A DNA stretch of 64,000 nucleotides from Candidatus Microsaccharimonas sossegonensis. Its GTDB lineage: Bacteria > Patescibacteriota > Saccharimonadia > Saccharimonadales > Saccharimonadaceae. Below the pieces are notes generated by a model. That model had not been told where the DNA came from. It was given only the letters and a program-made list of their open reading frames with translations, and made no database searches. The DNA is taken from positions 186,001 through 250,000 of the forward strand of contig SCKX01000001.1 of assembly GCA_004100325.1 (NCBI GenBank), given 5' to 3'. The position numbers and the translations under genes were made by a program. This document shows positions 1 through 64,000 of the stretch, piece by piece (the first letter of the stretch is position 1; each line of letters starts with the position of its first letter).

Positions 1-1
1 A

Positions 2-124
2 GAAAAGTATCCTAATAAATTTAACTCGGCAGAAGATGTCAGGAGTTTTAAGAATAAGCAGGAAGCTCGGTTCAAAAAACGTACCTCGTTACGTCACTTA
101 CCGAGCCTATGGTGGCATAAATAG
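2..124 (+). CDS. 3' end of an ORF that starts upstream of the window, unknown product
   Basis: Open frame from base 2 (EKYPNKFNSAEDVRSFKNKQEARFKKRTSLRHLPSLWWHK) ending in TAG at 122-124. Confidence 0.35.
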   Translation, partial: EKYPNKFNSAEDVRSFKNKQEARFKKRTSLRHLPSLWWHK

Positions 125-161
125 CTTGGGGTCATGATATTTCCAGAATAAGGAGATAATC

Positions 162-1484
162 ATGACAAATAACAACTTAGAGGTTACATATCAAAAAGTA
201 AAAGAATTAAACCCTGCGCCATACAATCCACGCAAGTGGAGCGAGGAAGCAATTGCCCAACTTACTAATAGCATAAAAAGCTTCGGTATAGTTGACCCGA
301 TTTTAGTGAACAGCTCAGCAAGTCGCAAGAACGTAGTTATAGGTGGGCACTTCAGGCTCAAGGTTGCGAAAGATCTTGGCATTAAAGAAGTACCCGTTGT
401 ATATGTAGATATCCCCGATATTGAACGAGAAAAAGAACTAAACGTTCGACTAAATAAGAATCTTGGAGACTGGGATTATGAACTACTGGCCGAGTTTGAT
501 GAAACACTACTAAGCACGATTGGTTTCGATAGTGAGGAGATCGATGCAATTTTTGACCAAGTGGTTGATGAACCTGAAACGTTCGATCTTGAAAAGGAGC
601 TACGGAAGCTAGATATCAATACAATCACCGTACAAAAAGGCGATGTCTATCTGCTTGGCGATTCACGATTGATGTGCGGTGACTCAACTGTCGAAGCAGA
701 CTTTGACAAGCTAATGAACGGCGAACAAGCCGATATGTGCATGACAGATCCGCCGTACATACTTGATTACCTGCATGCAAAGCGTGGCGGCAAACCCGTA
801 ACTGGTTTTGGAGCGAAGCGTAATCGTCGCTACCTTGAAACCGATGTCCTGCCCGATAACTTTACCGAACTGTGGATGGCGAATGTCGCCAAGTATGCCA
901 AGCCAGACTACTCCATTATTGTGTATGAAAATTGGAAAAATCTGCGTGTGATTTGGGCAGAGATGGAAAAATACTGGAAAGTAAAAAATATGATTGTGTG
1001 GCACTTACCCAATCGACATCAAGGCTTCGCTGCTAAATACAAGTTCTTTAGTAAACATGATATTGCTATGGTCGGTGCGTCTGGTGACGTTGAGTATAAC
1101 CACGATGAGGAACCTGATGGTCTCCAGGAAGAATATGAGACTGCACTGTATGCAATTGGCGGTAAACCCCAGTGGGAGGGTTACGAAGGCGGTAAGAAAT
1201 ATCAACCAACCGATTTCATTAGTTATATGGCTAGTGACGAAAAGCACTCAGGGCAAGGTGTTATCTTTGGTACAAAACCACTAGAAATACTCATTCCGTA
1301 TATCAAAGTTTTAACAAAGCGAGGTGACCTCGTAGTTGAACCGTTTTCCGGCAGCGGCTCGACACTCATCGCTAGCACGAAGCTAAATCGGCGATGCAAC
1401 ATCATGGAAAAAAGTCCCACCTACGCTGAAGTAGCACTCAAGCGTTGGGAGAAACTGACCGGGGAAAAGCGAGTGAAGCTATGA
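162..1484 (+). CDS. ParB-like nuclease domain fused to DNA (adenine/cytosine-N4) methyltransferase, phage type
   Basis: N-terminal ParB-like region (NPAPYNPRKWS...GGHFRLKVAKDLG), MTase motif TDPPY and FSGSGST motif. Confidence 0.9.
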   Translation: MTNNNLEVTYQKVKELNPAPYNPRKWSEEAIAQLTNSIKSFGIVDPILVNSSASRKNVVIGGHFRLKVAKDLGIKEVPVVYVDIPDIEREKELNVRLNKNLGDWDYELLAEFDETLLSTIGFDSEEIDAIFDQVVDEPETFDLEKELRKLDINTITVQKGDVYLLGDSRLMCGDSTVEADFDKLMNGEQADMCMTDPPYILDYLHAKRGGKPVTGFGAKRNRRYLETDVLPDNFTELWMANVAKYAKPDYSIIVYENWKNLRVIWAEMEKYWKVKNMIVWHLPNRHQGFAAKYKFFSKHDIAMVGASGDVEYNHDEEPDGLQEEYETALYAIGGKPQWEGYEGGKKYQPTDFISYMASDEKHSGQGVIFGTKPLEILIPYIKVLTKRGDLVVEPFSGSGSTLIASTKLNRRCNIMEKSPTYAEVALKRWEKLTGEKRVKL

Positions 1485-1891
1485 GCCGAAATCTGGCGGC
1501 AGATAAAAAGAAATTGTTAGAAAAGCTTCGAAAGACACCGATTGTTGAAGTTGCTTGTAAGCAGTCGGGCGTACCTAGAAGTACGTATTACCGTTGGCGT
1601 AAGGATGATGAGGATTTTGCTAGCGAGTGTGATGAGGCCATTGAGAATAGCGCAGGGTTGATAAATGACATGGCCGAGAGTCAGTTAATCTCTGCCATAA
1701 AAGACAAAAACATGTCGGCCATATTCTTTTGGCTAAAGCACCATCACAAGTCGTATAAAACTCGCATCGAGGTAAACGCCAAGCTACAAACCATACAACA
1801 GGAATTAACGCCTGAGCAAACCGAAGTTGTATCACGTGCGCTTCAACTTGCAGGATTAACAACCGAGGATGAAACTGATGAAACAAGCTAA
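1481..1891 (+). CDS. Terminase small subunit-like / HTH protein
   Basis: ATG at 1481 overlaps the MTase stop (ATGA); HTH-like VEVACKQSGVPRSTYYRWRKDDEDF; directly upstream of the large terminase. Confidence 0.65.
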   Translation: MSRNLAADKKKLLEKLRKTPIVEVACKQSGVPRSTYYRWRKDDEDFASECDEAIENSAGLINDMAESQLISAIKDKNMSAIFFWLKHHHKSYKTRIEVNAKLQTIQQELTPEQTEVVSRALQLAGLTTEDETDETS

Positions 1892-3386
1892 CCTACAGGC
1901 TACACTCTTTAACGACCATAAAGTTCGTGCGGAGGTTACATCACAAAGCCACCAGTGGTTCTTTTCTACCTACTTCTCGAACTACCTAACCCATGCCACT
2001 GCTGACTTGCACCGTGACCTATTTTCAATCACCGAAGACGAGTCACTGCCACTCGCTGTCATTGTGGCCTTCCGAGGATCGGCAAAGTCTACCATATTAA
2101 CCATGAGTTACCCTATATGGGCGGTAGTCGGGCGACAGCAAAAGAAGTTTGTATTAATTGCAAGTCAGACTCAGTACCAGGCTCGGGTGCACTTAACAAA
2201 TATCAAGCGTGAGCTAGAGAGCAATCAGCTACTAGCGAATGATATGGGACCGTTCATAGAGCAACGTGAAGAATGGGGCTCTACCTCACTCTATATCCCA
2301 AAGTACAATGCTAGGATTACGGCTATATCAACTGAGCAAAGTGTGCGAGGCATTCGCCACGGCGCTTTTCGGCCGGATCTAATAATTGCCGACGATGTCG
2401 AGGATATGGCTTCGGTTAAAACTCGGGAGGGTCGTAACAAAACCTTTGACTGGTATACCAGCGAGATTATTCCAGCTGGCGATACTTATACAAAACGTAT
2501 CGCGGTAGGCAACCTCTTACACGAAGACTCTTTGCTGATGAGGCTTAAAGATCGTATCGAAAACCATGAAATTGATGGCGTGTACCGCGAATGGCCAATA
2601 GTACGCTCTAACACAAGTCTATGGCCGGGCAAATATCCGGATAAGGCAGCAATTAATAATCTAAAACGAAACGTTGGTAATAAGATCGCATGGGAGCGTG
2701 AGTACATGCTCCGTATTATCCCTGACGAAGATCAGGTAATCGATGCCAGATGGGTGCAATACTATGATGAGCTACCCGAAAAGTCAGAGGCTAACGAGTA
2801 TATCAATTCATTTCTGTCGGTTGATCTTGCCATATCTCAAAGCGCAACCGCAGACTATACAGCAATTGTGATTATCCATGTATATGGCTTTAAGCCTGAA
2901 AACCGCCGCTACTATATCGATGAAAAGTTCATAAACAAAAAGATCTCTCACCTCGCAACACTCGATACCATTGCCTCGCTATATCAAGCAGTAAACATAG
3001 ACTCGAAGCAAGTGCCGATAGTATTAGTCGAGCAAGTTCAGTACCAAGCAGCGGTAACTGAACAGCTCAATGATCGGGAGATTAAATCCAAAGGAATAAA
3101 AATTCACAGTGATAAACGTGCAAGGCTTCAATTGGCAAGTTCATTGTTTGAGCAAGGCATGGTGTACTTCCCGAAAGATCGAGCAATCGCGCCTATTATT
3201 CAGCAGTTAGTCGGCTTTGGTGTTGAGAAGCATGATGACCTAGCTGATGCGGTATCAATGGGGCTGAATTACATACAAACCAATGTGAAGTGGGAGGTCG
3301 TTTTTGGATTCGGATTTTTAGGAGGCGATGATGACGAAATTCATCACTTTTATGGAATTAAGTATATAGACGAGAAAAAAGGCTAG
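1869..3386 (+). CDS. Phage terminase large subunit
   Basis: ATPase region FRGSAKSTILTMSYPIW, DLIIADDVED, C-terminal nuclease-like LSVDLAISQSATADYTAIV and KHDDLADAVSMGL. Confidence 0.85.
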   Translation: MKLMKQANLQATLFNDHKVRAEVTSQSHQWFFSTYFSNYLTHATADLHRDLFSITEDESLPLAVIVAFRGSAKSTILTMSYPIWAVVGRQQKKFVLIASQTQYQARVHLTNIKRELESNQLLANDMGPFIEQREEWGSTSLYIPKYNARITAISTEQSVRGIRHGAFRPDLIIADDVEDMASVKTREGRNKTFDWYTSEIIPAGDTYTKRIAVGNLLHEDSLLMRLKDRIENHEIDGVYREWPIVRSNTSLWPGKYPDKAAINNLKRNVGNKIAWEREYMLRIIPDEDQVIDARWVQYYDELPEKSEANEYINSFLSVDLAISQSATADYTAIVIIHVYGFKPENRRYYIDEKFINKKISHLATLDTIASLYQAVNIDSKQVPIVLVEQVQYQAAVTEQLNDREIKSKGIKIHSDKRARLQLASSLFEQGMVYFPKDRAIAPIIQQLVGFGVEKHDDLADAVSMGLNYIQTNVKWEVVFGFGFLGGDDDEIHHFYGIKYIDEKKG

Positions 3387-3436
3387 CTTTAATAAATCTT
3401 AGCGGTACCTTTGTAACTTGCAAGAAAGGCTATAAA

Positions 3437-3610
3437 ATGGAAATAACAAAAGACGACTTTGAAGCATACGAAGCGGTACGCTTAAGTGGTGCAACTAATA
3501 TGTTTGATACCGATATGATTGAGCAGCTCAGCGGTCTTGACCATGACACTATATTAGAAATAATGAAAAACTACGGTAACTACAAGCAGCTGTATATAGA
3601 CAATTCTTAA
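3437..3610 (+). CDS. Small hypothetical protein (57 aa)
   Basis: ATG at 3437 to TAA at 3608-3610; MEITKDDFEAYEAVRLSGATNMFDTDMIEQLSGLDHDTILEIMKNYGNYKQLYIDNS; upstream AAGAAAGG. Confidence 0.5.
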   Translation: MEITKDDFEAYEAVRLSGATNMFDTDMIEQLSGLDHDTILEIMKNYGNYKQLYIDNS

Positions 3611-3619
3611 GCGCAACAG

Positions 3620-4273
3620 CTACCTGTCATCCAATTGATATTGAATAGTAACGTACAGAAAATCTTGACCATTCAAGGCAGTGTACCATTCGAGGTCGGC
3701 ATACTTTTGCTTTTCATTGCCCATTAGCTCACCGATGTAAGAAGCGCTGTCATTCAATAACTGATATTTTTCACCTTGGGTAAGGCTACCTGATTTTTCA
3801 ATGTGATTAATATCCGCCAGCTTCTTTAGTAAGGAATCACGATAAATTGCAAACCTATCACAATTCTGCGCTGCTAGAATGTAGCCGTAGGTTGATGGGC
3901 TAAACTTCTTGTTAAGCATAAAATTTGACATATTATTTGCTGCATCAACTGCTTGGCCAATGTTATCGGGCTGCTTACCCCAAACCTCACGAACAATCTG
4001 ATATCCGTTAGGTTTTTCTATAAGTAAGTTCAGATCATCCATATCAATCCAGTGAGCAAAATTTGATTTATATTTATTTATCACTGATAAAACGTCTTTG
4101 ATATTGCTGGAGTCAACAGTGTTGAAGATTGACAATGCTTTATTGGCTTCTGGCAAAAAATGCCACTTATAATCTTCGTCCCAGGTCGCACTCTTCCCTT
4201 TATTACGTCGGGCTAGATAATTCTCTACGTGTGATTCATAAAAGTTTTGAAGCGCTAGTTTATTAATTTCCAT
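3620..4273 (-). CDS. Hypothetical protein, putative partner of the DUF262 protein
   Basis: 217 aa ORF, 6 bp downstream of and co-oriented with the DUF262 gene; no family recognised. Confidence 0.7.
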   Translation of the reverse strand: MEINKLALQNFYESHVENYLARRNKGKSATWDEDYKWHFLPEANKALSIFNTVDSSNIKDVLSVINKYKSNFAHWIDMDDLNLLIEKPNGYQIVREVWGKQPDNIGQAVDAANNMSNFMLNKKFSPSTYGYILAAQNCDRFAIYRDSLLKKLADINHIEKSGSLTQGEKYQLLNDSASYIGELMGNEKQKYADLEWYTALNGQDFLYVTIQYQLDDR

Positions 4274-4279
4274 GTTTTG

Positions 4280-6037
4280 TTAGCTTTCAATCTTCTTATA
4301 GGCCTCATGAATAACTGAGGCTATGTTCTTTCGGCGCTCTTCAATAAAATCTGCGTATTCCATATTCTCCCAGTCTTTAGGTAATCCGTGCAATTTATAC
4401 ATGGTTTGTAATTCGTTCTCACTGAAACGCGCTTTGTAAGCTGATATGTATTCAGATGGTTTTTGATCGGAAATATCAATATTATCACTCCATTCGACCA
4501 GTGCGAAGTTAGCAATTTGATTTGTATCCTGAAGAGCGGTGATGCCAATGCGATGTAGGTACGCTTTAGGAAATAAGTGATGCCGCTCTAAAGCCGACTT
4601 GTTGGATCGTATACCCGCTTGTAGCAATTCACTGACTTTCAAGTTACTGAATAGACCAGGCGCATTTAATATATTTAGTCCAGCATAATACGCAAATAAT
4701 GACGGGCTTCTTGACGAACTGGTTGCCAGATCGTTAACGAGTTCAATGCTCCAAAAGTCACTAGTTAATTCACCTTCGATTATATTTTCGAGTAGCGCGA
4801 CAAACTGGTCTGCATCGCTAATTGTCCTAAGTTTCGCGAGGTCGATTTCCATTATTGTCTCTGGTGATCCCGTGTAGCGACCCTTTAAAGACGTCATCAT
4901 AAACCACTTGGAGATAAGTTTACGAAGTCGGTAGTGCTCTACGCTGTACTGATATTTCCCTATCAAGAAAAATACGTAAGAATATAGCAACGTATTAGTG
5001 GAGGATATCATCTCGCCACTTATATACCCTGCGGACTGTACGCTCTTAAAAAATTCGTGCCAGTTAGTTAAATTGAGGGCTTGATCTTGGGCGACACCAA
5101 GCTTCTTAAACTGTTCCTCTCGGCGTTCGGTGCTAAATTCCCCCGTTTCAAGGTCTTTACCGCGCAGAATACTATATACGAATTGCAATCTCGCACGATG
5201 AAATGCTAGACCAACACCAATACGTAGCAGCTGATCCGGCTTAGGAACTATGAAGTGGTTGTATGGTGTCGCCTCTCCGTCAGTTGGATGATGGGCTTTT
5301 TCACAAAACTCTTCAAGCTCCTTGCGTCCTTCTTCCCAAAATACTGACATGATAGTGAGAATAAAGTCAGCATTATTTAGGCTCTTGCCTTCACTGTTAA
5401 TGCGCACGAAAACATCAGCTACTTGTTCTTCATTTATTTCGGGAGACAGTTCTAAAGCAGAGAAAGGATAGGACTGAAGATTGCTCAGTTTTCCTAAGGA
5501 ATCTTTAATTTTTCTGTCTTCTTCCGGAGTAATCTGTCTATTACTGCTTAAAGTTGTAATGAATTGTTCGATAAAATCGTAAACGTTTGTATCATCATTC
5601 CACAGATCCGAAATGTTATGAACATACTCCGCACTTTTATTAATTGCAGCATCAGCCACAACGAACTTCTCTTCTATAGGATGAAAAGCAATTACTATTT
5701 TTTCTTTTGCAAAATTCTCTCGAATAACTTCAACGCCCTTAACCACTGCATATAGTGATGTTAGTCGCTGTTGTCCATCAACAATAAGCAAGCTAGGATG
5801 TCGTTGTTTTTTGTGAGTACCGATAGTTCGCGCGGTCTCATCAAAACCATTTGCCCAGAACAATAAGTAGCCGACTGGATAGCCTTTATACATAGAGTCA
5901 AATAAGTCGCGAACTTTACTGTCTTTCCACACAAAAGGCCGCTGAATATCTGGCAGGCCAATTAAACCAATGTCGATATTATTAATAAGTGTTTGCAAAT
6001 TGTAATTAACTTCTTTGAATAGTGTTGCCATACTCAC
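4280..6037 (-). CDS. DUF262/DUF1524 protein, GmrSD-like type IV restriction enzyme
   Basis: DUF262 motif LLIVDGQQRLTSL; C-terminal HNH-like ERHHLFPKAYLHRIG...NQIANFALVEWSDNIDISDQKPSEY. Confidence 0.85.
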   Translation of the reverse strand: MSMATLFKEVNYNLQTLINNIDIGLIGLPDIQRPFVWKDSKVRDLFDSMYKGYPVGYLLFWANGFDETARTIGTHKKQRHPSLLIVDGQQRLTSLYAVVKGVEVIRENFAKEKIVIAFHPIEEKFVVADAAINKSAEYVHNISDLWNDDTNVYDFIEQFITTLSSNRQITPEEDRKIKDSLGKLSNLQSYPFSALELSPEINEEQVADVFVRINSEGKSLNNADFILTIMSVFWEEGRKELEEFCEKAHHPTDGEATPYNHFIVPKPDQLLRIGVGLAFHRARLQFVYSILRGKDLETGEFSTERREEQFKKLGVAQDQALNLTNWHEFFKSVQSAGYISGEMISSTNTLLYSYVFFLIGKYQYSVEHYRLRKLISKWFMMTSLKGRYTGSPETIMEIDLAKLRTISDADQFVALLENIIEGELTSDFWSIELVNDLATSSSRSPSLFAYYAGLNILNAPGLFSNLKVSELLQAGIRSNKSALERHHLFPKAYLHRIGITALQDTNQIANFALVEWSDNIDISDQKPSEYISAYKARFSENELQTMYKLHGLPKDWENMEYADFIEERRKNIASVIHEAYKKIES

Positions 6038-6109
6038 ATTATTATAGCCTATATGGATATTTCCAAAGACTAGGTTTCAGGCTCGACTTAACAGAAGTTA
6101 AGCGGTACC

Positions 6110-7393
6110 TTGAACCTTGCAATGGAAACGGTACCTTCTCTCAAATACTGTCTATATGCTCGTAAATCGAGCGAATCAGATGAACGTCAGGCTATGTCCA
6201 TCGACTCCCAGCTCGCAGAGATGAGAGCTTTAGCAGAAATTGAGGGCTTGAACGTAGTGTGCGAGCTCCAAGAAAGTCATTCTGCAAAAGATTCCGGCAA
6301 GAGACCGGTTTATAACAAACTATTAAAGGGCTTGGCAAACGAAGAATATAACGCCGTACTGACATGGGCGCCTGACCGACTTAGTCGAAACGCAGGCGAT
6401 TTAGGCGCAGTCGTAGATCTTATGGATCAAGGAAAACTTCTCCATATTCGAACTTACTCCCAAACGTTCACAAACAATCCTAATGAAAAGTTCTTGCTAA
6501 TGATCCTTTGTTCGCAGGCCAAGCTTGAGAATGACAATAAAAGCATCAATGTTAAGCGCGGAATACGCACAAAATGCGAGATGGGCTGGAGGCCTGGCGT
6601 TGCGCCCCTCGGGTATATGAACCGAGCGTTTGGAGGTGTGAATGATATTATTCTTGATCCTGAGCGTGCGCCACTTATAAAAGAGGCATTTGAGAAAGCG
6701 GGTTATGAAAGATGGAGCGGTCGAAGACTAAAAGCATGGTTTGATGAGCAGGGATTCACGAATCGTTCTGGTAAGTCAATAAGCGTCAGCCAAATCCTAG
6801 TCATACTCAGTACACCTTTCTACTATGGTCGGTTCCAGTACCCCCAAGCTCCTGAAGCGCCATGGTATAACGGCGCTCATAAGCCGCTTATATCTAAAGA
6901 GCTGTACGATCTAGTACAAGAGACGAGGGGTGTAGATAAAGGGATATGGGGTTCGAAGACATTCGCTTTCAGAGGTATGCTTAAGTGTGGGCAATGCGAT
7001 GCGGACATAACTGCACAGGATAAGTTTAAGTTGCTAAAAAGTGGTGATACAAAGCGATTCGTCTACTACAACTGTACTCGTCGTAAAGATCCCGATTGCA
7101 AAGAGAAATACGTCAACGAGGAGAAGCTTTGTGAGCTATTGCAAGCCTTCATCGAGCAACATCACCAAGAAATGGCTATTGAAGAAAAGCTACGTGCGAA
7201 AGTAGATAAACATTTCTACGTCACGAAAACCCTATTGAATCACTACAAGATCGAGCGAGATCTAGATAATCCATTCGTCGAGTATTCACGGTATATTCTG
7301 GCGAGCGGTACTGAGGGCGACAGGATCAGATTCGCCTCTGGGATCAAAACAAAGCTTCAAATACGGCACGGTGAACTTGAATTTTACGCATGA
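6110..7393 (+). CDS. Serine site-specific recombinase (resolvase/recombinase family)
   Basis: YARKSSESDERQAMSIDSQLAEM, WAPDRLSRNAGD, zinc ribbon CGQCDADIT...YYNCTRRKDPDC. Start is TTG 6110 or ATG 6122. Confidence 0.92.
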   Translation: MNLAMETVPSLKYCLYARKSSESDERQAMSIDSQLAEMRALAEIEGLNVVCELQESHSAKDSGKRPVYNKLLKGLANEEYNAVLTWAPDRLSRNAGDLGAVVDLMDQGKLLHIRTYSQTFTNNPNEKFLLMILCSQAKLENDNKSINVKRGIRTKCEMGWRPGVAPLGYMNRAFGGVNDIILDPERAPLIKEAFEKAGYERWSGRRLKAWFDEQGFTNRSGKSISVSQILVILSTPFYYGRFQYPQAPEAPWYNGAHKPLISKELYDLVQETRGVDKGIWGSKTFAFRGMLKCGQCDADITAQDKFKLLKSGDTKRFVYYNCTRRKDPDCKEKYVNEEKLCELLQAFIEQHHQEMAIEEKLRAKVDKHFYVTKTLLNHYKIERDLDNPFVEYSRYILASGTEGDRIRFASGIKTKLQIRHGELEFYA

Positions 7394-7447
7394 GCGCGTA
7401 CACTTTTATATTTTGTTCTATCAGGTAGTTAGCGCCCCTTGACTTAC

Positions 7448-7735
7448 TTAGAAATCGAACAGATCACCTAAGAATGATTCTTTGCGCTTTTTGCGTGGAT
7501 TGCCTTGGTTGTTTCTGTCTTGGTTGCCATGCTTGTCGTACTGTTGTGGCGGGTAGTTTGGTTCCTGATATGGCTGCGGAGCTGGTTGTACTGGTGCCTG
7601 AGTGGCGCCTCGCTCTATAATTTTATCCAGTTCACCTCGGTCCAACCATACACCTCGGCATTTCGGACAATAATCAATTTCAACACCTTGACGATCGGTC
7701 ATTACTAAATCTGTTTTATCTATTGGACACTGCAT
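7448..7735 (-). CDS. TFIIB-type zinc-ribbon protein
   Basis: CPIDKTDLVMTDRQGVEIDYCPKCRGVWLDRGELDKII. Confidence 0.8.
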   Translation of the reverse strand: MQCPIDKTDLVMTDRQGVEIDYCPKCRGVWLDRGELDKIIERGATQAPVQPAPQPYQEPNYPPQQYDKHGNQDRNNQGNPRKKRKESFLGDLFDF

Positions 7736-7748
7736 ATATTTTCTCCTT

Positions 7749-9656
7749 TTACTTTTTAATTATAGCAACTTCGCTACCTCCGGCATTGAACAGCCTTAGG
7801 CCATTGAGTACTACTAGGATAGCCATGACGGCGTCTGCCGCCACGGCCACGCTGAGTCCGATAACTCCTGCGATACCGAGCACTAGGGTAACACCTTTAA
7901 CGATGAGTGAGCCGTACACATTCTGCCGTACCACCCTGAAGGTTTGCTGACCAACTCCTAGCAGGTATGGGATAGTGCCGATAGCATCGTTCATCAGCGT
8001 CACATCGGCAGTTTCAATGGCTACATCTGATCCTCCGCCACCCATGGCGATGCCGACGTCAGCCCGGGCTAGTGAAGGTGCGTCATTGACGCCGTCGCCA
8101 ACCATAGCAACCCGCCCGTAACGGGCTTGTAGCTTGATGATTAGCTCAGACTTTTGCTCAGGTAGCAAAGCTCCGTAGGCTTCGCTGATACCAACCTTTT
8201 CGGCAATATAATTTGCAGCCCGCTGATTATCACCAGTAAGCATAATAGGCGTGACTTTCAGCTTCTTAAGAGCATCAATTACACTCTTCGAATCATCGCG
8301 TAACTCGTCGGTAATGCCAATGATACCAATCACTTTATTACCTTCGCTGACCAGCACGGCCGTCATGCCCACACCCTCGAGGCGTTCGACTTCTGGCAAT
8401 ACATGGTCACAGGTTTCGGCGCTCGCGCCGATATGCTGTAGATTACCGATTGCATGATCTTCACCTCCGCAGACAAGACAGTTAGCATTACCGCCACGCC
8501 CAGCGACATTTTTGAATTTATCCATCTTGTGCGGCTTGATGCCTTTTTGTTTTGCATAATCCTCTATAGCCTTGGCTAGTGGATGCGACGAGAACTTCTC
8601 AATGCCAGCGGCATCGCCAATAACATCTTCTTCGGAGGCACCATGCAACAGAACAACTTCGGCAACGACTGGTGTTCCAACAGTAAGCGTTTTGGTCTTA
8701 TCAAAGGCTATGGCTTTGATCTTGCTTAGAACTTCCAAGAATCGGCCACCTTTAATGAGTACACCCCGCTTTGAAGCGCCGCCGATAGCCGCCGCTACCG
8801 CAACTGGCGCCGAGACGACCAGTGCGTCTGGACACGCTAATACCAATAAGATGAGCGCCCTAGTGAACCAATCACTAAATGGCTCGCCGAAAAATACGGG
8901 CGGTATAACGGCAACTAACACTGCCAAGCCGATTGCAATAGGAATATAGTAACTAGCAAACTTATCGAGGAACTCCTGCATTTCCGGGCGTGACTTCTGG
9001 GCCTGTTCGATTAATGTAACGATTTTTTGCAAGGTACTATTGGCGGCTATTTTAGTAACTTTGACTTCCAAATAGCCACTTTGATTTAGGGTACCCGCGT
9101 ACACTGCCTCCCCTTTGTACTTTTCTTTCGGTACGCTTTCACCCGTAATAGTGGCTTCGTCAATAGAGGACTCTCCAGCTACGACTATGCCGTCAAGTGG
9201 TACCATATCGCCAGGTCTGACTTTAAATATTTCGCCCTCTTTAACTTCTTCAACAGGAACCTCACGGCCGTCTTGCATGCGAGCAATCTTCGGCGACTTT
9301 TCAAGCAAGGCGGCAACTGCCTTTTTCGACCGAGCTTCACCAAATTCCTCAAAGGCTTCAGCTAACGCGAAAAAGAACATGACCGCGGCAGCCTCGGCGA
9401 ACTTCCCTAGATATAATGCTCCAAGAGCAGCGATGGTGACCAGCAGGCTAATGGATATCTTCCGCTTTAACATTTTTCGTATGGCTGAGATTGCAACTGG
9501 TATTCCACCTGCTGCCAATGAGACAAGGTATAGTATTTCGGCTCCGGGTAGTTTAAATAGACTGAAAGCCAAACCTCCAATAAAACTGACAGCAGCCACC
9601 ACAGTTAAAGCTTTATTCAAGCGTCCTTGCTTGGGTTCTTGATGTTCAGCACTCAT
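7749..9656 (-). CDS. Heavy-metal translocating P-type (P1B) ATPase
   Basis: TGES, CPD membrane motif, phosphorylation motif read as DKTKTLT, HPLA, MLTGDN, GDGVNDAPSLARADVGIAMG. Confidence 0.9.
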   Translation of the reverse strand: MSAEHQEPKQGRLNKALTVVAAVSFIGGLAFSLFKLPGAEILYLVSLAAGGIPVAISAIRKMLKRKISISLLVTIAALGALYLGKFAEAAAVMFFFALAEAFEEFGEARSKKAVAALLEKSPKIARMQDGREVPVEEVKEGEIFKVRPGDMVPLDGIVVAGESSIDEATITGESVPKEKYKGEAVYAGTLNQSGYLEVKVTKIAANSTLQKIVTLIEQAQKSRPEMQEFLDKFASYYIPIAIGLAVLVAVIPPVFFGEPFSDWFTRALILLVLACPDALVVSAPVAVAAAIGGASKRGVLIKGGRFLEVLSKIKAIAFDKTKTLTVGTPVVAEVVLLHGASEEDVIGDAAGIEKFSSHPLAKAIEDYAKQKGIKPHKMDKFKNVAGRGGNANCLVCGGEDHAIGNLQHIGASAETCDHVLPEVERLEGVGMTAVLVSEGNKVIGIIGITDELRDDSKSVIDALKKLKVTPIMLTGDNQRAANYIAEKVGISEAYGALLPEQKSELIIKLQARYGRVAMVGDGVNDAPSLARADVGIAMGGGGSDVAIETADVTLMNDAIGTIPYLLGVGQQTFRVVRQNVYGSLIVKGVTLVLGIAGVIGLSVAVAADAVMAILVVLNGLRLFNAGGSEVAIIKK

Positions 9657-9941
9657 CTAACTATTTCCGCCCGTTAGGAACTGTAGTGGGTTAGCAATAA
9701 CCTGCCTCCAAAGAGCATTAATAAAATCGATAGCATAGTTCCATAGCGATGTGATGATGTTTCCAATACTTTGCCCAATGTTAGTATCGGCTTGGCCCAG
9801 CAATGCGCTAACGATAGCTACGGCAATTGCACCAATAATGATCAGTATTATTACTAGCACAATACCGACAAATAGTGCGGCAATTGCTAATTTCTTTTTA
9901 TTTATACCCCTAAATCTGTCTAGTTTGTATCCGTGGCCCAC
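9657..9941 (-). CDS. Small membrane protein
   Basis: 94 aa ORF with one long hydrophobic segment; co-oriented with the ATPase. Confidence 0.55.
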   Translation of the reverse strand: MGHGYKLDRFRGINKKKLAIAALFVGIVLVIILIIIGAIAVAIVSALLGQADTNIGQSIGNIITSLWNYAIDFINALWRQVIANPLQFLTGGNS

Positions 9942-9960
9942 TTAATATCCCTTTCTATAT

Positions 9961-10286
9961 TTATTCATGTTCACCGCTCCTGATGTGATCTGCTTGCGTA
10001 AACGCGTGATCAATTAGTTTAAGCACATGATTATTCTCTGCCCTATAAATCATTTTGTACCCTCTCGCCGAACGCTCACCATGTGGGAAATACGAAGTTT
10101 TGCCAAATGCTGCGAAACAACGGCTGGTTGAACACCAACATCTTCTGCTAGCTCGCCTACTGAATGTTCGCCATGCAGCAATGCCCACAATATTTTAAGC
10201 CGTGTCGGGTCGCTTACCAGCTTGAATATATCGGTAGCAATTCCAATATGCTCTTTAGACGGTTCTTTGCGTATATGCGCAGTCAT
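9961..10286 (-). pseudogene. ArsR-family HTH regulator with apparent frameshift
   Basis: First frame KEHIGIATDIFKLVSDPTRLKILWALLHGEHSVGELAEDVGVQPAVVSQHLAKLRISHMVSVRREGTK*; the expected C-terminus (MIYRAENNHVLKLIDHAF) continues in another frame after an A4 tract. Confidence 0.75.
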
Positions 10287-10367
10287 GCATATATGATATC
10301 AGATTTAGTGTTTTTAGCATCGTGTTGTTATTTTATAAAGGTGTTTATGAAGCTTCAAATCAAGGAC

Positions 10368-10607
10368 AGGTCTAGGGAACAGGTCGGCTTTTCGGCTGCT
10401 CGCTCGCTCAGGAAGGGAGCGGCTGGGTTCGAACTAATTTACAGGGGTGAAATGAAAGAACCGCCATTTCTGGCGGTTCCAACATTGTAACCTTGTTATC
10501 GACAATCATACTTCCTTGGTGACCAAGGAGAGAAGTTGCAGCCAGGTCTAGGAACTGGGTCTGCGCTTTTCTCTGCTTGCTCTGGCTCCGGGAACTGGAT
10601 TCGAACC
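10368..10607. repeat. Copy A of ~240 bp repeat module related to the tRNA-Asn 3' region
   Basis: Aligns by eye with 12883-13121: aggtctagg..., ggttcgaac, gaaccgcc hairpin, accaaggagagaagtt, gcttttctctgctt, ggctccg...tcgaacc. Confidence 0.75.
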
Positions 10608-10671
10608 AAGTGAAGATACCACCTTATTTATAGGCTCGTTTTACTTTAGCTTACATCTGTTATTAATCAAG

Positions 10672-12807
10672 TTATTTCATTTTTATTGCAAAATTTTCAC
10701 CATCATAATCAACAGCAACTTCCGAGTTCTCTGTTACGCCACCATCAATGATTTGTCGAGCGAGTTTGTTGAGAATGCGTTTTTGTATAACTCGTTTCAA
10801 CGGTCTTGCGCCAAATGCTTCGTCGTAGCCCTCTTTAGCTAGCGCCACTTTCGCATTTGAAGTGAGACTAATTTTAATACCTTTCGATTTTTCAATCTCC
10901 GCAAGCATGCTCTCTAGCTGTACCTCAACGATATGCTTCATGTCTTCTTCTTTGATGCGGTCAAAAATTACAATATCATCAATACGATTTATAAATTCAG
11001 GACGAAAATGGACCGTCAATTCCTTTTGCAACGTGTTCTCCAGAGTGTCAAAATTGTTGCCATCCCACTCCTGAATATATTGCGAGCCTATATTACTTGT
11101 CATAATGATAACGGTGTTAGAAAAGTTCACAGTTCGCCCTTGACCGTCCGTGAGCCTTCCGTCATCTAATACTTGCAATAGCACATTGAAGACATCCTGA
11201 TGTGCTTTTTCGATTTCATCAAAGAGAATGATGCTATATGGTCTGCGCCGAACGGCTTCAGTCAGCTGACCACCTTGTTCATACCCCACGTATCCTGGGG
11301 GTGAACCAATCAATCGGGATACCGCATGCTTTTCCATGTATTCACTCATGTCGACTCGCGTAATAGCTCGCTCATCATCAAATAAAGACGCTGCCAGACT
11401 TTTGGCAAGTTCGGTCTTTCCTACGCCTGTCGGGCCAAGGAATAAGAAAGAACCGATAGGCCGTCTTTGATCACCTATTCCAGCTCGTGAACGCCTAATT
11501 GCATTTGCTACGGATTCGACCGCTCGATTCTGACCAATAACCCGTTTATGTAAATCAGCTTCTAAATGGCTCAATTTCTTCGTTTCACTTTCTTTGAGTC
11601 GATCTACCGGTATGCCTGTCCACCGCGACACTACCGATGCAATGTCATCAGCAGTCACTTCATCTCTTAATAGCCTTTTATCTGCCGGTATCATGTTGAT
11701 CTGACGTCTGTACTCAGCAATGTTTTGTTCAATTTCGGGGATCTCACCATATTTAATACGACTTGCAGCGCCAAGATCACTTTCGTTTTCAGCCAATTCT
11801 AATTTTGTCTTTGCGGCTTCAAGCTTCTCGCCCTCGGCGTTCAGTTTATCGATTAATTCTTTCTCTTTCTGCCAGGCAGACTCAAGCGTCTTTGCTTGTT
11901 GGGATAAAGAGTCAATTTCTTTCTCTATTTCTGCTTTCCTGGTTTTTGCAGTCTCACTCTTATCCTTTTTAAGTGCCGTTTGTTCAATCTGCAGTTGCAT
12001 AATACGTCTGTTCAAACGATCAAGCTCTATTGGTTTAGAATCAAGCTGCATTTTCAAAGCGGAGGTAGCTTCGTCTATTAGATCAACAGCCTTATCAGGC
12101 AAAAATCGCTCGGTAATGTAACGGTCACTGAGTCTAGCAGCGGCCACGATTGCATCATCTAAAATCTTTACTCCGTGGTGTACTTCATACTTTTCTTGCA
12201 GACCGCGAAGAATTGCTACTGTATCTTCAAAATCCGGCTCCCCAACGTATACTGGCTGCAAGCGACGCTCGAGTGCGGCGTCTTTTTCAATGTACTGTCT
12301 ATACTCGTTAAGCGTAGTGGCGCCAATTAGATGTAACTTACCTCGTGCCATCATTGGCTTGAGCATATTAGCTGCGTCAACGGCACCTTCGGCTTTTCCA
12401 GCTCCAACAATAGTATGAATTTCATCAATGAAAAGAATAATCTCACCGCTGGCTTCTTCAACTTCTTTCAGTACTGATTGAAGACGCTCTTCAAATTGCC
12501 CTCTAAATCCAGCACCTGCCAAGATGCTACTGATTTCTAGTCCTATTAATCGCTTATTTTTGAGACTTTGCGGCACATCACCCTTGATTATTCGCTGTGC
12601 TAAACCTTCAACAATTGCGGTTTTACCTACACCTGGCTCGCCAATAAGCACAGGGTTATTCTTACTTCTTCGAGACAAAACTTGCATACAGCGACGAATT
12701 TCTTCGTCGCGACCAATGACAGGATCTAATTTGCCTTCACGCGCAAGCGCTGTGAAATCTTGTCCAAATTGTTCGAGTGGTTTCTTGCTGTTTTCATCAG
12801 GTTGCAT
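10672..12807 (-). CDS. clpB: ClpB-type AAA+ disaggregase lacking the N-terminal domain
   Basis: Two AAA+ modules ([33 protein letters not shown]), coiled-coil middle region, [15 protein letters not shown]; starts near [15 protein letters not shown]. Confidence 0.93.
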
Positions 12808-12837
12808 GATGTGCCTCCGTAGCTTAATTATAATTGA

Positions 12838-12864
12838 TTAGCACTCTCAATGCAAGAGTGCTAA
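12838..12864 (-). promoter_or_regulatory. CIRCE element (HrcA operator) upstream of clpB
   Basis: TTAGCACTC-TCAATGCAA-GAGTGCTAA, perfect 9-9-9 inverted repeat, about 30 bp upstream of the clpB start. Confidence 0.95.
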
Positions 12865-12882
12865 TACATCGCATAGTCGATA

Positions 12883-13121
12883 AGGTCTAGGGAACGAGTC
12901 GGGTTTTCGACTGCTTGCTCCCTCAGGAGGAGAGGAGCTGGGTTCGAACCATGTTACAGGGGTAAAATGAAAGAACCGCCATTTTTAGCGGTTCCAACAT
13001 TTGTACCTTGTTGACAGCACAACTCTTTCTTGACTGACCAAGGAGAGAAGTTATTGTCGGTCATAGAACTAGGTCTATGCTTTTCTCTGCTTGGCTTGGC
13101 TCCGACGGCTGGACTCGAACC
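12883..13121. repeat. Copy B of ~240 bp repeat module, overlapping the tRNA-Asn 3' half
   Basis: Aligns by eye with copy A at 10368-10607; ends in the genuine tRNA-Asn T-arm. Confidence 0.75.
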
Positions 13122-13171
13122 AGCAACCTCGAAGTTAACAGCTTCTTGCTCCACCATTGAGCTACGTCGGA
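13097..13171 (-). tRNA. tRNA-Asn (anticodon GTT), CCA encoded
   Basis: Reverse complement tccgacgtagctcaatggtggagcaagaagctgttaacttcgaggttgctggttcgagtccagccgtcggagcca folds as a tRNA. Confidence 0.93.
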
Positions 13172-13225
13172 ATACAAGGGCTATTATACCGTTACCCCTG
13201 TATCATAGTCAATATGACTCTACGA

Positions 13226-13663
13226 CTATCTTAATTGCGCGAGTTTTGCTTTCGTCGCTTCGTACGCCCCATCCAGGCCAAGAATTTTTAGCGCCCCAAT
13301 CAAAACATACAGCTCATCGAGCGTCATCTGATTCGGTGACTGCGCATAGGTCGCAAATCGTTCGTTAACCGCTTCAACCAACCACCGTTCTTTGGCGGGG
13401 CTGACAATTTTCGACTGAGTAGCGGTAGCAGCATTTGTCGTTACCACTTCCAGCGACCGAGCCGAATTATCCGTTTTTCGCAGGTAGCCTTTCGTGATCA
13501 GCCCATCAATATGAATCGCCACGGTTGAAACGGACTTATAGCCAATCGCATTCATAATCTCGCGGTAACTGGGTCCGTAGCCGTGTTCTTGAATAAATGC
13601 GTCAACGTACTCAAGCAGTTCTTTTTGTCGTTTCGTCGATCTATTTGTTGATCGTTCTGCCAT
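13226..13663 (-). CDS. LexA-type winged-HTH protein without S24 peptidase domain
   Basis: TKRQKELLEYVDAFIQEHGYGPSYREIMNAIGYKSVSTVAIHIDGLITKGYLRK; no autopeptidase Ser/Lys region. Confidence 0.75.
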   Translation of the reverse strand: MAERSTNRSTKRQKELLEYVDAFIQEHGYGPSYREIMNAIGYKSVSTVAIHIDGLITKGYLRKTDNSARSLEVVTTNAATATQSKIVSPAKERWLVEAVNERFATYAQSPNQMTLDELYVLIGALKILGLDGAYEATKAKLAQLR

Positions 13664-14972
13664 GCGATTCCTTTCCTGCGAGGGCAACTGCCGCTAACCC
13701 CCACCATATTATTGCTACTGTATCATCAACCCAAACTGGCAACACCAATCCGACAAACACCAAGCCGATACCACTTGCAAATACGCCAAGTGCCAACCAA
13801 TTTTCACGACGTCGCCACAACGCACGCAGCACCATAACCGTTATGACAACAAATACTATAAGACCCAGCCAGCCAGCTTCGTGGGCAATAAATAGATATT
13901 GATTTTCGACAATAAGCGGCTGAGGGCCATACAGAGATGCCGACCCAGTACTACCGACACCTGCACCAATTGGCTGACGAACCAGTCGTAAAAGCCCTTC
14001 ACTTAACGACACGGCATGTCCGGCATTCGAATCAACGGTAGCACCAGTTGTGGCGTTATTATGCAGCACAACGTTCGACACAAAATTCGTACTACGACCA
14101 AAAAATATTGCTGCCGCTACCAAGTCAATAACAACTACCAAAATGATCCAAAACTTTTTTGGAATTCGTTTGCCAATAACTACCACCGTGATAATGCCAA
14201 TTGCAACGAGGGTGGCGATTAAGGCACTGCGTGAATAGCTTGACCACAACGCGACAAGACTTCCAATCACGATGACACTCAGCGCAAGCATGTGGCGTCT
14301 GGGCTGAACTTGCCTGATCTTTAACCACGCAGCAGCGAGTAACGACAGAACAATAATCACGTAAGCTCCTAAAGGATTTGGCCCACGAAGCGTACTGTTA
14401 ATACGAATATATTGAGAGTTCTGATCAACCGTCAGAAATGGGGCGATGGTTGTGTTGCTGTAGCCGATGTATGTCAAGATGTCGCGTGGCAAGACGAAGA
14501 CTTGTAGTAACGCAAAGGCCGCCACGACAAATGCACCGACGAAAAAAGTAATCACAAATGTTCGCCGCAAAGATGGATACAGACACACTGCGACGTACAC
14601 CAGCACAAAGAAAAATAGATACCGAAGATCAATCATCAGTCCAGCAACGGTAGCGGTTATACCCTGGGGAAAAACCAGTAAAAGTACGAGGTGCAGCGCT
14701 GCGAATGCGGCAATAAGATATATCAACGGACTCTTTAAAACATCCCAGCGTTTCTTTTGATGCAAAATGACCAGCATGATCGATCCTGCCAGTAACATCA
14801 GAATTTCTTTCCAAGATTTAATAAATAGCTCAGCAGACGGAAAAAGCGTCCCCAGACCAACACTTAACGGCGCATGAAGGACAATCCCGCCAAAAATGAT
14901 TAGCAATATACCAACAAAACATGTATCGAGGAGCGTTAATGTTATGACCGTCTTTTTGGGCTTTACTACCAT
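13641..14972 (-). CDS. O-antigen ligase/polymerase-like multi-pass membrane protein
   Basis: Many TM segments; periplasmic-loop-like IRINSTLRGPNPLGAYVI and VENQYLFIAHEAGWLGL; sits in a polysaccharide locus. Confidence 0.8.
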   Translation of the reverse strand: MVVKPKKTVITLTLLDTCFVGILLIIFGGIVLHAPLSVGLGTLFPSAELFIKSWKEILMLLAGSIMLVILHQKKRWDVLKSPLIYLIAAFAALHLVLLLVFPQGITATVAGLMIDLRYLFFFVLVYVAVCLYPSLRRTFVITFFVGAFVVAAFALLQVFVLPRDILTYIGYSNTTIAPFLTVDQNSQYIRINSTLRGPNPLGAYVIIVLSLLAAAWLKIRQVQPRRHMLALSVIVIGSLVALWSSYSRSALIATLVAIGIITVVVIGKRIPKKFWIILVVVIDLVAAAIFFGRSTNFVSNVVLHNNATTGATVDSNAGHAVSLSEGLLRLVRQPIGAGVGSTGSASLYGPQPLIVENQYLFIAHEAGWLGLIVFVVITVMVLRALWRRRENWLALGVFASGIGLVFVGLVLPVWVDDTVAIIWWGLAAVALAGKESHGRTINK

Positions 14973-15018
14973 AGAGTACCTCTTAGTGTAACGCAAATAA
15001 TGCTATACTTGCACATAT

Positions 15019-16455
15019 ATGTCGCGCCAAAATAGCAAACTCTACAGCTTCATCCTGATTCTTATCGATGCACTCGTCCTGATCGTTACCTTCGGTCTTG
15101 CCTATATTACACGCGTTCGATACGACCCCCGTCCGCTGCTTCATAATATATACGCCTTTGATTATCTGTTTGCGTTCATCTTAATTGTCCCCTTTTGGAT
15201 TTTTGTCTTCATCATCCTCGGTCTCTATCAACCACGTACTTACAATCGCCGCTTAGTTGAATGGGCAAAGATAGCCGTTGGAGTCTTTATTGGCATCCTG
15301 CTTGTTATCGGATGGGAATACGTCAGTGACAAGACTATCTTCCCGGCACGTTTGGTGGCGCTGTACGCCCTGATCGGCGCATTTATCTTGATTGTTATCG
15401 AGCGCGAAGGAATGCGGTTCATTCGCACCCTTATGTTTCGTTTTGGTCGAGGTACCAAGCGCGTATTGCTTATCGGCTCATCAGGAGCAACCAGCGATAT
15501 CGCGAAAAGTATTTCTGACACTGCCCGCAGCGGCTACGACGTGATTGCTTTTGCTGGACCACGAAAAAACCTTCCCGACAGCTTCGCAGGTCATCACTAC
15601 TCCTATGTCGAAGAAGCCCTGAAAGATCTTGAGCTTAACGAAATTACCGCCATTATTCAAACCGATCTGTACGAAAACGTCGAACGTAATCAAAAAATCT
15701 TTTCAGCTGCGCAGCAATTACACATCGACTACAGCTTTATTCCTGGCGAGTCTGAATTCTATTCTGGTAAAAATACTGTTGACGTTTTCCTTGGCTACCC
15801 AATGATTAGCGTCTACCAAACACCGTTGGTTGGGTGGGGTGCAATCGTCAAACGTATCTTTGACACCGTCGTCAGTCTACTGCTGATCGTTGTTTCCGCA
15901 CCGTTTATGCTTGTGTTTATCATCCTAAAAAAGCTTATCGATGGCGGACCCGTGTTTTATATCAGTCGACGACTTAGCCGATTCTCGGAACCAATCGGTC
16001 TTATAAAGTTTCGCAGCATGGGTCCTCAATATGGATTGAAAGATGCTGCCGAGGAGTTCCGTGAAATGGGTCGCGAAGACCTAGCAAGGGAATATGAAAA
16101 AAACCATAAAGTCGAAAAAGATCCGCGCATCACCAAGTTTGGAGCTTGGCTTCGGGCAACCTCAATCGATGAACTTCCGCAGGTATACAATGTGTTTAAG
16201 GGTGATTTAAGTTTGGTTGGTCCACGCCCCATACTTCCACAGGAAATGAAAATGGGGCAGGGTCGTGCGGCGCTGCTACACAGCGTCAAGTCTGGCGTTA
16301 CTGGGTTGTGGCAAGTATCAGGTCGCAGCGAACTTTCGTTTGAAGAGCGTATCGAACTAGAATTATACTATGCACAGAACTGGACATTTTTGCTCGATAT
16401 AAAAATCCTTTTTAAAACCGTCTTGGTCGTCCTTCGCGGCAGAGGTGCGAAATAA
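15019..16455 (+). CDS. Polyprenyl-phosphate sugar phosphotransferase (initiating transferase)
   Basis: N-terminal TM bundle; C-terminal KRIFDTVVSLLL...LIKFRSM...ATSIDELPQVYNVFKGDLSLVGPRP...GLWQVSGRS. Confidence 0.92.
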   Translation: MSRQNSKLYSFILILIDALVLIVTFGLAYITRVRYDPRPLLHNIYAFDYLFAFILIVPFWIFVFIILGLYQPRTYNRRLVEWAKIAVGVFIGILLVIGWEYVSDKTIFPARLVALYALIGAFILIVIEREGMRFIRTLMFRFGRGTKRVLLIGSSGATSDIAKSISDTARSGYDVIAFAGPRKNLPDSFAGHHYSYVEEALKDLELNEITAIIQTDLYENVERNQKIFSAAQQLHIDYSFIPGESEFYSGKNTVDVFLGYPMISVYQTPLVGWGAIVKRIFDTVVSLLLIVVSAPFMLVFIILKKLIDGGPVFYISRRLSRFSEPIGLIKFRSMGPQYGLKDAAEEFREMGREDLAREYEKNHKVEKDPRITKFGAWLRATSIDELPQVYNVFKGDLSLVGPRPILPQEMKMGQGRAALLHSVKSGVTGLWQVSGRSELSFEERIELELYYAQNWTFLLDIKILFKTVLVVLRGRGAK

Positions 16456-16472
16456 ATATGAGAACGAAATAA

Positions 16473-17585
16473 ATGTCGGCTCCAAAAATCGCCATAGTAC
16501 ATGACTGGCTGACCGTTGCTGGTGGAGCTGAGGTCGTCGTCGTCGAGCTACATAAACTCTTTCCAAAAGCACCCATCTATACGTCTGTCTACAACCCTGA
16601 GGCATTGCCTGGTTTAAAAAATCTAGACATTCGCACTACCTATCTTCAGGACAGACTCCCGAAGACACTTCGCTACCGACACACATTATGGCCAACTCTT
16701 CGTGCCAAAGCGTTTCGTACACTAGACCTATCTGAATTTGACATCGTTATTAGTAGTTCCAGTGCCGAGGCAAAAGCTGTTCGAAAAACTCGCCAAGGGC
16801 AAGTACACATCGCCTATATTCATACCCCGATTCGCTACTATTGGAGTCACTACCAGGAGTTCCGCCGCGAATTTAAGTTTGGCGCCTTTACCCCTTTTAT
16901 TCGTCCGATTATCCCCATGATGGTGAAAAAAATGCGCAAACTTGACCTTGAATCTATTAAAAATATTGATGTGCTAATTGCTAACTCTGCAGTCACTCAG
17001 CAGCGTATCACGCAGTATTACAAACGACCCTCAACCATCATTCACCCACCTGTTGACGTTGACAAATTCACCCCGCTGCCAAAAAACGAACGAAGCGGCT
17101 ATATCCTTTGGGGTCGACACGTCCCCTACAAACGCTTTGACCTGGCTGTCGAAGCCGCCAATCAGCTACAGGTTCCGCTCACCATCGTTGGATCAGGACC
17201 CGACACAGAGCGCCTGAAAAAGCTCGCCGGACCAACCGTCACGTTCGTTGGACGCGTCAGCGACAAGGAACTGGTTCATCTGGCACAAACCGCCAAAGGC
17301 TTTTTATTTCCTAATGAGGAAGATTTTGGTATTTCTGCAGTTGAGGCGCTGGCTGCTGGCACCCCGGTGATTGCCTATGCAAAAGGCGGCGCACTAGACA
17401 TCGTTCAGGACGGCGAAACCGGCGTATTATTTAAAGAGCAGACTGTTGAAAGTTTGGTTGCAGCTATGAGGCGGTTCGAGACATTATCATTCCTCCCGGC
17501 GACGTTACACCGTAAGGCAAAGCGGTTTGATAAAAGTTTGTTTGATACCCGGATGTTGAAGATTGTGAAGGACGCTATTTTATAG
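16473..17585 (+). CDS. Glycosyltransferase family 4
   Basis: VHDWLTVAGGAE, ANSAVTQQRI, EDFGISAVEALAAGTPVIAY. Confidence 0.9.
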   Translation: MSAPKIAIVHDWLTVAGGAEVVVVELHKLFPKAPIYTSVYNPEALPGLKNLDIRTTYLQDRLPKTLRYRHTLWPTLRAKAFRTLDLSEFDIVISSSSAEAKAVRKTRQGQVHIAYIHTPIRYYWSHYQEFRREFKFGAFTPFIRPIIPMMVKKMRKLDLESIKNIDVLIANSAVTQQRITQYYKRPSTIIHPPVDVDKFTPLPKNERSGYILWGRHVPYKRFDLAVEAANQLQVPLTIVGSGPDTERLKKLAGPTVTFVGRVSDKELVHLAQTAKGFLFPNEEDFGISAVEALAAGTPVIAYAKGGALDIVQDGETGVLFKEQTVESLVAAMRRFETLSFLPATLHRKAKRFDKSLFDTRMLKIVKDAIL

Positions 17586-18345
17586 CATCATAAACTGTCT
17601 CGAGTCGGTGAGAAGTATGCTCCCATCCAGAAACCTCAAGAGTATCGATGCCAAATTCTTTCACAGGGTAATCATTTCCACCTTCAGCCAGTCGATCGCC
17701 AAAGAATAAGATATCCTCTTTAGTAATTGAAAGCATGTCGATCAACTTTTGCATGCCATATGCCTTATCAATGCCAGGCTTCGTAATATCAATGGATGTA
17801 CCGCCACCAACGCGTACTTCAAATTCGGGAATAAGCTTTGCAACGTAATCGCGAATTGAGTTTTTCTTTACAGAATCGGGATCCCATTCCTCTTTCAGAC
17901 GAATACCCTCATCACCAAGCTCAGTCACGATATCTTGTCCCAGTGCTGAAAAAGTAATCTGACTTCCACGGTCTTCAATGATTTCACCGTAAACTTTTGA
18001 TTCGCGGTATCCAAGCATATCGATTCCTTCGTTAAGCGCAGCAATAATTTTTGATTTTTCGTCATCAGTAAAATTTTCGGCGTAAATCTGATCCCAGTTT
18101 GAACCATTGAATTTGTAATATTGCGTCCCACAAGTTGGCATTAGATGAAGTTTACTTAGTTTTGTAGCGTCAGATTTTAACCCTTTCAAAAGCTGAGTTT
18201 CAAATTGACCAAATTTGCCTCCAGAGATCACACAAATATCAAAGTAATCAAGTAATTGATCAAGTAACTTGCCAACCTGAGGAGGAAGACTTGATTTGCT
18301 TGGTGCCAACGTGCCGTCTAAATCAAAAGCGAGTACTTTTTTCAT
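17575..18345 (-). CDS. HAD-IIB hydrolase, eukaryotic-type phosphomannomutase-like
   Basis: AFDLDGTLAPSKS, ISGGKFGQFE, DITKPGIDKAYGMQKL, FFGDRLAEGGNDYPV. Confidence 0.75.
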   Translation of the reverse strand: MKKVLAFDLDGTLAPSKSSLPPQVGKLLDQLLDYFDICVISGGKFGQFETQLLKGLKSDATKLSKLHLMPTCGTQYYKFNGSNWDQIYAENFTDDEKSKIIAALNEGIDMLGYRESKVYGEIIEDRGSQITFSALGQDIVTELGDEGIRLKEEWDPDSVKKNSIRDYVAKLIPEFEVRVGGGTSIDITKPGIDKAYGMQKLIDMLSITKEDILFFGDRLAEGGNDYPVKEFGIDTLEVSGWEHTSHRLETVYDAIK

Positions 18346-19394
18346 TAGGCTTGATCCTTTTTAATTTTTGCAACCGCCTCTTTGACGCGTTGACTGAGGT
18401 CTTTACGCGCAACCAAAATACCGTTTGGCGTATTGACGACAACAACGTTATCAAGTCCAATCACAACAACGGGCTTTTTTTCATCGTTTTGAATATAAAC
18501 ATTTTCTAGCTCGTCATCGTAAATTTTGGTTCCTTTAAAAAAGTTTCCTTGTTCATTTGAATCATTTGCTTCGTGAAGATCCTTAAAGGAACCAATGTCC
18601 ATCCAGTCAAAGGTTGCAGGAACAACTGCTAAGTTATCGGATTTTTCAGCAAGCACGTAGTCGATAACAAGATCGGGGAATGATAGATACACATCTTTGT
18701 ATTCTTGACCAAGAACTTCATTAATAGACGCGAGCTTATCGTAACTTTCTTGAAGCTCAGGTGATACATGACGAATTTCTAACATAAACGTATCAACAGA
18801 ACCGACAAAGTAGCCGCAGTTCCAAAGATAATTACCAGCTTTAAGATATTTTTGTGCAGTCTCAAAATCAGGTTTCTCTTTAAAAGACTCGATTTTGTAA
18901 GTATCAGCTGCACCCTCAATCTCGCCATCACGTTCAATATATCCAAATCCAGTCGAAGGAAAGGTTGGTTCAATACCGATGAGCGTTACTTTATTAGCGA
19001 TCTTTGATGCTTCTGCAGCGATTCGAAGTGATTTAACATATCCTTCAACGTCACGAATATGGTGATCGGAGTGCACGAATGCAATTGGTTCGGTGTGATC
19101 GTGTCGACGGCTGATGACATCAAGTGCAAAAGCAATACAGTTACCCGTGCCACGACGACCCGGTTCTATCAAAATGTTTTCTTCAGATAGCTCAGAAAGT
19201 TGTACTTTTACATGATCAGAGTGACTTGCTTCAGTAACGACATAGACTGTATCGCCTACCTCTTTTGCGCGGTCATATGCAGATTGCAAGAGACTTCGGT
19301 TACCCGTTAATTTAAGTAAATGTTTTGGATAGTCATTTGTTGAGAGGGGCCACAGTCTTGTACCAGACCCTCCGGCAATTATTACAGTAATCAT
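18345..19394 (-). CDS. manC: Mannose-1-phosphate guanylyltransferase
   Basis: IIAGGSGTRLWPLSTNDYPKHLLKL, VHSDHHI, GYIERDGEI, FKEKPD. Confidence 0.92.
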   Translation of the reverse strand: MITVIIAGGSGTRLWPLSTNDYPKHLLKLTGNRSLLQSAYDRAKEVGDTVYVVTEASHSDHVKVQLSELSEENILIEPGRRGTGNCIAFALDVISRRHDHTEPIAFVHSDHHIRDVEGYVKSLRIAAEASKIANKVTLIGIEPTFPSTGFGYIERDGEIEGAADTYKIESFKEKPDFETAQKYLKAGNYLWNCGYFVGSVDTFMLEIRHVSPELQESYDKLASINEVLGQEYKDVYLSFPDLVIDYVLAEKSDNLAVVPATFDWMDIGSFKDLHEANDSNEQGNFFKGTKIYDDELENVYIQNDEKKPVVVIGLDNVVVVNTPNGILVARKDLSQRVKEAVAKIKKDQA

Positions 19395-19492
19395 TTTGTT
19401 ATTATACCACCATTAAGAATGCTAGTTGGGCTTGTGTTTATGTCGTATATTGAAGCATTACCATTTTTGGGTATAATAGTTATATAAGTGAT

Positions 19493-20035
19493 ATGAAAAT
19501 GAAAAAAACACAAAACAAAACAAGCGTGTTCAAAAAAATAGCCACCATAATTGTACTGATTTTTTTAGCTGTACTCCTTTTTGTCGCTTTTGCATATTTA
19601 ACAAAAATCTGGCCGTTTAACAACAACTCCCAAAATAATCTCCCCGTCAAAATAATGGATTCGCAAAAAAATGCGACCAAAGATACCATACCAGCGGCTA
19701 AAGATACGACCACAAAAACAACTGACCAGGTGCCCGTAAATGCCACCGTAACTGCAACAATCGATGAGCTATTTCAGTCAAACGGAAAAATAACCTTCAA
19801 GGCGACTGTTCAGTCTTCAGTAGTCGGTGGCAAGTGCTCTGTCACATTCACCAATCCAAACGATAAACCCGTTGTACGAACATTTAATGCTACTGCCGGA
19901 AAAACTGTTACAGTTTGTGGACCAGTAGAAATACCTGAACAGGAGTTTACTTATCTTGGTCAATGGGATGCCACCTTCCGCTATTACATTAATGATGGTC
20001 AAATCACCGCTACGAAAGTAATCACGATACAATGA
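19493..20035 (+). CDS. Hypothetical membrane-anchored secreted protein
   Basis: N-terminal TM then Ser/Thr-rich linker and Ig-like beta-rich domain; overlaps the next ORF by ATGA. Confidence 0.6.
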   Translation: MKMKKTQNKTSVFKKIATIIVLIFLAVLLFVAFAYLTKIWPFNNNSQNNLPVKIMDSQKNATKDTIPAAKDTTTKTTDQVPVNATVTATIDELFQSNGKITFKATVQSSVVGGKCSVTFTNPNDKPVVRTFNATAGKTVTVCGPVEIPEQEFTYLGQWDATFRYYINDGQITATKVITIQ

Positions 20036-22569
20036 TTTACGCTAATACAAACAATAAGAAAACACTACGAATAATAACCATTGGTGTAGTCATCGTATCA
20101 ATAATTGGCATGATTTATTTGATCGACTCAAAATTCACTCGACTGACACCGAAAGTAAGTGCGCTCGCTTTAGCTGCAAACTGGAACGCAGGAAGAATTA
20201 TCGATGACAACCTTTTTTATGACAACCAAGATATGTCCTTACAAGAAATTCAAACCTTTTTAAATCAAAAAGTAACGAATTGCGACACGAATGGGTCACA
20301 ACAATACAACGCTTCATTGACTAATGCACAATATGCCGCAAGTCAAGGTTGGTCTGGACCTCCCTATGTTTGCCTAAAAGATTACTACCAAGTTCCACGA
20401 AGCGATCAAAATATAAATAATCTTTCTACAAATGTCATTCCAACTGGCGCCATAAGTGCTGCGACAATTATAAAAAACGCAGCAGATACATATAATGTAA
20501 GTCCGCGGGCATTACTCGTAATTCTCCAAAAAGAGTCATTGAATCTTCTTAACGATAACTGGCCTCTTCCATCACAATACAGAAATCCTATGGGATTCGG
20601 CTGTCCCGATACAGCTCCTTGTGACCCTGTTTACGAGGGATTTTACAACCAGATAAACAATGCTGCTCGGCAATTTAAATTATACAAAACCAATGCATCT
20701 GCTTATCGTTACAAAAATCAACAAAACAACACAATATCATATCAAGCCAACAGTCCTTCGTGTGGCAGCTCTAGTGTGTTTATACAGAACCAAGCAACTG
20801 CGGGTCTATATAATTACACACCCTACCAACCCAACGAAGCTGCTTTAAATAATTTATATGGCCTGGGTGATGCCTGTAGCTCTTATGGTAACCGTAACTT
20901 TTGGCGTATATTTACTGATTGGTTCGGTGGAACAATAGGGCCTGATTATGCATGGAAGTTAATGAGTCAGGATGTTTATAGTGACTCCGGTATGACCATT
21001 GCGGCAGATACCACGATACTCGCTCCGAACAAAGACTACTACTTTAAGCTACGCGTTATTAATAATGGCAATAGAACATGGAAAAGTGATGATGCAAACC
21101 CCGTGCTACTGGGTACGACCACGCCATACGATCGTACAAGCATATTATGTAATAGCACTTGGCTTAGCTGTAATAGGCCAGCAAAGCTTAGTGAGGCAAG
21201 CGTAGCACCTGGTGAAAAAGGCACGTTTGTATTTAAATCAAACATTCCAAATATAGGAAAGTTCAGTGAATACTTTAGTCTAGTTGCTAATGGCAAAACT
21301 TGGCTTAATGATTTCGGATTTTTTTGGCAGCTCAACGTTCTTCCTCCTACAACTAAGTGGCAGCCGACCAACCAAGCGATTTATTCTGATAGCGCACGCA
21401 CTAAACCAGTTAACGTTAGTGCACTTTCGCCAAGTACAACATATTACGCTTCTGTCACAGCAAAAAACACCGGCAACACAATATGGAGTAATGCCGGAAA
21501 AAACCCAGTATTACTAGCGCCAAGCAGTCCAGTTGACCGCTCTAGTGCATTCTATAATGCAAGTTGGACAAGCATAAATAGATCTGCATTATTAAAGGAG
21601 GCTTCCATACTACCTGGGCAACTTGGGACTTTTGAATTTTCCCTGACGACCCCACAAACCCTTGGCCTATACAAAGAGTATTTTAGGCCTGTCGTAGAAG
21701 GACTGACGTGGATGAACGATGTCGGTATGTATTGGCCACTAAATGTTTCAGCACCCACCTCTCAGTGGAGTGTTATCTCGCAGTATGCTTATCAGGACTC
21801 GCTAAAAAGTCAGCCTTACGACACCAATTCGACCGTTAATAAAAATCGATTATTTATGTCTATTAAGGCTCAAAATACAGGTAATACTATCTGGCAAAAC
21901 TCGGGGGCAAATCCAACTCGACTCGGTACCAACAATCCTATGGATCACACCAGTGAATTTTACGATAGCTCCTGGATTGCACCAAATCGAGCAGCGAGCC
22001 TTATCGAGTCATCGGTAGCACCTGGTGAAATAGGCACTTTTGAATTCTGGATTACGACACCTTACAAACCAAATGGATCGGTTATTAAAGAATATTTTAG
22101 ACCTGTCGTAGAAGGACTGACGTGGATGAACGATGTAGGTATGTACCAGCTATTTACATTTAAAAGCCCTATAAATACCTGGGACTATCTAAGCCAAGGT
22201 ATGTATAGCGACAGTACACTTAAAAACAGTATCGATCCAACGAGTACCATAAGCAGTAATACAATTTATTACCTTAAACTAACACTAAAAAATACAAGTG
22301 GTGAGATTTGGCAAAAATCAACCTTTGCGCTGGGGACGAATAACCCCCCCGATCGTACAAGTTCTTTTTACAATAGTAGTTGGCAGAGTCCTAACCGTGC
22401 GGCGACACTAAAAGAGGACACTGTACTACCTGGTGGTACTGGAACCTTTGAGTTTGCGGTAAAAACTCCCTCTTCGGCAGCAGACTACAAAGAGTACTTC
22501 CGACCTGTAGTCGAAGGTAAGGTATGGCTTGTTGACCTTGGTCTATATTGGCAACTTAAAGTCAGATAG
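20032..22569 (+). CDS. Large secreted protein: glucosaminidase/lytic-enzyme-like N-domain plus four Ig-like repeats
   Basis: IIDDNLFYDNQDMSLQEIQTFLNQKV, NVSPRALLVILQKES; four ~100-aa repeats ending (Y)KEYFRPVVEG.TW..D.G.YW.L.V. Confidence 0.75.
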   Translation: MIYANTNNKKTLRIITIGVVIVSIIGMIYLIDSKFTRLTPKVSALALAANWNAGRIIDDNLFYDNQDMSLQEIQTFLNQKVTNCDTNGSQQYNASLTNAQYAASQGWSGPPYVCLKDYYQVPRSDQNINNLSTNVIPTGAISAATIIKNAADTYNVSPRALLVILQKESLNLLNDNWPLPSQYRNPMGFGCPDTAPCDPVYEGFYNQINNAARQFKLYKTNASAYRYKNQQNNTISYQANSPSCGSSSVFIQNQATAGLYNYTPYQPNEAALNNLYGLGDACSSYGNRNFWRIFTDWFGGTIGPDYAWKLMSQDVYSDSGMTIAADTTILAPNKDYYFKLRVINNGNRTWKSDDANPVLLGTTTPYDRTSILCNSTWLSCNRPAKLSEASVAPGEKGTFVFKSNIPNIGKFSEYFSLVANGKTWLNDFGFFWQLNVLPPTTKWQPTNQAIYSDSARTKPVNVSALSPSTTYYASVTAKNTGNTIWSNAGKNPVLLAPSSPVDRSSAFYNASWTSINRSALLKEASILPGQLGTFEFSLTTPQTLGLYKEYFRPVVEGLTWMNDVGMYWPLNVSAPTSQWSVISQYAYQDSLKSQPYDTNSTVNKNRLFMSIKAQNTGNTIWQNSGANPTRLGTNNPMDHTSEFYDSSWIAPNRAASLIESSVAPGEIGTFEFWITTPYKPNGSVIKEYFRPVVEGLTWMNDVGMYQLFTFKSPINTWDYLSQGMYSDSTLKNSIDPTSTISSNTIYYLKLTLKNTSGEIWQKSTFALGTNNPPDRTSSFYNSSWQSPNRAATLKEDTVLPGGTGTFEFAVKTPSSAADYKEYFRPVVEGKVWLVDLGLYWQLKVR

Positions 22570-23722
22570 AAATTAGCTGCGTATATATTGCGACAAGTTT
22601 TGCTGATTCATTTTCATATGAATACTCTTTGGCATATTGAGTTGATTTCTCAATTAGATCATCGATATTGATTGACTTGATTGATCGTGCCAACTCATAG
22701 TAGTTCGCCGACTTTGTTATATCAACCGTAATTCTACTCTTATTGATCTCTGTGAATGACTGTGTCGGGTATACGATTGCAGGTTTTCTATTTGCAAACG
22801 CATTATTAAGTGCCGCCGATGAGACATAAGAGTAATATTTAGTATCATAAGGGAATACACAGATATCACATTCTCTAATTAACGCATTAAGTCTGTCGTC
22901 GTCCCGCACGTAACCAGTAACATACACTCTGTCGACCAGATTGTGATGCGTAATCAGGTCAGAAAGCTCGTCCAATAAAGGCTCTTGTCCTCCTGATGGG
23001 TGTATTCCGCCTATAATTGCTAGCTTATAATTATCAGGTAGTAGGGTCAGTGCCTTGATGGCCTGGTCTACCCCTTTCATGCGAGAAAGAAACCCAATTG
23101 AAGCAAATATCTTATCCCCAGGTTTAAACGAAAGTGCTTCTCTTATTTCTTCTGATTTCGGTGTTTGATCAATAACGGGCACTGGAATAGTTATAACCAT
23201 AATATTTTTTGGGTTTATTCCATGTTCTGTAAGATCTTTTTTTGTAGCCGTGTTATTAACCAATAGTAGATCCGCGCCTAATAGCGGCGCAATGTAACGT
23301 CGGCTGAACTCATGTGCCGCCCTAACAGACCTTAGGTAGTGAAAAATGCTTCGTGGGCCAAAACCAAAACGTTGTGGGCGTTGGTACTGTGCTGCCGGAG
23401 CAGTATGGACGGTGACGATTACTTTTTTACTCATTCCTTTAACTGTTTTAATTATTTGATCCAGTTCATCGTGTTTGAAAAAAGAAAGCTCGTGTTGAAT
23501 ATGCAATGCATCGAACGACCGCATCATTGTACGTAGTTCGATGAGTGCCTCTGAAAGCTCGATGTTTGACATTAACTTGGTCTTATTCGGAGAATAAGGA
23601 AATATCTCATTGTAAACATCATCTTGTGACAGCAAAGCTGCCAGGTACTGTTCCTGGTATTTACCTATTCCGCAGTCTTCGTTATGAGTTGTAAAATGAA
23701 GGATTCGCATAATTTTTTTCAT
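22562..23722 (-). CDS. Glycosyltransferase family 4
   Basis: IGFLSRMKGVDQAIKALTLLPDNYKLAIIGG. Confidence 0.85.
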   Translation of the reverse strand: MKKIMRILHFTTHNEDCGIGKYQEQYLAALLSQDDVYNEIFPYSPNKTKLMSNIELSEALIELRTMMRSFDALHIQHELSFFKHDELDQIIKTVKGMSKKVIVTVHTAPAAQYQRPQRFGFGPRSIFHYLRSVRAAHEFSRRYIAPLLGADLLLVNNTATKKDLTEHGINPKNIMVITIPVPVIDQTPKSEEIREALSFKPGDKIFASIGFLSRMKGVDQAIKALTLLPDNYKLAIIGGIHPSGGQEPLLDELSDLITHHNLVDRVYVTGYVRDDDRLNALIRECDICVFPYDTKYYSYVSSAALNNAFANRKPAIVYPTQSFTEINKSRITVDITKSANYYELARSIKSINIDDLIEKSTQYAKEYSYENESAKLVAIYTQLISI

Positions 23723-24963
23723 AGTATTTCCATTATATACTTTTTCACCTGCTGGTATGATTCATCCCAGGTTGTTATTTTGTATTCTTTAACTTTTAAT
23801 CTTGCTTCTTTAAGATTACTCGGCTCAAGCAAAGTAAGAATCTGTTCTAGGAGCTTATCGGGAGATGTCGGATCAAAATAAGATATAAGATTTCCGGCAA
23901 TTTCTGGCATGCTACTTGTATTACTTGCCAGGCAGGGTACGCCATGATACATGCTTTCAGCTATAGGAAGTCCCCATCCTTCATAAAAACTCGGATAAAC
24001 GGTAAACAAACAATTTTTATATAGCCAGACAAGCTCTTCATCACTCGCATTATGCAAAAATATAATTTTATCTTTTACGTCGGGGTCAGTTGTCATAAGA
24101 TCATAGATATTTTCAGTCTTCCAACCTTTCCGACCGACTAAGACAATTTTTGGTAGTTCAATTTGTTTTAAAGCAGCTTGCTTATATGTGTAGTACAGTA
24201 AAGTGTGATTCTTCCTTACCTCTATCGTGCCTACGGAAAGAATGAATGAGTTGCGTCTAATGTCGTCCTCGTTTGGCTTCAGGGGCTCGAGTAGCTCAAA
24301 ATTCTCACCAAGTCTAAACATCTCTAATTTTGGTACTTCTAGTTTTTGCATTCTAAGCCAGGCCGCAACGTCTTGCATTGTATGCTTTGAAATTGAAAGC
24401 ACGAGTGTACATATTGGATATATTTTTTTTACATAATTATCAAGCCAGTCCGTTGAGTGTCCAGAGAATTGGGGTGTAACCAAGGGAAGTATGTCATAGC
24501 ATATCTGTACAATTCTTACGCCACCGCCATTAAATGTAATGATTTTCTGAATATAATTTTCGTCAGACCATATACCTTCAATGATAAACAAGGCATCCCC
24601 CGGTGCGGGAACAACTATCGATGCATCCTTTGCGCTCTTTGCCGATAACATGGTTTCTAGCTTACGATTTAAATACCTGACGTGTTTAGAACGCCCAAGA
24701 ACACGCTTAGCTTTTAGCGCTAGCCGCACAGCGTTCTTAACATTTAACAAATCAGACGTAATGTGTTTGTCGTTAAATAAGTCTTCTGTTTTGAAGATAT
24801 CTTCGCGCTTAATCTCACAAAAATCATGACCATGCCAGGTCACAAAGATGCTATTTTCGTTATTAATAAATCTTGATATAAGCTCATGTTGCACACGTGG
24901 AACACCCGTAAGTCTACCCTCCCAGCGCATAAGTTGAGTTACGTCTATAAAAATTTTTTTCAT
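23719..24963 (-). CDS. Glycosyltransferase family 4
   Basis: ILSVGTIEVRKNHTLLYYTY, YPSFYEGWGLPIAESMYHGVPCLASNTSSMPEIAG. Confidence 0.9.
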   Translation of the reverse strand: MKKIFIDVTQLMRWEGRLTGVPRVQHELISRFINNENSIFVTWHGHDFCEIKREDIFKTEDLFNDKHITSDLLNVKNAVRLALKAKRVLGRSKHVRYLNRKLETMLSAKSAKDASIVVPAPGDALFIIEGIWSDENYIQKIITFNGGGVRIVQICYDILPLVTPQFSGHSTDWLDNYVKKIYPICTLVLSISKHTMQDVAAWLRMQKLEVPKLEMFRLGENFELLEPLKPNEDDIRRNSFILSVGTIEVRKNHTLLYYTYKQAALKQIELPKIVLVGRKGWKTENIYDLMTTDPDVKDKIIFLHNASDEELVWLYKNCLFTVYPSFYEGWGLPIAESMYHGVPCLASNTSSMPEIAGNLISYFDPTSPDKLLEQILTLLEPSNLKEARLKVKEYKITTWDESYQQVKKYIMEIL

Positions 24964-27233
24964 AGTATGTTTGCATCTTTTTTTAATGTGTCGATCACGT
25001 TTTTGACAGTATTAACAAAAGAATGGTATGAATGAGTCGTCACAATAGCAGCTTGCGCTTGACTAATTATTCTATCCTTATGGGTCATCAGTATAAATCT
25101 TTCGACAGATTTATTCAGTTCACCAATTCCCGATATGTCTAGCTTTGAACAGGGAAGATCGACCCCACTTAATTCTTTAGGGGCAATATAAAAAGGTGTC
25201 GCACCATATCTTGAGGCTTCGATCGCCGCTATGGCTGAATCATTATTTGACGCAAAACTAACATCCAGACGACTTACGTTATTTTCAAAATAACGGTCGT
25301 TCATAACTTTTATAGTTGGAATGTTCTCATCTGCTGCTATTTCGTATTGTGACGTACCTTCTGCGATATATAGCTTTTCTATAGAGGGGCTTTCCAATTC
25401 TGCAAATACTGCCATTGCATGACTATCTCGTGTCAAACCAGACGTTCCGATAATGTTTTTCTTTACCGGTAGAAGATCCTTATACACGAGTGAGCTTGCG
25501 GGATAATTTGCTACTACTACTAATGGTGTAACACCAATTTTTTTCGCAAGTGTATCAATGAGCTTTTTCCATTTCTCACTAAATACTATCACCGCTTGCT
25601 GGCCAGAAATAAGGGACGCAAGCATGTTTGTACCCTCAGTGCGAACATTCTTATTTAAATCAACTTCAAAGTCATATCTATCTAATGAAATTAGTTTTTC
25701 ATCTTCGAGCATTCCCTTCCACAGCTTGGTTATATCAAGCGTGTGTAAGATCAAAATACCAGGATTAGCAAGGGCTGAAAATAAAGACTTTATGCTATCC
25801 TGGCTATCCCCTATGTGATAAATAATCGCGGAACTATTATTTTTTATATTAATCGGTACGTCTTTTGATATATTTAATGCTTCTGTCACAAAAGGTAGCA
25901 TATTTGGTCGTGGAGCTCCATTATCGTACGCGCCTTCAAAAAAATACACTGTGTTATATCGACGCGATAGTTCTGAATGCAAGCGTTGTACTGTTCGCGA
26001 AACGGCCGTTTTTGCTTCTGGGTTTGGTGCAAAGACAGTAATTAGCTCTTTCGTCGTTCCCTCTCGTATCAATGGAACGTGCTCAAAAGCCTCTACGGCA
26101 GCGTTTGCAGATGCTTCCCAGGTATATTTATCGAGTATGCCGTTATATTGATCTTGGTCAATCACTCCATGCAATGATTCATCAAGTGCGGTCGCTATTG
26201 CTGTGGCAAAAGAAGGGTCAAAAAAATGAAAAGCATCCACTGAAATCTCCCGAAATACCATAATATCAGAACATGCAACGGGCTTGTTCTTTTCTACCGC
26301 TTCAAGCACAGGAAGTCCCAATCCTTCATACTCACTTGGGAATAATAAAACTTCGCATTCTTCATACAGATAATTTAGCTCTTCTCCAGATACATTACCT
26401 GTAAACACTACATTTTCGGATATTTTTGAAAGTTCTGCGATTTGGTCAGGGTCAAAATATGAGGTGATTACCAGTGTATATGTGTTATCGTGCTTTCTAT
26501 TAAATTCATTGAAGCCCTGTATACCTACCCTATTGTTTTTACGTAGGTCATTACCTGTTGGCATAAGAATAAATGGTTTATTTACCATTACCTTTTGTTT
26601 ACGAGTGGCATGTTCAATTGGTCCACCGTCAATACTCTTGATGCGCGTAGGATCCACACCTAAATATATCGCAAGGTCATTTGCAACGGTTTTAGAGATC
26701 GCAAGGTATACATCTGCTTTAAGTAATTCAGTTAGTTTAGTCAGAAACTCTATTTCGGCAATTTTATTTCTAAAATATATTTCATGAAACATAAATGGGA
26801 TAAGATCGTAAAATAAAGCGCCTTTATGCACCGCGCTGTTCGAAGGGAACACGCTACATACCCCCCCTTGCATCGGTGATAAGATTAAATATTCAATCTC
26901 GACACCACCTATACTATCGATTGCATGTTCAGCCACGTGGGCGTCGATAATTTTTCGGTTATGCCCCATTACAGCCGCTGCATTTGTAATCTCGTCTTGC
27001 GATAGGTCTAAGTGAACAAACTTCGGTGAACCCATTTTTTTGCCAATAGTCTTTAGCACGCCATCTTCGATCGGTAGCCTAGATGACAAGATGAACTCTA
27101 TGTGGACCCATCTTTTCTTTGTTTGGTTTAATTTCGCAATTGCAGAAATGAGCTCGCTAGAGTATTTACCCATCCCTCTATGCCAAGCAACCGTTTGAAA
27201 TACCTGAGCATCAACCATTAATACACGTTTCAT
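24960..27233 (-). CDS. Large glycosyltransferase, GT4 plus additional C-terminal GT-like region
   Basis: ILMPTGNDLRKNNRVGIQGF, FPSEYEGLGLPVLEAVEKNKPVACSD; extra ~350 aa C-terminal region. Confidence 0.85.
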   Translation of the reverse strand: MKRVLMVDAQVFQTVAWHRGMGKYSSELISAIAKLNQTKKRWVHIEFILSSRLPIEDGVLKTIGKKMGSPKFVHLDLSQDEITNAAAVMGHNRKIIDAHVAEHAIDSIGGVEIEYLILSPMQGGVCSVFPSNSAVHKGALFYDLIPFMFHEIYFRNKIAEIEFLTKLTELLKADVYLAISKTVANDLAIYLGVDPTRIKSIDGGPIEHATRKQKVMVNKPFILMPTGNDLRKNNRVGIQGFNEFNRKHDNTYTLVITSYFDPDQIAELSKISENVVFTGNVSGEELNYLYEECEVLLFPSEYEGLGLPVLEAVEKNKPVACSDIMVFREISVDAFHFFDPSFATAIATALDESLHGVIDQDQYNGILDKYTWEASANAAVEAFEHVPLIREGTTKELITVFAPNPEAKTAVSRTVQRLHSELSRRYNTVYFFEGAYDNGAPRPNMLPFVTEALNISKDVPINIKNNSSAIIYHIGDSQDSIKSLFSALANPGILILHTLDITKLWKGMLEDEKLISLDRYDFEVDLNKNVRTEGTNMLASLISGQQAVIVFSEKWKKLIDTLAKKIGVTPLVVVANYPASSLVYKDLLPVKKNIIGTSGLTRDSHAMAVFAELESPSIEKLYIAEGTSQYEIAADENIPTIKVMNDRYFENNVSRLDVSFASNNDSAIAAIEASRYGATPFYIAPKELSGVDLPCSKLDISGIGELNKSVERFILMTHKDRIISQAQAAIVTTHSYHSFVNTVKNVIDTLKKDANIL

Positions 27234-28297
27234 ACTTTTGTAATCCTTAAAAATCGACTTGCTATCCGTATCAAAAAATTTGTTATTTTAATGTATAGCC
27301 TTAAAAGTGGTGGTGCTTTTTTTGATTGATTATATCTAGAAAAATTCAGTTTATCTGCGTTATTTGCGGCCTCTATTGTTGCTGCAGCAATCCCCAACGG
27401 AGCATATTTATTGTGTGATTTTAGAGAATCATAAATTTTTCTATTAACATTTTTTAGTTTTATTTTTAGCTGGCGTTTAAAATGACGACGCAAAGGCGTC
27501 AGCTCTCCCAGCGTCGCGCCTAGATGATTTATCTGTTCGGTTTTTAATTCAAGCTCTTTTTCTAAAGACAAGAGCCTTAACTGTGACCGCTCAAGCCGAT
27601 TCAGTTCTGGTAAAAACCGATAGTTAATAATCGGTTCTTTATTAATGACAGCTTCAATGTATGAAAATTCTTTTTTTCTATGAGATTGTTTATCGACAAA
27701 ATACTCATTTAGGCCGTCTTTAAAAACTTTTTTGTAATTATGATTTTTCAAAAGTAGGTGCCAATCTTGTTCAATATGATTTGCTTCAATGCAAATAACC
27801 TCGGGCCTATATCGTGACCAGTCATTTCCCTCAATTACGTTGTATTCATATCCCTCAACATCGATCTTCATAAAACTAATGTGTTTCACTTTATGTTTAG
27901 AAAATACGTCGGCAAGTGACACTACTTTAACCTCATAATCTTTATAGTCTTCCGTAAAATAATCTGGTGAAGTTTCATACTGGTCTTTGAGTGTATTGGA
28001 GAAGGTCGAAAGTCCTGAGCCTTCATATTCACGAAGATTTAAAACACCAGCTTTATTTGAAATACCTATGTTTAAATTTATGTCGCGAGGACGCAGATTT
28101 TTTAATTGTATAAAATGATTTCGGATAGGCTCAATGTTAATGCCGCTCCAGCCTTTATCGTAAAATAATTTTGTTACCGAATCTACTACAGGGCTGTTTG
28201 CTCCTACGTCTACATAAAAACCTTTTTCGTTATCTTCAAAAAAACCAGCAAGAATGAAGTCTTCTTTATTCTGTGCATAACTAATGTTTTTATCCAT
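27230..28297 (-). CDS. FkbM-family methyltransferase
   Basis: GFYVDVGANSPVVDSVTKLFYDKGWSGINIEP, ISFMKIDVEGYEYNVIEG. Confidence 0.88.
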   Translation of the reverse strand: MDKNISYAQNKEDFILAGFFEDNEKGFYVDVGANSPVVDSVTKLFYDKGWSGINIEPIRNHFIQLKNLRPRDINLNIGISNKAGVLNLREYEGSGLSTFSNTLKDQYETSPDYFTEDYKDYEVKVVSLADVFSKHKVKHISFMKIDVEGYEYNVIEGNDWSRYRPEVICIEANHIEQDWHLLLKNHNYKKVFKDGLNEYFVDKQSHRKKEFSYIEAVINKEPIINYRFLPELNRLERSQLRLLSLEKELELKTEQINHLGATLGELTPLRRHFKRQLKIKLKNVNRKIYDSLKSHNKYAPLGIAAATIEAANNADKLNFSRYNQSKKAPPLLRLYIKITNFLIRIASRFLRITKV

Positions 28298-29440
28298 TTA
28301 ACCCTTTTCCATATACTCGCCAAGCTCATTTACGGTTTGTCGCCAAGTAAATTTACGCACTCTTATTTTCCCTGCTTTAATTAGCTTGTTTCTTAGATTT
28401 TCATCTCGCAATAGCTTTTCTATTTTAACAGATATATCCTTTTCACTCATTGCGTCTACATATAAACTTGCATTGGACATAACCTCGGGAAGTGATGAGT
28501 TATTACCAACTATAGTTGGCGTTCCTACAGACATAGCCTCAAGTGGTGTCATACCAAAGCCTTCATAAAGTGCAGGGTGCACAAGTACCTTTGCGCCTGC
28601 GTATAGTTGTATAATATCTTGATCTGGTACAAATGTATCTATCTTGAGTACGGCGTGCCCCTCTCTTACTGCACTTTCAATCGATTTCTTTATAGGCTCA
28701 TTTTTCCACCCATACCCACCAACGACGACCAGCGTATAAACTTGTCTGGTTTCTTTTGCGAGCAATCGATACGCAGCAACGAGGCGTGCAATGTTTTTAC
28801 GTGGTTCAATATTCCCAACAAACAAAATGTATTCGCCCACAATACCGTATTTTTTTTTCATGGCATTTATTGTTTCATTCGTCACGGCCTTACTAGGTAC
28901 AGCATTAACACCGTTATGTATTACTTTTATTTTATTAGCAGCCATGTTTGTGTATTTTATAATTTCTGCTTTGGCATGATTCGAAATTGTAATTATTCCG
29001 TTTGATCTTTGGGCCCATATTTTTAAGTATCTAGACAAAAAAATTTGATTTTTCGTATCTGTAAATTCTGGATAAACAATGAAACTAACATCATACATAT
29101 AGGTATATGATTTAGAAAATAGAAGTGGCCAGTTCCAATAGTTTGGAAATAGGTAGTAGCCTTTACCAAAAAATATATCCATAAATGGCAACAAGTTAAA
29201 ACGTCTCAGGGCCCTAAATAAAGTATCTGGAATTAGTATCTGTTTGATTGGAAATTGTAGTCCGAGAGTCTCTACCTGTTTTCTTTTATCGTACGGAACG
29301 AGAAGTATCAGCTTGAATTTTGTGTTGAGTGTTTCACTTTGGTGCCACTCTCGAAGTAGCGCCAGGAGCGTGTGGCCTATGCCACTCATATTTTTTGATG
29401 TCAGTGCTGACGTCTCAACAAAAAGGAGCTTTTGTTTCAT
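28298..29440 (-). CDS. Glycosyltransferase family 4
   Basis: ILFVGNIEPRKNIARLVAAY, HPALYEGFGMTPLEAMSVGTPTIVGNNSSLPEV. Confidence 0.9.
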   Translation of the reverse strand: MKQKLLFVETSALTSKNMSGIGHTLLALLREWHQSETLNTKFKLILLVPYDKRKQVETLGLQFPIKQILIPDTLFRALRRFNLLPFMDIFFGKGYYLFPNYWNWPLLFSKSYTYMYDVSFIVYPEFTDTKNQIFLSRYLKIWAQRSNGIITISNHAKAEIIKYTNMAANKIKVIHNGVNAVPSKAVTNETINAMKKKYGIVGEYILFVGNIEPRKNIARLVAAYRLLAKETRQVYTLVVVGGYGWKNEPIKKSIESAVREGHAVLKIDTFVPDQDIIQLYAGAKVLVHPALYEGFGMTPLEAMSVGTPTIVGNNSSLPEVMSNASLYVDAMSEKDISVKIEKLLRDENLRNKLIKAGKIRVRKFTWRQTVNELGEYMEKG

Positions 29441-29457
29441 ATGTATAACCTTGACAT

Positions 29458-30660
29458 TTAAGCATGGTCTAGTTTAGTTGTTATCTTAATGTCAGGACTG
29501 GTCAGAAAAGGAACCGGTGAGTCTTCATAGACAGTAAACTTACGGGCTTCTTCCCACCAGTCATAAACGCGGCTCGCATCTTCGGCTTCAATCGCAATAT
29601 CCAGGGTATATTTCCCATCCGAAAAATAGTTTGGGAGACTGAACTTCACGTTGAGAATATCTCCTTTTTTTACTAATCCAGTGTTAATGTGTTGTAGTTT
29701 CGTATTGGTAGCGACGATTATCTGACCAGTAGCATCTTTGATACTGAACCCGACCATCGGATTTTTGATATCGTCCTTTGCCTTAATAGTTAAAAGTAAA
29801 TCGAGTGGTAGCGCTTTATTAGTGATTTTTTTAGGACTTACTTCTACGGTAACGATGGATATTTCTCGACTACCCCAACGTTGGGGACCGTCCTCGATAG
29901 CTTTCACGGGCTCTTCGTCCATAAACATACGAGAATATTTATCGGCGACTCTATCGGGACGCCCCTCTGCAACGAGTTTGCTTTCTTCAATAAGCACCGC
30001 TCGATCACAAAACTCTTTTACGGCGCTCATGTCATGTGTCACAAAAACAACGGTTGTTTTATTCTTTTTTAATTCTCTAAAATAATCGAAACATTTTCGT
30101 TGAAAATCAGCATCCCCAACAGCAAGGACTTCATCTACAAGTAATATTTCAGCCTCTGCCTTCGTCGCAACTGCGAAGGCTAGCCGAACTTGCATGCCAG
30201 ATGAATAATTTTTTAGTTTTTGATCCATAAAACGTTCTAGTTCAGCAAATTCAACGATGCTTTCATAATTTGCGTCAACTTCTTTTTTTGTAAATCCCAA
30301 AAGTGCTCCATTGAGGTATACGTTTTCTCTACCTGTCAGTTCAGGATTAAAGCCAACGCCAAGTTCGATAAATGGAACTAGCTTTCCATTTTTTTCAATC
30401 GATCCACTTGTTGTGGCATAGATGCCAGCAATAATTTTTAGTAGTGTACTTTTACCGCTTCCGTTTCGTCCAACAATGCCGAAAAATTCACCCTTATTTA
30501 TCTTGAAATTTATATTTTTAAGCGCATGTTGACTCTCAAACCTACGGTGATTTCTATTAAAAGGATTAATGAAAAGACTTTTAACACTGTCCATTTTTTC
30601 ATGAGGAAGCTGAAAGCTCTTTGATACATTGTTAACAGCAATAGCTACCTTATTGTCCAT
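29458..30660 (-). CDS. wzt: Polysaccharide ABC transporter ATP-binding protein with C-terminal Wzt-like domain
   Basis: GIVGRNGSGKSTLLKIIAG, YSSGMQVRLAFAVA, LVDEVLAVGDADFQRKC; C-terminal beta-rich domain. Confidence 0.9.
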   Translation of the reverse strand: MDNKVAIAVNNVSKSFQLPHEKMDSVKSLFINPFNRNHRRFESQHALKNINFKINKGEFFGIVGRNGSGKSTLLKIIAGIYATTSGSIEKNGKLVPFIELGVGFNPELTGRENVYLNGALLGFTKKEVDANYESIVEFAELERFMDQKLKNYSSGMQVRLAFAVATKAEAEILLVDEVLAVGDADFQRKCFDYFRELKKNKTTVVFVTHDMSAVKEFCDRAVLIEESKLVAEGRPDRVADKYSRMFMDEEPVKAIEDGPQRWGSREISIVTVEVSPKKITNKALPLDLLLTIKAKDDIKNPMVGFSIKDATGQIIVATNTKLQHINTGLVKKGDILNVKFSLPNYFSDGKYTLDIAIEAEDASRVYDWWEEARKFTVYEDSPVPFLTSPDIKITTKLDHA

Positions 30661-31484
30661 TAAATTTCCTCCGCAAACGATGGTGAACGTTTTCTAAAAT
30701 ACATAGCCCCTAAGACAATAAATATAAGCGTAATAAGAAGCGGGATAACGTAGAAGTACTGATGTTGACTATACAGGGATCCTAGCGTCAAAGCATTTGG
30801 GGTGACAACAAAATATCGTGCATCTTGAATAATTTGTGCAACAGGGTTTAGGATCATTAGTTGAGCTATCCAGGGAGTAACCTTTAACACTAGATCAATA
30901 GGGTACAAAATTGGTGTTGCGTAAAAACCAGCCTGTAGCACTACTTCCCAAATATAATTAATATCCCTAAAACGTACGTACAAAGCGCTAAGAAGAAAGG
31001 CAATACCAAGAGCAAAAACAAAAAGTTCAACTATAAATGGAATTATTAGTAATGTACGCCACTCAAATGGGACCCCATTAATAACCATAAAAATAGCAAC
31101 AACAACCAAGTTGATCCCAAGATTGATTAAGGCAGATAATGAACCTGCCAGGACAACGACATATCGAGGAAAGGCGAGCTTTCTCATTAAATCACCCTTA
31201 CCGACAATGGCCGACAGCCCGTTAGTCGTTACCTCAACAAAATAACTCCACATAACCACGCCAAGTAAAAGATATACCGCATAGTGCGGGATAGTAGAGC
31301 CTATTTTTAAGAAATAGACAAATACAACATATAAAATAGCGAACAGGGCCAGCGGACGCAACAAGCTCCAGACGTACCCCAACGCAGATCCTTTGTATCG
31401 AAGCTTGAAATCTGTAATAACAAGTTGCTTTAGTAGAATAATAGAGTAACGATATTTACTCTGTGCTTTTTTTATTGGATTCAC
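30660..31484 (-). CDS. wzm: ABC-2 type polysaccharide export permease
   Basis: Six-TM ABC-2 pattern (LKLRYKGSALGYVWSLLRPL...); stop/start overlap with wzt. Confidence 0.9.
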   Translation of the reverse strand: MNPIKKAQSKYRYSIILLKQLVITDFKLRYKGSALGYVWSLLRPLALFAILYVVFVYFLKIGSTIPHYAVYLLLGVVMWSYFVEVTTNGLSAIVGKGDLMRKLAFPRYVVVLAGSLSALINLGINLVVVAIFMVINGVPFEWRTLLIIPFIVELFVFALGIAFLLSALYVRFRDINYIWEVVLQAGFYATPILYPIDLVLKVTPWIAQLMILNPVAQIIQDARYFVVTPNALTLGSLYSQHQYFYVIPLLITLIFIVLGAMYFRKRSPSFAEEI

Positions 31485-31542
31485 AATAATCTTATTATAG
31501 GGACATTTTGAGGGGTAAGCAATGATATACTGATATTAATCT

Positions 31543-32511
31543 ATGTCAGAATTAAATAAAGAAATAATCATCACCGGTATAAACGGCTTCGTCGGCGAAC
31601 ATCTCGCTCGTCACCTACACTCGTCCGACTTCTCTGTTACGGGCATTGGTCGCGAAGAATACCCAAATAGCACCGTTTCACCTTATATTGATAGGTATCA
31701 ACAAGCTGACCTGCTGAATGCATCCCAGGTCGGCACGCTTCATTTAAAAAACGCGGCCGCAATTATCCACCTAGCTGGCCTCGCATCGGTTGCTGATTCA
31801 TTTAAAACACCAGAGCTATACAAATCTGGCAACGCCGAAATGACGGATAACCTACTGACAACCGCCAAACAACAGGGCTTTAGAGGCAGAGTAGTGGCAA
31901 TTAGCACCGGTGCTCTTTATGATCCAAACCAATCAATGCCACTCACCGAGGATTCCAAGATAACAGAAGGCTCTCCCTACGCAGTCGGTAAAATTCGGGC
32001 AGAAGAAGTGATCAAAAGGCACAAAGCTAATGGCCTCGATGTTGTTATTGCACGACCATTCAACCATATTGGACCTGGTCAAGGGAATGGATTTCTTGTC
32101 GCCGACCTTTATGGCCAACTCCTTGTTGCACGCGAAACCCAATCGTCAACCATTTCTGTTGGAAACCTTGCTACAAAAAGAGATTACACTGACGTTCGTG
32201 ACATTGTCACGGCCTATACAAAACTTGCTACGGCTGATGCACTCACACATGAAACATACAATATTGCATCTGGCGCATCGTTGTCTGGGTTTGAAATACT
32301 TCATATACTACAAAAAACCATGGGCCTCGAGTTGATCAAACCAGTAACTGATCAATCCCGCGTCCGCCTTACTGATGCTCTAGATATTATCGGTGACGCA
32401 AGTCGTTTGAAAAACGAGCTAAGCTGGGATATCCTGTCAAGCCCTACGACCGCCATTAAAGATTTCGTGGAACGACGACACTCTGAAACTACCGAGCCCG
32501 CAAATACATAG
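31543..32511 (+). CDS. NAD-dependent epimerase/reductase, GDP-4-keto-6-deoxy-mannose reductase-like
   Basis: IITGINGFVGEHLARHL, YxxxK-type SPYAVGKIRAE, ARPFNHIGPGQGNGF. Confidence 0.82.
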   Translation: MSELNKEIIITGINGFVGEHLARHLHSSDFSVTGIGREEYPNSTVSPYIDRYQQADLLNASQVGTLHLKNAAAIIHLAGLASVADSFKTPELYKSGNAEMTDNLLTTAKQQGFRGRVVAISTGALYDPNQSMPLTEDSKITEGSPYAVGKIRAEEVIKRHKANGLDVVIARPFNHIGPGQGNGFLVADLYGQLLVARETQSSTISVGNLATKRDYTDVRDIVTAYTKLATADALTHETYNIASGASLSGFEILHILQKTMGLELIKPVTDQSRVRLTDALDIIGDASRLKNELSWDILSSPTTAIKDFVERRHSETTEPANT

Positions 32512-32581
32512 CTGCTTAAATCAAAGCGAATCAACCACAAAAGCCACACTCGGTCAGTGCTATTCAATTTTCGATCAATTT

Positions 32582-33580
32582 TTACAATTTTGTTGATTCA
32601 ATAGCAAGATCGTGATCAACCATCAACTTGACGAGTCCTGGAAAATCCACTTTTCGCTTCCATCCAAGTTCTTTTTCGGCTTTTGTTGGGTCACCAAGAA
32701 GCACATCAACCTCTGCTGGACGCATAAATGCAGGGTTTTGTTTTACATATGGCTTCCAATCATCAATACCAACGTGTTTAAACGCAGTATCCAAGAATTC
32801 TTCAATAGAATGAGTCTCACCTGTTGCAAGAACATAATCTTTTGGCACGTCTTGCTGAAGCATTCGCCACATACCTTCTACGTAATCGCCCGCATATCCC
32901 CAGTCTCTCTTTGGCCATAGGTCACCAAGTTCAACGTGATCTTGAAGCCCGAGTTTAATCCTCGCAACCGCATTTGTTATTTTTCGAGTAACAAACTCTA
33001 TGCCACGACGATCACCTTCGTGATTAAAGAGGATTCCAGAAACGGCAAACATATTATAACTTTCGCGATAGTTTCTTGTAATCCAGTACCCATATAGCTT
33101 TGCAACGCCGTATGGACTTCTAGGATGAAATGTCGCTTCTTCTGTATAGCCATTCTTTGGTCGGTTATATTCAAGGCCACCATACATTTCAGACGTAGAT
33201 GCTTGGTAAAAACGAACCTTATTTTCAGTATCCGTTAAGCGGATCGCTTCGAGCATATTCAGTACGCCTTTTCCAGTAACATCGCTCGTCAGCATTGGGT
33301 CTTTAAACGAGTAGCCAACGTGACTAATTGCACCGAGATTATAAACCTCATCCGGCTTTGCAAGTTGCATAGCTCGTACTAAAGAAGAGGCGTCGGTAAG
33401 ATCGGCTTCAATAAGTGTTACATATGGGAACTCTGATTCAGTAGCCTCGCGCTTAGGGTTGTGTTGTCCCCTAATAATTCCAAAAATCTCGTATCCTTTT
33501 TCGTTCAATAATTCAGCAAGGTGACCACCATCTTGTCCAGTGATTCCAGTAATTAAAGCGCGTTTTTTAGCCTCAGCCAT
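32582..33580 (-). CDS. gmd: GDP-mannose 4,6-dehydratase
   Basis: ALITGITGQDGGHLAELL, QASTSEMYG, SPYGVAKLYGYWITRNYRESY, FNHEGDRRGIEFVTRKI. Confidence 0.95.
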   Translation of the reverse strand: MAEAKKRALITGITGQDGGHLAELLNEKGYEIFGIIRGQHNPKREATESEFPYVTLIEADLTDASSLVRAMQLAKPDEVYNLGAISHVGYSFKDPMLTSDVTGKGVLNMLEAIRLTDTENKVRFYQASTSEMYGGLEYNRPKNGYTEEATFHPRSPYGVAKLYGYWITRNYRESYNMFAVSGILFNHEGDRRGIEFVTRKITNAVARIKLGLQDHVELGDLWPKRDWGYAGDYVEGMWRMLQQDVPKDYVLATGETHSIEEFLDTAFKHVGIDDWKPYVKQNPAFMRPAEVDVLLGDPTKAEKELGWKRKVDFPGLVKLMVDHDLAIESTKL

Positions 33581-33656
33581 TCAATATCCCTCGTAACATT
33601 ATGTAGTTCGTGACTTTATTATACATTACGACCACCCGAGCTTATATACTATAGAG

Positions 33657-34715
33657 ATGAAACTCCTCGAATACGAAGCCAAACACCTCCTCAAAACCGC
33701 CCACATTCCCGTGCCGATGTCGCGCCTTATTAAACTTGGCGACACCCTCCCAACGCCTCTCGTCCTCAAATCCCAAGTCCCCACCGGCGGTCGTGGCAAA
33801 GCCGGCGGGATCATTATGATCGACAAACCCGAAGACCTGCAGCCAGCAATCGACAAGCTCCTGAAATTAGAAATTAAAGGTTTCACCCCAAAAACACTCC
33901 TCGCTGAAGAAAAATTAAACATCAAAAAAGAACTCTACCTTTCGATTCTTATCGATCGCTGGTCTGCCGGCATCAAAATCTTCGCTCACAAAAACGGGGG
34001 CGTTGAGGTAGAAGAAAACACCGGTTTTACGTCGTGGTCAATCGAAAAAAAATCCCAGGCTGAAGCAATTGGGCAACAGTTAGCCGATTACTATGAACTA
34101 CCGGGTCAAACATTTGCACTCCAGGACCTAACAGAAAACTTCTACGATTGTTTCGTAAAAAACGACGCTACTTTAATAGAAATAAACCCCCTCATCCTCA
34201 CCGAAGAAGAAAACCTTGTTGCCGGCGATTGCAAAATGACGCTCGATGATGCCGCAAGTTTCCGACATGTATGGAATTTCGAGGAAAAACCAGCCGAAGT
34301 TAACTTTGTCACCATTAACCCAGAAGGAAATACTGCGACTATTGCGAATGGTGCTGGTCTTGCTATGGCGACCGTCGATGCCGCTTACCAAGCAGGTCTA
34401 AAGCCAACCAACTTCCTTGATATTGGTGGTGGCGCCAATGAAGCCACATTATTAAAAGCTTTTGAACGAATCGTGAAATACAAAAACCTCCAAGCTATCA
34501 TTATTAACATCTTCGCCGGCATCACTCGGGCCGACGAAGTCGCCAAAGCGGTCGTCGCCGCTAAAAAACAGATCAACAACCTCCCTCCATTATTTATTCG
34601 CCTCGCTGGGACAAATTATGAAGCAGCCGAAAAAATTCTCACTGAAAACAACGTTGCCCTCCTTCCAAACCTAGAATCTGCCCTTCACGCAGCCAAAGAG
34701 GTCATCCATGACTAA
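33657..34715 (+). CDS. sucC: Succinyl-CoA synthetase (ADP-forming) beta subunit
   Basis: MKLLEYEAKHLLK, KSQVPTGGRGKAGGI, LIEINPLILTEE, NFLDIGGGANE, NIFAGITRADEVAKAVV. Confidence 0.92.
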   Translation: MKLLEYEAKHLLKTAHIPVPMSRLIKLGDTLPTPLVLKSQVPTGGRGKAGGIIMIDKPEDLQPAIDKLLKLEIKGFTPKTLLAEEKLNIKKELYLSILIDRWSAGIKIFAHKNGGVEVEENTGFTSWSIEKKSQAEAIGQQLADYYELPGQTFALQDLTENFYDCFVKNDATLIEINPLILTEEENLVAGDCKMTLDDAASFRHVWNFEEKPAEVNFVTINPEGNTATIANGAGLAMATVDAAYQAGLKPTNFLDIGGGANEATLLKAFERIVKYKNLQAIIINIFAGITRADEVAKAVVAAKKQINNLPPLFIRLAGTNYEAAEKILTENNVALLPNLESALHAAKEVIHD

Positions 34716-35574
34716 TCTTTTCGAAGGTAAAAATGTCATTGTTCAAGGCATGACTGGCGCCCACGGTAGCTTCCAGACAAAGGCGATGCTGGCAGCTGGA
34801 ACAAACGTCATCGCCGGTGTCACTCCAGGTAAACAAGGGCAAGAAATAGAAGGGGTCAAAGTCTACGATTCCATCAAAGCCATTCAAGAAACTAATCAGG
34901 TTGATATCACCGTCATCTGCGTCCCAGCTCCCTACGCCAAAGCTGCCATCCTCGAAGCCATCAACGCTAAAATTCCACTCATTATCATTATTACCGAAGG
35001 CATCCCTGTCCACGATATGCTCGCCGTCAACAAAGCCTTAAAAGGCTCGCAATCAACGCTTCTCGGACCAAACTCACCCGGTGCACTTCTCCCCGGTATC
35101 AACAAACTTGGCATCATCCCCGCCAACATGTCACGAAGAGGAAACGCTGCGATCGTCAGTCGTTCTGGCACGCTCACTTATGAAACAATGGCTGGTCTGA
35201 CAGATAAAGGAATTGGTCAAAAGTACGTCATTGGTATTGGCGGTGATATCATCCACGGCATGGGCTACAAAGAGTGCCTTGAACTCTTTGAAAACGACGA
35301 AGAAGTCGATCAAATTATCCTTATCGGTGAAATCGGTGGGCAAGACGAAATAGAAGCCGCACACTATATAAAAGGGTGTGTCACAAAACCTGTTTTTGCC
35401 TACATCGCCGGTCATCATGCGCCGGAGGGTATTCAACTTGGACATGCTGGCGCCATCCTCGGATCGGCCCTGGAATCAGCCGACAACAAGACAAAAATCT
35501 TGGCAGAGTCTGGTGTTAAAACCGCAGGCAGCATCACCGAACTCATTACCTTTATAGCTAGCGCTCGTGGCTAA
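34708..35574 (+). CDS. sucD: Succinyl-CoA synthetase alpha subunit
   Basis: VQGMTGAHGSFQTKAMLAAGTNVIAGVTPGKQG, LGPNSPG, SRSGTLTYE, active-site-like GHAGAI. Confidence 0.93.
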   Translation: MTNLFEGKNVIVQGMTGAHGSFQTKAMLAAGTNVIAGVTPGKQGQEIEGVKVYDSIKAIQETNQVDITVICVPAPYAKAAILEAINAKIPLIIIITEGIPVHDMLAVNKALKGSQSTLLGPNSPGALLPGINKLGIIPANMSRRGNAAIVSRSGTLTYETMAGLTDKGIGQKYVIGIGGDIIHGMGYKECLELFENDEEVDQIILIGEIGGQDEIEAAHYIKGCVTKPVFAYIAGHHAPEGIQLGHAGAILGSALESADNKTKILAESGVKTAGSITELITFIASARG

Positions 35575-35603
35575 ACAACCCCTGTAATGTTATACTAAAA
35601 ACA

Positions 35604-36551
35604 ATGAAAACAATCAGTATTTTGATTCCCGCCTACAACGAACAAGCCGTGCTCGGGAAGCTGTTCACTCGCCTGCACACACTTGCAGATAACAACGAGA
35701 AATACGACTTTGAGTTCTTTTTTGTTAACGACGGTAGTAAGGATACCACACTGGAAATTATTAAAGAACAGGCGGAAATTGACACCCGCGTTTCGTACCT
35801 CAACCTCTCCCGTAACTTCGGTAAAGAAATCGCCATGATCGCTGCGCTTGATCACGTATCGGGTGACGCAACGGTTATTATTGACGCCGACCTGCAGGAT
35901 CCACCAGAGTTAATTCCTGAAATGATCACCTGGTGGGAAAAAGGCTATGACGATGTCTATGCAAAACGCAGCAGCCGCCTCGGTGAATCATTCCTCAAGA
36001 AATTTACCTCGAGGGTTTTTTATAATACGCTTCAATCCGTCACTCGTATTCCGATCCAAAAAGATACTGGCGATTTTCGCCTGCTTGATCGTCGCGCTGT
36101 CGAAGCTTTAAAACAAATTCGTGAAAGTCAGCGCTACACAAAAGGCTATTTTAGCTGGATCGGGTTTAAGAAAAAAGAAATCACCTATCACCGTGATGCA
36201 CGTGCCGCCGGTGAAACACACTGGAATTACTTTAGACTTGCCGACCTTGCTATTGAAGGAATTGTTTCGTTTAGTATTGCGCCCCTGCGCCTTGCAACCG
36301 CTCTTGGGACAGCTGTTGCTGTTGCGACGTTTATTTACCTTATTGTTATTGTCGTTCGAACTATTATTTTTGGTACTGACCTTGCTGGCTACCCTTCAAC
36401 CTTGGCAGTCATCCTTTTTCTTGGCGGCGCCCAGCTGCTTTCTCTTGGTATTATTGGTGAGTATGTCGGTCGTATCTTTAACGAGACCAAGAACCGTCCG
36501 CTCTATTTAATCGAGGAGCTCCACATTGGAACGAGTAAAAAAACACGCTGA
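35604..36551 (+). CDS. Glycosyltransferase family 2, GtrB/DPM1-like
   Basis: SILIPAYNEQAVLGKLFTRL, NDGSKDTT, DADLQDPPELIPEMI, two C-terminal TMs. Confidence 0.92.
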   Translation: MKTISILIPAYNEQAVLGKLFTRLHTLADNNEKYDFEFFFVNDGSKDTTLEIIKEQAEIDTRVSYLNLSRNFGKEIAMIAALDHVSGDATVIIDADLQDPPELIPEMITWWEKGYDDVYAKRSSRLGESFLKKFTSRVFYNTLQSVTRIPIQKDTGDFRLLDRRAVEALKQIRESQRYTKGYFSWIGFKKKEITYHRDARAAGETHWNYFRLADLAIEGIVSFSIAPLRLATALGTAVAVATFIYLIVIVVRTIIFGTDLAGYPSTLAVILFLGGAQLLSLGIIGEYVGRIFNETKNRPLYLIEELHIGTSKKTR

Positions 36552-36948
36552 AAAGATTAGGTTCGGAGTTGTTGGTATTGCCAATACTGGACTAGACTTT
36601 CTCATTCTCTTTCTATTAGTTGCTTTGGGACTCGACAAAATTCCCGCCAACTATATTTCTACCGGTACCGCCTTCATATTTAGCTTTTTCGTGAACAAAT
36701 CGTTCACCTTTAAATCAAAGGGCGGAAATGTAAAAAAACAGTTCCTTTACTTTATTATCGTTACAATTATTGGTCTTTGGATTATCCAACCGCTGATTAT
36801 TTTCGGGTTCAACCGCCTATTTGCAGGGACTGGTTGGTCATCTGGTATCATTCTATTCGCTGCAAAAATTATCGCGACGGTCGCTTCTCTTACGTGGAAT
36901 TATATTTTTTACAGCCGTATCGTTTTTAAAAAGATAGAAGAAAAGTAA
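36526..36948 (+). CDS. GtrA-family membrane protein
   Basis: Four-TM GtrA-like (RFGVVGIANTGLDFLILFLL...FSFFVNKSFTF...WNYIFYSRIVF). Confidence 0.88.
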   Translation: MERVKKHAEKIRFGVVGIANTGLDFLILFLLVALGLDKIPANYISTGTAFIFSFFVNKSFTFKSKGGNVKKQFLYFIIVTIIGLWIIQPLIIFGFNRLFAGTGWSSGIILFAAKIIATVASLTWNYIFYSRIVFKKIEEK

Positions 36949-36949
36949 T

Positions 36950-38041
36950 ATGGCACACATCGCTATTGACGCCCGTATCATCAACTCGACAACCGGTCGC
37001 TACGTCGAACGCCTCTTAACATATCTCCAAGAGATTGATCACACCAACGTCTATTCAGTATTGGTACGCGCCAAAGATGAAAATTTTTGGAAACCAACCG
37101 CCCACAACTTCATGATTAAAATTGCGGAATTCGATAATTACTCTATCGCCGAACAAACTGGTTTCTATAGATTTTTAAAAAAATTAAATCCTGACCTTGT
37201 ACACTTTGCAATGCCTCAACAACCGGTGTTATTTAAAGGCAAGAAAGTCACCACCTTCCACGATTTTACCCTTATCAAAACTTACAATTCAGACAAAAAC
37301 TGGTTTGTATTCCACGCCAAACAACAAATTGGAAAATCTGTTTTTAAAAAGGTAGCCACAGAAAGCAACCACATCATTACCCCAAGTAAATTTACAAAAG
37401 AAGAACTATTGAATTTCATAGCTATTGATGAAGAAAAAATAACCGTAATCTACGAATCAACCGACGTCCAACAGGGTGCTTCAAAAACCTACAAATTACC
37501 TTATAAGAAATATCTTTTATATGTTGGTCAGCAGTCTGACTACAAAAACATTAAGCGCCTTGGTGATGCCCATCAAAAAATTTTACAAATGTATCCAGAC
37601 CTAGCTTTAGTGTTGGTGGGAAAAAAGAATGCCAGTGCACTTGCAAATGAAGCTTATTTTGCAAAAAATGAATATAAAAATATCCTCTTTACCGATTTTG
37701 TCGAAGACGCACAGTTGAATTGGCTCTATACACATGCCACCGCCTATGTCTTCCCGTCGCTTATGGAGGGGTTTGGTTTGCCCGGGCTTGAAGCAATGGG
37801 TCATGGCATTCCTGTTATTAGCAGTAACGCAACCTGTCTGCCGGAAATATACGGAAAAGCTGCCTATTACTTTGAGCCTACTAATACCGATGATATTGCC
37901 CGTGCAATTATCGAAGTATTAGGTAATGAGAAACTGAGGCAAAAACTATCGATCAATGGTTATCAACAAATCAAAAAATACTCTTGGAAAAAGATGGCCG
38001 AACAAACACTAAAAATATATGAAAATGTTCTAAAATCTTGA
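36950..38041 (+). CDS. Glycosyltransferase family 4
   Basis: LLYVGQQSDYKNIKRLGDAH, FPSLMEGFGLPGLEAMGHGIPVISSNATCLPEIYG. Confidence 0.92.
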   Translation: MAHIAIDARIINSTTGRYVERLLTYLQEIDHTNVYSVLVRAKDENFWKPTAHNFMIKIAEFDNYSIAEQTGFYRFLKKLNPDLVHFAMPQQPVLFKGKKVTTFHDFTLIKTYNSDKNWFVFHAKQQIGKSVFKKVATESNHIITPSKFTKEELLNFIAIDEEKITVIYESTDVQQGASKTYKLPYKKYLLYVGQQSDYKNIKRLGDAHQKILQMYPDLALVLVGKKNASALANEAYFAKNEYKNILFTDFVEDAQLNWLYTHATAYVFPSLMEGFGLPGLEAMGHGIPVISSNATCLPEIYGKAAYYFEPTNTDDIARAIIEVLGNEKLRQKLSINGYQQIKKYSWKKMAEQTLKIYENVLKS

Positions 38042-38049
38042 TGTGAGTC

Positions 38050-38511
38050 TTAAGAACTCACCTGAGCAATCGTAATTGTCCTCTCAGTACCTTCACCCTC
38101 TGAAAAAGTGCGGATATCGGCATATTCAGTCGCGACTTGGTGCACAATTCGACGATCAGCTGGGTTTAAACGTGCCACATGCGAGCTACCAGTACGACGA
38201 ACTTCTTCAATCCAAACACGGGCTTCTTTGGCAACGCGCTCGGCGCGCTGTTTTTTATAATCGGCAATATCAATATTAACGCGCCAGACGGCGGCGTTTT
38301 GGTTACGGAGGACGGTCGAGACAAGGTACTGCATACTCCGAAGCGTTTCAGCACTACGACCAATCAGAAGGCTATTCAAATCTGTTGAGGGAACCGAGAG
38401 TTCAATCACGTCGTCATCGGTTGAAGCAACGACCTCAACATTAACACCAAAAAATGACAGGAGGTCTGCAAGATACTTTTGTGCAAATTCGGTTGATTGC
38501 TTTTTATTCAT
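38050..38511 (-). CDS. jag: Jag/KhpB-like RNA-binding protein (KH-R3H)
   Basis: LIGRSAETLRSMQYLVSTVL, R3H-like LNPADRRIVHQVA; adjacent to yidC. Confidence 0.85.
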   Translation of the reverse strand: MNKKQSTEFAQKYLADLLSFFGVNVEVVASTDDDVIELSVPSTDLNSLLIGRSAETLRSMQYLVSTVLRNQNAAVWRVNIDIADYKKQRAERVAKEARVWIEEVRRTGSSHVARLNPADRRIVHQVATEYADIRTFSEGEGTERTITIAQVSS

Positions 38512-38538
38512 GCGTTTCTCTTTCTTTACCGTCTTATA

Positions 38539-39489
38539 TTACTTCCTTGGCGTATCTTTCGCGGTAATACGAGTTATTTTTTCGCCTGTCACCATTGCCT
38601 CACGCGCCTGCTTCTCACGAGCTTTTGCTGTCGCTTTTTTGCCAGTGGGCGGCTTGACTTCGCTGGCGATTTCATCCATTTCTTTTACGTCACGCTTTAA
38701 AATGTAGTGTTGTTGAACGGCAGCAAACAGATTTGACGTCGCGTAGTAAAGCGCCAATGCGCCTGGCAGGCCCAGCATAATAAAGAGCATAAAAAATGGC
38801 AAAATTTTCGTCATTTTATTCATCATTACGGCGTTCAGTTCAGACTGGTCGGCCGCTTTACCGTCGGCAGCTTCTGCCATTACATCACGGAATCGCTTCG
38901 TTGTAGTGTTTGGGTTTGTCTGGCGACTAATAAAGTATTGGGACCCAGCAGCAAGTATCGCAAGCAGGATGAGGAAGACGTTTAGTCCACCCGGATCACC
39001 AATAGCATGGGCAGACAGGTCGATCACTCCGAAAAGTTTTTCTTTAAAATTTTCGGGATGAGCAATGAGGTCTTTAATCGGACCAATGTTTTTTAAAAGT
39101 CCATAGGTCAGCTTATCAATCTGATCACGTTGGGTTGTAAAAATCTGAATCACTTGGTAAAGCGCAATAAAAATTGGGAGCTGAATCAAGAGCGTCAAAA
39201 TTGAGCGAAATGGTTTGACACCATGTTCTTTATAAAGCTCAAGCATTTGCATGCTTTCAAGCTGTTTATTCCCTTTCGTTGCCTTTTTGATTTGTGCGAG
39301 TTTCGGCTGCAGTTTTCGCATTTGTTTTACTTGGTGAAGCTGGCGAACAACTAACGGCCACATCGCGAAGCGAACCAAAATTGTAAATATAATAAGAGCA
39401 ACACCAAAATCCGCACCTGGAATAATGCTGTATATGCCTATAAGTAGATTAAAAATTGGCTGGACAATTAACGTTTCAAAAATGTTCAT
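38539..39489 (-). CDS. yidC: Membrane protein insertase YidC/Oxa1
   Basis: IIFTILVRFAMWPLVVRQLHQVKQMRKLQPKL, QLPIFIALYQVI. Confidence 0.93.
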   Translation of the reverse strand: MNIFETLIVQPIFNLLIGIYSIIPGADFGVALIIFTILVRFAMWPLVVRQLHQVKQMRKLQPKLAQIKKATKGNKQLESMQMLELYKEHGVKPFRSILTLLIQLPIFIALYQVIQIFTTQRDQIDKLTYGLLKNIGPIKDLIAHPENFKEKLFGVIDLSAHAIGDPGGLNVFLILLAILAAGSQYFISRQTNPNTTTKRFRDVMAEAADGKAADQSELNAVMMNKMTKILPFFMLFIMLGLPGALALYYATSNLFAAVQQHYILKRDVKEMDEIASEVKPPTGKKATAKAREKQAREAMVTGEKITRITAKDTPRK

Positions 39490-39552
39490 CTAAAGTAAAT
39501 GCCCGTCTCCCTTTGTGAGCTCTCTTTCTATATCTGTAAAATTATACCATTT

Positions 39553-39906
39553 TTAGAGGCGTTTATATATACCAGCTTTTTCAAGCAGGTCATCCATGTA
39601 ACCAGAAAGCTCGGAATAGGGCGTATTTATTAACTCTGAAGACGTAGTAATAACAACAATGTCATAGACATCATTTAATTGCGGAAGATGTATTCGCATG
39701 TATTCATATATGCGGCGGCGAATTCTGTTTCGACCAACAGCGCTTTTTATAACTTTTTTACTCACAACTACTGAAATCCGCGGTCTTGATCGATGGCTAT
39801 TATTTACCCATTTAATAGTGAGTGGTTGCGAGCGAACCGCTTTGCCGTTGGTATAGACGAAGCGAAGGCTGTTATGCCCATGAAAACGGAAAGGTGAGGG
39901 GATCAT
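39553..39906 (-). CDS. rnpA: Ribonuclease P protein component
   Basis: RISVVVSKKVIKSAVGRNRIRRRIYEYMR; between yidC and rpmH; likely start MIPSPFRFHGH. Confidence 0.9.
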   Translation of the reverse strand: MIPSPFRFHGHNSLRFVYTNGKAVRSQPLTIKWVNNSHRSRPRISVVVSKKVIKSAVGRNRIRRRIYEYMRIHLPQLNDVYDIVVITTSSELINTPYSELSGYMDDLLEKAGIYKRL

Positions 39907-39944
39907 ATATATTAAGTATAAAGGATGGTAAAAGATAAGTTGGT

Positions 39945-39977
39945 AAAAAAATAAAAAACGCACCCTTGAGGTGCGGT
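39945..39977 (-). terminator. Rho-independent terminator after rpmH
   Basis: On the - strand: aaaCCGCACCtcaagGGTGCGttttttattttttt. Confidence 0.8.
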
Positions 39978-39983
39978 TTAGTA

Positions 39984-40121
39984 TTAAACTGAAAGTCGGG
40001 CACGACCTTTATTACGTCGGCGTTTTAAAACCTCAATACCGGTTTTCGACGACATACGAGCACGAAATCCGTGTGTTCGGGCGCGGTGGCGAGTGTGTGG
40101 TTGATGAGTTCGTTTTGGCAT
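39984..40121 (-). CDS. rpmH: 50S ribosomal protein L34
   Basis: [45 protein letters not shown] (not in the ORF track because of length). Confidence 0.97.
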
Positions 40122-40412
40122 ATCTGAATTATTTTAACAGTTTCACCTCTATTATTCAAGTATCCCCGTTTGAACCGTTTGATTTTTCTATGAAAAATGT
40201 TTTTTATATAAGACTTATCCCCTATTTTTTTGTTGTTATACACATATTTACAGAGGTAATCTGTAACTGTGTATAACTTAACCCTCTATACCCTCTAACC
40301 ATTTTTAAAGAAATTCATAACTTATTTATGCTTGTGGAAAACTTTGTTTTTACCGTATACTAAGGGGTAATAAGCAATCAAACGATATAAAAGTGCGGGG
40401 AGTATTATCAAA
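40122..40412. promoter_or_regulatory. Putative oriC/dnaA regulatory region, DnaA-box cluster
   Basis: TTATACACA (40236-40244), inverted TGTGTATAA (40268-40276), TGTGGAAAA (40333-40341); AT-rich; divergent rpmH/dnaA. Confidence 0.7.
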
Positions 40413-41792
40413 ATGAACGCGTTATGGCAGAGTGTGTTGGGTGAAATCGAATTATCGGTTTCTCATGCAACGTTTACGACGTGGTATAAAAAAACTGAGC
40501 TCGTCAGCCAAGATGAAGATGAAGTCGTTATCTCAGTACCTAATATCTTTGCTAAAAAACAATTTGAAGTAAAGTTTAACGACCGTATAAAAAAGGTGCT
40601 TGCAAAAAATGGCGTTGAGCCGAAGAAAATCACCTACACTATTATTGTCACCGGTAAAAAAACACATATTAACCGCGAAACAACACTTAATAATAACCCT
40701 GTCTCTCAACTTCTCTCTTCTTCACCAAATAATCATTCCGTAACACTTGGTCGCCCCATAAAGGGTCTTTCTGTGACTGGTAATCTAAACCCGCGCTATA
40801 CTTTTGATACTTTCATTGTTGGATCAAGTAATGACCTGGCGTATACAGCTAGTTTGGCTGTTTCCTCAAACCCTGGTATGAAATACAACCCTCTTTATTT
40901 TTACGGTGGAGTTGGTTTAGGTAAAACTCACCTTATGCAAGCAGTCGGTAATGAGATTATTAAAAATAATCCCCAGACGAAGGTTTTATATGTGAGTTCA
41001 GAAACCTTTGTGAATGAATTTCTTGATTACATTCGTTTTAAGAAAAAGGGTTTTTCTGATAAATACCGTAATATTGATGTCCTTATCGTTGATGATATGC
41101 AGTTTATTGCCAATAAAGAAAAAACACAGGAAGAATTTTTTCACACATTTAATTTTTTGCATCAAAATAATAAACAGATTATTATCTCTAGTGATAAACC
41201 CCCTCGTAGTATTCCAACCCTTACCGAACGTCTACGTAGTCGATTCGAAATGGGGATGTCAATCGACATACAAATGCCAGATTTTGAAACCCGATGCGCT
41301 ATTTTAAAAGCAAAAGCATCACTTTCTGGTGTTGAACTGAATAATGATACGGTTGAGTACCTCGCAACTAATATCAAAACTAATGTTCGTGAGCTTGAGG
41401 GTGCACTCAACCAGTTACTTGCCTATGCTGAACTACACGGTATTGAGCCGGATATTACGACGGCAGAAGGGCTACTTGGAAGTGTTCGTCACTCTCGTCC
41501 GCAACATTTAACGAGTAAACAAATTATTGACCGAACCGCTAAACACTTTCAACTTGCAATTGAAGAAATGTGTGGTGATAAACGAGATAAACATATTGTG
41601 GTTCCTCGCCAGATCGCAATGTATCTTTTACGATCAGAGCTCCATCTTAGTTTCCCTAAAATTGCTGGAGAGTTAGGTCGTAAAGATCATACCACAGCAA
41701 TTCACTCCGTTGAAAAAATTGAAAAGGCCATTAAATTAGATTTTGTGATCCGTGAACAAGTCGCATCGATTCGAGAAAAGTTATATGTTTAA
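40413..41792 (+). CDS. dnaA: Chromosomal replication initiator protein DnaA
   Basis: NPRYTFDTFIVGSSNDLAYTASLAVSSNPG, GGVGLGKTHLMQAVGNE, DDMQFIANKEKTQEEFFHTFN, KIAGELGRKDHTTAIHSVEKI. Confidence 0.98.
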   Translation: MNALWQSVLGEIELSVSHATFTTWYKKTELVSQDEDEVVISVPNIFAKKQFEVKFNDRIKKVLAKNGVEPKKITYTIIVTGKKTHINRETTLNNNPVSQLLSSSPNNHSVTLGRPIKGLSVTGNLNPRYTFDTFIVGSSNDLAYTASLAVSSNPGMKYNPLYFYGGVGLGKTHLMQAVGNEIIKNNPQTKVLYVSSETFVNEFLDYIRFKKKGFSDKYRNIDVLIVDDMQFIANKEKTQEEFFHTFNFLHQNNKQIIISSDKPPRSIPTLTERLRSRFEMGMSIDIQMPDFETRCAILKAKASLSGVELNNDTVEYLATNIKTNVRELEGALNQLLAYAELHGIEPDITTAEGLLGSVRHSRPQHLTSKQIIDRTAKHFQLAIEEMCGDKRDKHIVVPRQIAMYLLRSELHLSFPKIAGELGRKDHTTAIHSVEKIEKAIKLDFVIREQVASIREKLYV

Positions 41793-42105
41793 ATATTTAT
41801 CGTTTCATAGAATAATGTCTCTATTATCAACACTTGTTTATAACTATATAAAAAATGTGTATAGTTTGTTAATACGAACAGGTAAAACAGGTGATAGGGT
41901 ATACACACTAAAACCCTTCACGTACCAATTCAACTCCTTTATTGTTTATAAATCACTTATTACCCCACTATCTTTACACATATTTACCCCACAGTTGTAC
42001 ACACAAAAAAAATAGTTATATATATTTAGTAGATAAAAGGTTATACCCATCATCCACACCCCCTATTAATAAGAAGAAAAAGATAAATTTTGAAAGGAAC
42101 TCATA
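41793..42105. promoter_or_regulatory. dnaA-dnaN intergenic region with additional DnaA-box-like sites (candidate oriC)
   Basis: TGTGTATAG (41856-41864), TTGTACACA (41995-42003), TCATCCACA (42050-42058), AT-rich stretches. Confidence 0.6.
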
Positions 42106-43206
42106 ATGGAGCTTACTGTTACACAAGAAAATTTTGCAAGAGCATTATCAGCAGTTAGTCGTGTTGCAAGTAATAAAACTGGACTTCCAATCCTCAGTAA
42201 TATTCTCCTTAGAACTGATAATAATCGTCTACTTGTCGCAGCCACAAACCTTGAAATTGCCACAACGCAATATATTGGTGCGAAGATTACTAAACCTGGT
42301 GCACTCACCATCCCAGCTCGCCTTATCTCGGAATTTGTGAATAACCTGCCAAAAGACACAATTAAACTCCAAGTAATAAATAATAACCTCCATATTTCTT
42401 CGGGTAAATTTACATCTATAATTAACGGCGTGATCGCCGATGAATTCCCTGAACTTCCAACAATTAATGAAGCATCGTCTATCAGTTACACAATACATAT
42501 TGATGATTTTAAACAAGCGGTTAATCAAACAATTATTACCGCCAGTTCTGACACAACTAGACCTGTTTTAACAGGAGTCTATTGGCACTCACATGAAGGT
42601 CAATTATATCTTTCGGCCACTGATGGTTATCGCCTCTCTGAACGCCGTTTAGTAGAAACAAAAAGTGATGTTTCGGCGATTATACCGGTACAAACGTTAC
42701 AAGAAGCCCTCCGAACAATCGTTGAAGATTCAGATACAGTTGATATTCTATTTGATGAAACGCAGGTACGTTTCCGTATTAATGATGCAGAAATAATCAG
42801 TCGCTTGGTTGACGGTAACTTTCCAGATTATCGTCAGCTTATTCCAGCCAAATCAGACATCAATGTAACGGTTAATAAGCAAGAATTCATTCGTGTCACG
42901 AAGATCGCTGGTCTATTTGCCCGTGAGTCTGGCGGAAGTGTGACAGTAACAGTTGATGCTGATAATAAATCGGTTTCACTTCACTCTATTGCGTCAGAAT
43001 ATGGAGAGAATACATCTGAACTATCCGCTGAGGTGACGGGAAGTGGTCAAGTGACACTTAATTCCCGGTATCTTACTGAAGCTTTGTCAGTTATTGAAGG
43101 CGATACAATAGAATTTAGTTTTACAGGCAAGCTCTCGCCTTGTATTTTAAAATCAGTCGTCAAAGACGTCGATTATTACCATGTTATTATGCCTCTAAAG
43201 AGTTAA
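42106..43206 (+). CDS. dnaN: DNA polymerase III beta subunit (sliding clamp)
   Basis: MELTVTQENFARALSAVSRVASNKTGLPILSNILL; C-terminal YYHVIMPLKS; between dnaA and recF. Confidence 0.96.
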   Translation: MELTVTQENFARALSAVSRVASNKTGLPILSNILLRTDNNRLLVAATNLEIATTQYIGAKITKPGALTIPARLISEFVNNLPKDTIKLQVINNNLHISSGKFTSIINGVIADEFPELPTINEASSISYTIHIDDFKQAVNQTIITASSDTTRPVLTGVYWHSHEGQLYLSATDGYRLSERRLVETKSDVSAIIPVQTLQEALRTIVEDSDTVDILFDETQVRFRINDAEIISRLVDGNFPDYRQLIPAKSDINVTVNKQEFIRVTKIAGLFARESGGSVTVTVDADNKSVSLHSIASEYGENTSELSAEVTGSGQVTLNSRYLTEALSVIEGDTIEFSFTGKLSPCILKSVVKDVDYYHVIMPLKS

Positions 43207-43210
43207 GTAT

Positions 43211-44257
43211 ATGGCGGTCGTTAGTAAGGTTGTGGTTCAGAATGTTCGTTCGCACGTGCATTATACCGTTAACCTTGCTCCCGGTGTGACGGTTATTACT
43301 GGACCAAATGGAAGTGGTAAAACAACCCTTCTTGAATCAATTTATATTGCCCTTCAAGGTTCTTCATTTAAAGGAAGTGATAATGAAGTACTCCGCGCCG
43401 AAAGTCCTTGGTGGAAAATAGACCTCTTATTAGATGAGCAAAATAAACGAACGGTAAAGTTTGACCCAAATAAAGCAACCAGTCGTAAACAATTTATTAT
43501 CGATGGAAAAACGACAGCAAGGTTAACTCCAAAAAACAAATATCCAATTGTGTTATTTGAACCAGAAGATCTTCGTCTCTTGAATGGATCGCCCGCTCGC
43601 CGCCGCCAGTTTATAGATCGGTTTATTTCACAGCTCAATCCACTCTATAGTATCTCGCTACGTAAATATGAACGCGCCCTACGCCAACGAAACAACCTAT
43701 TAAAACGATTTAATACATCGTCTGACGAGTTATTTGCCTGGGATATTACATTAGCCGAACACGGTGCCTATTTAATTGAGCAACGCACCATGTTTATTGA
43801 AAAAATTAACAGCCAACTCAACAGCGCGTACCACGATATTGCTGAATCAAACGATGAAGTGTCGGTGCATTATTCACACACTCTCGTAGGTGATAGTAAA
43901 CAAAAATTACTAGCTGAACTCCAGGTGCATATCGACCGCGATAAACAACTTGGCAACACTTCGGTTGGTCCGCATCGCCACGATGTTATCTTTCAACTTA
44001 ATCGCTCCCCTGCTATTTCGAATGCATCAAGGGGAGAAGTACGAACTATCATCTTGGCATTAAAATTTCTTGAAGTTGATATTATTGAACAATTATCCGG
44101 CTTAAAACCACTTATATTACTCGACGATGTCTTCTCTGAATTAGACCTAGCTCGTCAAAAAGCCCTTAGTGACAAAACTCGCCAGCACCAAATAGTGATG
44201 ACCAGTACCTATATAGTGTCAGATAGTAAACGCTACCACCACGTGGAACTTATATAA
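43211..44257 (+). CDS. recF: DNA replication/repair protein RecF
   Basis: VITGPNGSGKTTLLESIYIALQGSSFKG, GPHRHDVIF, LLDDVFSELD. Confidence 0.93.
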   Translation: MAVVSKVVVQNVRSHVHYTVNLAPGVTVITGPNGSGKTTLLESIYIALQGSSFKGSDNEVLRAESPWWKIDLLLDEQNKRTVKFDPNKATSRKQFIIDGKTTARLTPKNKYPIVLFEPEDLRLLNGSPARRRQFIDRFISQLNPLYSISLRKYERALRQRNNLLKRFNTSSDELFAWDITLAEHGAYLIEQRTMFIEKINSQLNSAYHDIAESNDEVSVHYSHTLVGDSKQKLLAELQVHIDRDKQLGNTSVGPHRHDVIFQLNRSPAISNASRGEVRTIILALKFLEVDIIEQLSGLKPLILLDDVFSELDLARQKALSDKTRQHQIVMTSTYIVSDSKRYHHVELI

Positions 44258-44272
44258 TTAGTGACACTCACC

Positions 44273-44893
44273 CTAACCCCCAACATCAGAAGTATAAATT
44301 ATTTCATAATCAGCAACTGTGTATCCACGAGACGTAATCTCTTGCTCAATGTATGGTTTAAGAGAGGCGGTATCAATATTTGAATCAACACATACAGCGA
44401 TTTTCGTTACGTCATTTGGATATTTTAGCGATGTACAAGGGTATATACGATATAACCTAGCTTCAATCGGTAAGTCTTTAAGAATTGGATAATTTTTGTC
44501 TAGCTCACTTACCCCTGCATTGAGTTTTTTGCCGCCAAAGCGCTGGACAATTGCCTGGGCTGTTGGATTGTTTAAAAGTTGTTGAGCAGCACTAGTATTT
44601 GGTGTTAACGCAACTAATAATTCTTGTGTCTCACCATTTTTTATAGATATAGTTGTTTCATACTGCGTAAAACCATCTTGTGAAACGGTTATTTTATGAG
44701 TCCCGGGTGTGATTGAAAAGTTACTACTATTATTTACCACTGTTTTGCCACCACTATCTACTTGGATGGTAGCTTTTAAGGGAGCGATAGTTAACGTTAA
44801 TTGAGTTTTAGGGATAGATATAAAAATCAAGCCAAGCACTAATAACACGACACCGATGATGCTAATGATACTAATTTTGATTTTATTACTCAT
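44273..44893 (-). CDS. PEGA-domain membrane protein
   Basis: N-terminal TM; PEGA-like ATIQVDSGGKTVVNNSSNFSITPGTHKITVSQDGFTQYETTISIKNGE. Confidence 0.65.
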   Translation of the reverse strand: MSNKIKISIISIIGVVLLVLGLIFISIPKTQLTLTIAPLKATIQVDSGGKTVVNNSSNFSITPGTHKITVSQDGFTQYETTISIKNGETQELLVALTPNTSAAQQLLNNPTAQAIVQRFGGKKLNAGVSELDKNYPILKDLPIEARLYRIYPCTSLKYPNDVTKIAVCVDSNIDTASLKPYIEQEITSRGYTVADYEIIYTSDVGG

Positions 44894-44903
44894 ACCACCC
44901 TCC

Positions 44904-46094
44904 CTACTTTGTTTGTCCAATATAGCGCGCCACAATTGCACCGTTAGTAATCATCCAAGTTGGATTACTGATTGTACCAAGGCTTGGAACACGTTGTCCC
45001 AGTGACGCATCGGCAGCTGGATAACCACTTTGGTTATTGCCAAGATAGAACGTTGCGTGTCCTAACGTATTACTAAAAAGTATATCGCCTGGTTGAAGAT
45101 CACCTAAGCTCGGATTTGTAATAATTTTATATTTATCGGGGTTAGCGTTGACGTACGTCAATTGTTCCGTGACACCAACTTTTGGAAAACTTGTATCAAC
45201 GCCACTTGATATCATAACTGTTGCGATAAAGCCACTACTGTCACTAGCCTGAGCTGAAGGATTATATTGATCAAGAGCTGTTTGATAGGCGACACTTGCA
45301 TCTGATTTTGCTGCCTTTCCATCTTTAACAGGTTGCGGAAGCGCTAACCTAAGGGCTGTTTTTACGATACCACTCGCGACAATTGTATTTGTCGATGTAC
45401 AATCACTCGATCCGATAGTTGCGCCAGTAACTACAGGCACAGTGTCTTTAAAGAACCCATATATCTGCATCGCGGCAGGAATACGTCTTGTTTGAAGTTT
45501 CGGAAGATCGGCTGAGAGCGGTGTATTAAGAGGGACTTCAAACTTGTCCATCCAAGCTTTTGTTGCAGCAGAAACATCTATGCCAGTACCAAACGCTGTT
45601 GGCGCTAGCCGGGCTTTATAACTACTCTTATACTCGCTAACCAAGTAATTAATCTGAAAAGCAACATCAGAAACGTCGACACCCTGTGCTTTTGCGGCGG
45701 CTTCTAACTTCGTTCGACGGCCGAAAGACCATTGCACCAGTCCATATCCAATACCATTACTTTCTTTAGCGCCACTATTAAAACCTGATTCTGCCTGCAT
45801 ATTTCCCATAATAGCGGCCGCTTGAACGGCATTAAACTCACCAGACCCTGTGAGAAGCGTAAAAATTTGCTTTAGTTTTGGATCATTTTGATCTAATTTT
45901 ACTCCTGATGATGCACCCACGGCAGTACTTGATGCCGATGAACAAGACGTCGCAGTTGGATCATAAAAAAGAATATCATTTCCGCTATAAAATCCGGTAT
46001 CCAACCCAGTATCCAGCGCAAGCACATTCACGGGACTTGAAGCGAGGACGACGATCCCGATGATTATGAGGCTGAAAGAGGATATTTTCTTCAT
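44904..46094 (-). CDS. Secreted peptidoglycan hydrolase: phage tail lysozyme-like plus NlpC/P60-CHAP-like region
   Basis: AAAIMGNMQAESGFNSGAKESNGIGYGLVQWSFGRR; LGDLQPGDILFSNTLGHATFYLGNN. Confidence 0.75.
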   Translation of the reverse strand: MKKISSFSLIIIGIVVLASSPVNVLALDTGLDTGFYSGNDILFYDPTATSCSSASSTAVGASSGVKLDQNDPKLKQIFTLLTGSGEFNAVQAAAIMGNMQAESGFNSGAKESNGIGYGLVQWSFGRRTKLEAAAKAQGVDVSDVAFQINYLVSEYKSSYKARLAPTAFGTGIDVSAATKAWMDKFEVPLNTPLSADLPKLQTRRIPAAMQIYGFFKDTVPVVTGATIGSSDCTSTNTIVASGIVKTALRLALPQPVKDGKAAKSDASVAYQTALDQYNPSAQASDSSGFIATVMISSGVDTSFPKVGVTEQLTYVNANPDKYKIITNPSLGDLQPGDILFSNTLGHATFYLGNNQSGYPAADASLGQRVPSLGTISNPTWMITNGAIVARYIGQTK

Positions 46095-46119
46095 ACATCT
46101 GTACTATTTAAACTATACA

Positions 46120-49100
46120 TCAAGGTCTAACACTGGGGTCATATTGTAAATTAGGATCTGACGCTGGAGGGACGTCAACGTGGACGTGATCACAATTATC
46201 AGGAAAAGTCGTAACCCCAACAGCTAAAGTAACCGCTGGTCCACAAGCCGATTGACCAACACGAGAACTTTTACCATTGATGGCTGCTGCTGACAAAATG
46301 GGCATTTCAAGGTTAATGACGCCAACAGAAGCTGCATTTCGTCCATCCAAAACTTTGCCATTAGCGACTGCGATATCTAATCCACTCCCATTTCCAGCAT
46401 AGTGCCGACTTGCTGGTGAAGATCGTCCGCCAGCCGTACTGTTGTTTGAACACATACGGTTAAGATCACTAATTTTTATTGGGTAACTGTCGGTAACTGT
46501 GTCGATAATTTTAAGAATATTGATATTAATACCACACGGCATCGCGTTACCATCGACTTTTCCACTCGCAATATCTTCAAGTTTTGGCTTAACATTATTA
46601 TTTAGATATGTCACCCTATTCTTTGCAACAATTTTTGCCGCCAATGATTTTTTATCCAAACTACTACTTGTGGCTGTTGAGTTACCACTGATAACATCTT
46701 CACCATTTAAAGATTGAATAGTTTGATAATCTAGTAAGAATACTGATATTGCTAATAACGAACGGGGATCTTTCACCTGGCCTGTAGTTGTACTTCCAAA
46801 GTCATTCTTTGAACCAACGCAGGCACCATTTGTACAACTACTATTCTTACTGAGTGATCCAGAAACAGTATTTGGATCTTTTGTTACTGAATTAACAGTA
46901 CATCCGGCAGAATTGAATAAATAATCACCCGAACTTGCATTACCACACGACGTAATAAAGTCACTGAGCGGTGTTCCACTCTTAATATACCCAGACGATA
47001 CAAGATCATCGATTGTTGCACCATCAGGAATAGTAATCGACTCATCAAGCCAACCTTCGTTCTGAATAAGTGTCAAAGCTTCACTAGTTGACATACTTGC
47101 TTGATCGGTTGTTATACCAGTACAAGGCATACCAGCAGCGTTAATGGCTGGTGTATTAGATGGATCTGTTGTATCAAGGCCAAAATCAGCCGCATACCCA
47201 CATGATTCAGGGGTAAAATTAGCTGCACTTGCAGACGGAGAGAGGCTGACAAATGGAGTTTTTAAATACCCAAGTATTTGCGAGAAAATACTGCCATCAT
47301 AAGAACCGGTTGCAAGTGTTGCAACACTAAGATTATTTACAATACTTCCAAGGAAAGTATATTGGCTAGACGTGTCAAACGGACTAAGCGAGGCAATATC
47401 CATTTGTTTTCGAAAAGCTTGATTTTGTTGTTGCAGAGCCACATAACCAGATAATTGAGTTGTTTTTAGTGCCGGTAGATTACGAGCCATACCACCAGCT
47501 GAAAAGAACGCCAAACCAGATATTCCTAGTACATCCCCCAAGTCTTGTCCTACTGCTTTTGGAATGGCGTTATTTGCTGCCACAGAAGCAAGAACCTTAC
47601 TTGCAATGTCGGTAATAATAGCTTGAGTAGCTTGTGTGGCAATTTCGCTGATTGCAACACTCCCAGCCACCTTAATAAGGCCACCAACCAGTGTTGTGGA
47701 AGAAGCAACTGTTATGGCTGCGTCAACGGCCATCGCACTATACATGGATGCCGGGTTAAGCACTACATTACATGCTGGCTGTACTGCTTTTGATGCTGCG
47801 ACCGAACCAACAACAACTGGATTCGTAAGGGCTGCATACCCTGGTGTATAAGCTGCCGATACTGGTGGTTTACCCTTGTTAATACCCAATGCGGAAAGAA
47901 GAATTGGCGAATCTAGCGCAGACGACATTTTTCCATCACTCGACCGCGGAGACTTATTTGTAAGGAGTGATCCGATTGCGCTCATATCATCGCTTGTGAA
48001 CCCAGCAGACGTATCGACACCAGAAGCTTTTAATTTGGATGCCGGTGATAAGATAACATCATTTATATATGGAAGAATTTGTGCAAGTTGAATGGCAGCA
48101 ACACCTGCTGCAATATAACCAGGTGCTTTGACGCCCATACAGCCAGCAACCGCAAGTGTGTATCCAACCCCACCCTTTTTAGCTTTGCCAAGCTGATCAT
48201 TTACCTTTGCTCTTATTCCATCAGGGACAGCATTTAACTTATCAATTCCTGGTATCCGCGCGCGAATTTTCTCCAGTGCCTTAGAAAAACGATCTTTTGA
48301 TGCTACACCACCATTTTTGCCATCTGCAATACCACCATCTTTCTTAAGATTGAACGGGTCTAAGAATTTTTTTGTTATATACTTACCTGACCATGCCTTC
48401 AGGCGAAGATTGAAAGCACCGCCAGTTCCTAATATTTTTGCCGCAACCTTGGGATTTTTTGCAAGGTAACCCGTTAAATCTTTGGCAGCAACATTTACTT
48501 TTCCTGCCTCAGTTTCTATAGAATAGCCCGTCGGATTCTTTGATGGGTATCCCTTTTTGCTATCCGTATTGGTCGTAGATGAATCATATATAGGTGTAAT
48601 GCCTTTAGTCTTGAGCTGATCGAGGGCTACATTTGATATACGCCCCATTTTACATGTAATGCTCTTGCTGCTATTCGCACAAATAGGATCACCAGTGGTT
48701 GCAAACCCGAACGCTTTCATAAAACGACGTTCCATCGATGTCGAGCTAGAATCATTATTGATTGTCATATTTTCCATAAGATTAACCAACATACTTGCAG
48801 GACCAAGAAAACCACCAACGACACCACCACCAATACCCAAAAACGCCAGAACGGCAAAAATTGCGCCTCGCTTTTTTACAAAGCCTTTAAAATTTGCGGT
48901 CGTAAAGCGTCGACCTTTGGCTGATTGACCGCCCCTATAATTACTCTGCCAATTTCCACCAGCATCTTCGGCATCACGCACAGCGTCGGTAGAATCACCC
49001 CCATTTTTATTGTCACCACCGTGATTGGCTGGGTCGTTCGCAAACGCCTCTAACTGATCAAGACCGGCGCCACTGTACGCTGATCCTATACCGTCTTGAT

Positions 49101-49191
49101 ATGCTTGCTCACCAGGATTGTGAGCACTATCTTGCGCTTCTTTTTCATCATTCGGCAGTGTTGATTGTGGAGATGCCATAACTGCTACCAT
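46120..49191 (-). CDS. Large T4SS-associated membrane protein with C-terminal M15-like peptidase motif
   Basis: TM region near residue 110; central hydrophobic segments; C-terminal SRHYAGNGSGLDIAV ... DNCDHVHVDVPP. Confidence 0.6.
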   Translation of the reverse strand: MVAVMASPQSTLPNDEKEAQDSAHNPGEQAYQDGIGSAYSGAGLDQLEAFANDPANHGGDNKNGGDSTDAVRDAEDAGGNWQSNYRGGQSAKGRRFTTANFKGFVKKRGAIFAVLAFLGIGGGVVGGFLGPASMLVNLMENMTINNDSSSTSMERRFMKAFGFATTGDPICANSSKSITCKMGRISNVALDQLKTKGITPIYDSSTTNTDSKKGYPSKNPTGYSIETEAGKVNVAAKDLTGYLAKNPKVAAKILGTGGAFNLRLKAWSGKYITKKFLDPFNLKKDGGIADGKNGGVASKDRFSKALEKIRARIPGIDKLNAVPDGIRAKVNDQLGKAKKGGVGYTLAVAGCMGVKAPGYIAAGVAAIQLAQILPYINDVILSPASKLKASGVDTSAGFTSDDMSAIGSLLTNKSPRSSDGKMSSALDSPILLSALGINKGKPPVSAAYTPGYAALTNPVVVGSVAASKAVQPACNVVLNPASMYSAMAVDAAITVASSTTLVGGLIKVAGSVAISEIATQATQAIITDIASKVLASVAANNAIPKAVGQDLGDVLGISGLAFFSAGGMARNLPALKTTQLSGYVALQQQNQAFRKQMDIASLSPFDTSSQYTFLGSIVNNLSVATLATGSYDGSIFSQILGYLKTPFVSLSPSASAANFTPESCGYAADFGLDTTDPSNTPAINAAGMPCTGITTDQASMSTSEALTLIQNEGWLDESITIPDGATIDDLVSSGYIKSGTPLSDFITSCGNASSGDYLFNSAGCTVNSVTKDPNTVSGSLSKNSSCTNGACVGSKNDFGSTTTGQVKDPRSLLAISVFLLDYQTIQSLNGEDVISGNSTATSSSLDKKSLAAKIVAKNRVTYLNNNVKPKLEDIASGKVDGNAMPCGININILKIIDTVTDSYPIKISDLNRMCSNNSTAGGRSSPASRHYAGNGSGLDIAVANGKVLDGRNAASVGVINLEMPILSAAAINGKSSRVGQSACGPAVTLAVGVTTFPDNCDHVHVDVPPASDPNLQYDPSVRP

Positions 49192-49212
49192 TATACCCTA
49201 TCGAATAGGGGT

Positions 49213-51042
49213 TTAAGGGTTTCCGTTTCCCTGCACGGCAGCTTGGGGATTGGTGGTAATGAGCTGTTGTTCGGTGGGACTTGCCTGGATATTAATATGA
49301 ACATGACTTTGCCCCGCAAAGAACAAACCCTGCCCAATCGGGAAGTTGGCAAGTCGCTTCTTTTCTTCCTCGGTGAGTTTAAAGACGTCCGACAAAACGT
49401 CGACGGCGCTGGCAGACTGTTTTAAAAGCAGTTGCATAGAGGAGTTGGCAACAATTGCGCGTCCCATTTTGCTTCCTATAAAGTCTTCCACGTCCTGAGT
49501 AATCGTCGTAAGACCCAGGTAATATTTACGAGCACGTTTGGCAAGGCTAAATAGGAAGTTTGCCGAGTCGTCATACTTCATTAATTGCCACGCCTCATCC
49601 ACAATCAGCATGCGCTTTTTTTGGTCGGTGCGGGTAATGTTCCATATGTGACTGAGTACAATATACATGGCAATCGGACGAAGTTCGTCTTCAAGATCGC
49701 GGATATTAAAGACGACCATCGGGTTATTAATATCGATATTTGATTGTTGACTAAAAATGCCGGCAAACGTCCCAGTGGTATATTTTCGAAGACGCTGTGC
49801 TAGCTGCGGACCAGACCCACCCATATGGAGTAACGTGTCATAAAGGTCTGAAATAACCGGCGGTGGTGAATGATGTGTTAATGGATCGCTGGTAATACCA
49901 ACACGCGCATATGTGTCGATAAGTGCTTGGTCAAGGTCAGCTTCCTCAACTGGCGTGAGTGCCGCCATTGCTGTACCGTTGGCTGCAATCTGCGTCCCAC
50001 CAAGCATCAGACGAAAAAGCCCATGAAGTGTCACGAGGTTTGCACGGAGGGCATCTTCTGCCTCGTCGCTGTCAATCACTCGCGGCAAGTCAAACGGATT
50101 AATGCGTGTATTTGAATTAAGACTGAGGTGAACGTAACTGCCGCCAACTGCTTCGGCCAGTTTTTGATACTCATTTTCTGGGTCAATGATGATAACTTCA
50201 GTCCCAAGCATCATACTTCGGAGCGCCTCAAGCTTGACCGTAAATGACTTACCAGCACCAGACTTTGCAAAGACGACCATATTGGCATTTTCCAGCCGGT
50301 AACGGTCAAAAATGACCAGCCCGTTGTTGTGCATGTTAATGCCATACAAGATACCGGTATTATCGGTCAGGTCGGCACTGGTGAATGGAAAGCTAGTGCT
50401 AATTGCACCGGTGTTCATGTTGCGGCGAATCTGCAGTTGGTCTGACATTTGAGGGATCGTGCTGTTAAGTCCCTGCTCTTGCTGAGAAGAGGCAACCTTA
50501 CTAAATACCAGCTGCTGACCAAAAAGCGTCTCAATTTTATTTTGGACGAAATTCAGTTCATCAAGGCTATCAGCCCATAACGTGACATACAAACCAAACC
50601 GAAAAAACCGCTCGGCCCCAAGTTGAATCTGGTCACGTAGCTCCTCAGCGTCGTTAATTGCTGCTTCAAGGGCAGGATCACGCGTCTTACCCTTCTCATT
50701 ATTGATCGACGTGCTCGCCTCTAGCTGCGTCACCTTTTTACGGAGATTATTAAGGACCACCTGGCTATCAACCGGATAGACGTACATACTCACATCAAGT
50801 ACTTCGTCGATGTTAATAAGCGAACTGAGCCACCCAGTATAAATTTGTCGCGGGTAGCCATAGACATACAACGTGCGACCATATTTCGTTCCCAGGCGAA
50901 AGTATGACGAGTGGATCTCGATACTGCTTGGTGCAATCAGGTCTCGAAGTGTTGAGACGCCCTTCATGAACGCCTGCTCTACTTCGGCTTGTTCGCGGGC
51001 GCGCTGCTGGGCAGCAACATCGACAGCAGTTTGCTTGGCCAT
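49213..51042 (-). CDS. virB4: VirB4/TraC-type T4SS ATPase
   Basis: FAKSGAGKSFTVKLEALRSMMLGTEVIIIDPENEY, MLIVDEAWQLMKYDDS, TITQDVEDF. Confidence 0.92.
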   Translation of the reverse strand: MAKQTAVDVAAQQRAREQAEVEQAFMKGVSTLRDLIAPSSIEIHSSYFRLGTKYGRTLYVYGYPRQIYTGWLSSLINIDEVLDVSMYVYPVDSQVVLNNLRKKVTQLEASTSINNEKGKTRDPALEAAINDAEELRDQIQLGAERFFRFGLYVTLWADSLDELNFVQNKIETLFGQQLVFSKVASSQQEQGLNSTIPQMSDQLQIRRNMNTGAISTSFPFTSADLTDNTGILYGINMHNNGLVIFDRYRLENANMVVFAKSGAGKSFTVKLEALRSMMLGTEVIIIDPENEYQKLAEAVGGSYVHLSLNSNTRINPFDLPRVIDSDEAEDALRANLVTLHGLFRLMLGGTQIAANGTAMAALTPVEEADLDQALIDTYARVGITSDPLTHHSPPPVISDLYDTLLHMGGSGPQLAQRLRKYTTGTFAGIFSQQSNIDINNPMVVFNIRDLEDELRPIAMYIVLSHIWNITRTDQKKRMLIVDEAWQLMKYDDSANFLFSLAKRARKYYLGLTTITQDVEDFIGSKMGRAIVANSSMQLLLKQSASAVDVLSDVFKLTEEEKKRLANFPIGQGLFFAGQSHVHINIQASPTEQQLITTNPQAAVQGNGNP

Positions 51043-51962
51043 TATTGTTGTCCCCCTGGTGCTGGTGCGACCGCCTTCTTGGTGTAAATACCGGTTGTTC
51101 GTTCAAAATCACCAAGTGGCTGGCGGACGGCAGTATCTGGATTATAAAAGTTATAATACAATTCACCAAGGGATTTTGTGTCGAGTTGCACACTTTGTAC
51201 ACCAATTTGGAACATACCGGCAATAACATTATCGACGCGGTTTTTGATTTCATCTTTCGCTTTTTGATAGGTAGCGGTATCGATTCGAGTGATGGTGTTC
51301 TTTGGTTTGGCAAATAATTTTCCAAAAAATCCCTTGCCCTGTTCAATAAGATTAGCGGCATCGCCCGCCGGGAAATACGGAACGACAATATAGAACGTCT
51401 TCTCCATGATGTTAGCCTCCTGCGACAGCACATCAATGTAGTTGATGTAATCATCCATCAATACACCCAACAGCATATTGTCCTGTGAGCGACGGGTTTG
51501 AATTAATTTATCAAGGTAGGGCCCGATATCGATACGCTGCGAACGAACTAAAATTTGTACAGGAAAATTAAGTGAATTCAAGAAATTTTGATAACTATAT
51601 TCAACCCCTTCGCGCTCACGATCACTCATAAGGTCGAAGTTGATTGATTTGCAAGCTACCACCGCTCGCATTGAACCGTCAATCATGATCACCATATTGT
51701 CGCGCACTTCCGAAAGTTGGAGGGTGCTTTGGGTTGAGTTAGGGTTTTTTACCGCCTGACGGGCTTGTTGCGCTGCACCAGACCCAAGGTTTGATGCCTG
51801 TTGACTAAGTGGCTCAGCCGCAGGAAGTGGTTGAACGGGCTGTGCAGCCATAGCAAAGGGCATGGGCGCAACAGGAATAGACGCCTGGGGAATAGGTGTT
51901 GGCATGGGTGTTGAAGGTGCAACACCGGGCTGATTTAAAAACGGATTAGTATTTGGTTGCAT
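51042..51962 (-). CDS. T4SS protein resembling the N-terminal region of TraC/VirB4
   Basis: LQLSEVRDNMVIMIDGSMRAVVACKSINFDLMSDREREGVEYSYQNFLNSL; stop/start overlap with virB4. Confidence 0.7.
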   Translation of the reverse strand: MQPNTNPFLNQPGVAPSTPMPTPIPQASIPVAPMPFAMAAQPVQPLPAAEPLSQQASNLGSGAAQQARQAVKNPNSTQSTLQLSEVRDNMVIMIDGSMRAVVACKSINFDLMSDREREGVEYSYQNFLNSLNFPVQILVRSQRIDIGPYLDKLIQTRRSQDNMLLGVLMDDYINYIDVLSQEANIMEKTFYIVVPYFPAGDAANLIEQGKGFFGKLFAKPKNTITRIDTATYQKAKDEIKNRVDNVIAGMFQIGVQSVQLDTKSLGELYYNFYNPDTAVRQPLGDFERTTGIYTKKAVAPAPGGQQ

Positions 51963-52016
51963 TCCTACTCTGTATTCCCACCGAAGAGCCCACTTAAAAC
52001 TCTGATTAGTATCAAT

Positions 52017-52976
52017 TTATCGTAACGAGATAACTACTTCTTCAGACATATCGTTTTCTTTTTCTTGAATACGATGCGCTTCCCGAGCAATTGTCTCGAT
52101 TGATAAATCGGGGTTATTTGCAAGGTTCATTATACCAGCTGACAGCGGTTTATCGCTAGTGGTTGGCGGAGTTTGTGGTGCTGGCGGTTTGATTGGTGCC
52201 GGCGCTGGTTGCGCTGCCTGGTGAGCAGCGTCGTCGAGTGGTTGAATGACAGTTTGTTGAATATTTGGGTACGGGTTATAAACGGGAGTCGGTGGCTGCG
52301 CTGGCGCTGGAACCGAAAAGGCGGACGGTGGACCAGCAACAGGTGTGAGAGTGGTCGGTGCCGGCCCTACCACTGTCGGCGCCTGGTGCATGCGATCAAT
52401 CGCCTCTTGGCGCACACGCCCAGCCTCTTTTGTCATCATGGTATTAAAAGTTTGTGCAACGGCGTTGTTGCCATCAAGAACATCCTCGGCACTCTGGGCC
52501 TCAATAAAAATATCGTTATTAATCGTCACACTCTGCGAAGCCTGCGTACCTGCCCCCCGAATTGCCCAGCCACCCGAATCCACAATATCCGCCAGGTAAC
52601 TAAATCGCTGTTCGGCATCAGCCTGGGAAATGTTTTTTGAGCGCTGCACCTCAACCGTCTTTGGAACGGTAATTTCAATCAGCGACTCTACCCCATCCGG
52701 GTCCCAGAGGCGTCTATGCGGTTTTAGATAATACGAAATAATCGCCGCCAGATAAATCTCCATCGGCTGATCCTTTCGAAGCGGTAACGCTAACGCGCCG
52801 AATAAAAGAATTATCGGCAAAGGAATGATCGCCAACCCAATAAACAAACGCGAAAGCCCCCAAGCCAGCGCAATCGCCAGCGCCACAATAATAAGATAGA
52901 TAAACTGCCGGAAACTAAACGGTCCAATTAACTTGTCATCCGCCTCAACATCCTGGGGTACTTTATAGGTTGCCAT
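52017..52976 (-). CDS. PrgI-family membrane protein
   Basis: YKVPQDVEADDKLIGPFSFRQFIYLIIVALAIALAWGLSRLFIGL...FGALALPLRKDQPMEIYLAAIISYYLKP. Confidence 0.85.
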   Translation of the reverse strand: MATYKVPQDVEADDKLIGPFSFRQFIYLIIVALAIALAWGLSRLFIGLAIIPLPIILLFGALALPLRKDQPMEIYLAAIISYYLKPHRRLWDPDGVESLIEITVPKTVEVQRSKNISQADAEQRFSYLADIVDSGGWAIRGAGTQASQSVTINNDIFIEAQSAEDVLDGNNAVAQTFNTMMTKEAGRVRQEAIDRMHQAPTVVGPAPTTLTPVAGPPSAFSVPAPAQPPTPVYNPYPNIQQTVIQPLDDAAHQAAQPAPAPIKPPAPQTPPTTSDKPLSAGIMNLANNPDLSIETIAREAHRIQEKENDMSEEVVISLR

Positions 52977-53017
52977 AGTGGTTATAGTATAGCAGAATAT
53001 CTAATAGTGGATTGTCT

Positions 53018-55906
53018 TTAACGGAACTTCTGATCAGTGGGACGTGGAGAGTTACCCGCTGCAATATGTGCCAAAAATTCTCGTTCAGGGGGCTTAAGGT
53101 CTTTTGACAAGTTATCGTTATCGAGAATACGCGTGGCAGCAGCAGCATCGAGATGTCCAGCTCCATATGCCTCAACCAGACCGGGTTTGCTTTGACCAGC
53201 CATTTTCGTGTCGCCAAGTTCGTATGTTTTTGGGTCTACCTCGAGAGAAAGTAGGTCGCGGTTACCAGCACTGTCCGCTTCACCATGACTCCAACGTCCC
53301 AATGTGCTGTCTTGTGCATCTATGGTTGGGTGTTGGCTAGCAATGTGTCTTTGAAGTGCTTGGATTTTTTCTGAACCAAACGAAGGGTTTGCTTCGGCAC
53401 TGGCAATCAGATTATGAGCCTCGGTGCGTCCGCCGGCAGTTTGAAATTTAATGTTGAGGGCTGCTTTAGCTTTGACCGTGTCTCCCACTTTAACGGCATC
53501 CGTGAATGCCGCGTCGGCGGTTGTTCCACCCGATAAAATCAATCGCTCCAAGTTAGCCTGCTCCGCAGAGACGTCTTCTGCTTCTGCCTTATCGACTGCA
53601 GCAGATGCTGCGCGTCCAACATTCTTGTTTGCTGCACGTTGCATGGGTGTCAACGGGATTCCTTTAGATAATGCACCATAAAGTCCCCCTTTGCTCGCTT
53701 TTTCTGCAAACCTTCGTTTTCTGTAGTTTTCTGCCCCGGCTTTTTGTAGCATTCGACCCATACCAAATGCGCTGGTCGCATAACTTTCTTTTAGCTTGTT
53801 GCCAATATTTCCGTTCGCACGACCAGCAATTTTATTTGCCATTTGTCCAAGTACAGGGATGCTATCAAGTGATTTCTTGAGAAGACCGGGAACGATAAAT
53901 AATGGGAGTACTAAAATTGCCGCTGCGGCAATTTCCGAGAATAGTCCAGCACTATCGCCATTAATAGATCCCTTATAAACGTTAGCAGAAGTGAGCACCT
54001 GTGAAGTAAGCTGTGATGCACCAAAGACAAGTGCAATGATCGGGAATAACAGTAACATCGCCATCAACATCTTTCGCCACTTCGTAAAGAGCGCCTCGGT
54101 ATTCGGCAGAAGGAAGGCCACAAATGCTAGTGGTGAAATAACGACTAATAGGATGATAATTGCCTGGCGAGCAGTTAAAATCAACAGAATCATTATAAGT
54201 GCAATCACTGCCGCAAAAAGGACTGGAATCAGCGTTGAAAGCATTGCATATGCGGCAACACCAACTAACGTCGTTGCGATTACAGCCCCAGCGATACCAA
54301 CAAAACCCTGTCCATTATTGAATGGATTTGTCGAGAGTGTTGTTGCGCTGGTTGAATCTGCGACATTTCCGGAAATTCCGTTAAACATATCTTTTATAGA
54401 GTATCCAAGTATATTTGAAAGGTCGATTGCTAACTGACTGATGAAGTAGGACAAGTTTACTAATATAGCAGCGATAACTAACCGCGGTAACATCTTCTTT
54501 ACTCCGTAGTTTGAAACCCCAAGGCTGGTGAGTTGCGAGAAAATAATAATCAGAAAGACGATAACAAACACCACGTTTGCAATCGTACGCATGATTGACC
54601 AGGCTGCGAACGTACCGTTTTGCGCACTAGTATTAAATACTTGGGGGTCTGTTTTTAGGAAATTATTCGCCAAAAAGCCAAACGCCCCATCAGCGAGCTG
54701 TGCCATAAAAGTAATAATTGGACAGACGATCCACCCAACACCTTCTATCAAACAAGATGCATTACTGACATTATTCAAGAAAGTTTTTGCATCATCAACG
54801 CCAATTATAATTTCTGCTGTTGTGTCTCTATTTATCTCCTTTGTAAATTGAGCTGAACAAAATTTTGTGCTGTTAGTAACACATACTTTATAATTACCTG
54901 GCTCGATGGAATCAATAGTGCTGCTTAGATTAATTTGTTGGGCAACAGTTACCTGTTTTCCCACCGTTATGGTGTTCGTTTCACCAGTCCCCATTGGTAT
55001 ACCCGTATCTGTCGATATAATAGTTAGTGGAACCGGACCATAAGTTGAGGGTGTCGGGGCTGCAGGTATGGAGATACGAACCGTTACTGTAACTTGCTTA
55101 CCAGTTGGGTTGTACGACGTTTCGAACGAACCAAACGTCACTATAAGTGGTTTTCCATATTCTTTTGTTGCTGTTTTACAATCTTGAGTGTCGAATACGG
55201 CTGTTGGAGTTACACAAAACTTGTAGCTTGTTCCTACGACGAGATTTTCCCACCTCGCCTCTCCGACCGAAGCACCCGTACTCCACACGATATCCTTTGA
55301 ATCAGAAATAGACGAACTGCCTACCGTTCTCGTAATAGATGCTTTTGGCTGGGCTTTTGTTTTTGAATAAGTACTAACGATACCCTCTTTATCACCAACA
55401 GACTCTGGGTTTGCAGGTGCAGGCGCACCACTTGTAGAGGATGCAATGGTGATAGACTTGTTGTATTCGGATGAATTAGCTGCAAAATTTTTTGGACAAC
55501 TTGGGGTGTATGTAACACCTGCAGCACCGGCCCCAGCAAGGCCATTTGCATAAGCAGGTGCCGATATAGTCCCTGAACTTGAACCTGGTGCAACAAGTAT
55601 TGTGACACCAATATCACAGGCATTTTTTCCGTCAGGTCCAGTGATTTTTACTGAGCCATTATACTGATCCTTGCCGTTTGATTGTATGATATTCTTTGCG
55701 AGTATATAGGAGGTACCATTTGAAGTCTTGAGTATAATCTTGGAATTATTTTCAGCGTAGCTATATGTATTGGCAGCGTTGACGGGTAGCTCATTCGTTA
55801 TCACAGATACAGCACTCGATATTCCAAAAACGGCAATAAGAAGTACAAGTAAAATAGCGACATTTTTAGAATATAGTCTTCTTAGTATAGTACTAAAGCG
55901 CCGCAT
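53018..55906 (-). CDS. VirB6/TrbL-like polytopic membrane protein with large N-terminal extracytoplasmic domain
   Basis: N-terminal signal, ~370 aa Ser/Thr-rich Ig-like region, then 6+ TM segments, then a cytoplasmic tail. Confidence 0.75.
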   Translation of the reverse strand: MRRFSTILRRLYSKNVAILLVLLIAVFGISSAVSVITNELPVNAANTYSYAENNSKIILKTSNGTSYILAKNIIQSNGKDQYNGSVKITGPDGKNACDIGVTILVAPGSSSGTISAPAYANGLAGAGAAGVTYTPSCPKNFAANSSEYNKSITIASSTSGAPAPANPESVGDKEGIVSTYSKTKAQPKASITRTVGSSSISDSKDIVWSTGASVGEARWENLVVGTSYKFCVTPTAVFDTQDCKTATKEYGKPLIVTFGSFETSYNPTGKQVTVTVRISIPAAPTPSTYGPVPLTIISTDTGIPMGTGETNTITVGKQVTVAQQINLSSTIDSIEPGNYKVCVTNSTKFCSAQFTKEINRDTTAEIIIGVDDAKTFLNNVSNASCLIEGVGWIVCPIITFMAQLADGAFGFLANNFLKTDPQVFNTSAQNGTFAAWSIMRTIANVVFVIVFLIIIFSQLTSLGVSNYGVKKMLPRLVIAAILVNLSYFISQLAIDLSNILGYSIKDMFNGISGNVADSTSATTLSTNPFNNGQGFVGIAGAVIATTLVGVAAYAMLSTLIPVLFAAVIALIMILLILTARQAIIILLVVISPLAFVAFLLPNTEALFTKWRKMLMAMLLLFPIIALVFGASQLTSQVLTSANVYKGSINGDSAGLFSEIAAAAILVLPLFIVPGLLKKSLDSIPVLGQMANKIAGRANGNIGNKLKESYATSAFGMGRMLQKAGAENYRKRRFAEKASKGGLYGALSKGIPLTPMQRAANKNVGRAASAAVDKAEAEDVSAEQANLERLILSGGTTADAAFTDAVKVGDTVKAKAALNIKFQTAGGRTEAHNLIASAEANPSFGSEKIQALQRHIASQHPTIDAQDSTLGRWSHGEADSAGNRDLLSLEVDPKTYELGDTKMAGQSKPGLVEAYGAGHLDAAAATRILDNDNLSKDLKPPEREFLAHIAAGNSPRPTDQKFR

Positions 55907-56363
55907 AATTATTTAATACCCATCTGTTGTTTGATTTCACTACCTCAAATGCAATTTTTGAATTAGCGCTCGTACTGTATACAAATGTAATTGACTCATT
56001 TGATTTAATAACATTAATAATCGAATCATTTTTATAGGTAACACTTTCAGGGGGCTGTGCAATGATTACTTTATTTTCATTTGTATTGAAAACTGACATC
56101 CAAAAATACCACGTGAGGTAATTCACCTGTTGGTCGTCACCTTTGAGCGTTGTTGAAAAGCTTGAGAAGGTTGATTGTGGGTCATTTTTTTCAATTTTAC
56201 TAATAAATTCTCCAACAAATTGTTGTGCACTGGCTGTTTGCTGTTGTTTTAAGACAAAATAAGTTGCGGTCATCCCACTACCTACAATAATGAGGATAGC
56301 GACGAGAACCAAAAGGAACTTTGTTAACGAAAATCCACTCATATAATCCCTATGCATAAGCAA
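55893..56363 (-). CDS. Hypothetical single-pass membrane protein
   Basis: One N-terminal TM plus ~100 aa soluble region; overlaps the VirB6-like gene start. Confidence 0.6.
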   Translation of the reverse strand: MLMHRDYMSGFSLTKFLLVLVAILIIVGSGMTATYFVLKQQQTASAQQFVGEFISKIEKNDPQSTFSSFSTTLKGDDQQVNYLTWYFWMSVFNTNENKVIIAQPPESVTYKNDSIINVIKSNESITFVYSTSANSKIAFEVVKSNNRWVLNNYAAL

Positions 56364-56432
56364 GATTATACCATATGAGTATCAAAAGAGCCCCGTGCGG
56401 GACCCTTTAGATGACATGATGATTTTCGCTAT

Positions 56433-57455
56433 TTATTTAGCACCAATACCAATAAGCCCAACGTTCATCGGATCGGCACTTTCAGCACGATTCACGCTAA
56501 ACTGTAGGTTATCGATTATCTCTGTTGCGACAACTGTTTTATTAGCTTTATCGTATGAAGTAACGGTGATAGATAAGTGAGCAGTGCTTTGAAATGAATC
56601 AGTTACTCCTGAAGAGTTAATGTTATCAATGACGGGCGGTATATTATCGAAAATAGTGGCCTTCAATTTATCAGCGGATACATCGGTCGTCCCTGAGTTA
56701 ATAACATACACGGCATTTGATCCGTATTTACTGACAACGCCAGCTAATATATCAACAAGTTTCGGTGAGCTTGGATTGTAGAAGCCAGTGTACTTATTAA
56801 ATTCATCTTTGATAACACTCACTTGGTTTGGAAGTGGGTTTTTTGCAAGAAGATTCATAAAACGGTTCATTTCAGGAAGTGCCTGATTGAATTGATCAAC
56901 CGAAGTTTGTGTCGTAACCTCGGCACCGGGCTGAAGTTTTAATATGTCAAAGCCAAGTGGACTGGTCGCCGCATTAGGTGTTGCGTCGAAGTTATAGCCA
57001 GTAAAGTAGTCAGGACCTACAGTCAGGTCTTTGCCAGGGTTTGCAATTAGATAAGCTACTTCAGAATTAAACACTGCTTTAGGGTCTGCATAACGGTTTT
57101 TATATGCATTGATAAAATCTCGTTCTTCTTGAGAAATGACTGCTGTCTGTCCATTGCTTGATCCAGGCTTTGTCTCATTTGTGCCAGATGTTGTTTCGCC
57201 TATTTTTAGGGCACCAAAACCTATACCTATGAGTGCAAGGGCAGTCGTCCCTGCGACAAATGCTTTCCCTTTTTTCGTTTCAATATAACCACGGAGACCG
57301 GTTCGTTCTGGTTGTTCACTTGTCGGTATTAGATTAACATTTTTTTCATCAGAATCGATGGTACTCCCCTCAATTGGTGAATGGAATGTGATGCTTTCAA
57401 TATTTGGGTTTTGAAACCCGTTAGATTCTGGCACGTGACGTGTTCCTTTTCGCAC
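56433..57455 (-). CDS. Hypothetical membrane-anchored protein
   Basis: 340 aa, TM near residue 75 (KGKAFVAGTTALALIGIGFGALKIG). Confidence 0.65.
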   Translation of the reverse strand: MRKGTRHVPESNGFQNPNIESITFHSPIEGSTIDSDEKNVNLIPTSEQPERTGLRGYIETKKGKAFVAGTTALALIGIGFGALKIGETTSGTNETKPGSSNGQTAVISQEERDFINAYKNRYADPKAVFNSEVAYLIANPGKDLTVGPDYFTGYNFDATPNAATSPLGFDILKLQPGAEVTTQTSVDQFNQALPEMNRFMNLLAKNPLPNQVSVIKDEFNKYTGFYNPSSPKLVDILAGVVSKYGSNAVYVINSGTTDVSADKLKATIFDNIPPVIDNINSSGVTDSFQSTAHLSITVTSYDKANKTVVATEIIDNLQFSVNRAESADPMNVGLIGIGAK

Positions 57456-57547
57456 TTGGCGACATTAATTAAATGTAATGTATCGACTTGGGCTCTACAA
57501 CTTCGGTGCCGAAGCACTTTGTTATCGTTAATATATAACAAAAGTGT

Positions 57548-57569
57548 AAAAAAGTAAATAGCTTATGTA
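57548..57569. repeat. 22-bp direct repeat, left copy
   Basis: aaaaaagtaaatagcttatgta, identical to 59032-59053. Confidence 0.9.
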
Positions 57570-57619
57570 CAAAACAGATTGTGTGATAGCAGAATACTGG
57601 ATTGGATATGGCGACTGTT

Positions 57620-58573
57620 TTAGAGTAACGTTGAGATTGGCAGAATAATGTGAGTCTTTTTGAACACCACCTCTACGGATGTATGTCCAAGCACTTTCTT
57701 TAAATTCTTATTAGTTGCAATTTTCTTCCACCCTTTTGAGCCTATAAAAATCAGTGTGTCTTCGTAAGTACGTTCGAAGCTCACGGATGCAGAAGCATGT
57801 CTAGTATAAGACATTGAGCGAAGTTGTGTCGTGAAACGCTTGAAGGCACCGTCATGGATCATTGCCTCAAGTAACTGTTTGGTAATACTTAGGTATCCAT
57901 CAGCAAGATCTAGTGATGATTTACTTGTAATCAAAGTGCTTTCAAGTGAGAAGTTTTGTTTTTGAAGCTGAAATTTATCGGTAGTGTTAAACAAACCGTA
58001 TGTATCGCTTAATGTGTCTGTAAGGTTTTCGGCAATCAGCTTACCCACCTGTCGTGCTAATGGTAATAACTCGCGGTTCAAGGTTTGTTCGCCATAGCTT
58101 TGAATAAAAACCTTCAGCTCAGAGAGTTTTATGGCTCTTTCTAAAAATAGAGGTGGGGTTAATTGAAAAGATTTTATATTAGTTACATCTAAGTCTGAGA
58201 ATTCGTCAATTGAGTACCATCTTTTCAAATGGAGTTCTTTAATAGGCTCGATAATTGTTTCTAGACCATCAATATTAACTGCTTTGGTTAGCTCGGCGGA
58301 AAGTTGACCTATAGCTGTTTCGATTCGACTCTCGCTTATGTCTAGGTCGAATCTTTGCAACAGGTGTTTACTCAACTTTGCTTTCTTACTGTATGCCCGT
58401 AGCTCAATGTAAACCAGACCACCATGGTATGTTTTTCCAATAAGATCATAATCAACATACTTATATAACTTTTTGCTAGACAACAGATCAACAAGACTCA
58501 TATAAATGAGGTGTTCATAGAGGTGCCCTAGTTGAATTGATTGTGATTTTTTTACAAAAATATAATGCTGCAT
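57620..58573 (-). CDS. M16-like peptidase-domain protein (HxxEH motif), single domain
   Basis: GHLYEHLIYMSLVDLLSSKKLYKYVDYDLIGKTYHGGLVYIEL. Confidence 0.5.
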   Translation of the reverse strand: MQHYIFVKKSQSIQLGHLYEHLIYMSLVDLLSSKKLYKYVDYDLIGKTYHGGLVYIELRAYSKKAKLSKHLLQRFDLDISESRIETAIGQLSAELTKAVNIDGLETIIEPIKELHLKRWYSIDEFSDLDVTNIKSFQLTPPLFLERAIKLSELKVFIQSYGEQTLNRELLPLARQVGKLIAENLTDTLSDTYGLFNTTDKFQLQKQNFSLESTLITSKSSLDLADGYLSITKQLLEAMIHDGAFKRFTTQLRSMSYTRHASASVSFERTYEDTLIFIGSKGWKKIATNKNLKKVLGHTSVEVVFKKTHIILPISTLL

Positions 58574-58622
58574 AGTAGTTGCTCGTATTATAAACGTAAA
58601 CGAAGTACTCTGAAAAGGAATG

Positions 58623-58654
58623 GTGCCCCCGCTGACCTAGATCGGCGGGGGCAC
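58623..58654 (-). terminator. Strong GC-rich hairpin downstream of the small basic gene
   Basis: GTGCCCCCGCTGA-CCTAGA-TCGGCGGGGGCAC, 13-bp stem with one wobble. Confidence 0.7.
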
Positions 58655-58687
58655 ATTGGGCTAGAGCATCAGGCCGAAGCCTGTGTG

Positions 58688-58858
58688 TCACCAGCTACGG
58701 CGACCCTGTGTGTTCTTGCCCTTGGTGTCGTGGACTTTGCGGGAGTCCTGCCCCTTTGACTTCTTCGGGGCGCCGAGGTTTGCGACGCGGTCGACGAACG
58801 ACTGCTGCTTCCCGGACTTCTTCGGGCTGTAAGACCTGAAGTTTGGCTTTTTCGCCAC
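58688..58858 (-). CDS. Small highly basic protein (56 aa) in a GC-rich island
   Basis: GTG start at 58858 with upstream GAGAGGAAG; (M)AKKPNFRSYSPKKSGKQQSFVDRVANLGAPKKSKGQDSRKVHDTKGKNTQGRRSW, stop TGA. Confidence 0.6.
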   Translation of the reverse strand: MAKKPNFRSYSPKKSGKQQSFVDRVANLGAPKKSKGQDSRKVHDTKGKNTQGRRSW

Positions 58859-59031
58859 TGTGAAACTTCCTCTCGAGAGGACGATAAAGGTATCGTGACC
58901 GTGTCTAAATCGAGGGTGACCTAAACATGAATGTATAATTACACATTTATGTAATAAAATCAATCCTTATGTAGTAAGGATACAAGTACTCTTATGTAAT
59001 ACCTAAACCCTATCAACGTACGGTAAGTGCA

Positions 59032-59053
59032 AAAAAAGTAAATAGCTTATGTA
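59032..59053. repeat. 22-bp direct repeat, right copy
   Basis: aaaaaagtaaatagcttatgta, identical to 57548-57569. Confidence 0.9.
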
Positions 59054-59098
59054 TTCAAACTTGCAAAAAAGCAAGGAACGTCGTAATTTATAGAGAGT

Positions 59099-59503
59099 AT
59101 GAAGATAACACAAACAATAAAAACACTCGTTATCAGCGCCCTATTCTTCATGACGGGTTTTGCGTTGGTAGCTTCAACAAATACCTTTGCAGCAAATCAA
59201 TGTGGTGGCGTGGAAACAGCCATCATTAGCTGTACTCAAAAAGGTGGACTAAAGGCTACGGTCGAAAACACGGGGGCGTGGGGTATTCTACTCCTCGCTA
59301 TCAACATCCTTACCGCTGGCATTGGTATTGCGGCTATCGGTGGTATCGTTTATGGCGCTATTCTTTACACTTCAGCTGGTGGCAGTCCGGAACAGGTAAA
59401 AAAGGCAACGACGATTATTACAAATGTCGTGATTGGGGTGGTGGCGTATGCGCTGATGTTCTCTGGGCTTAACTTCCTTATTCCTGGAGGCTTGTTTAAC
59501 TAA
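59099..59503 (+). CDS. T4SS pilin-like (TrbC/VirB2-type) protein 1
   Basis: Signal peptide plus two TMs; AAIGGIVYGAILYTSAGGSPEQVKKATTIITNVVIGVVAYALMFSGLNFLIPG. Confidence 0.85.
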   Translation: MKITQTIKTLVISALFFMTGFALVASTNTFAANQCGGVETAIISCTQKGGLKATVENTGAWGILLLAINILTAGIGIAAIGGIVYGAILYTSAGGSPEQVKKATTIITNVVIGVVAYALMFSGLNFLIPGGLFN

Positions 59504-59979
59504 TGAAACCTATGAAAAAATCAATTGTCATTTTGTCATTCGCAGTAGTTGTTGCTGCACCGGCTGTTACTTTGGCGGCACCGCAAAGTTCGTTTGCGGC
59601 CACACCCAAGACACCGGCGGATTGCGAAAAAGCGCTTCTTCCGGGTATTAACCCGTGGTTTAGAGGTTTAACGACGGTAACTAATGGAAAATGTGAAATA
59701 GTTTCACCGGGCGGACAGCTATCCGGTGGTAAAACACTTGACCTTGCGGGATTTATTTGGCGAATCGCCTTGAATATCGTTGACATTGGGCTTGCGATCG
59801 TCGGCTATATCGCCTTTATCTTTATACTGTATGGTGGCTTCCAGTTCCTTACGGGAGGAAATAACCCTAGTCAAATCGAAAAAGCGCGTAAAACCATACT
59901 AAACGCAGTGGTTGGATTGGTGATATCGCTTGGGGCTGTTGCTATTATTAACCTTATTTTTGGAATTATCGGTGGATAA
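59503..59979 (+). CDS. T4SS pilin-like protein 2
   Basis: VGYIAFIFILYGGFQFLTGGNNPSQIEKARKTILNAVVGLVISLGAVAIINLIFGII. Confidence 0.85.
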   Translation: MKPMKKSIVILSFAVVVAAPAVTLAAPQSSFAATPKTPADCEKALLPGINPWFRGLTTVTNGKCEIVSPGGQLSGGKTLDLAGFIWRIALNIVDIGLAIVGYIAFIFILYGGFQFLTGGNNPSQIEKARKTILNAVVGLVISLGAVAIINLIFGIIGG

Positions 59980-59980
59980 C

Positions 59981-60286
59981 ATGAGTAATTTTTTTATGAA
60001 ATTTGCCGTCGGCCTTGTGGGAGACAGTAACAATACAAACATTAACATCCCAACTTTATCGGCTGGACAAGTGCTACAGAATGGGCTTAATATTGCCTAT
60101 TTCCTGGCAGGTACGATTGCGGTCATTGTCATTATTGTTGGTGGGATTATGTATGCCACCTCGGCTGGTAACAGTGGAAATGTATCAAAGGCAAAAAACA
60201 TGCTTCTTTACTCGGTTGTCGGGCTAGTAATTGTGATTGCGGCCTATGCGATTACGAACTTTGTTATTGTGAGGTTTAATTCATGA
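59981..60286 (+). CDS. T4SS pilin-like protein 3
   Basis: AGTIAVIVIIVGGIMYATSAGNSGNVSKAKNMLLYSVVGLVIVIAAYAITNFVI; ATG at 59981. Confidence 0.85.
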   Translation: MSNFFMKFAVGLVGDSNNTNINIPTLSAGQVLQNGLNIAYFLAGTIAVIVIIVGGIMYATSAGNSGNVSKAKNMLLYSVVGLVIVIAAYAITNFVIVRFNS

Positions 60287-60660
60287 AAAAACTACGAAAT
60301 CTCGTTATGATTTTAGGAATTGCTGTCGGTGTCGGCGTATTGGCGCCAGCAGTGAGCGCAAACGCTGCGAATGTGATCGCTAATCAGTGCGCAGGTGTGA
60401 CCAATTCTGCTGTTTGTAAAAATCAAAATGCTAAACCGAACGACCTGATTGCAAAAATCGTCAATACCCTCCTATTCGTAGTCGGTGCGCTAGCGGTTAT
60501 CATGATTATTGTCGGTGGTTTGTTGTACGCTACCTCTAGTGGAGATCCAAGTCGTGTTACGATGGCAAAGAATACGCTGATGTATGCGATTATTGGATTG
60601 GTCGTGGCATTCCTGGCATTTGCTGTCGTTAATTTTGTGATCGTAAAATTTACCAAATAG
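60283..60660 (+). CDS. T4SS pilin-like protein 4
   Basis: VGALAVIMIIVGGLLYATSSGDPSRVTMAKNTLMYAIIGLVVAFLAFAVVNFVI. Confidence 0.88.
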   Translation: MKKLRNLVMILGIAVGVGVLAPAVSANAANVIANQCAGVTNSAVCKNQNAKPNDLIAKIVNTLLFVVGALAVIMIIVGGLLYATSSGDPSRVTMAKNTLMYAIIGLVVAFLAFAVVNFVIVKFTK

Positions 60661-60733
60661 CTCCCCTTAACAAAAGGTGCTATATCTGCTATAACAGTAC
60701 CAAGAGATTCTATAAGAAAGGAATATCAATACC

Positions 60734-61126
60734 ATGAAATTTACAAAAAAGACGTTAGCAGGATTTGCAGGGTCAACAGCGCTTGCCGTCGCTGCTGTGC
60801 TTGTCCCTACGAGTGTATTTGCTCAACAAACTGACATACAAGGTGGAATCAATGCAGCCAAGCCAAGCGGTGCCGCTGGTAACACGACCCTATTTGGTGA
60901 CGGTTCAATCTTTACTACTATTGTAAACATCCTACTATACCTTATCGGAGCAATTTCAGTGATTATGCTCATCATCGGTGGTATCCGCTACACCGTCTCG
61001 GCTGGTGACAGTGGAAACGTCACGGCTGCCAAAAATACGATTATGTACGCAATTATCGGTCTGATCGTCGCATTCCTTGCATATGCAATTGTAAACTGGG
61101 TACTAAAAGCGCTCACAAACGGATAA
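60734..61126 (+). CDS. T4SS pilin-like protein 5
   Basis: IGAISVIMLIIGGIRYTVSAGDSGNVTAAKNTIMYAIIGLIVAFLAYAIVNWVL. Confidence 0.88.
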   Translation: MKFTKKTLAGFAGSTALAVAAVLVPTSVFAQQTDIQGGINAAKPSGAAGNTTLFGDGSIFTTIVNILLYLIGAISVIMLIIGGIRYTVSAGDSGNVTAAKNTIMYAIIGLIVAFLAYAIVNWVLKALTNG

Positions 61127-61162
61127 ATCCGCATACTCTTATAGAAGATAGAATAAAAGAAA

Positions 61163-61192
61163 TGGAGCTCCGAGACATCGGGGCTTTTCTTT
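61163..61192 (+). terminator. Rho-independent terminator after the pilin array
   Basis: agctccgagacatcggggcttttctttt. Confidence 0.65.
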
Positions 61193-61218
61193 TGATAGCG
61201 TGTGTTTGCTCGTATAAA

Positions 61219-61246
61219 TAAAGCCCCATAAAGGAGCTTTATTTAT
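61219..61246 (-). terminator. Terminator-like hairpin downstream of hsp20
   Basis: ataaagccccataaaggagctttattta. Confidence 0.55.
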
Positions 61247-61270
61247 AAATCATTTAAGATTAATGCACTA

Positions 61271-61735
61271 TTATTGGACTTGGATCTTCTTCGCTTGCTC
61301 TGTCTTGATCTTTGAAAAGCTGATAGTAAGAACGCCGTCTTTTAGGACTGCTTCGACTTCGTCTTCTTTGACATTCACAGGCAGTGCAAGTGTTCGGCTG
61401 AATTCACCCCAGTAGCATTCTTGAATGTGCCAGTTTGTTGCACCTTCATCACCGCCACTGTTGAGAGTTCCGCTGATTGTTAGGATGCCGTCGCTAATGC
61501 TGACATCAAGTTCTTCTTTATTTACACCAGCTGTCCGCGCTTTTACAACCAGCTTGTCGTCAGTTTCGTAAACATCAACGGCTAGTTGGCCGGGAAATTC
61601 TTCTTCACTATCGTCCCAAGTGTCGTCAGTCGCAGCTGGCGTCGGTGCGTTAGTCGATGAAAGGTCGTCGTCGCTTAAAAAAGCGGCAGCTAGCTCATCT
61701 TCAATTAATAGGTCTTCGTTTTGTTTGCGGGCCAT
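61271..61735 (-). CDS. Hsp20/alpha-crystallin small heat-shock protein
   Basis: GQLAVDVYETDDKLVVKARTAGVNKEELDVSISDGILTISG...GEFSRTLALPVNVKEDEVEAVLKDGVLTISFSK. Confidence 0.92.
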   Translation of the reverse strand: MARKQNEDLLIEDELAAAFLSDDDLSSTNAPTPAATDDTWDDSEEEFPGQLAVDVYETDDKLVVKARTAGVNKEELDVSISDGILTISGTLNSGGDEGATNWHIQECYWGEFSRTLALPVNVKEDEVEAVLKDGVLTISFSKIKTEQAKKIQVQ

Positions 61736-61804
61736 GATATCCTCCACTTTCCCATAGGCTCTTGTTTGCTCATTTGACAAACAGTCCTCTGTATTATAAC
61801 GGTC

Positions 61805-62515
61805 ATGCTGACTATAATCAACCAAATACCAATGCTAAACGTAAAAAACACAATACTCGACAATCTTCTATCGGTGGTGGCTCCTCACCTCTGTTCTGGT
61901 TGCGGACGAACCGGCACAACCATTTGTGATAATTGTAAATACGACATCAACAACGAGCCATATCTTGGCTGCATTTTATGTGACAAGCAAAGCAATATCG
62001 GCGTCTGCAAAAACCATAATGCGGCGTTTCATCAAGCCTGGGTCGTCGGTGTGAGAAGTGGCGCCCTGCAACGACTTATTGGTGGATTTAAGTTTCAAAA
62101 CATGAAAGCATCCTCATTCGATCTTGCTACCCTACTACATACACGGTTACCACCGCTGCCTCGCAATTCCGTTATTATTCCCATACCCTCGTCGCGGGAG
62201 CATATACGTGAACGAGGCTATGATCATATGCTGCTGATCGCCAAAGACCTCGCCCGCCTTCGTCATCTACCGGTACAAAGGTTGCTTGTACGAAATAATA
62301 ACCTCGTGCAGCACCGGACAGGACGCAAAAATCGGTTACTTCAGGCAAAAACTGCCTTCAGGATTGAAGGCAAAGTAGATCCTGACAGTACCTATATCAT
62401 TATTGATGATGTCGTCACAACGGGCGCTACCATCATACAGGCAGCTCATGTGCTAAGAAAAGCAGGCGCGACAACTATTTGGGTGGCGGCGACTTCACGG
62501 CAACCACTCGACTGA
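61805..62515 (+). CDS. comF: ComF-family phosphoribosyltransferase
   Basis: CSGCGRTGTTICDNC zinc motif; RERGYDHM; IIIDDVVTTGATI PRPP motif. Confidence 0.9.
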   Translation: MLTIINQIPMLNVKNTILDNLLSVVAPHLCSGCGRTGTTICDNCKYDINNEPYLGCILCDKQSNIGVCKNHNAAFHQAWVVGVRSGALQRLIGGFKFQNMKASSFDLATLLHTRLPPLPRNSVIIPIPSSREHIRERGYDHMLLIAKDLARLRHLPVQRLLVRNNNLVQHRTGRKNRLLQAKTAFRIEGKVDPDSTYIIIDDVVTTGATIIQAAHVLRKAGATTIWVAATSRQPLD

Positions 62516-62555
62516 TCAGGTCGTATCTGTTAAAATAGCCAAAGTTCTGGCGTAA

Positions 62556-62643
62556 GGAGAGGTGACCGAGTGGTTGATGGTACTTGTCTTGAAAACAAGC
62601 GTGGGGCGACCTACCGCGAGTTCGAATCTCGCCCTCTCCGCCA
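62556..62643 (+). tRNA. tRNA-Ser (anticodon TGA), CCA encoded
   Basis: ggagaggtgaccgagtgg...cttgaaaacaag...ttcgaatctcgccctctccgcca with long variable arm. Confidence 0.95.
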
Positions 62644-62704
62644 GATTGAATATAAAAAAGGCTTTCCTGTGAAGGTCTTTTCGTTTTTTATGTGAGAAAA
62701 GATG

Positions 62705-63109
62705 CTAAACGTTCGTACCGCCAGATGTAGCACCAGGAGCAAGTGTATTTATAACGAAATTGATAGCCGCATAGGCGAGAAAAGCGATCACAAGCCCAAC
62801 AATCGCATAAAGAACCGTATTTTTTGCCGCTGTCACTGCGGTTGAGTTACCCCCAGAAACGACGTAGCGAAGTCCGCCAACGATTAGCATAATAACACTA
62901 AGCGCCCCGACAATAAAAAGAAGAAAGTTGGTGATATTGGTCACGATGCCACCACCACCAAATAGTTCTGTTGGCTGCCCAGTCCCCTTTGCGGCATTAA
63001 CACCGTCAAAAACAGTCAGCGCAAAGGAAGTACGGGCGAGAAAAATAGATGCACCAAGCACAAGAACGACTGCAAGGAGCACTGGTGCAAATGATCGTAA
63101 AATTTTCAT
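62705..63109 (-). CDS. T4SS pilin-like protein 6
   Basis: VGALSVIMLIVGGLRYVVSGGNSTAVTAAKNTVLYAIVGLVIAFLAYAAINFVI. Confidence 0.88.
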   Translation of the reverse strand: MKILRSFAPVLLAVVLVLGASIFLARTSFALTVFDGVNAAKGTGQPTELFGGGGIVTNITNFLLFIVGALSVIMLIVGGLRYVVSGGNSTAVTAAKNTVLYAIVGLVIAFLAYAAINFVINTLAPGATSGGTNV

Positions 63110-63344
63110 CTCGCTTCTCCAGGATTATACACGACAGTTATATTAAACAATTATATTTTCATTGTAGCAAATAGTATGGCCAGAATCTAGTCCTGACATC
63201 TGTTTTATGCTACAATCGTTCAAGTCGTAAAGTGTCATGTAGACCCAAGTGGCTGCTGCGTGGAACGCAAATTATGAGATGGTTACCTTCCCCTTTGGTT
63301 GGCATCTGACGAAACGTTTTACGAAACACGCGACCCAATTCTGT

Positions 63345-63437
63345 GGAGGAGTACCCAAGTGGCTGAAGGGGATGGTTTGCTAAATCATTAGTCTGGGGAG
63401 ACCTGGAGCCGGAGTTCGAATCTCCGCTCCTCCGCCA
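63345..63437 (+). tRNA. tRNA-Ser (anticodon GCT), CCA encoded
   Basis: ggaggagtacccaagtggctgaagg...ttgctaaatca...ttcgaatctccgctcctccgcca with long variable arm. Confidence 0.95.
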
Positions 63438-64000
63438 AGAGAAATAGTGGAGTCATTTGACGCCAAAAGAAGCGTATAAAACGGTTCTTGTAAGGTGTAA
63501 GACTCCACTTTTTCTTTGGAAAATCCTATGTTCGAAAATAAATTACGCAGAATTATATCTTTTTGAACAAGATTAGCCTTTTTAAACCTTATTGCCAGTG
63601 TATTAACCAAGTCGTTGAACTCCTGTGGGTTAATAACACGTACTTCACTTTGGCGTAGTCGCTTTTCAAGATTTGAACTATCATTTTCTACCTCTGTAAT
63701 TCTACGGAGAGTTGAAGATATGTCTAACTCTGTTTGCTTGATTGCGGCAGGGTCAGATAATCTTCCTAGTGCACTGGTTTGGTCGCGCCTAGTATCTTGC
63801 AGATGTTTCAGAGTGATATTATTGCGTACTATTGCTGCGCGTGTTGCTTTCTTTTCTGTATCAGAGAGTTCTTTAGTTTCCTGCAAATACTTTTTGTACA
63901 CATCTTTTGTGAGGCGTTTGGTTACTTGTTCAAGAACATCATTCATACTGTCGGCCACGACACGCGCCCTGATGTCGCGCGGTTTCCTGCTGCAACCATT
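63380..64000 (-). CDS. C-terminal part of a serine recombinase (continues past the window), overlapping tRNA-Ser antisense
   Basis: Frame stays open to base 64000 (NGCSRKPRDIRARVVADSMNDVLEQV, zinc-ribbon/coiled-coil style); ends GGGAEIRTPAPGLPRLMI encoded by antisense tRNA-Ser. Confidence 0.65.
   Translation of the reverse strand, partial: NGCSRKPRDIRARVVADSMNDVLEQVTKRLTKDVYKKYLQETKELSDTEKKATRAAIVRNNITLKHLQDTRRDQTSALGRLSDPAAIKQTELDISSTLRRITEVENDSSNLEKRLRQSEVRVINPQEFNDLVNTLAIRFKKANLVQKDIILRNLFSNIGFSKEKVESYTLQEPFYTLLLASNDSTISLGGGAEIRTPAPGLPRLMI

What the first reader, a model, noticed from the sequence alone, without database searches (positions are those of the whole stretch)
58615..58915. 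Very GC-rich micro-island encoding a 56-aa basic protein, likely foreign
Hand count: 58741-58800 is 40/60 G+C, while nearby 58441-58500 is 17/60. The ORF uses GC-ending codons, has a GAGAGGAAG ribosome site, a GTG start and a 13-bp GC-rich hairpin terminator. The product is Lys/Arg/Ser-rich. Transfer from a high-GC organism, for example an actinobacterial host, is a plausible origin.
Basis: partly seen in the sequence, partly recalled or inferred. Interest (0 to 1): 0.7.

Follow-up and report, generated by a model that had tools for sequence, protein, structure and literature searches.

The report
Mobile small-protein and peptidase gene pair
The GC-rich patch is a real 56-residue basic protein gene, but it is not a stray piece of actinobacterial DNA: it is one half of a previously undescribed, mobile two-gene unit (a small GC-rich disordered protein next to an M16-type metallopeptidase) scattered through Saccharibacteria, tiny bacteria that live on other bacteria.

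Summary
In detail: 58615-58915 is 58% G+C in a 42.5% window and contains a GTG-started 56-aa basic ORF (58688-58858, minus) with GC3 0.84 (genome about 0.39). The interpretation mostly fails. The ORF belongs to a family of small, basic (pI 10-12), probably disordered proteins in Saccharibacteria. In 22 loci from 21 genomes a member lies just upstream of a roughly 310-aa protein that I identify as a short M16 (insulinase-type) metallopeptidase (HxxEH...E; AlphaFold plus Foldseek); in the window this partner is 57620-58573. In all 17 pairs tested the small gene has higher GC3 than its partner, which keeps native, even AT-rich, composition. GC richness is therefore a property of the gene, not a donor signature. 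The pair is mobile: seven species of the genus have an empty site, and the window's 1,484-bp insert is bounded by a perfect 22-bp direct repeat present once in three of those sites. A 70%-identical homologue on a Mycolicibacterium plasmid indicates exchange with Actinobacteria, direction unknown. Nine loci share an undescribed intercistronic RNA pseudoknot. Best mechanism (inferred): the peptidase processes or disarms the small protein, which is the active product.

The parts
57570..59053 (.). inserted unit (1,484 bp, one repeat copy included) carrying the two genes
   Evidence: 22-bp direct repeats at both ends; relatives G014, G015, G006 have an empty site with one copy; joined flanks align with those empty sites
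57548..57569 (+). left direct repeat AAAAAAGTAAATAGCTTATGTA
   Evidence: for its 20-base core with up to 3 mismatches 0.03 matches are expected by chance, 2 found
59032..59053 (+). right direct repeat, identical copy
58688..58858 (-). small basic protein gene, GTG start, 56 aa, pI 11.2, GC3 0.84; C-terminal motif SRKVHDTKGKNxxGRxxW
   Evidence: homologues
58866..58874 (-). Shine-Dalgarno-like GAGAGGAAG, overlapping a 12-bp palindrome CCTCTCGAGAGG (58869-58880)
   Evidence: sequence; comparable palindrome or hairpin over the same spot in the L010 and L011 leaders
58623..58654 (-). GC-rich hairpin between the two genes
58587..58616 (-). promoter-like site in front of the peptidase gene (TTTTCA-18-TATAAT)
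   Evidence: consensus match only, 6 found in the region against 4.0 expected in shuffles
57620..58573 (-). 317-aa short M16-type metallopeptidase homologue, HLYEH at residues 17-21 and Glu94
   Evidence: AF2 pLDDT 86.6; Foldseek to FusC, insulin-degrading enzyme, processing peptidases; H17, E20, H21 invariant and E94 nearly invariant over 26 homologues
56433..57455 (-). left neighbour (340 aa), directly next to the pilin gene in species with the empty site
59099..59503 (+). right neighbour, type IV secretion VirB2-like pilin
   Evidence: Pfam T4SS_pilin E 4e-5, 24 bits, just under the 26.6 cut-off; orthologues in 15 of 17 genomes of the genus

Best explanation
The micro-island is the small-protein half of a mobile two-gene unit of Saccharimonadales: a GC-rich gene for a short, strongly basic, probably disordered protein, followed on the same strand by a short M16-type zinc metallopeptidase. 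Shown: the pairing, its recurrence, the predicted peptidase fold and catalytic residues, and the insertion into a type IV secretion locus of this genome. Inferred: the M16 enzyme takes the small protein as its dedicated substrate, either trimming it into an active peptide (most likely a secreted or host/competitor-directed product) or destroying it inside the producer. The hairpin or pseudoknot between the genes, and in the window a separate promoter-like site, would let the small protein be made in excess of the enzyme, as is usual for precursor peptides.
For: Small ORF upstream of the M16 gene in 22 loci of 21 genomes, including 19 of the 28 family genomes with an M16 hit. GC excess upstream of M16 genes exceeds that upstream of other genes (mean 0.128, n 20, versus 0.063, n 150; p 0.001). 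Small-gene GC3 above M16 GC3 in 17 of 17 pairs, pI 10-12 throughout. M16 fold and HxxEH...E. Sister M16 genes carry matching small-protein types: G012 with G113, G071 with G080. Small protein predicted without stable fold, mean pLDDT 60, one short helix 21-26, as would suit an M16 substrate. M16B peptidases are known to process peptide precursors (PMC8960859). Empty site and direct repeats. Intercistronic hairpin or pseudoknot.
Against: No substrate relation was tested. Cys-type small proteins also occur without a neighbouring M16 gene (genus g11, G193), and the Mycolicibacterium plasmid member has no M16 partner, so the small protein can exist alone. Nine of 28 family genomes with an M16 hit lack a recognised small ORF. 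No modifying enzyme or exporter is encoded in the unit. Between G000 and G012 the small proteins (38 of 56 identical) are more alike than the peptidases (19%).
Confidence: 0.45

Rival explanations
1. The small protein is a nucleic-acid or ribosome-binding regulator or toxin and the M16 enzyme is its antidote or turnover factor, so the pair acts like a mobile addiction module.
For: pI 10-12, K/R 13-30%, zinc-ribbon-like CxCxxC..RRNN ends in many members; sporadic distribution and insertion of the pair as a unit; nine pairs carry a structured RNA between the genes that such a protein could bind.
Against: The small gene occurs alone in the g11 and G193 lineages and on the Mycolicibacterium plasmid without the enzyme, which a toxin without antidote should not tolerate unless another gene replaces it (a roughly 105-aa gene follows it in g11 and G193).
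Confidence: 0.25
2. The small protein is an effector delivered to the host by the type IV secretion system into whose locus the pair is inserted; its GC-rich codons reflect life in contact with GC-rich actinobacterial hosts.
For: Insertion next to T4SS pilins in G000 and G012 and near T4SS genes in G063 and G148; basic tails; homologue on a Mycolicibacterium plasmid.
Against: Most other modules examined in up to 20 kb of context have no T4SS homologue nearby, so the link is occasional. A secreted protein needs no host codon usage.
Confidence: 0.15
3. One reading: recent transfer of the small gene from a high-GC actinobacterium, composition not yet adapted.
For: GC3 0.84 against 0.39; 86% DNA identity over 57 bp and about 66-70% protein identity to a Mycolicibacterium aubagnense plasmid ORF.
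Against: Same GC-rich small gene beside an AT-richer M16 gene in 17 of 17 pairs over many genera; the insert as a whole is 40.7% G+C; the diversity of the family found here lies in Saccharibacteria, with 1 hit among 72,556 plasmids and no credible hit among phages.
Confidence: 0.08
4. The GC richness is mainly an RNA feature: the transcript is a structured or dual-function RNA and the ORF is secondary.
For: The GC-rich region matches the presumed transcription unit in G000, G012 and G028; leader palindromes over the ribosome site.
Against: Synonymous-codon permutations fold nearly as well (mean z -1.1 over ten genes; window z +0.1; two genes at -2.4 and -3.8); protein motifs conserved at about 65-70% with synonymous changes at identical residues; no Rfam match.
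Confidence: 0.05

Closest known systems
M16 metallopeptidases (pitrilysin/insulinase, FusC, MPP, M16B)
   Same: Predicted fold, HxxEH zinc motif and a conserved glutamate 73 residues after it
   Different: Only about 310 aa; Pfam M16 models hardly recognise members (one weak hit of 26); found only in Saccharimonadales here and mostly tied to a small GC-rich gene
RiPP systems with M16 proteases (AlbE/F in subtilosin; PttP1/PttP2 and Bcn-gP1/Bcn-gP2 in class III lanthipeptides; PMC8960859, PMC10885120)
   Same: Small ribosomal peptide plus M16 enzyme; structured intergenic region after the peptide gene
   Different: No modifying enzyme or exporter; small proteins are basic with no evident leader/core layout; a single M16 chain in most loci
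Unannotated 63-aa ORF of Mycolicibacterium aubagnense plasmid NZ_CP122998
   Same: About 70% identical, same length class, same N-terminal KPNFRSYSPK and C-terminal SRKVHDTKG motifs
   Different: Alone, near a resolvase gene, no M16 partner

Membership tests
M16 metallopeptidase | inverted zinc motif HxxEH plus a glutamate about 70-80 residues later | tested here: met
   H17, E20, H21 invariant and E94 in at least 90% of 26 homologues
M16 metallopeptidase | M16 fold | tested here: met
   AF2 pLDDT 86.6, pTM 0.87; the 50 best Foldseek PDB matches are M16-fold proteins (FusC, IDE, pitrilysin, processing peptidases, complex III core proteins), E from 1e-5, although global TM-scores are low (0.2-0.4)
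M16 metallopeptidase | recognition by curated family models | tested here: not met
   No Pfam hit for the window protein; one weak Peptidase_M16_C hit among 26 members; no PDB sequence hit
M16 metallopeptidase | zinc-dependent peptidase activity | not testable with these tools
   needs purified enzyme
RiPP biosynthetic cluster | candidate precursor gene beside a dedicated protease gene | tested here: met
   22 pairs in 21 genomes; the substrate relation itself is untested
RiPP biosynthetic cluster | modifying enzyme and/or exporter in the cluster | tested here: not met
   the 1,484-bp window insert holds only the two genes
Recent transfer from an actinobacterium | donor-like composition across the transferred unit and absence of the same composition in the recipient lineage | tested here: not met
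   insert 40.7% G+C, M16 part 37%; same contrast in 17 of 17 pairs
Recent transfer from an actinobacterium | window gene nested within an actinobacterial clade | tested here: inconclusive
   only one actinobacterial homologue found; actinobacterial genomes could be scanned only by exact peptide patterns

The most novel reading that the evidence does not exclude
A minimal, transferable antagonism or host-interaction system of Saccharibacteria: a family of modular GC-rich micro-genes whose unusual codon composition is actively kept, each coding a disordered basic peptide matured by its own M16 enzyme, in part under control of a new pseudoknot RNA, with the peptide gene also captured by a plasmid of an actinobacterium, the usual host group.
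Probability: 0.2. Interest if true: 0.88.

Novelty: new variant of a known kind. Interest (0 to 1): 0.62.

Why it matters
Saccharibacteria depend on actinobacterial hosts, yet few of the molecules that act between them are known. This is a recurrent, mobile, experimentally small unit (two genes, 1.5 kb) with a homologue on an actinobacterial plasmid, and it has no match in Pfam, NCBIfam, PHROGs or Rfam. It also poses a clean puzzle: why a gene keeps GC3 of 0.5-0.94 in genomes of about 37-50% G+C while its neighbour does not.

Tried and rejected
Expression-driven codon bias: ribosomal genes have GC3 about 0.4. RNA-structure-driven codon choice: synonymous permutations fold nearly as well in most genes. 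Phage origin: no phage match; the weak Streptomyces phage hit (E 0.7) lies antisense to the annotated genes and is taken as chance. Viral contigs: two scans without relatives; a third with the M16 alignment could not be run. Plasmid M16 homologue: none. One shared ancestral insertion in G000 and G012: same site, but their M16 proteins as one clade are rejected (p-AU 0.008; long branches). Direct repeats around other modules: only G031 has a comparable pair (22 nt, 86%), between paralogous flanking genes, so not decisive.

Full report
WHAT WAS CHECKED. The numbers in the finding are correct. The ORF is 58688-58858 on the minus strand, 56 aa, GTG start, ribosome site GAGAGGAAG. Its GC3 is 0.84; genes of the window average 0.39 with sd 0.06, and ribosomal protein genes of the same genome about 0.4, so expression-level codon bias does not explain it. 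The window lies in contig C1 (796 kb) of a 0.81-Mb genome; its named relatives are Saccharibacteria.

HOMOLOGUES. The only plasmid hit is an unannotated ORF of Mycolicibacterium aubagnense plasmid NZ_CP122998, 86% identical over 57 bp and about 70% as protein. All seven loci found by pattern in GTDB contigs are Saccharibacteria. They share the C-terminal motif SRKVHDTKGKNxxGRxxW but have a CxCxxC..RRNN N-terminus. Profile searches find relatives in 12 of 245 genomes of the family (the last of them, G253, is marginal and holds a stop) and, in 380 genomes across the phylum, only the same family plus two marginal hits. No Pfam, NCBIfam or PHROG family matches.

THE PARTNER. In the window, G012 and G028 the small ORF precedes a roughly 315-aa protein that starts with a HLYEH motif. 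An alignment of 26 homologues keeps H17, E20, H21 and nearly always E94. AF2 gives pLDDT 86.6, and the 50 best Foldseek matches in the PDB are M16-fold proteins (FusC, insulin-degrading enzyme, processing peptidases, complex III core proteins). I conclude that it is a short, divergent M16 metallopeptidase. A profile of it hits 28 of 242 genomes of the family (21 of 61 genera), further families of the order, and, in 371 genomes across the phylum, nothing outside this family.

THE SMALL FAMILY. Looking upstream of these genes revealed GC-rich small ORFs in 22 loci of 21 genomes (starts in G071 and G113 are only probable). They form a mosaic family: KPNFRS.. N-termini, Cys-type N-termini, a short helix-like motif (SFVDRVANLGAP, QSITNAIFGPAP), and H-containing motifs (VHDTKGKN, HHDSLSQSGQQ, NPHNDGIKSN), always with a basic make-up (pI 10-12). 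That these classes are one family is my reading of shared short motifs, gene position and composition; the most distant classes do not align convincingly end to end. The window's own genome has a second module at C1:434743 (L044). The small gene has higher GC3 than its M16 partner in 17 of 17 pairs, and upstream GC excess is greater at M16 genes than at control genes (p 0.001).

MOBILITY. In seven species of the same genus the 340-aa gene (56433-57455 here) abuts the T4SS pilin gene directly. In the window 1,484 bp lie between, bounded by two identical 22-bp repeats, of which G014, G015 and G006 have one copy; the joined flanks align with those sites. G012 has a module at the same site, yet its M16 groups with that of G113 (100/99), and a G000-G012 clade is rejected (p-AU 0.008). 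This suggests repeated arrival or replacement, with the caution that branches are long. How the unit moves is unknown: it encodes no transposase or integrase.

INTERCISTRONIC RNA. The window has a strong hairpin and a promoter-like site before the M16 gene (weak evidence). Nine other modules share a GACC..GAGCCA..UGUC..AAAAC..UGGCUC element. Its two helices form an H-type pseudoknot with 94% paired cells, against 86% in shuffles and 25-36% when slid; the covariation score exceeds all 500 shuffles (few sequences, and the structure was drawn from these same sequences). A model of it finds only these modules, one copy in G181 and one in G156 (E 0.016) in 708 kb. Rfam has no match. The window's own module lacks this element.

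MECHANISM. Shown: pairing, composition contrast, predicted fold and catalytic residues, insertion. Inferred: the peptidase acts on the small protein. M16B peptidases process lanthipeptide precursors (PMC8960859), the nearest precedent, but no modifying enzyme accompanies this pair. The toxin/regulator and T4SS-effector readings remain open; the Patescibacteria T4SS itself is described in PMC12102498. Literature searches found no description of this pair.

LIMITS. Actinobacterial genomes could be searched only with exact peptide patterns; many source genomes are metagenome bins; part of G012 is masked; no expression data.

Noticed in passing
G000:C1:434743-435504 and upstream (L044:1244-1423): Second module in the same genome: Cys-type small protein (MAICRFGGIPMDTKICPCFKC...) plus a shorter M16 homologue, with the pseudoknot between them.
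   Followed up: partly
L002-L008, L035, L036: Cys-type small genes without an M16 neighbour; in G193 and genus g11 a different roughly 105-aa gene follows. Several have a terminator-like hairpin directly upstream of the start, suggesting attenuation.
   Followed up: no
L042, L046 (G029): M16 genes in tandem or divergent pairs, one member lacking HxxEH, as in M16B heterodimers; no small ORF seen there.
   Followed up: no
L050/L075 (G115): Second M16 copy split by a frame change (HLYEH start in one frame, the rest in another), a possible pseudogene or assembly error.
   Followed up: no
L086:8340-8720 (G156): Pseudoknot-like element preceded by a Gly-rich but not basic small ORF (MANPQTDPNFGNGEVGG...), a possible further class of partner.
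   Followed up: no
59099-61126: Five consecutive VirB2-like pilin-type genes on the plus strand, with a further one at 62705-63109 on the minus strand.
   Followed up: no
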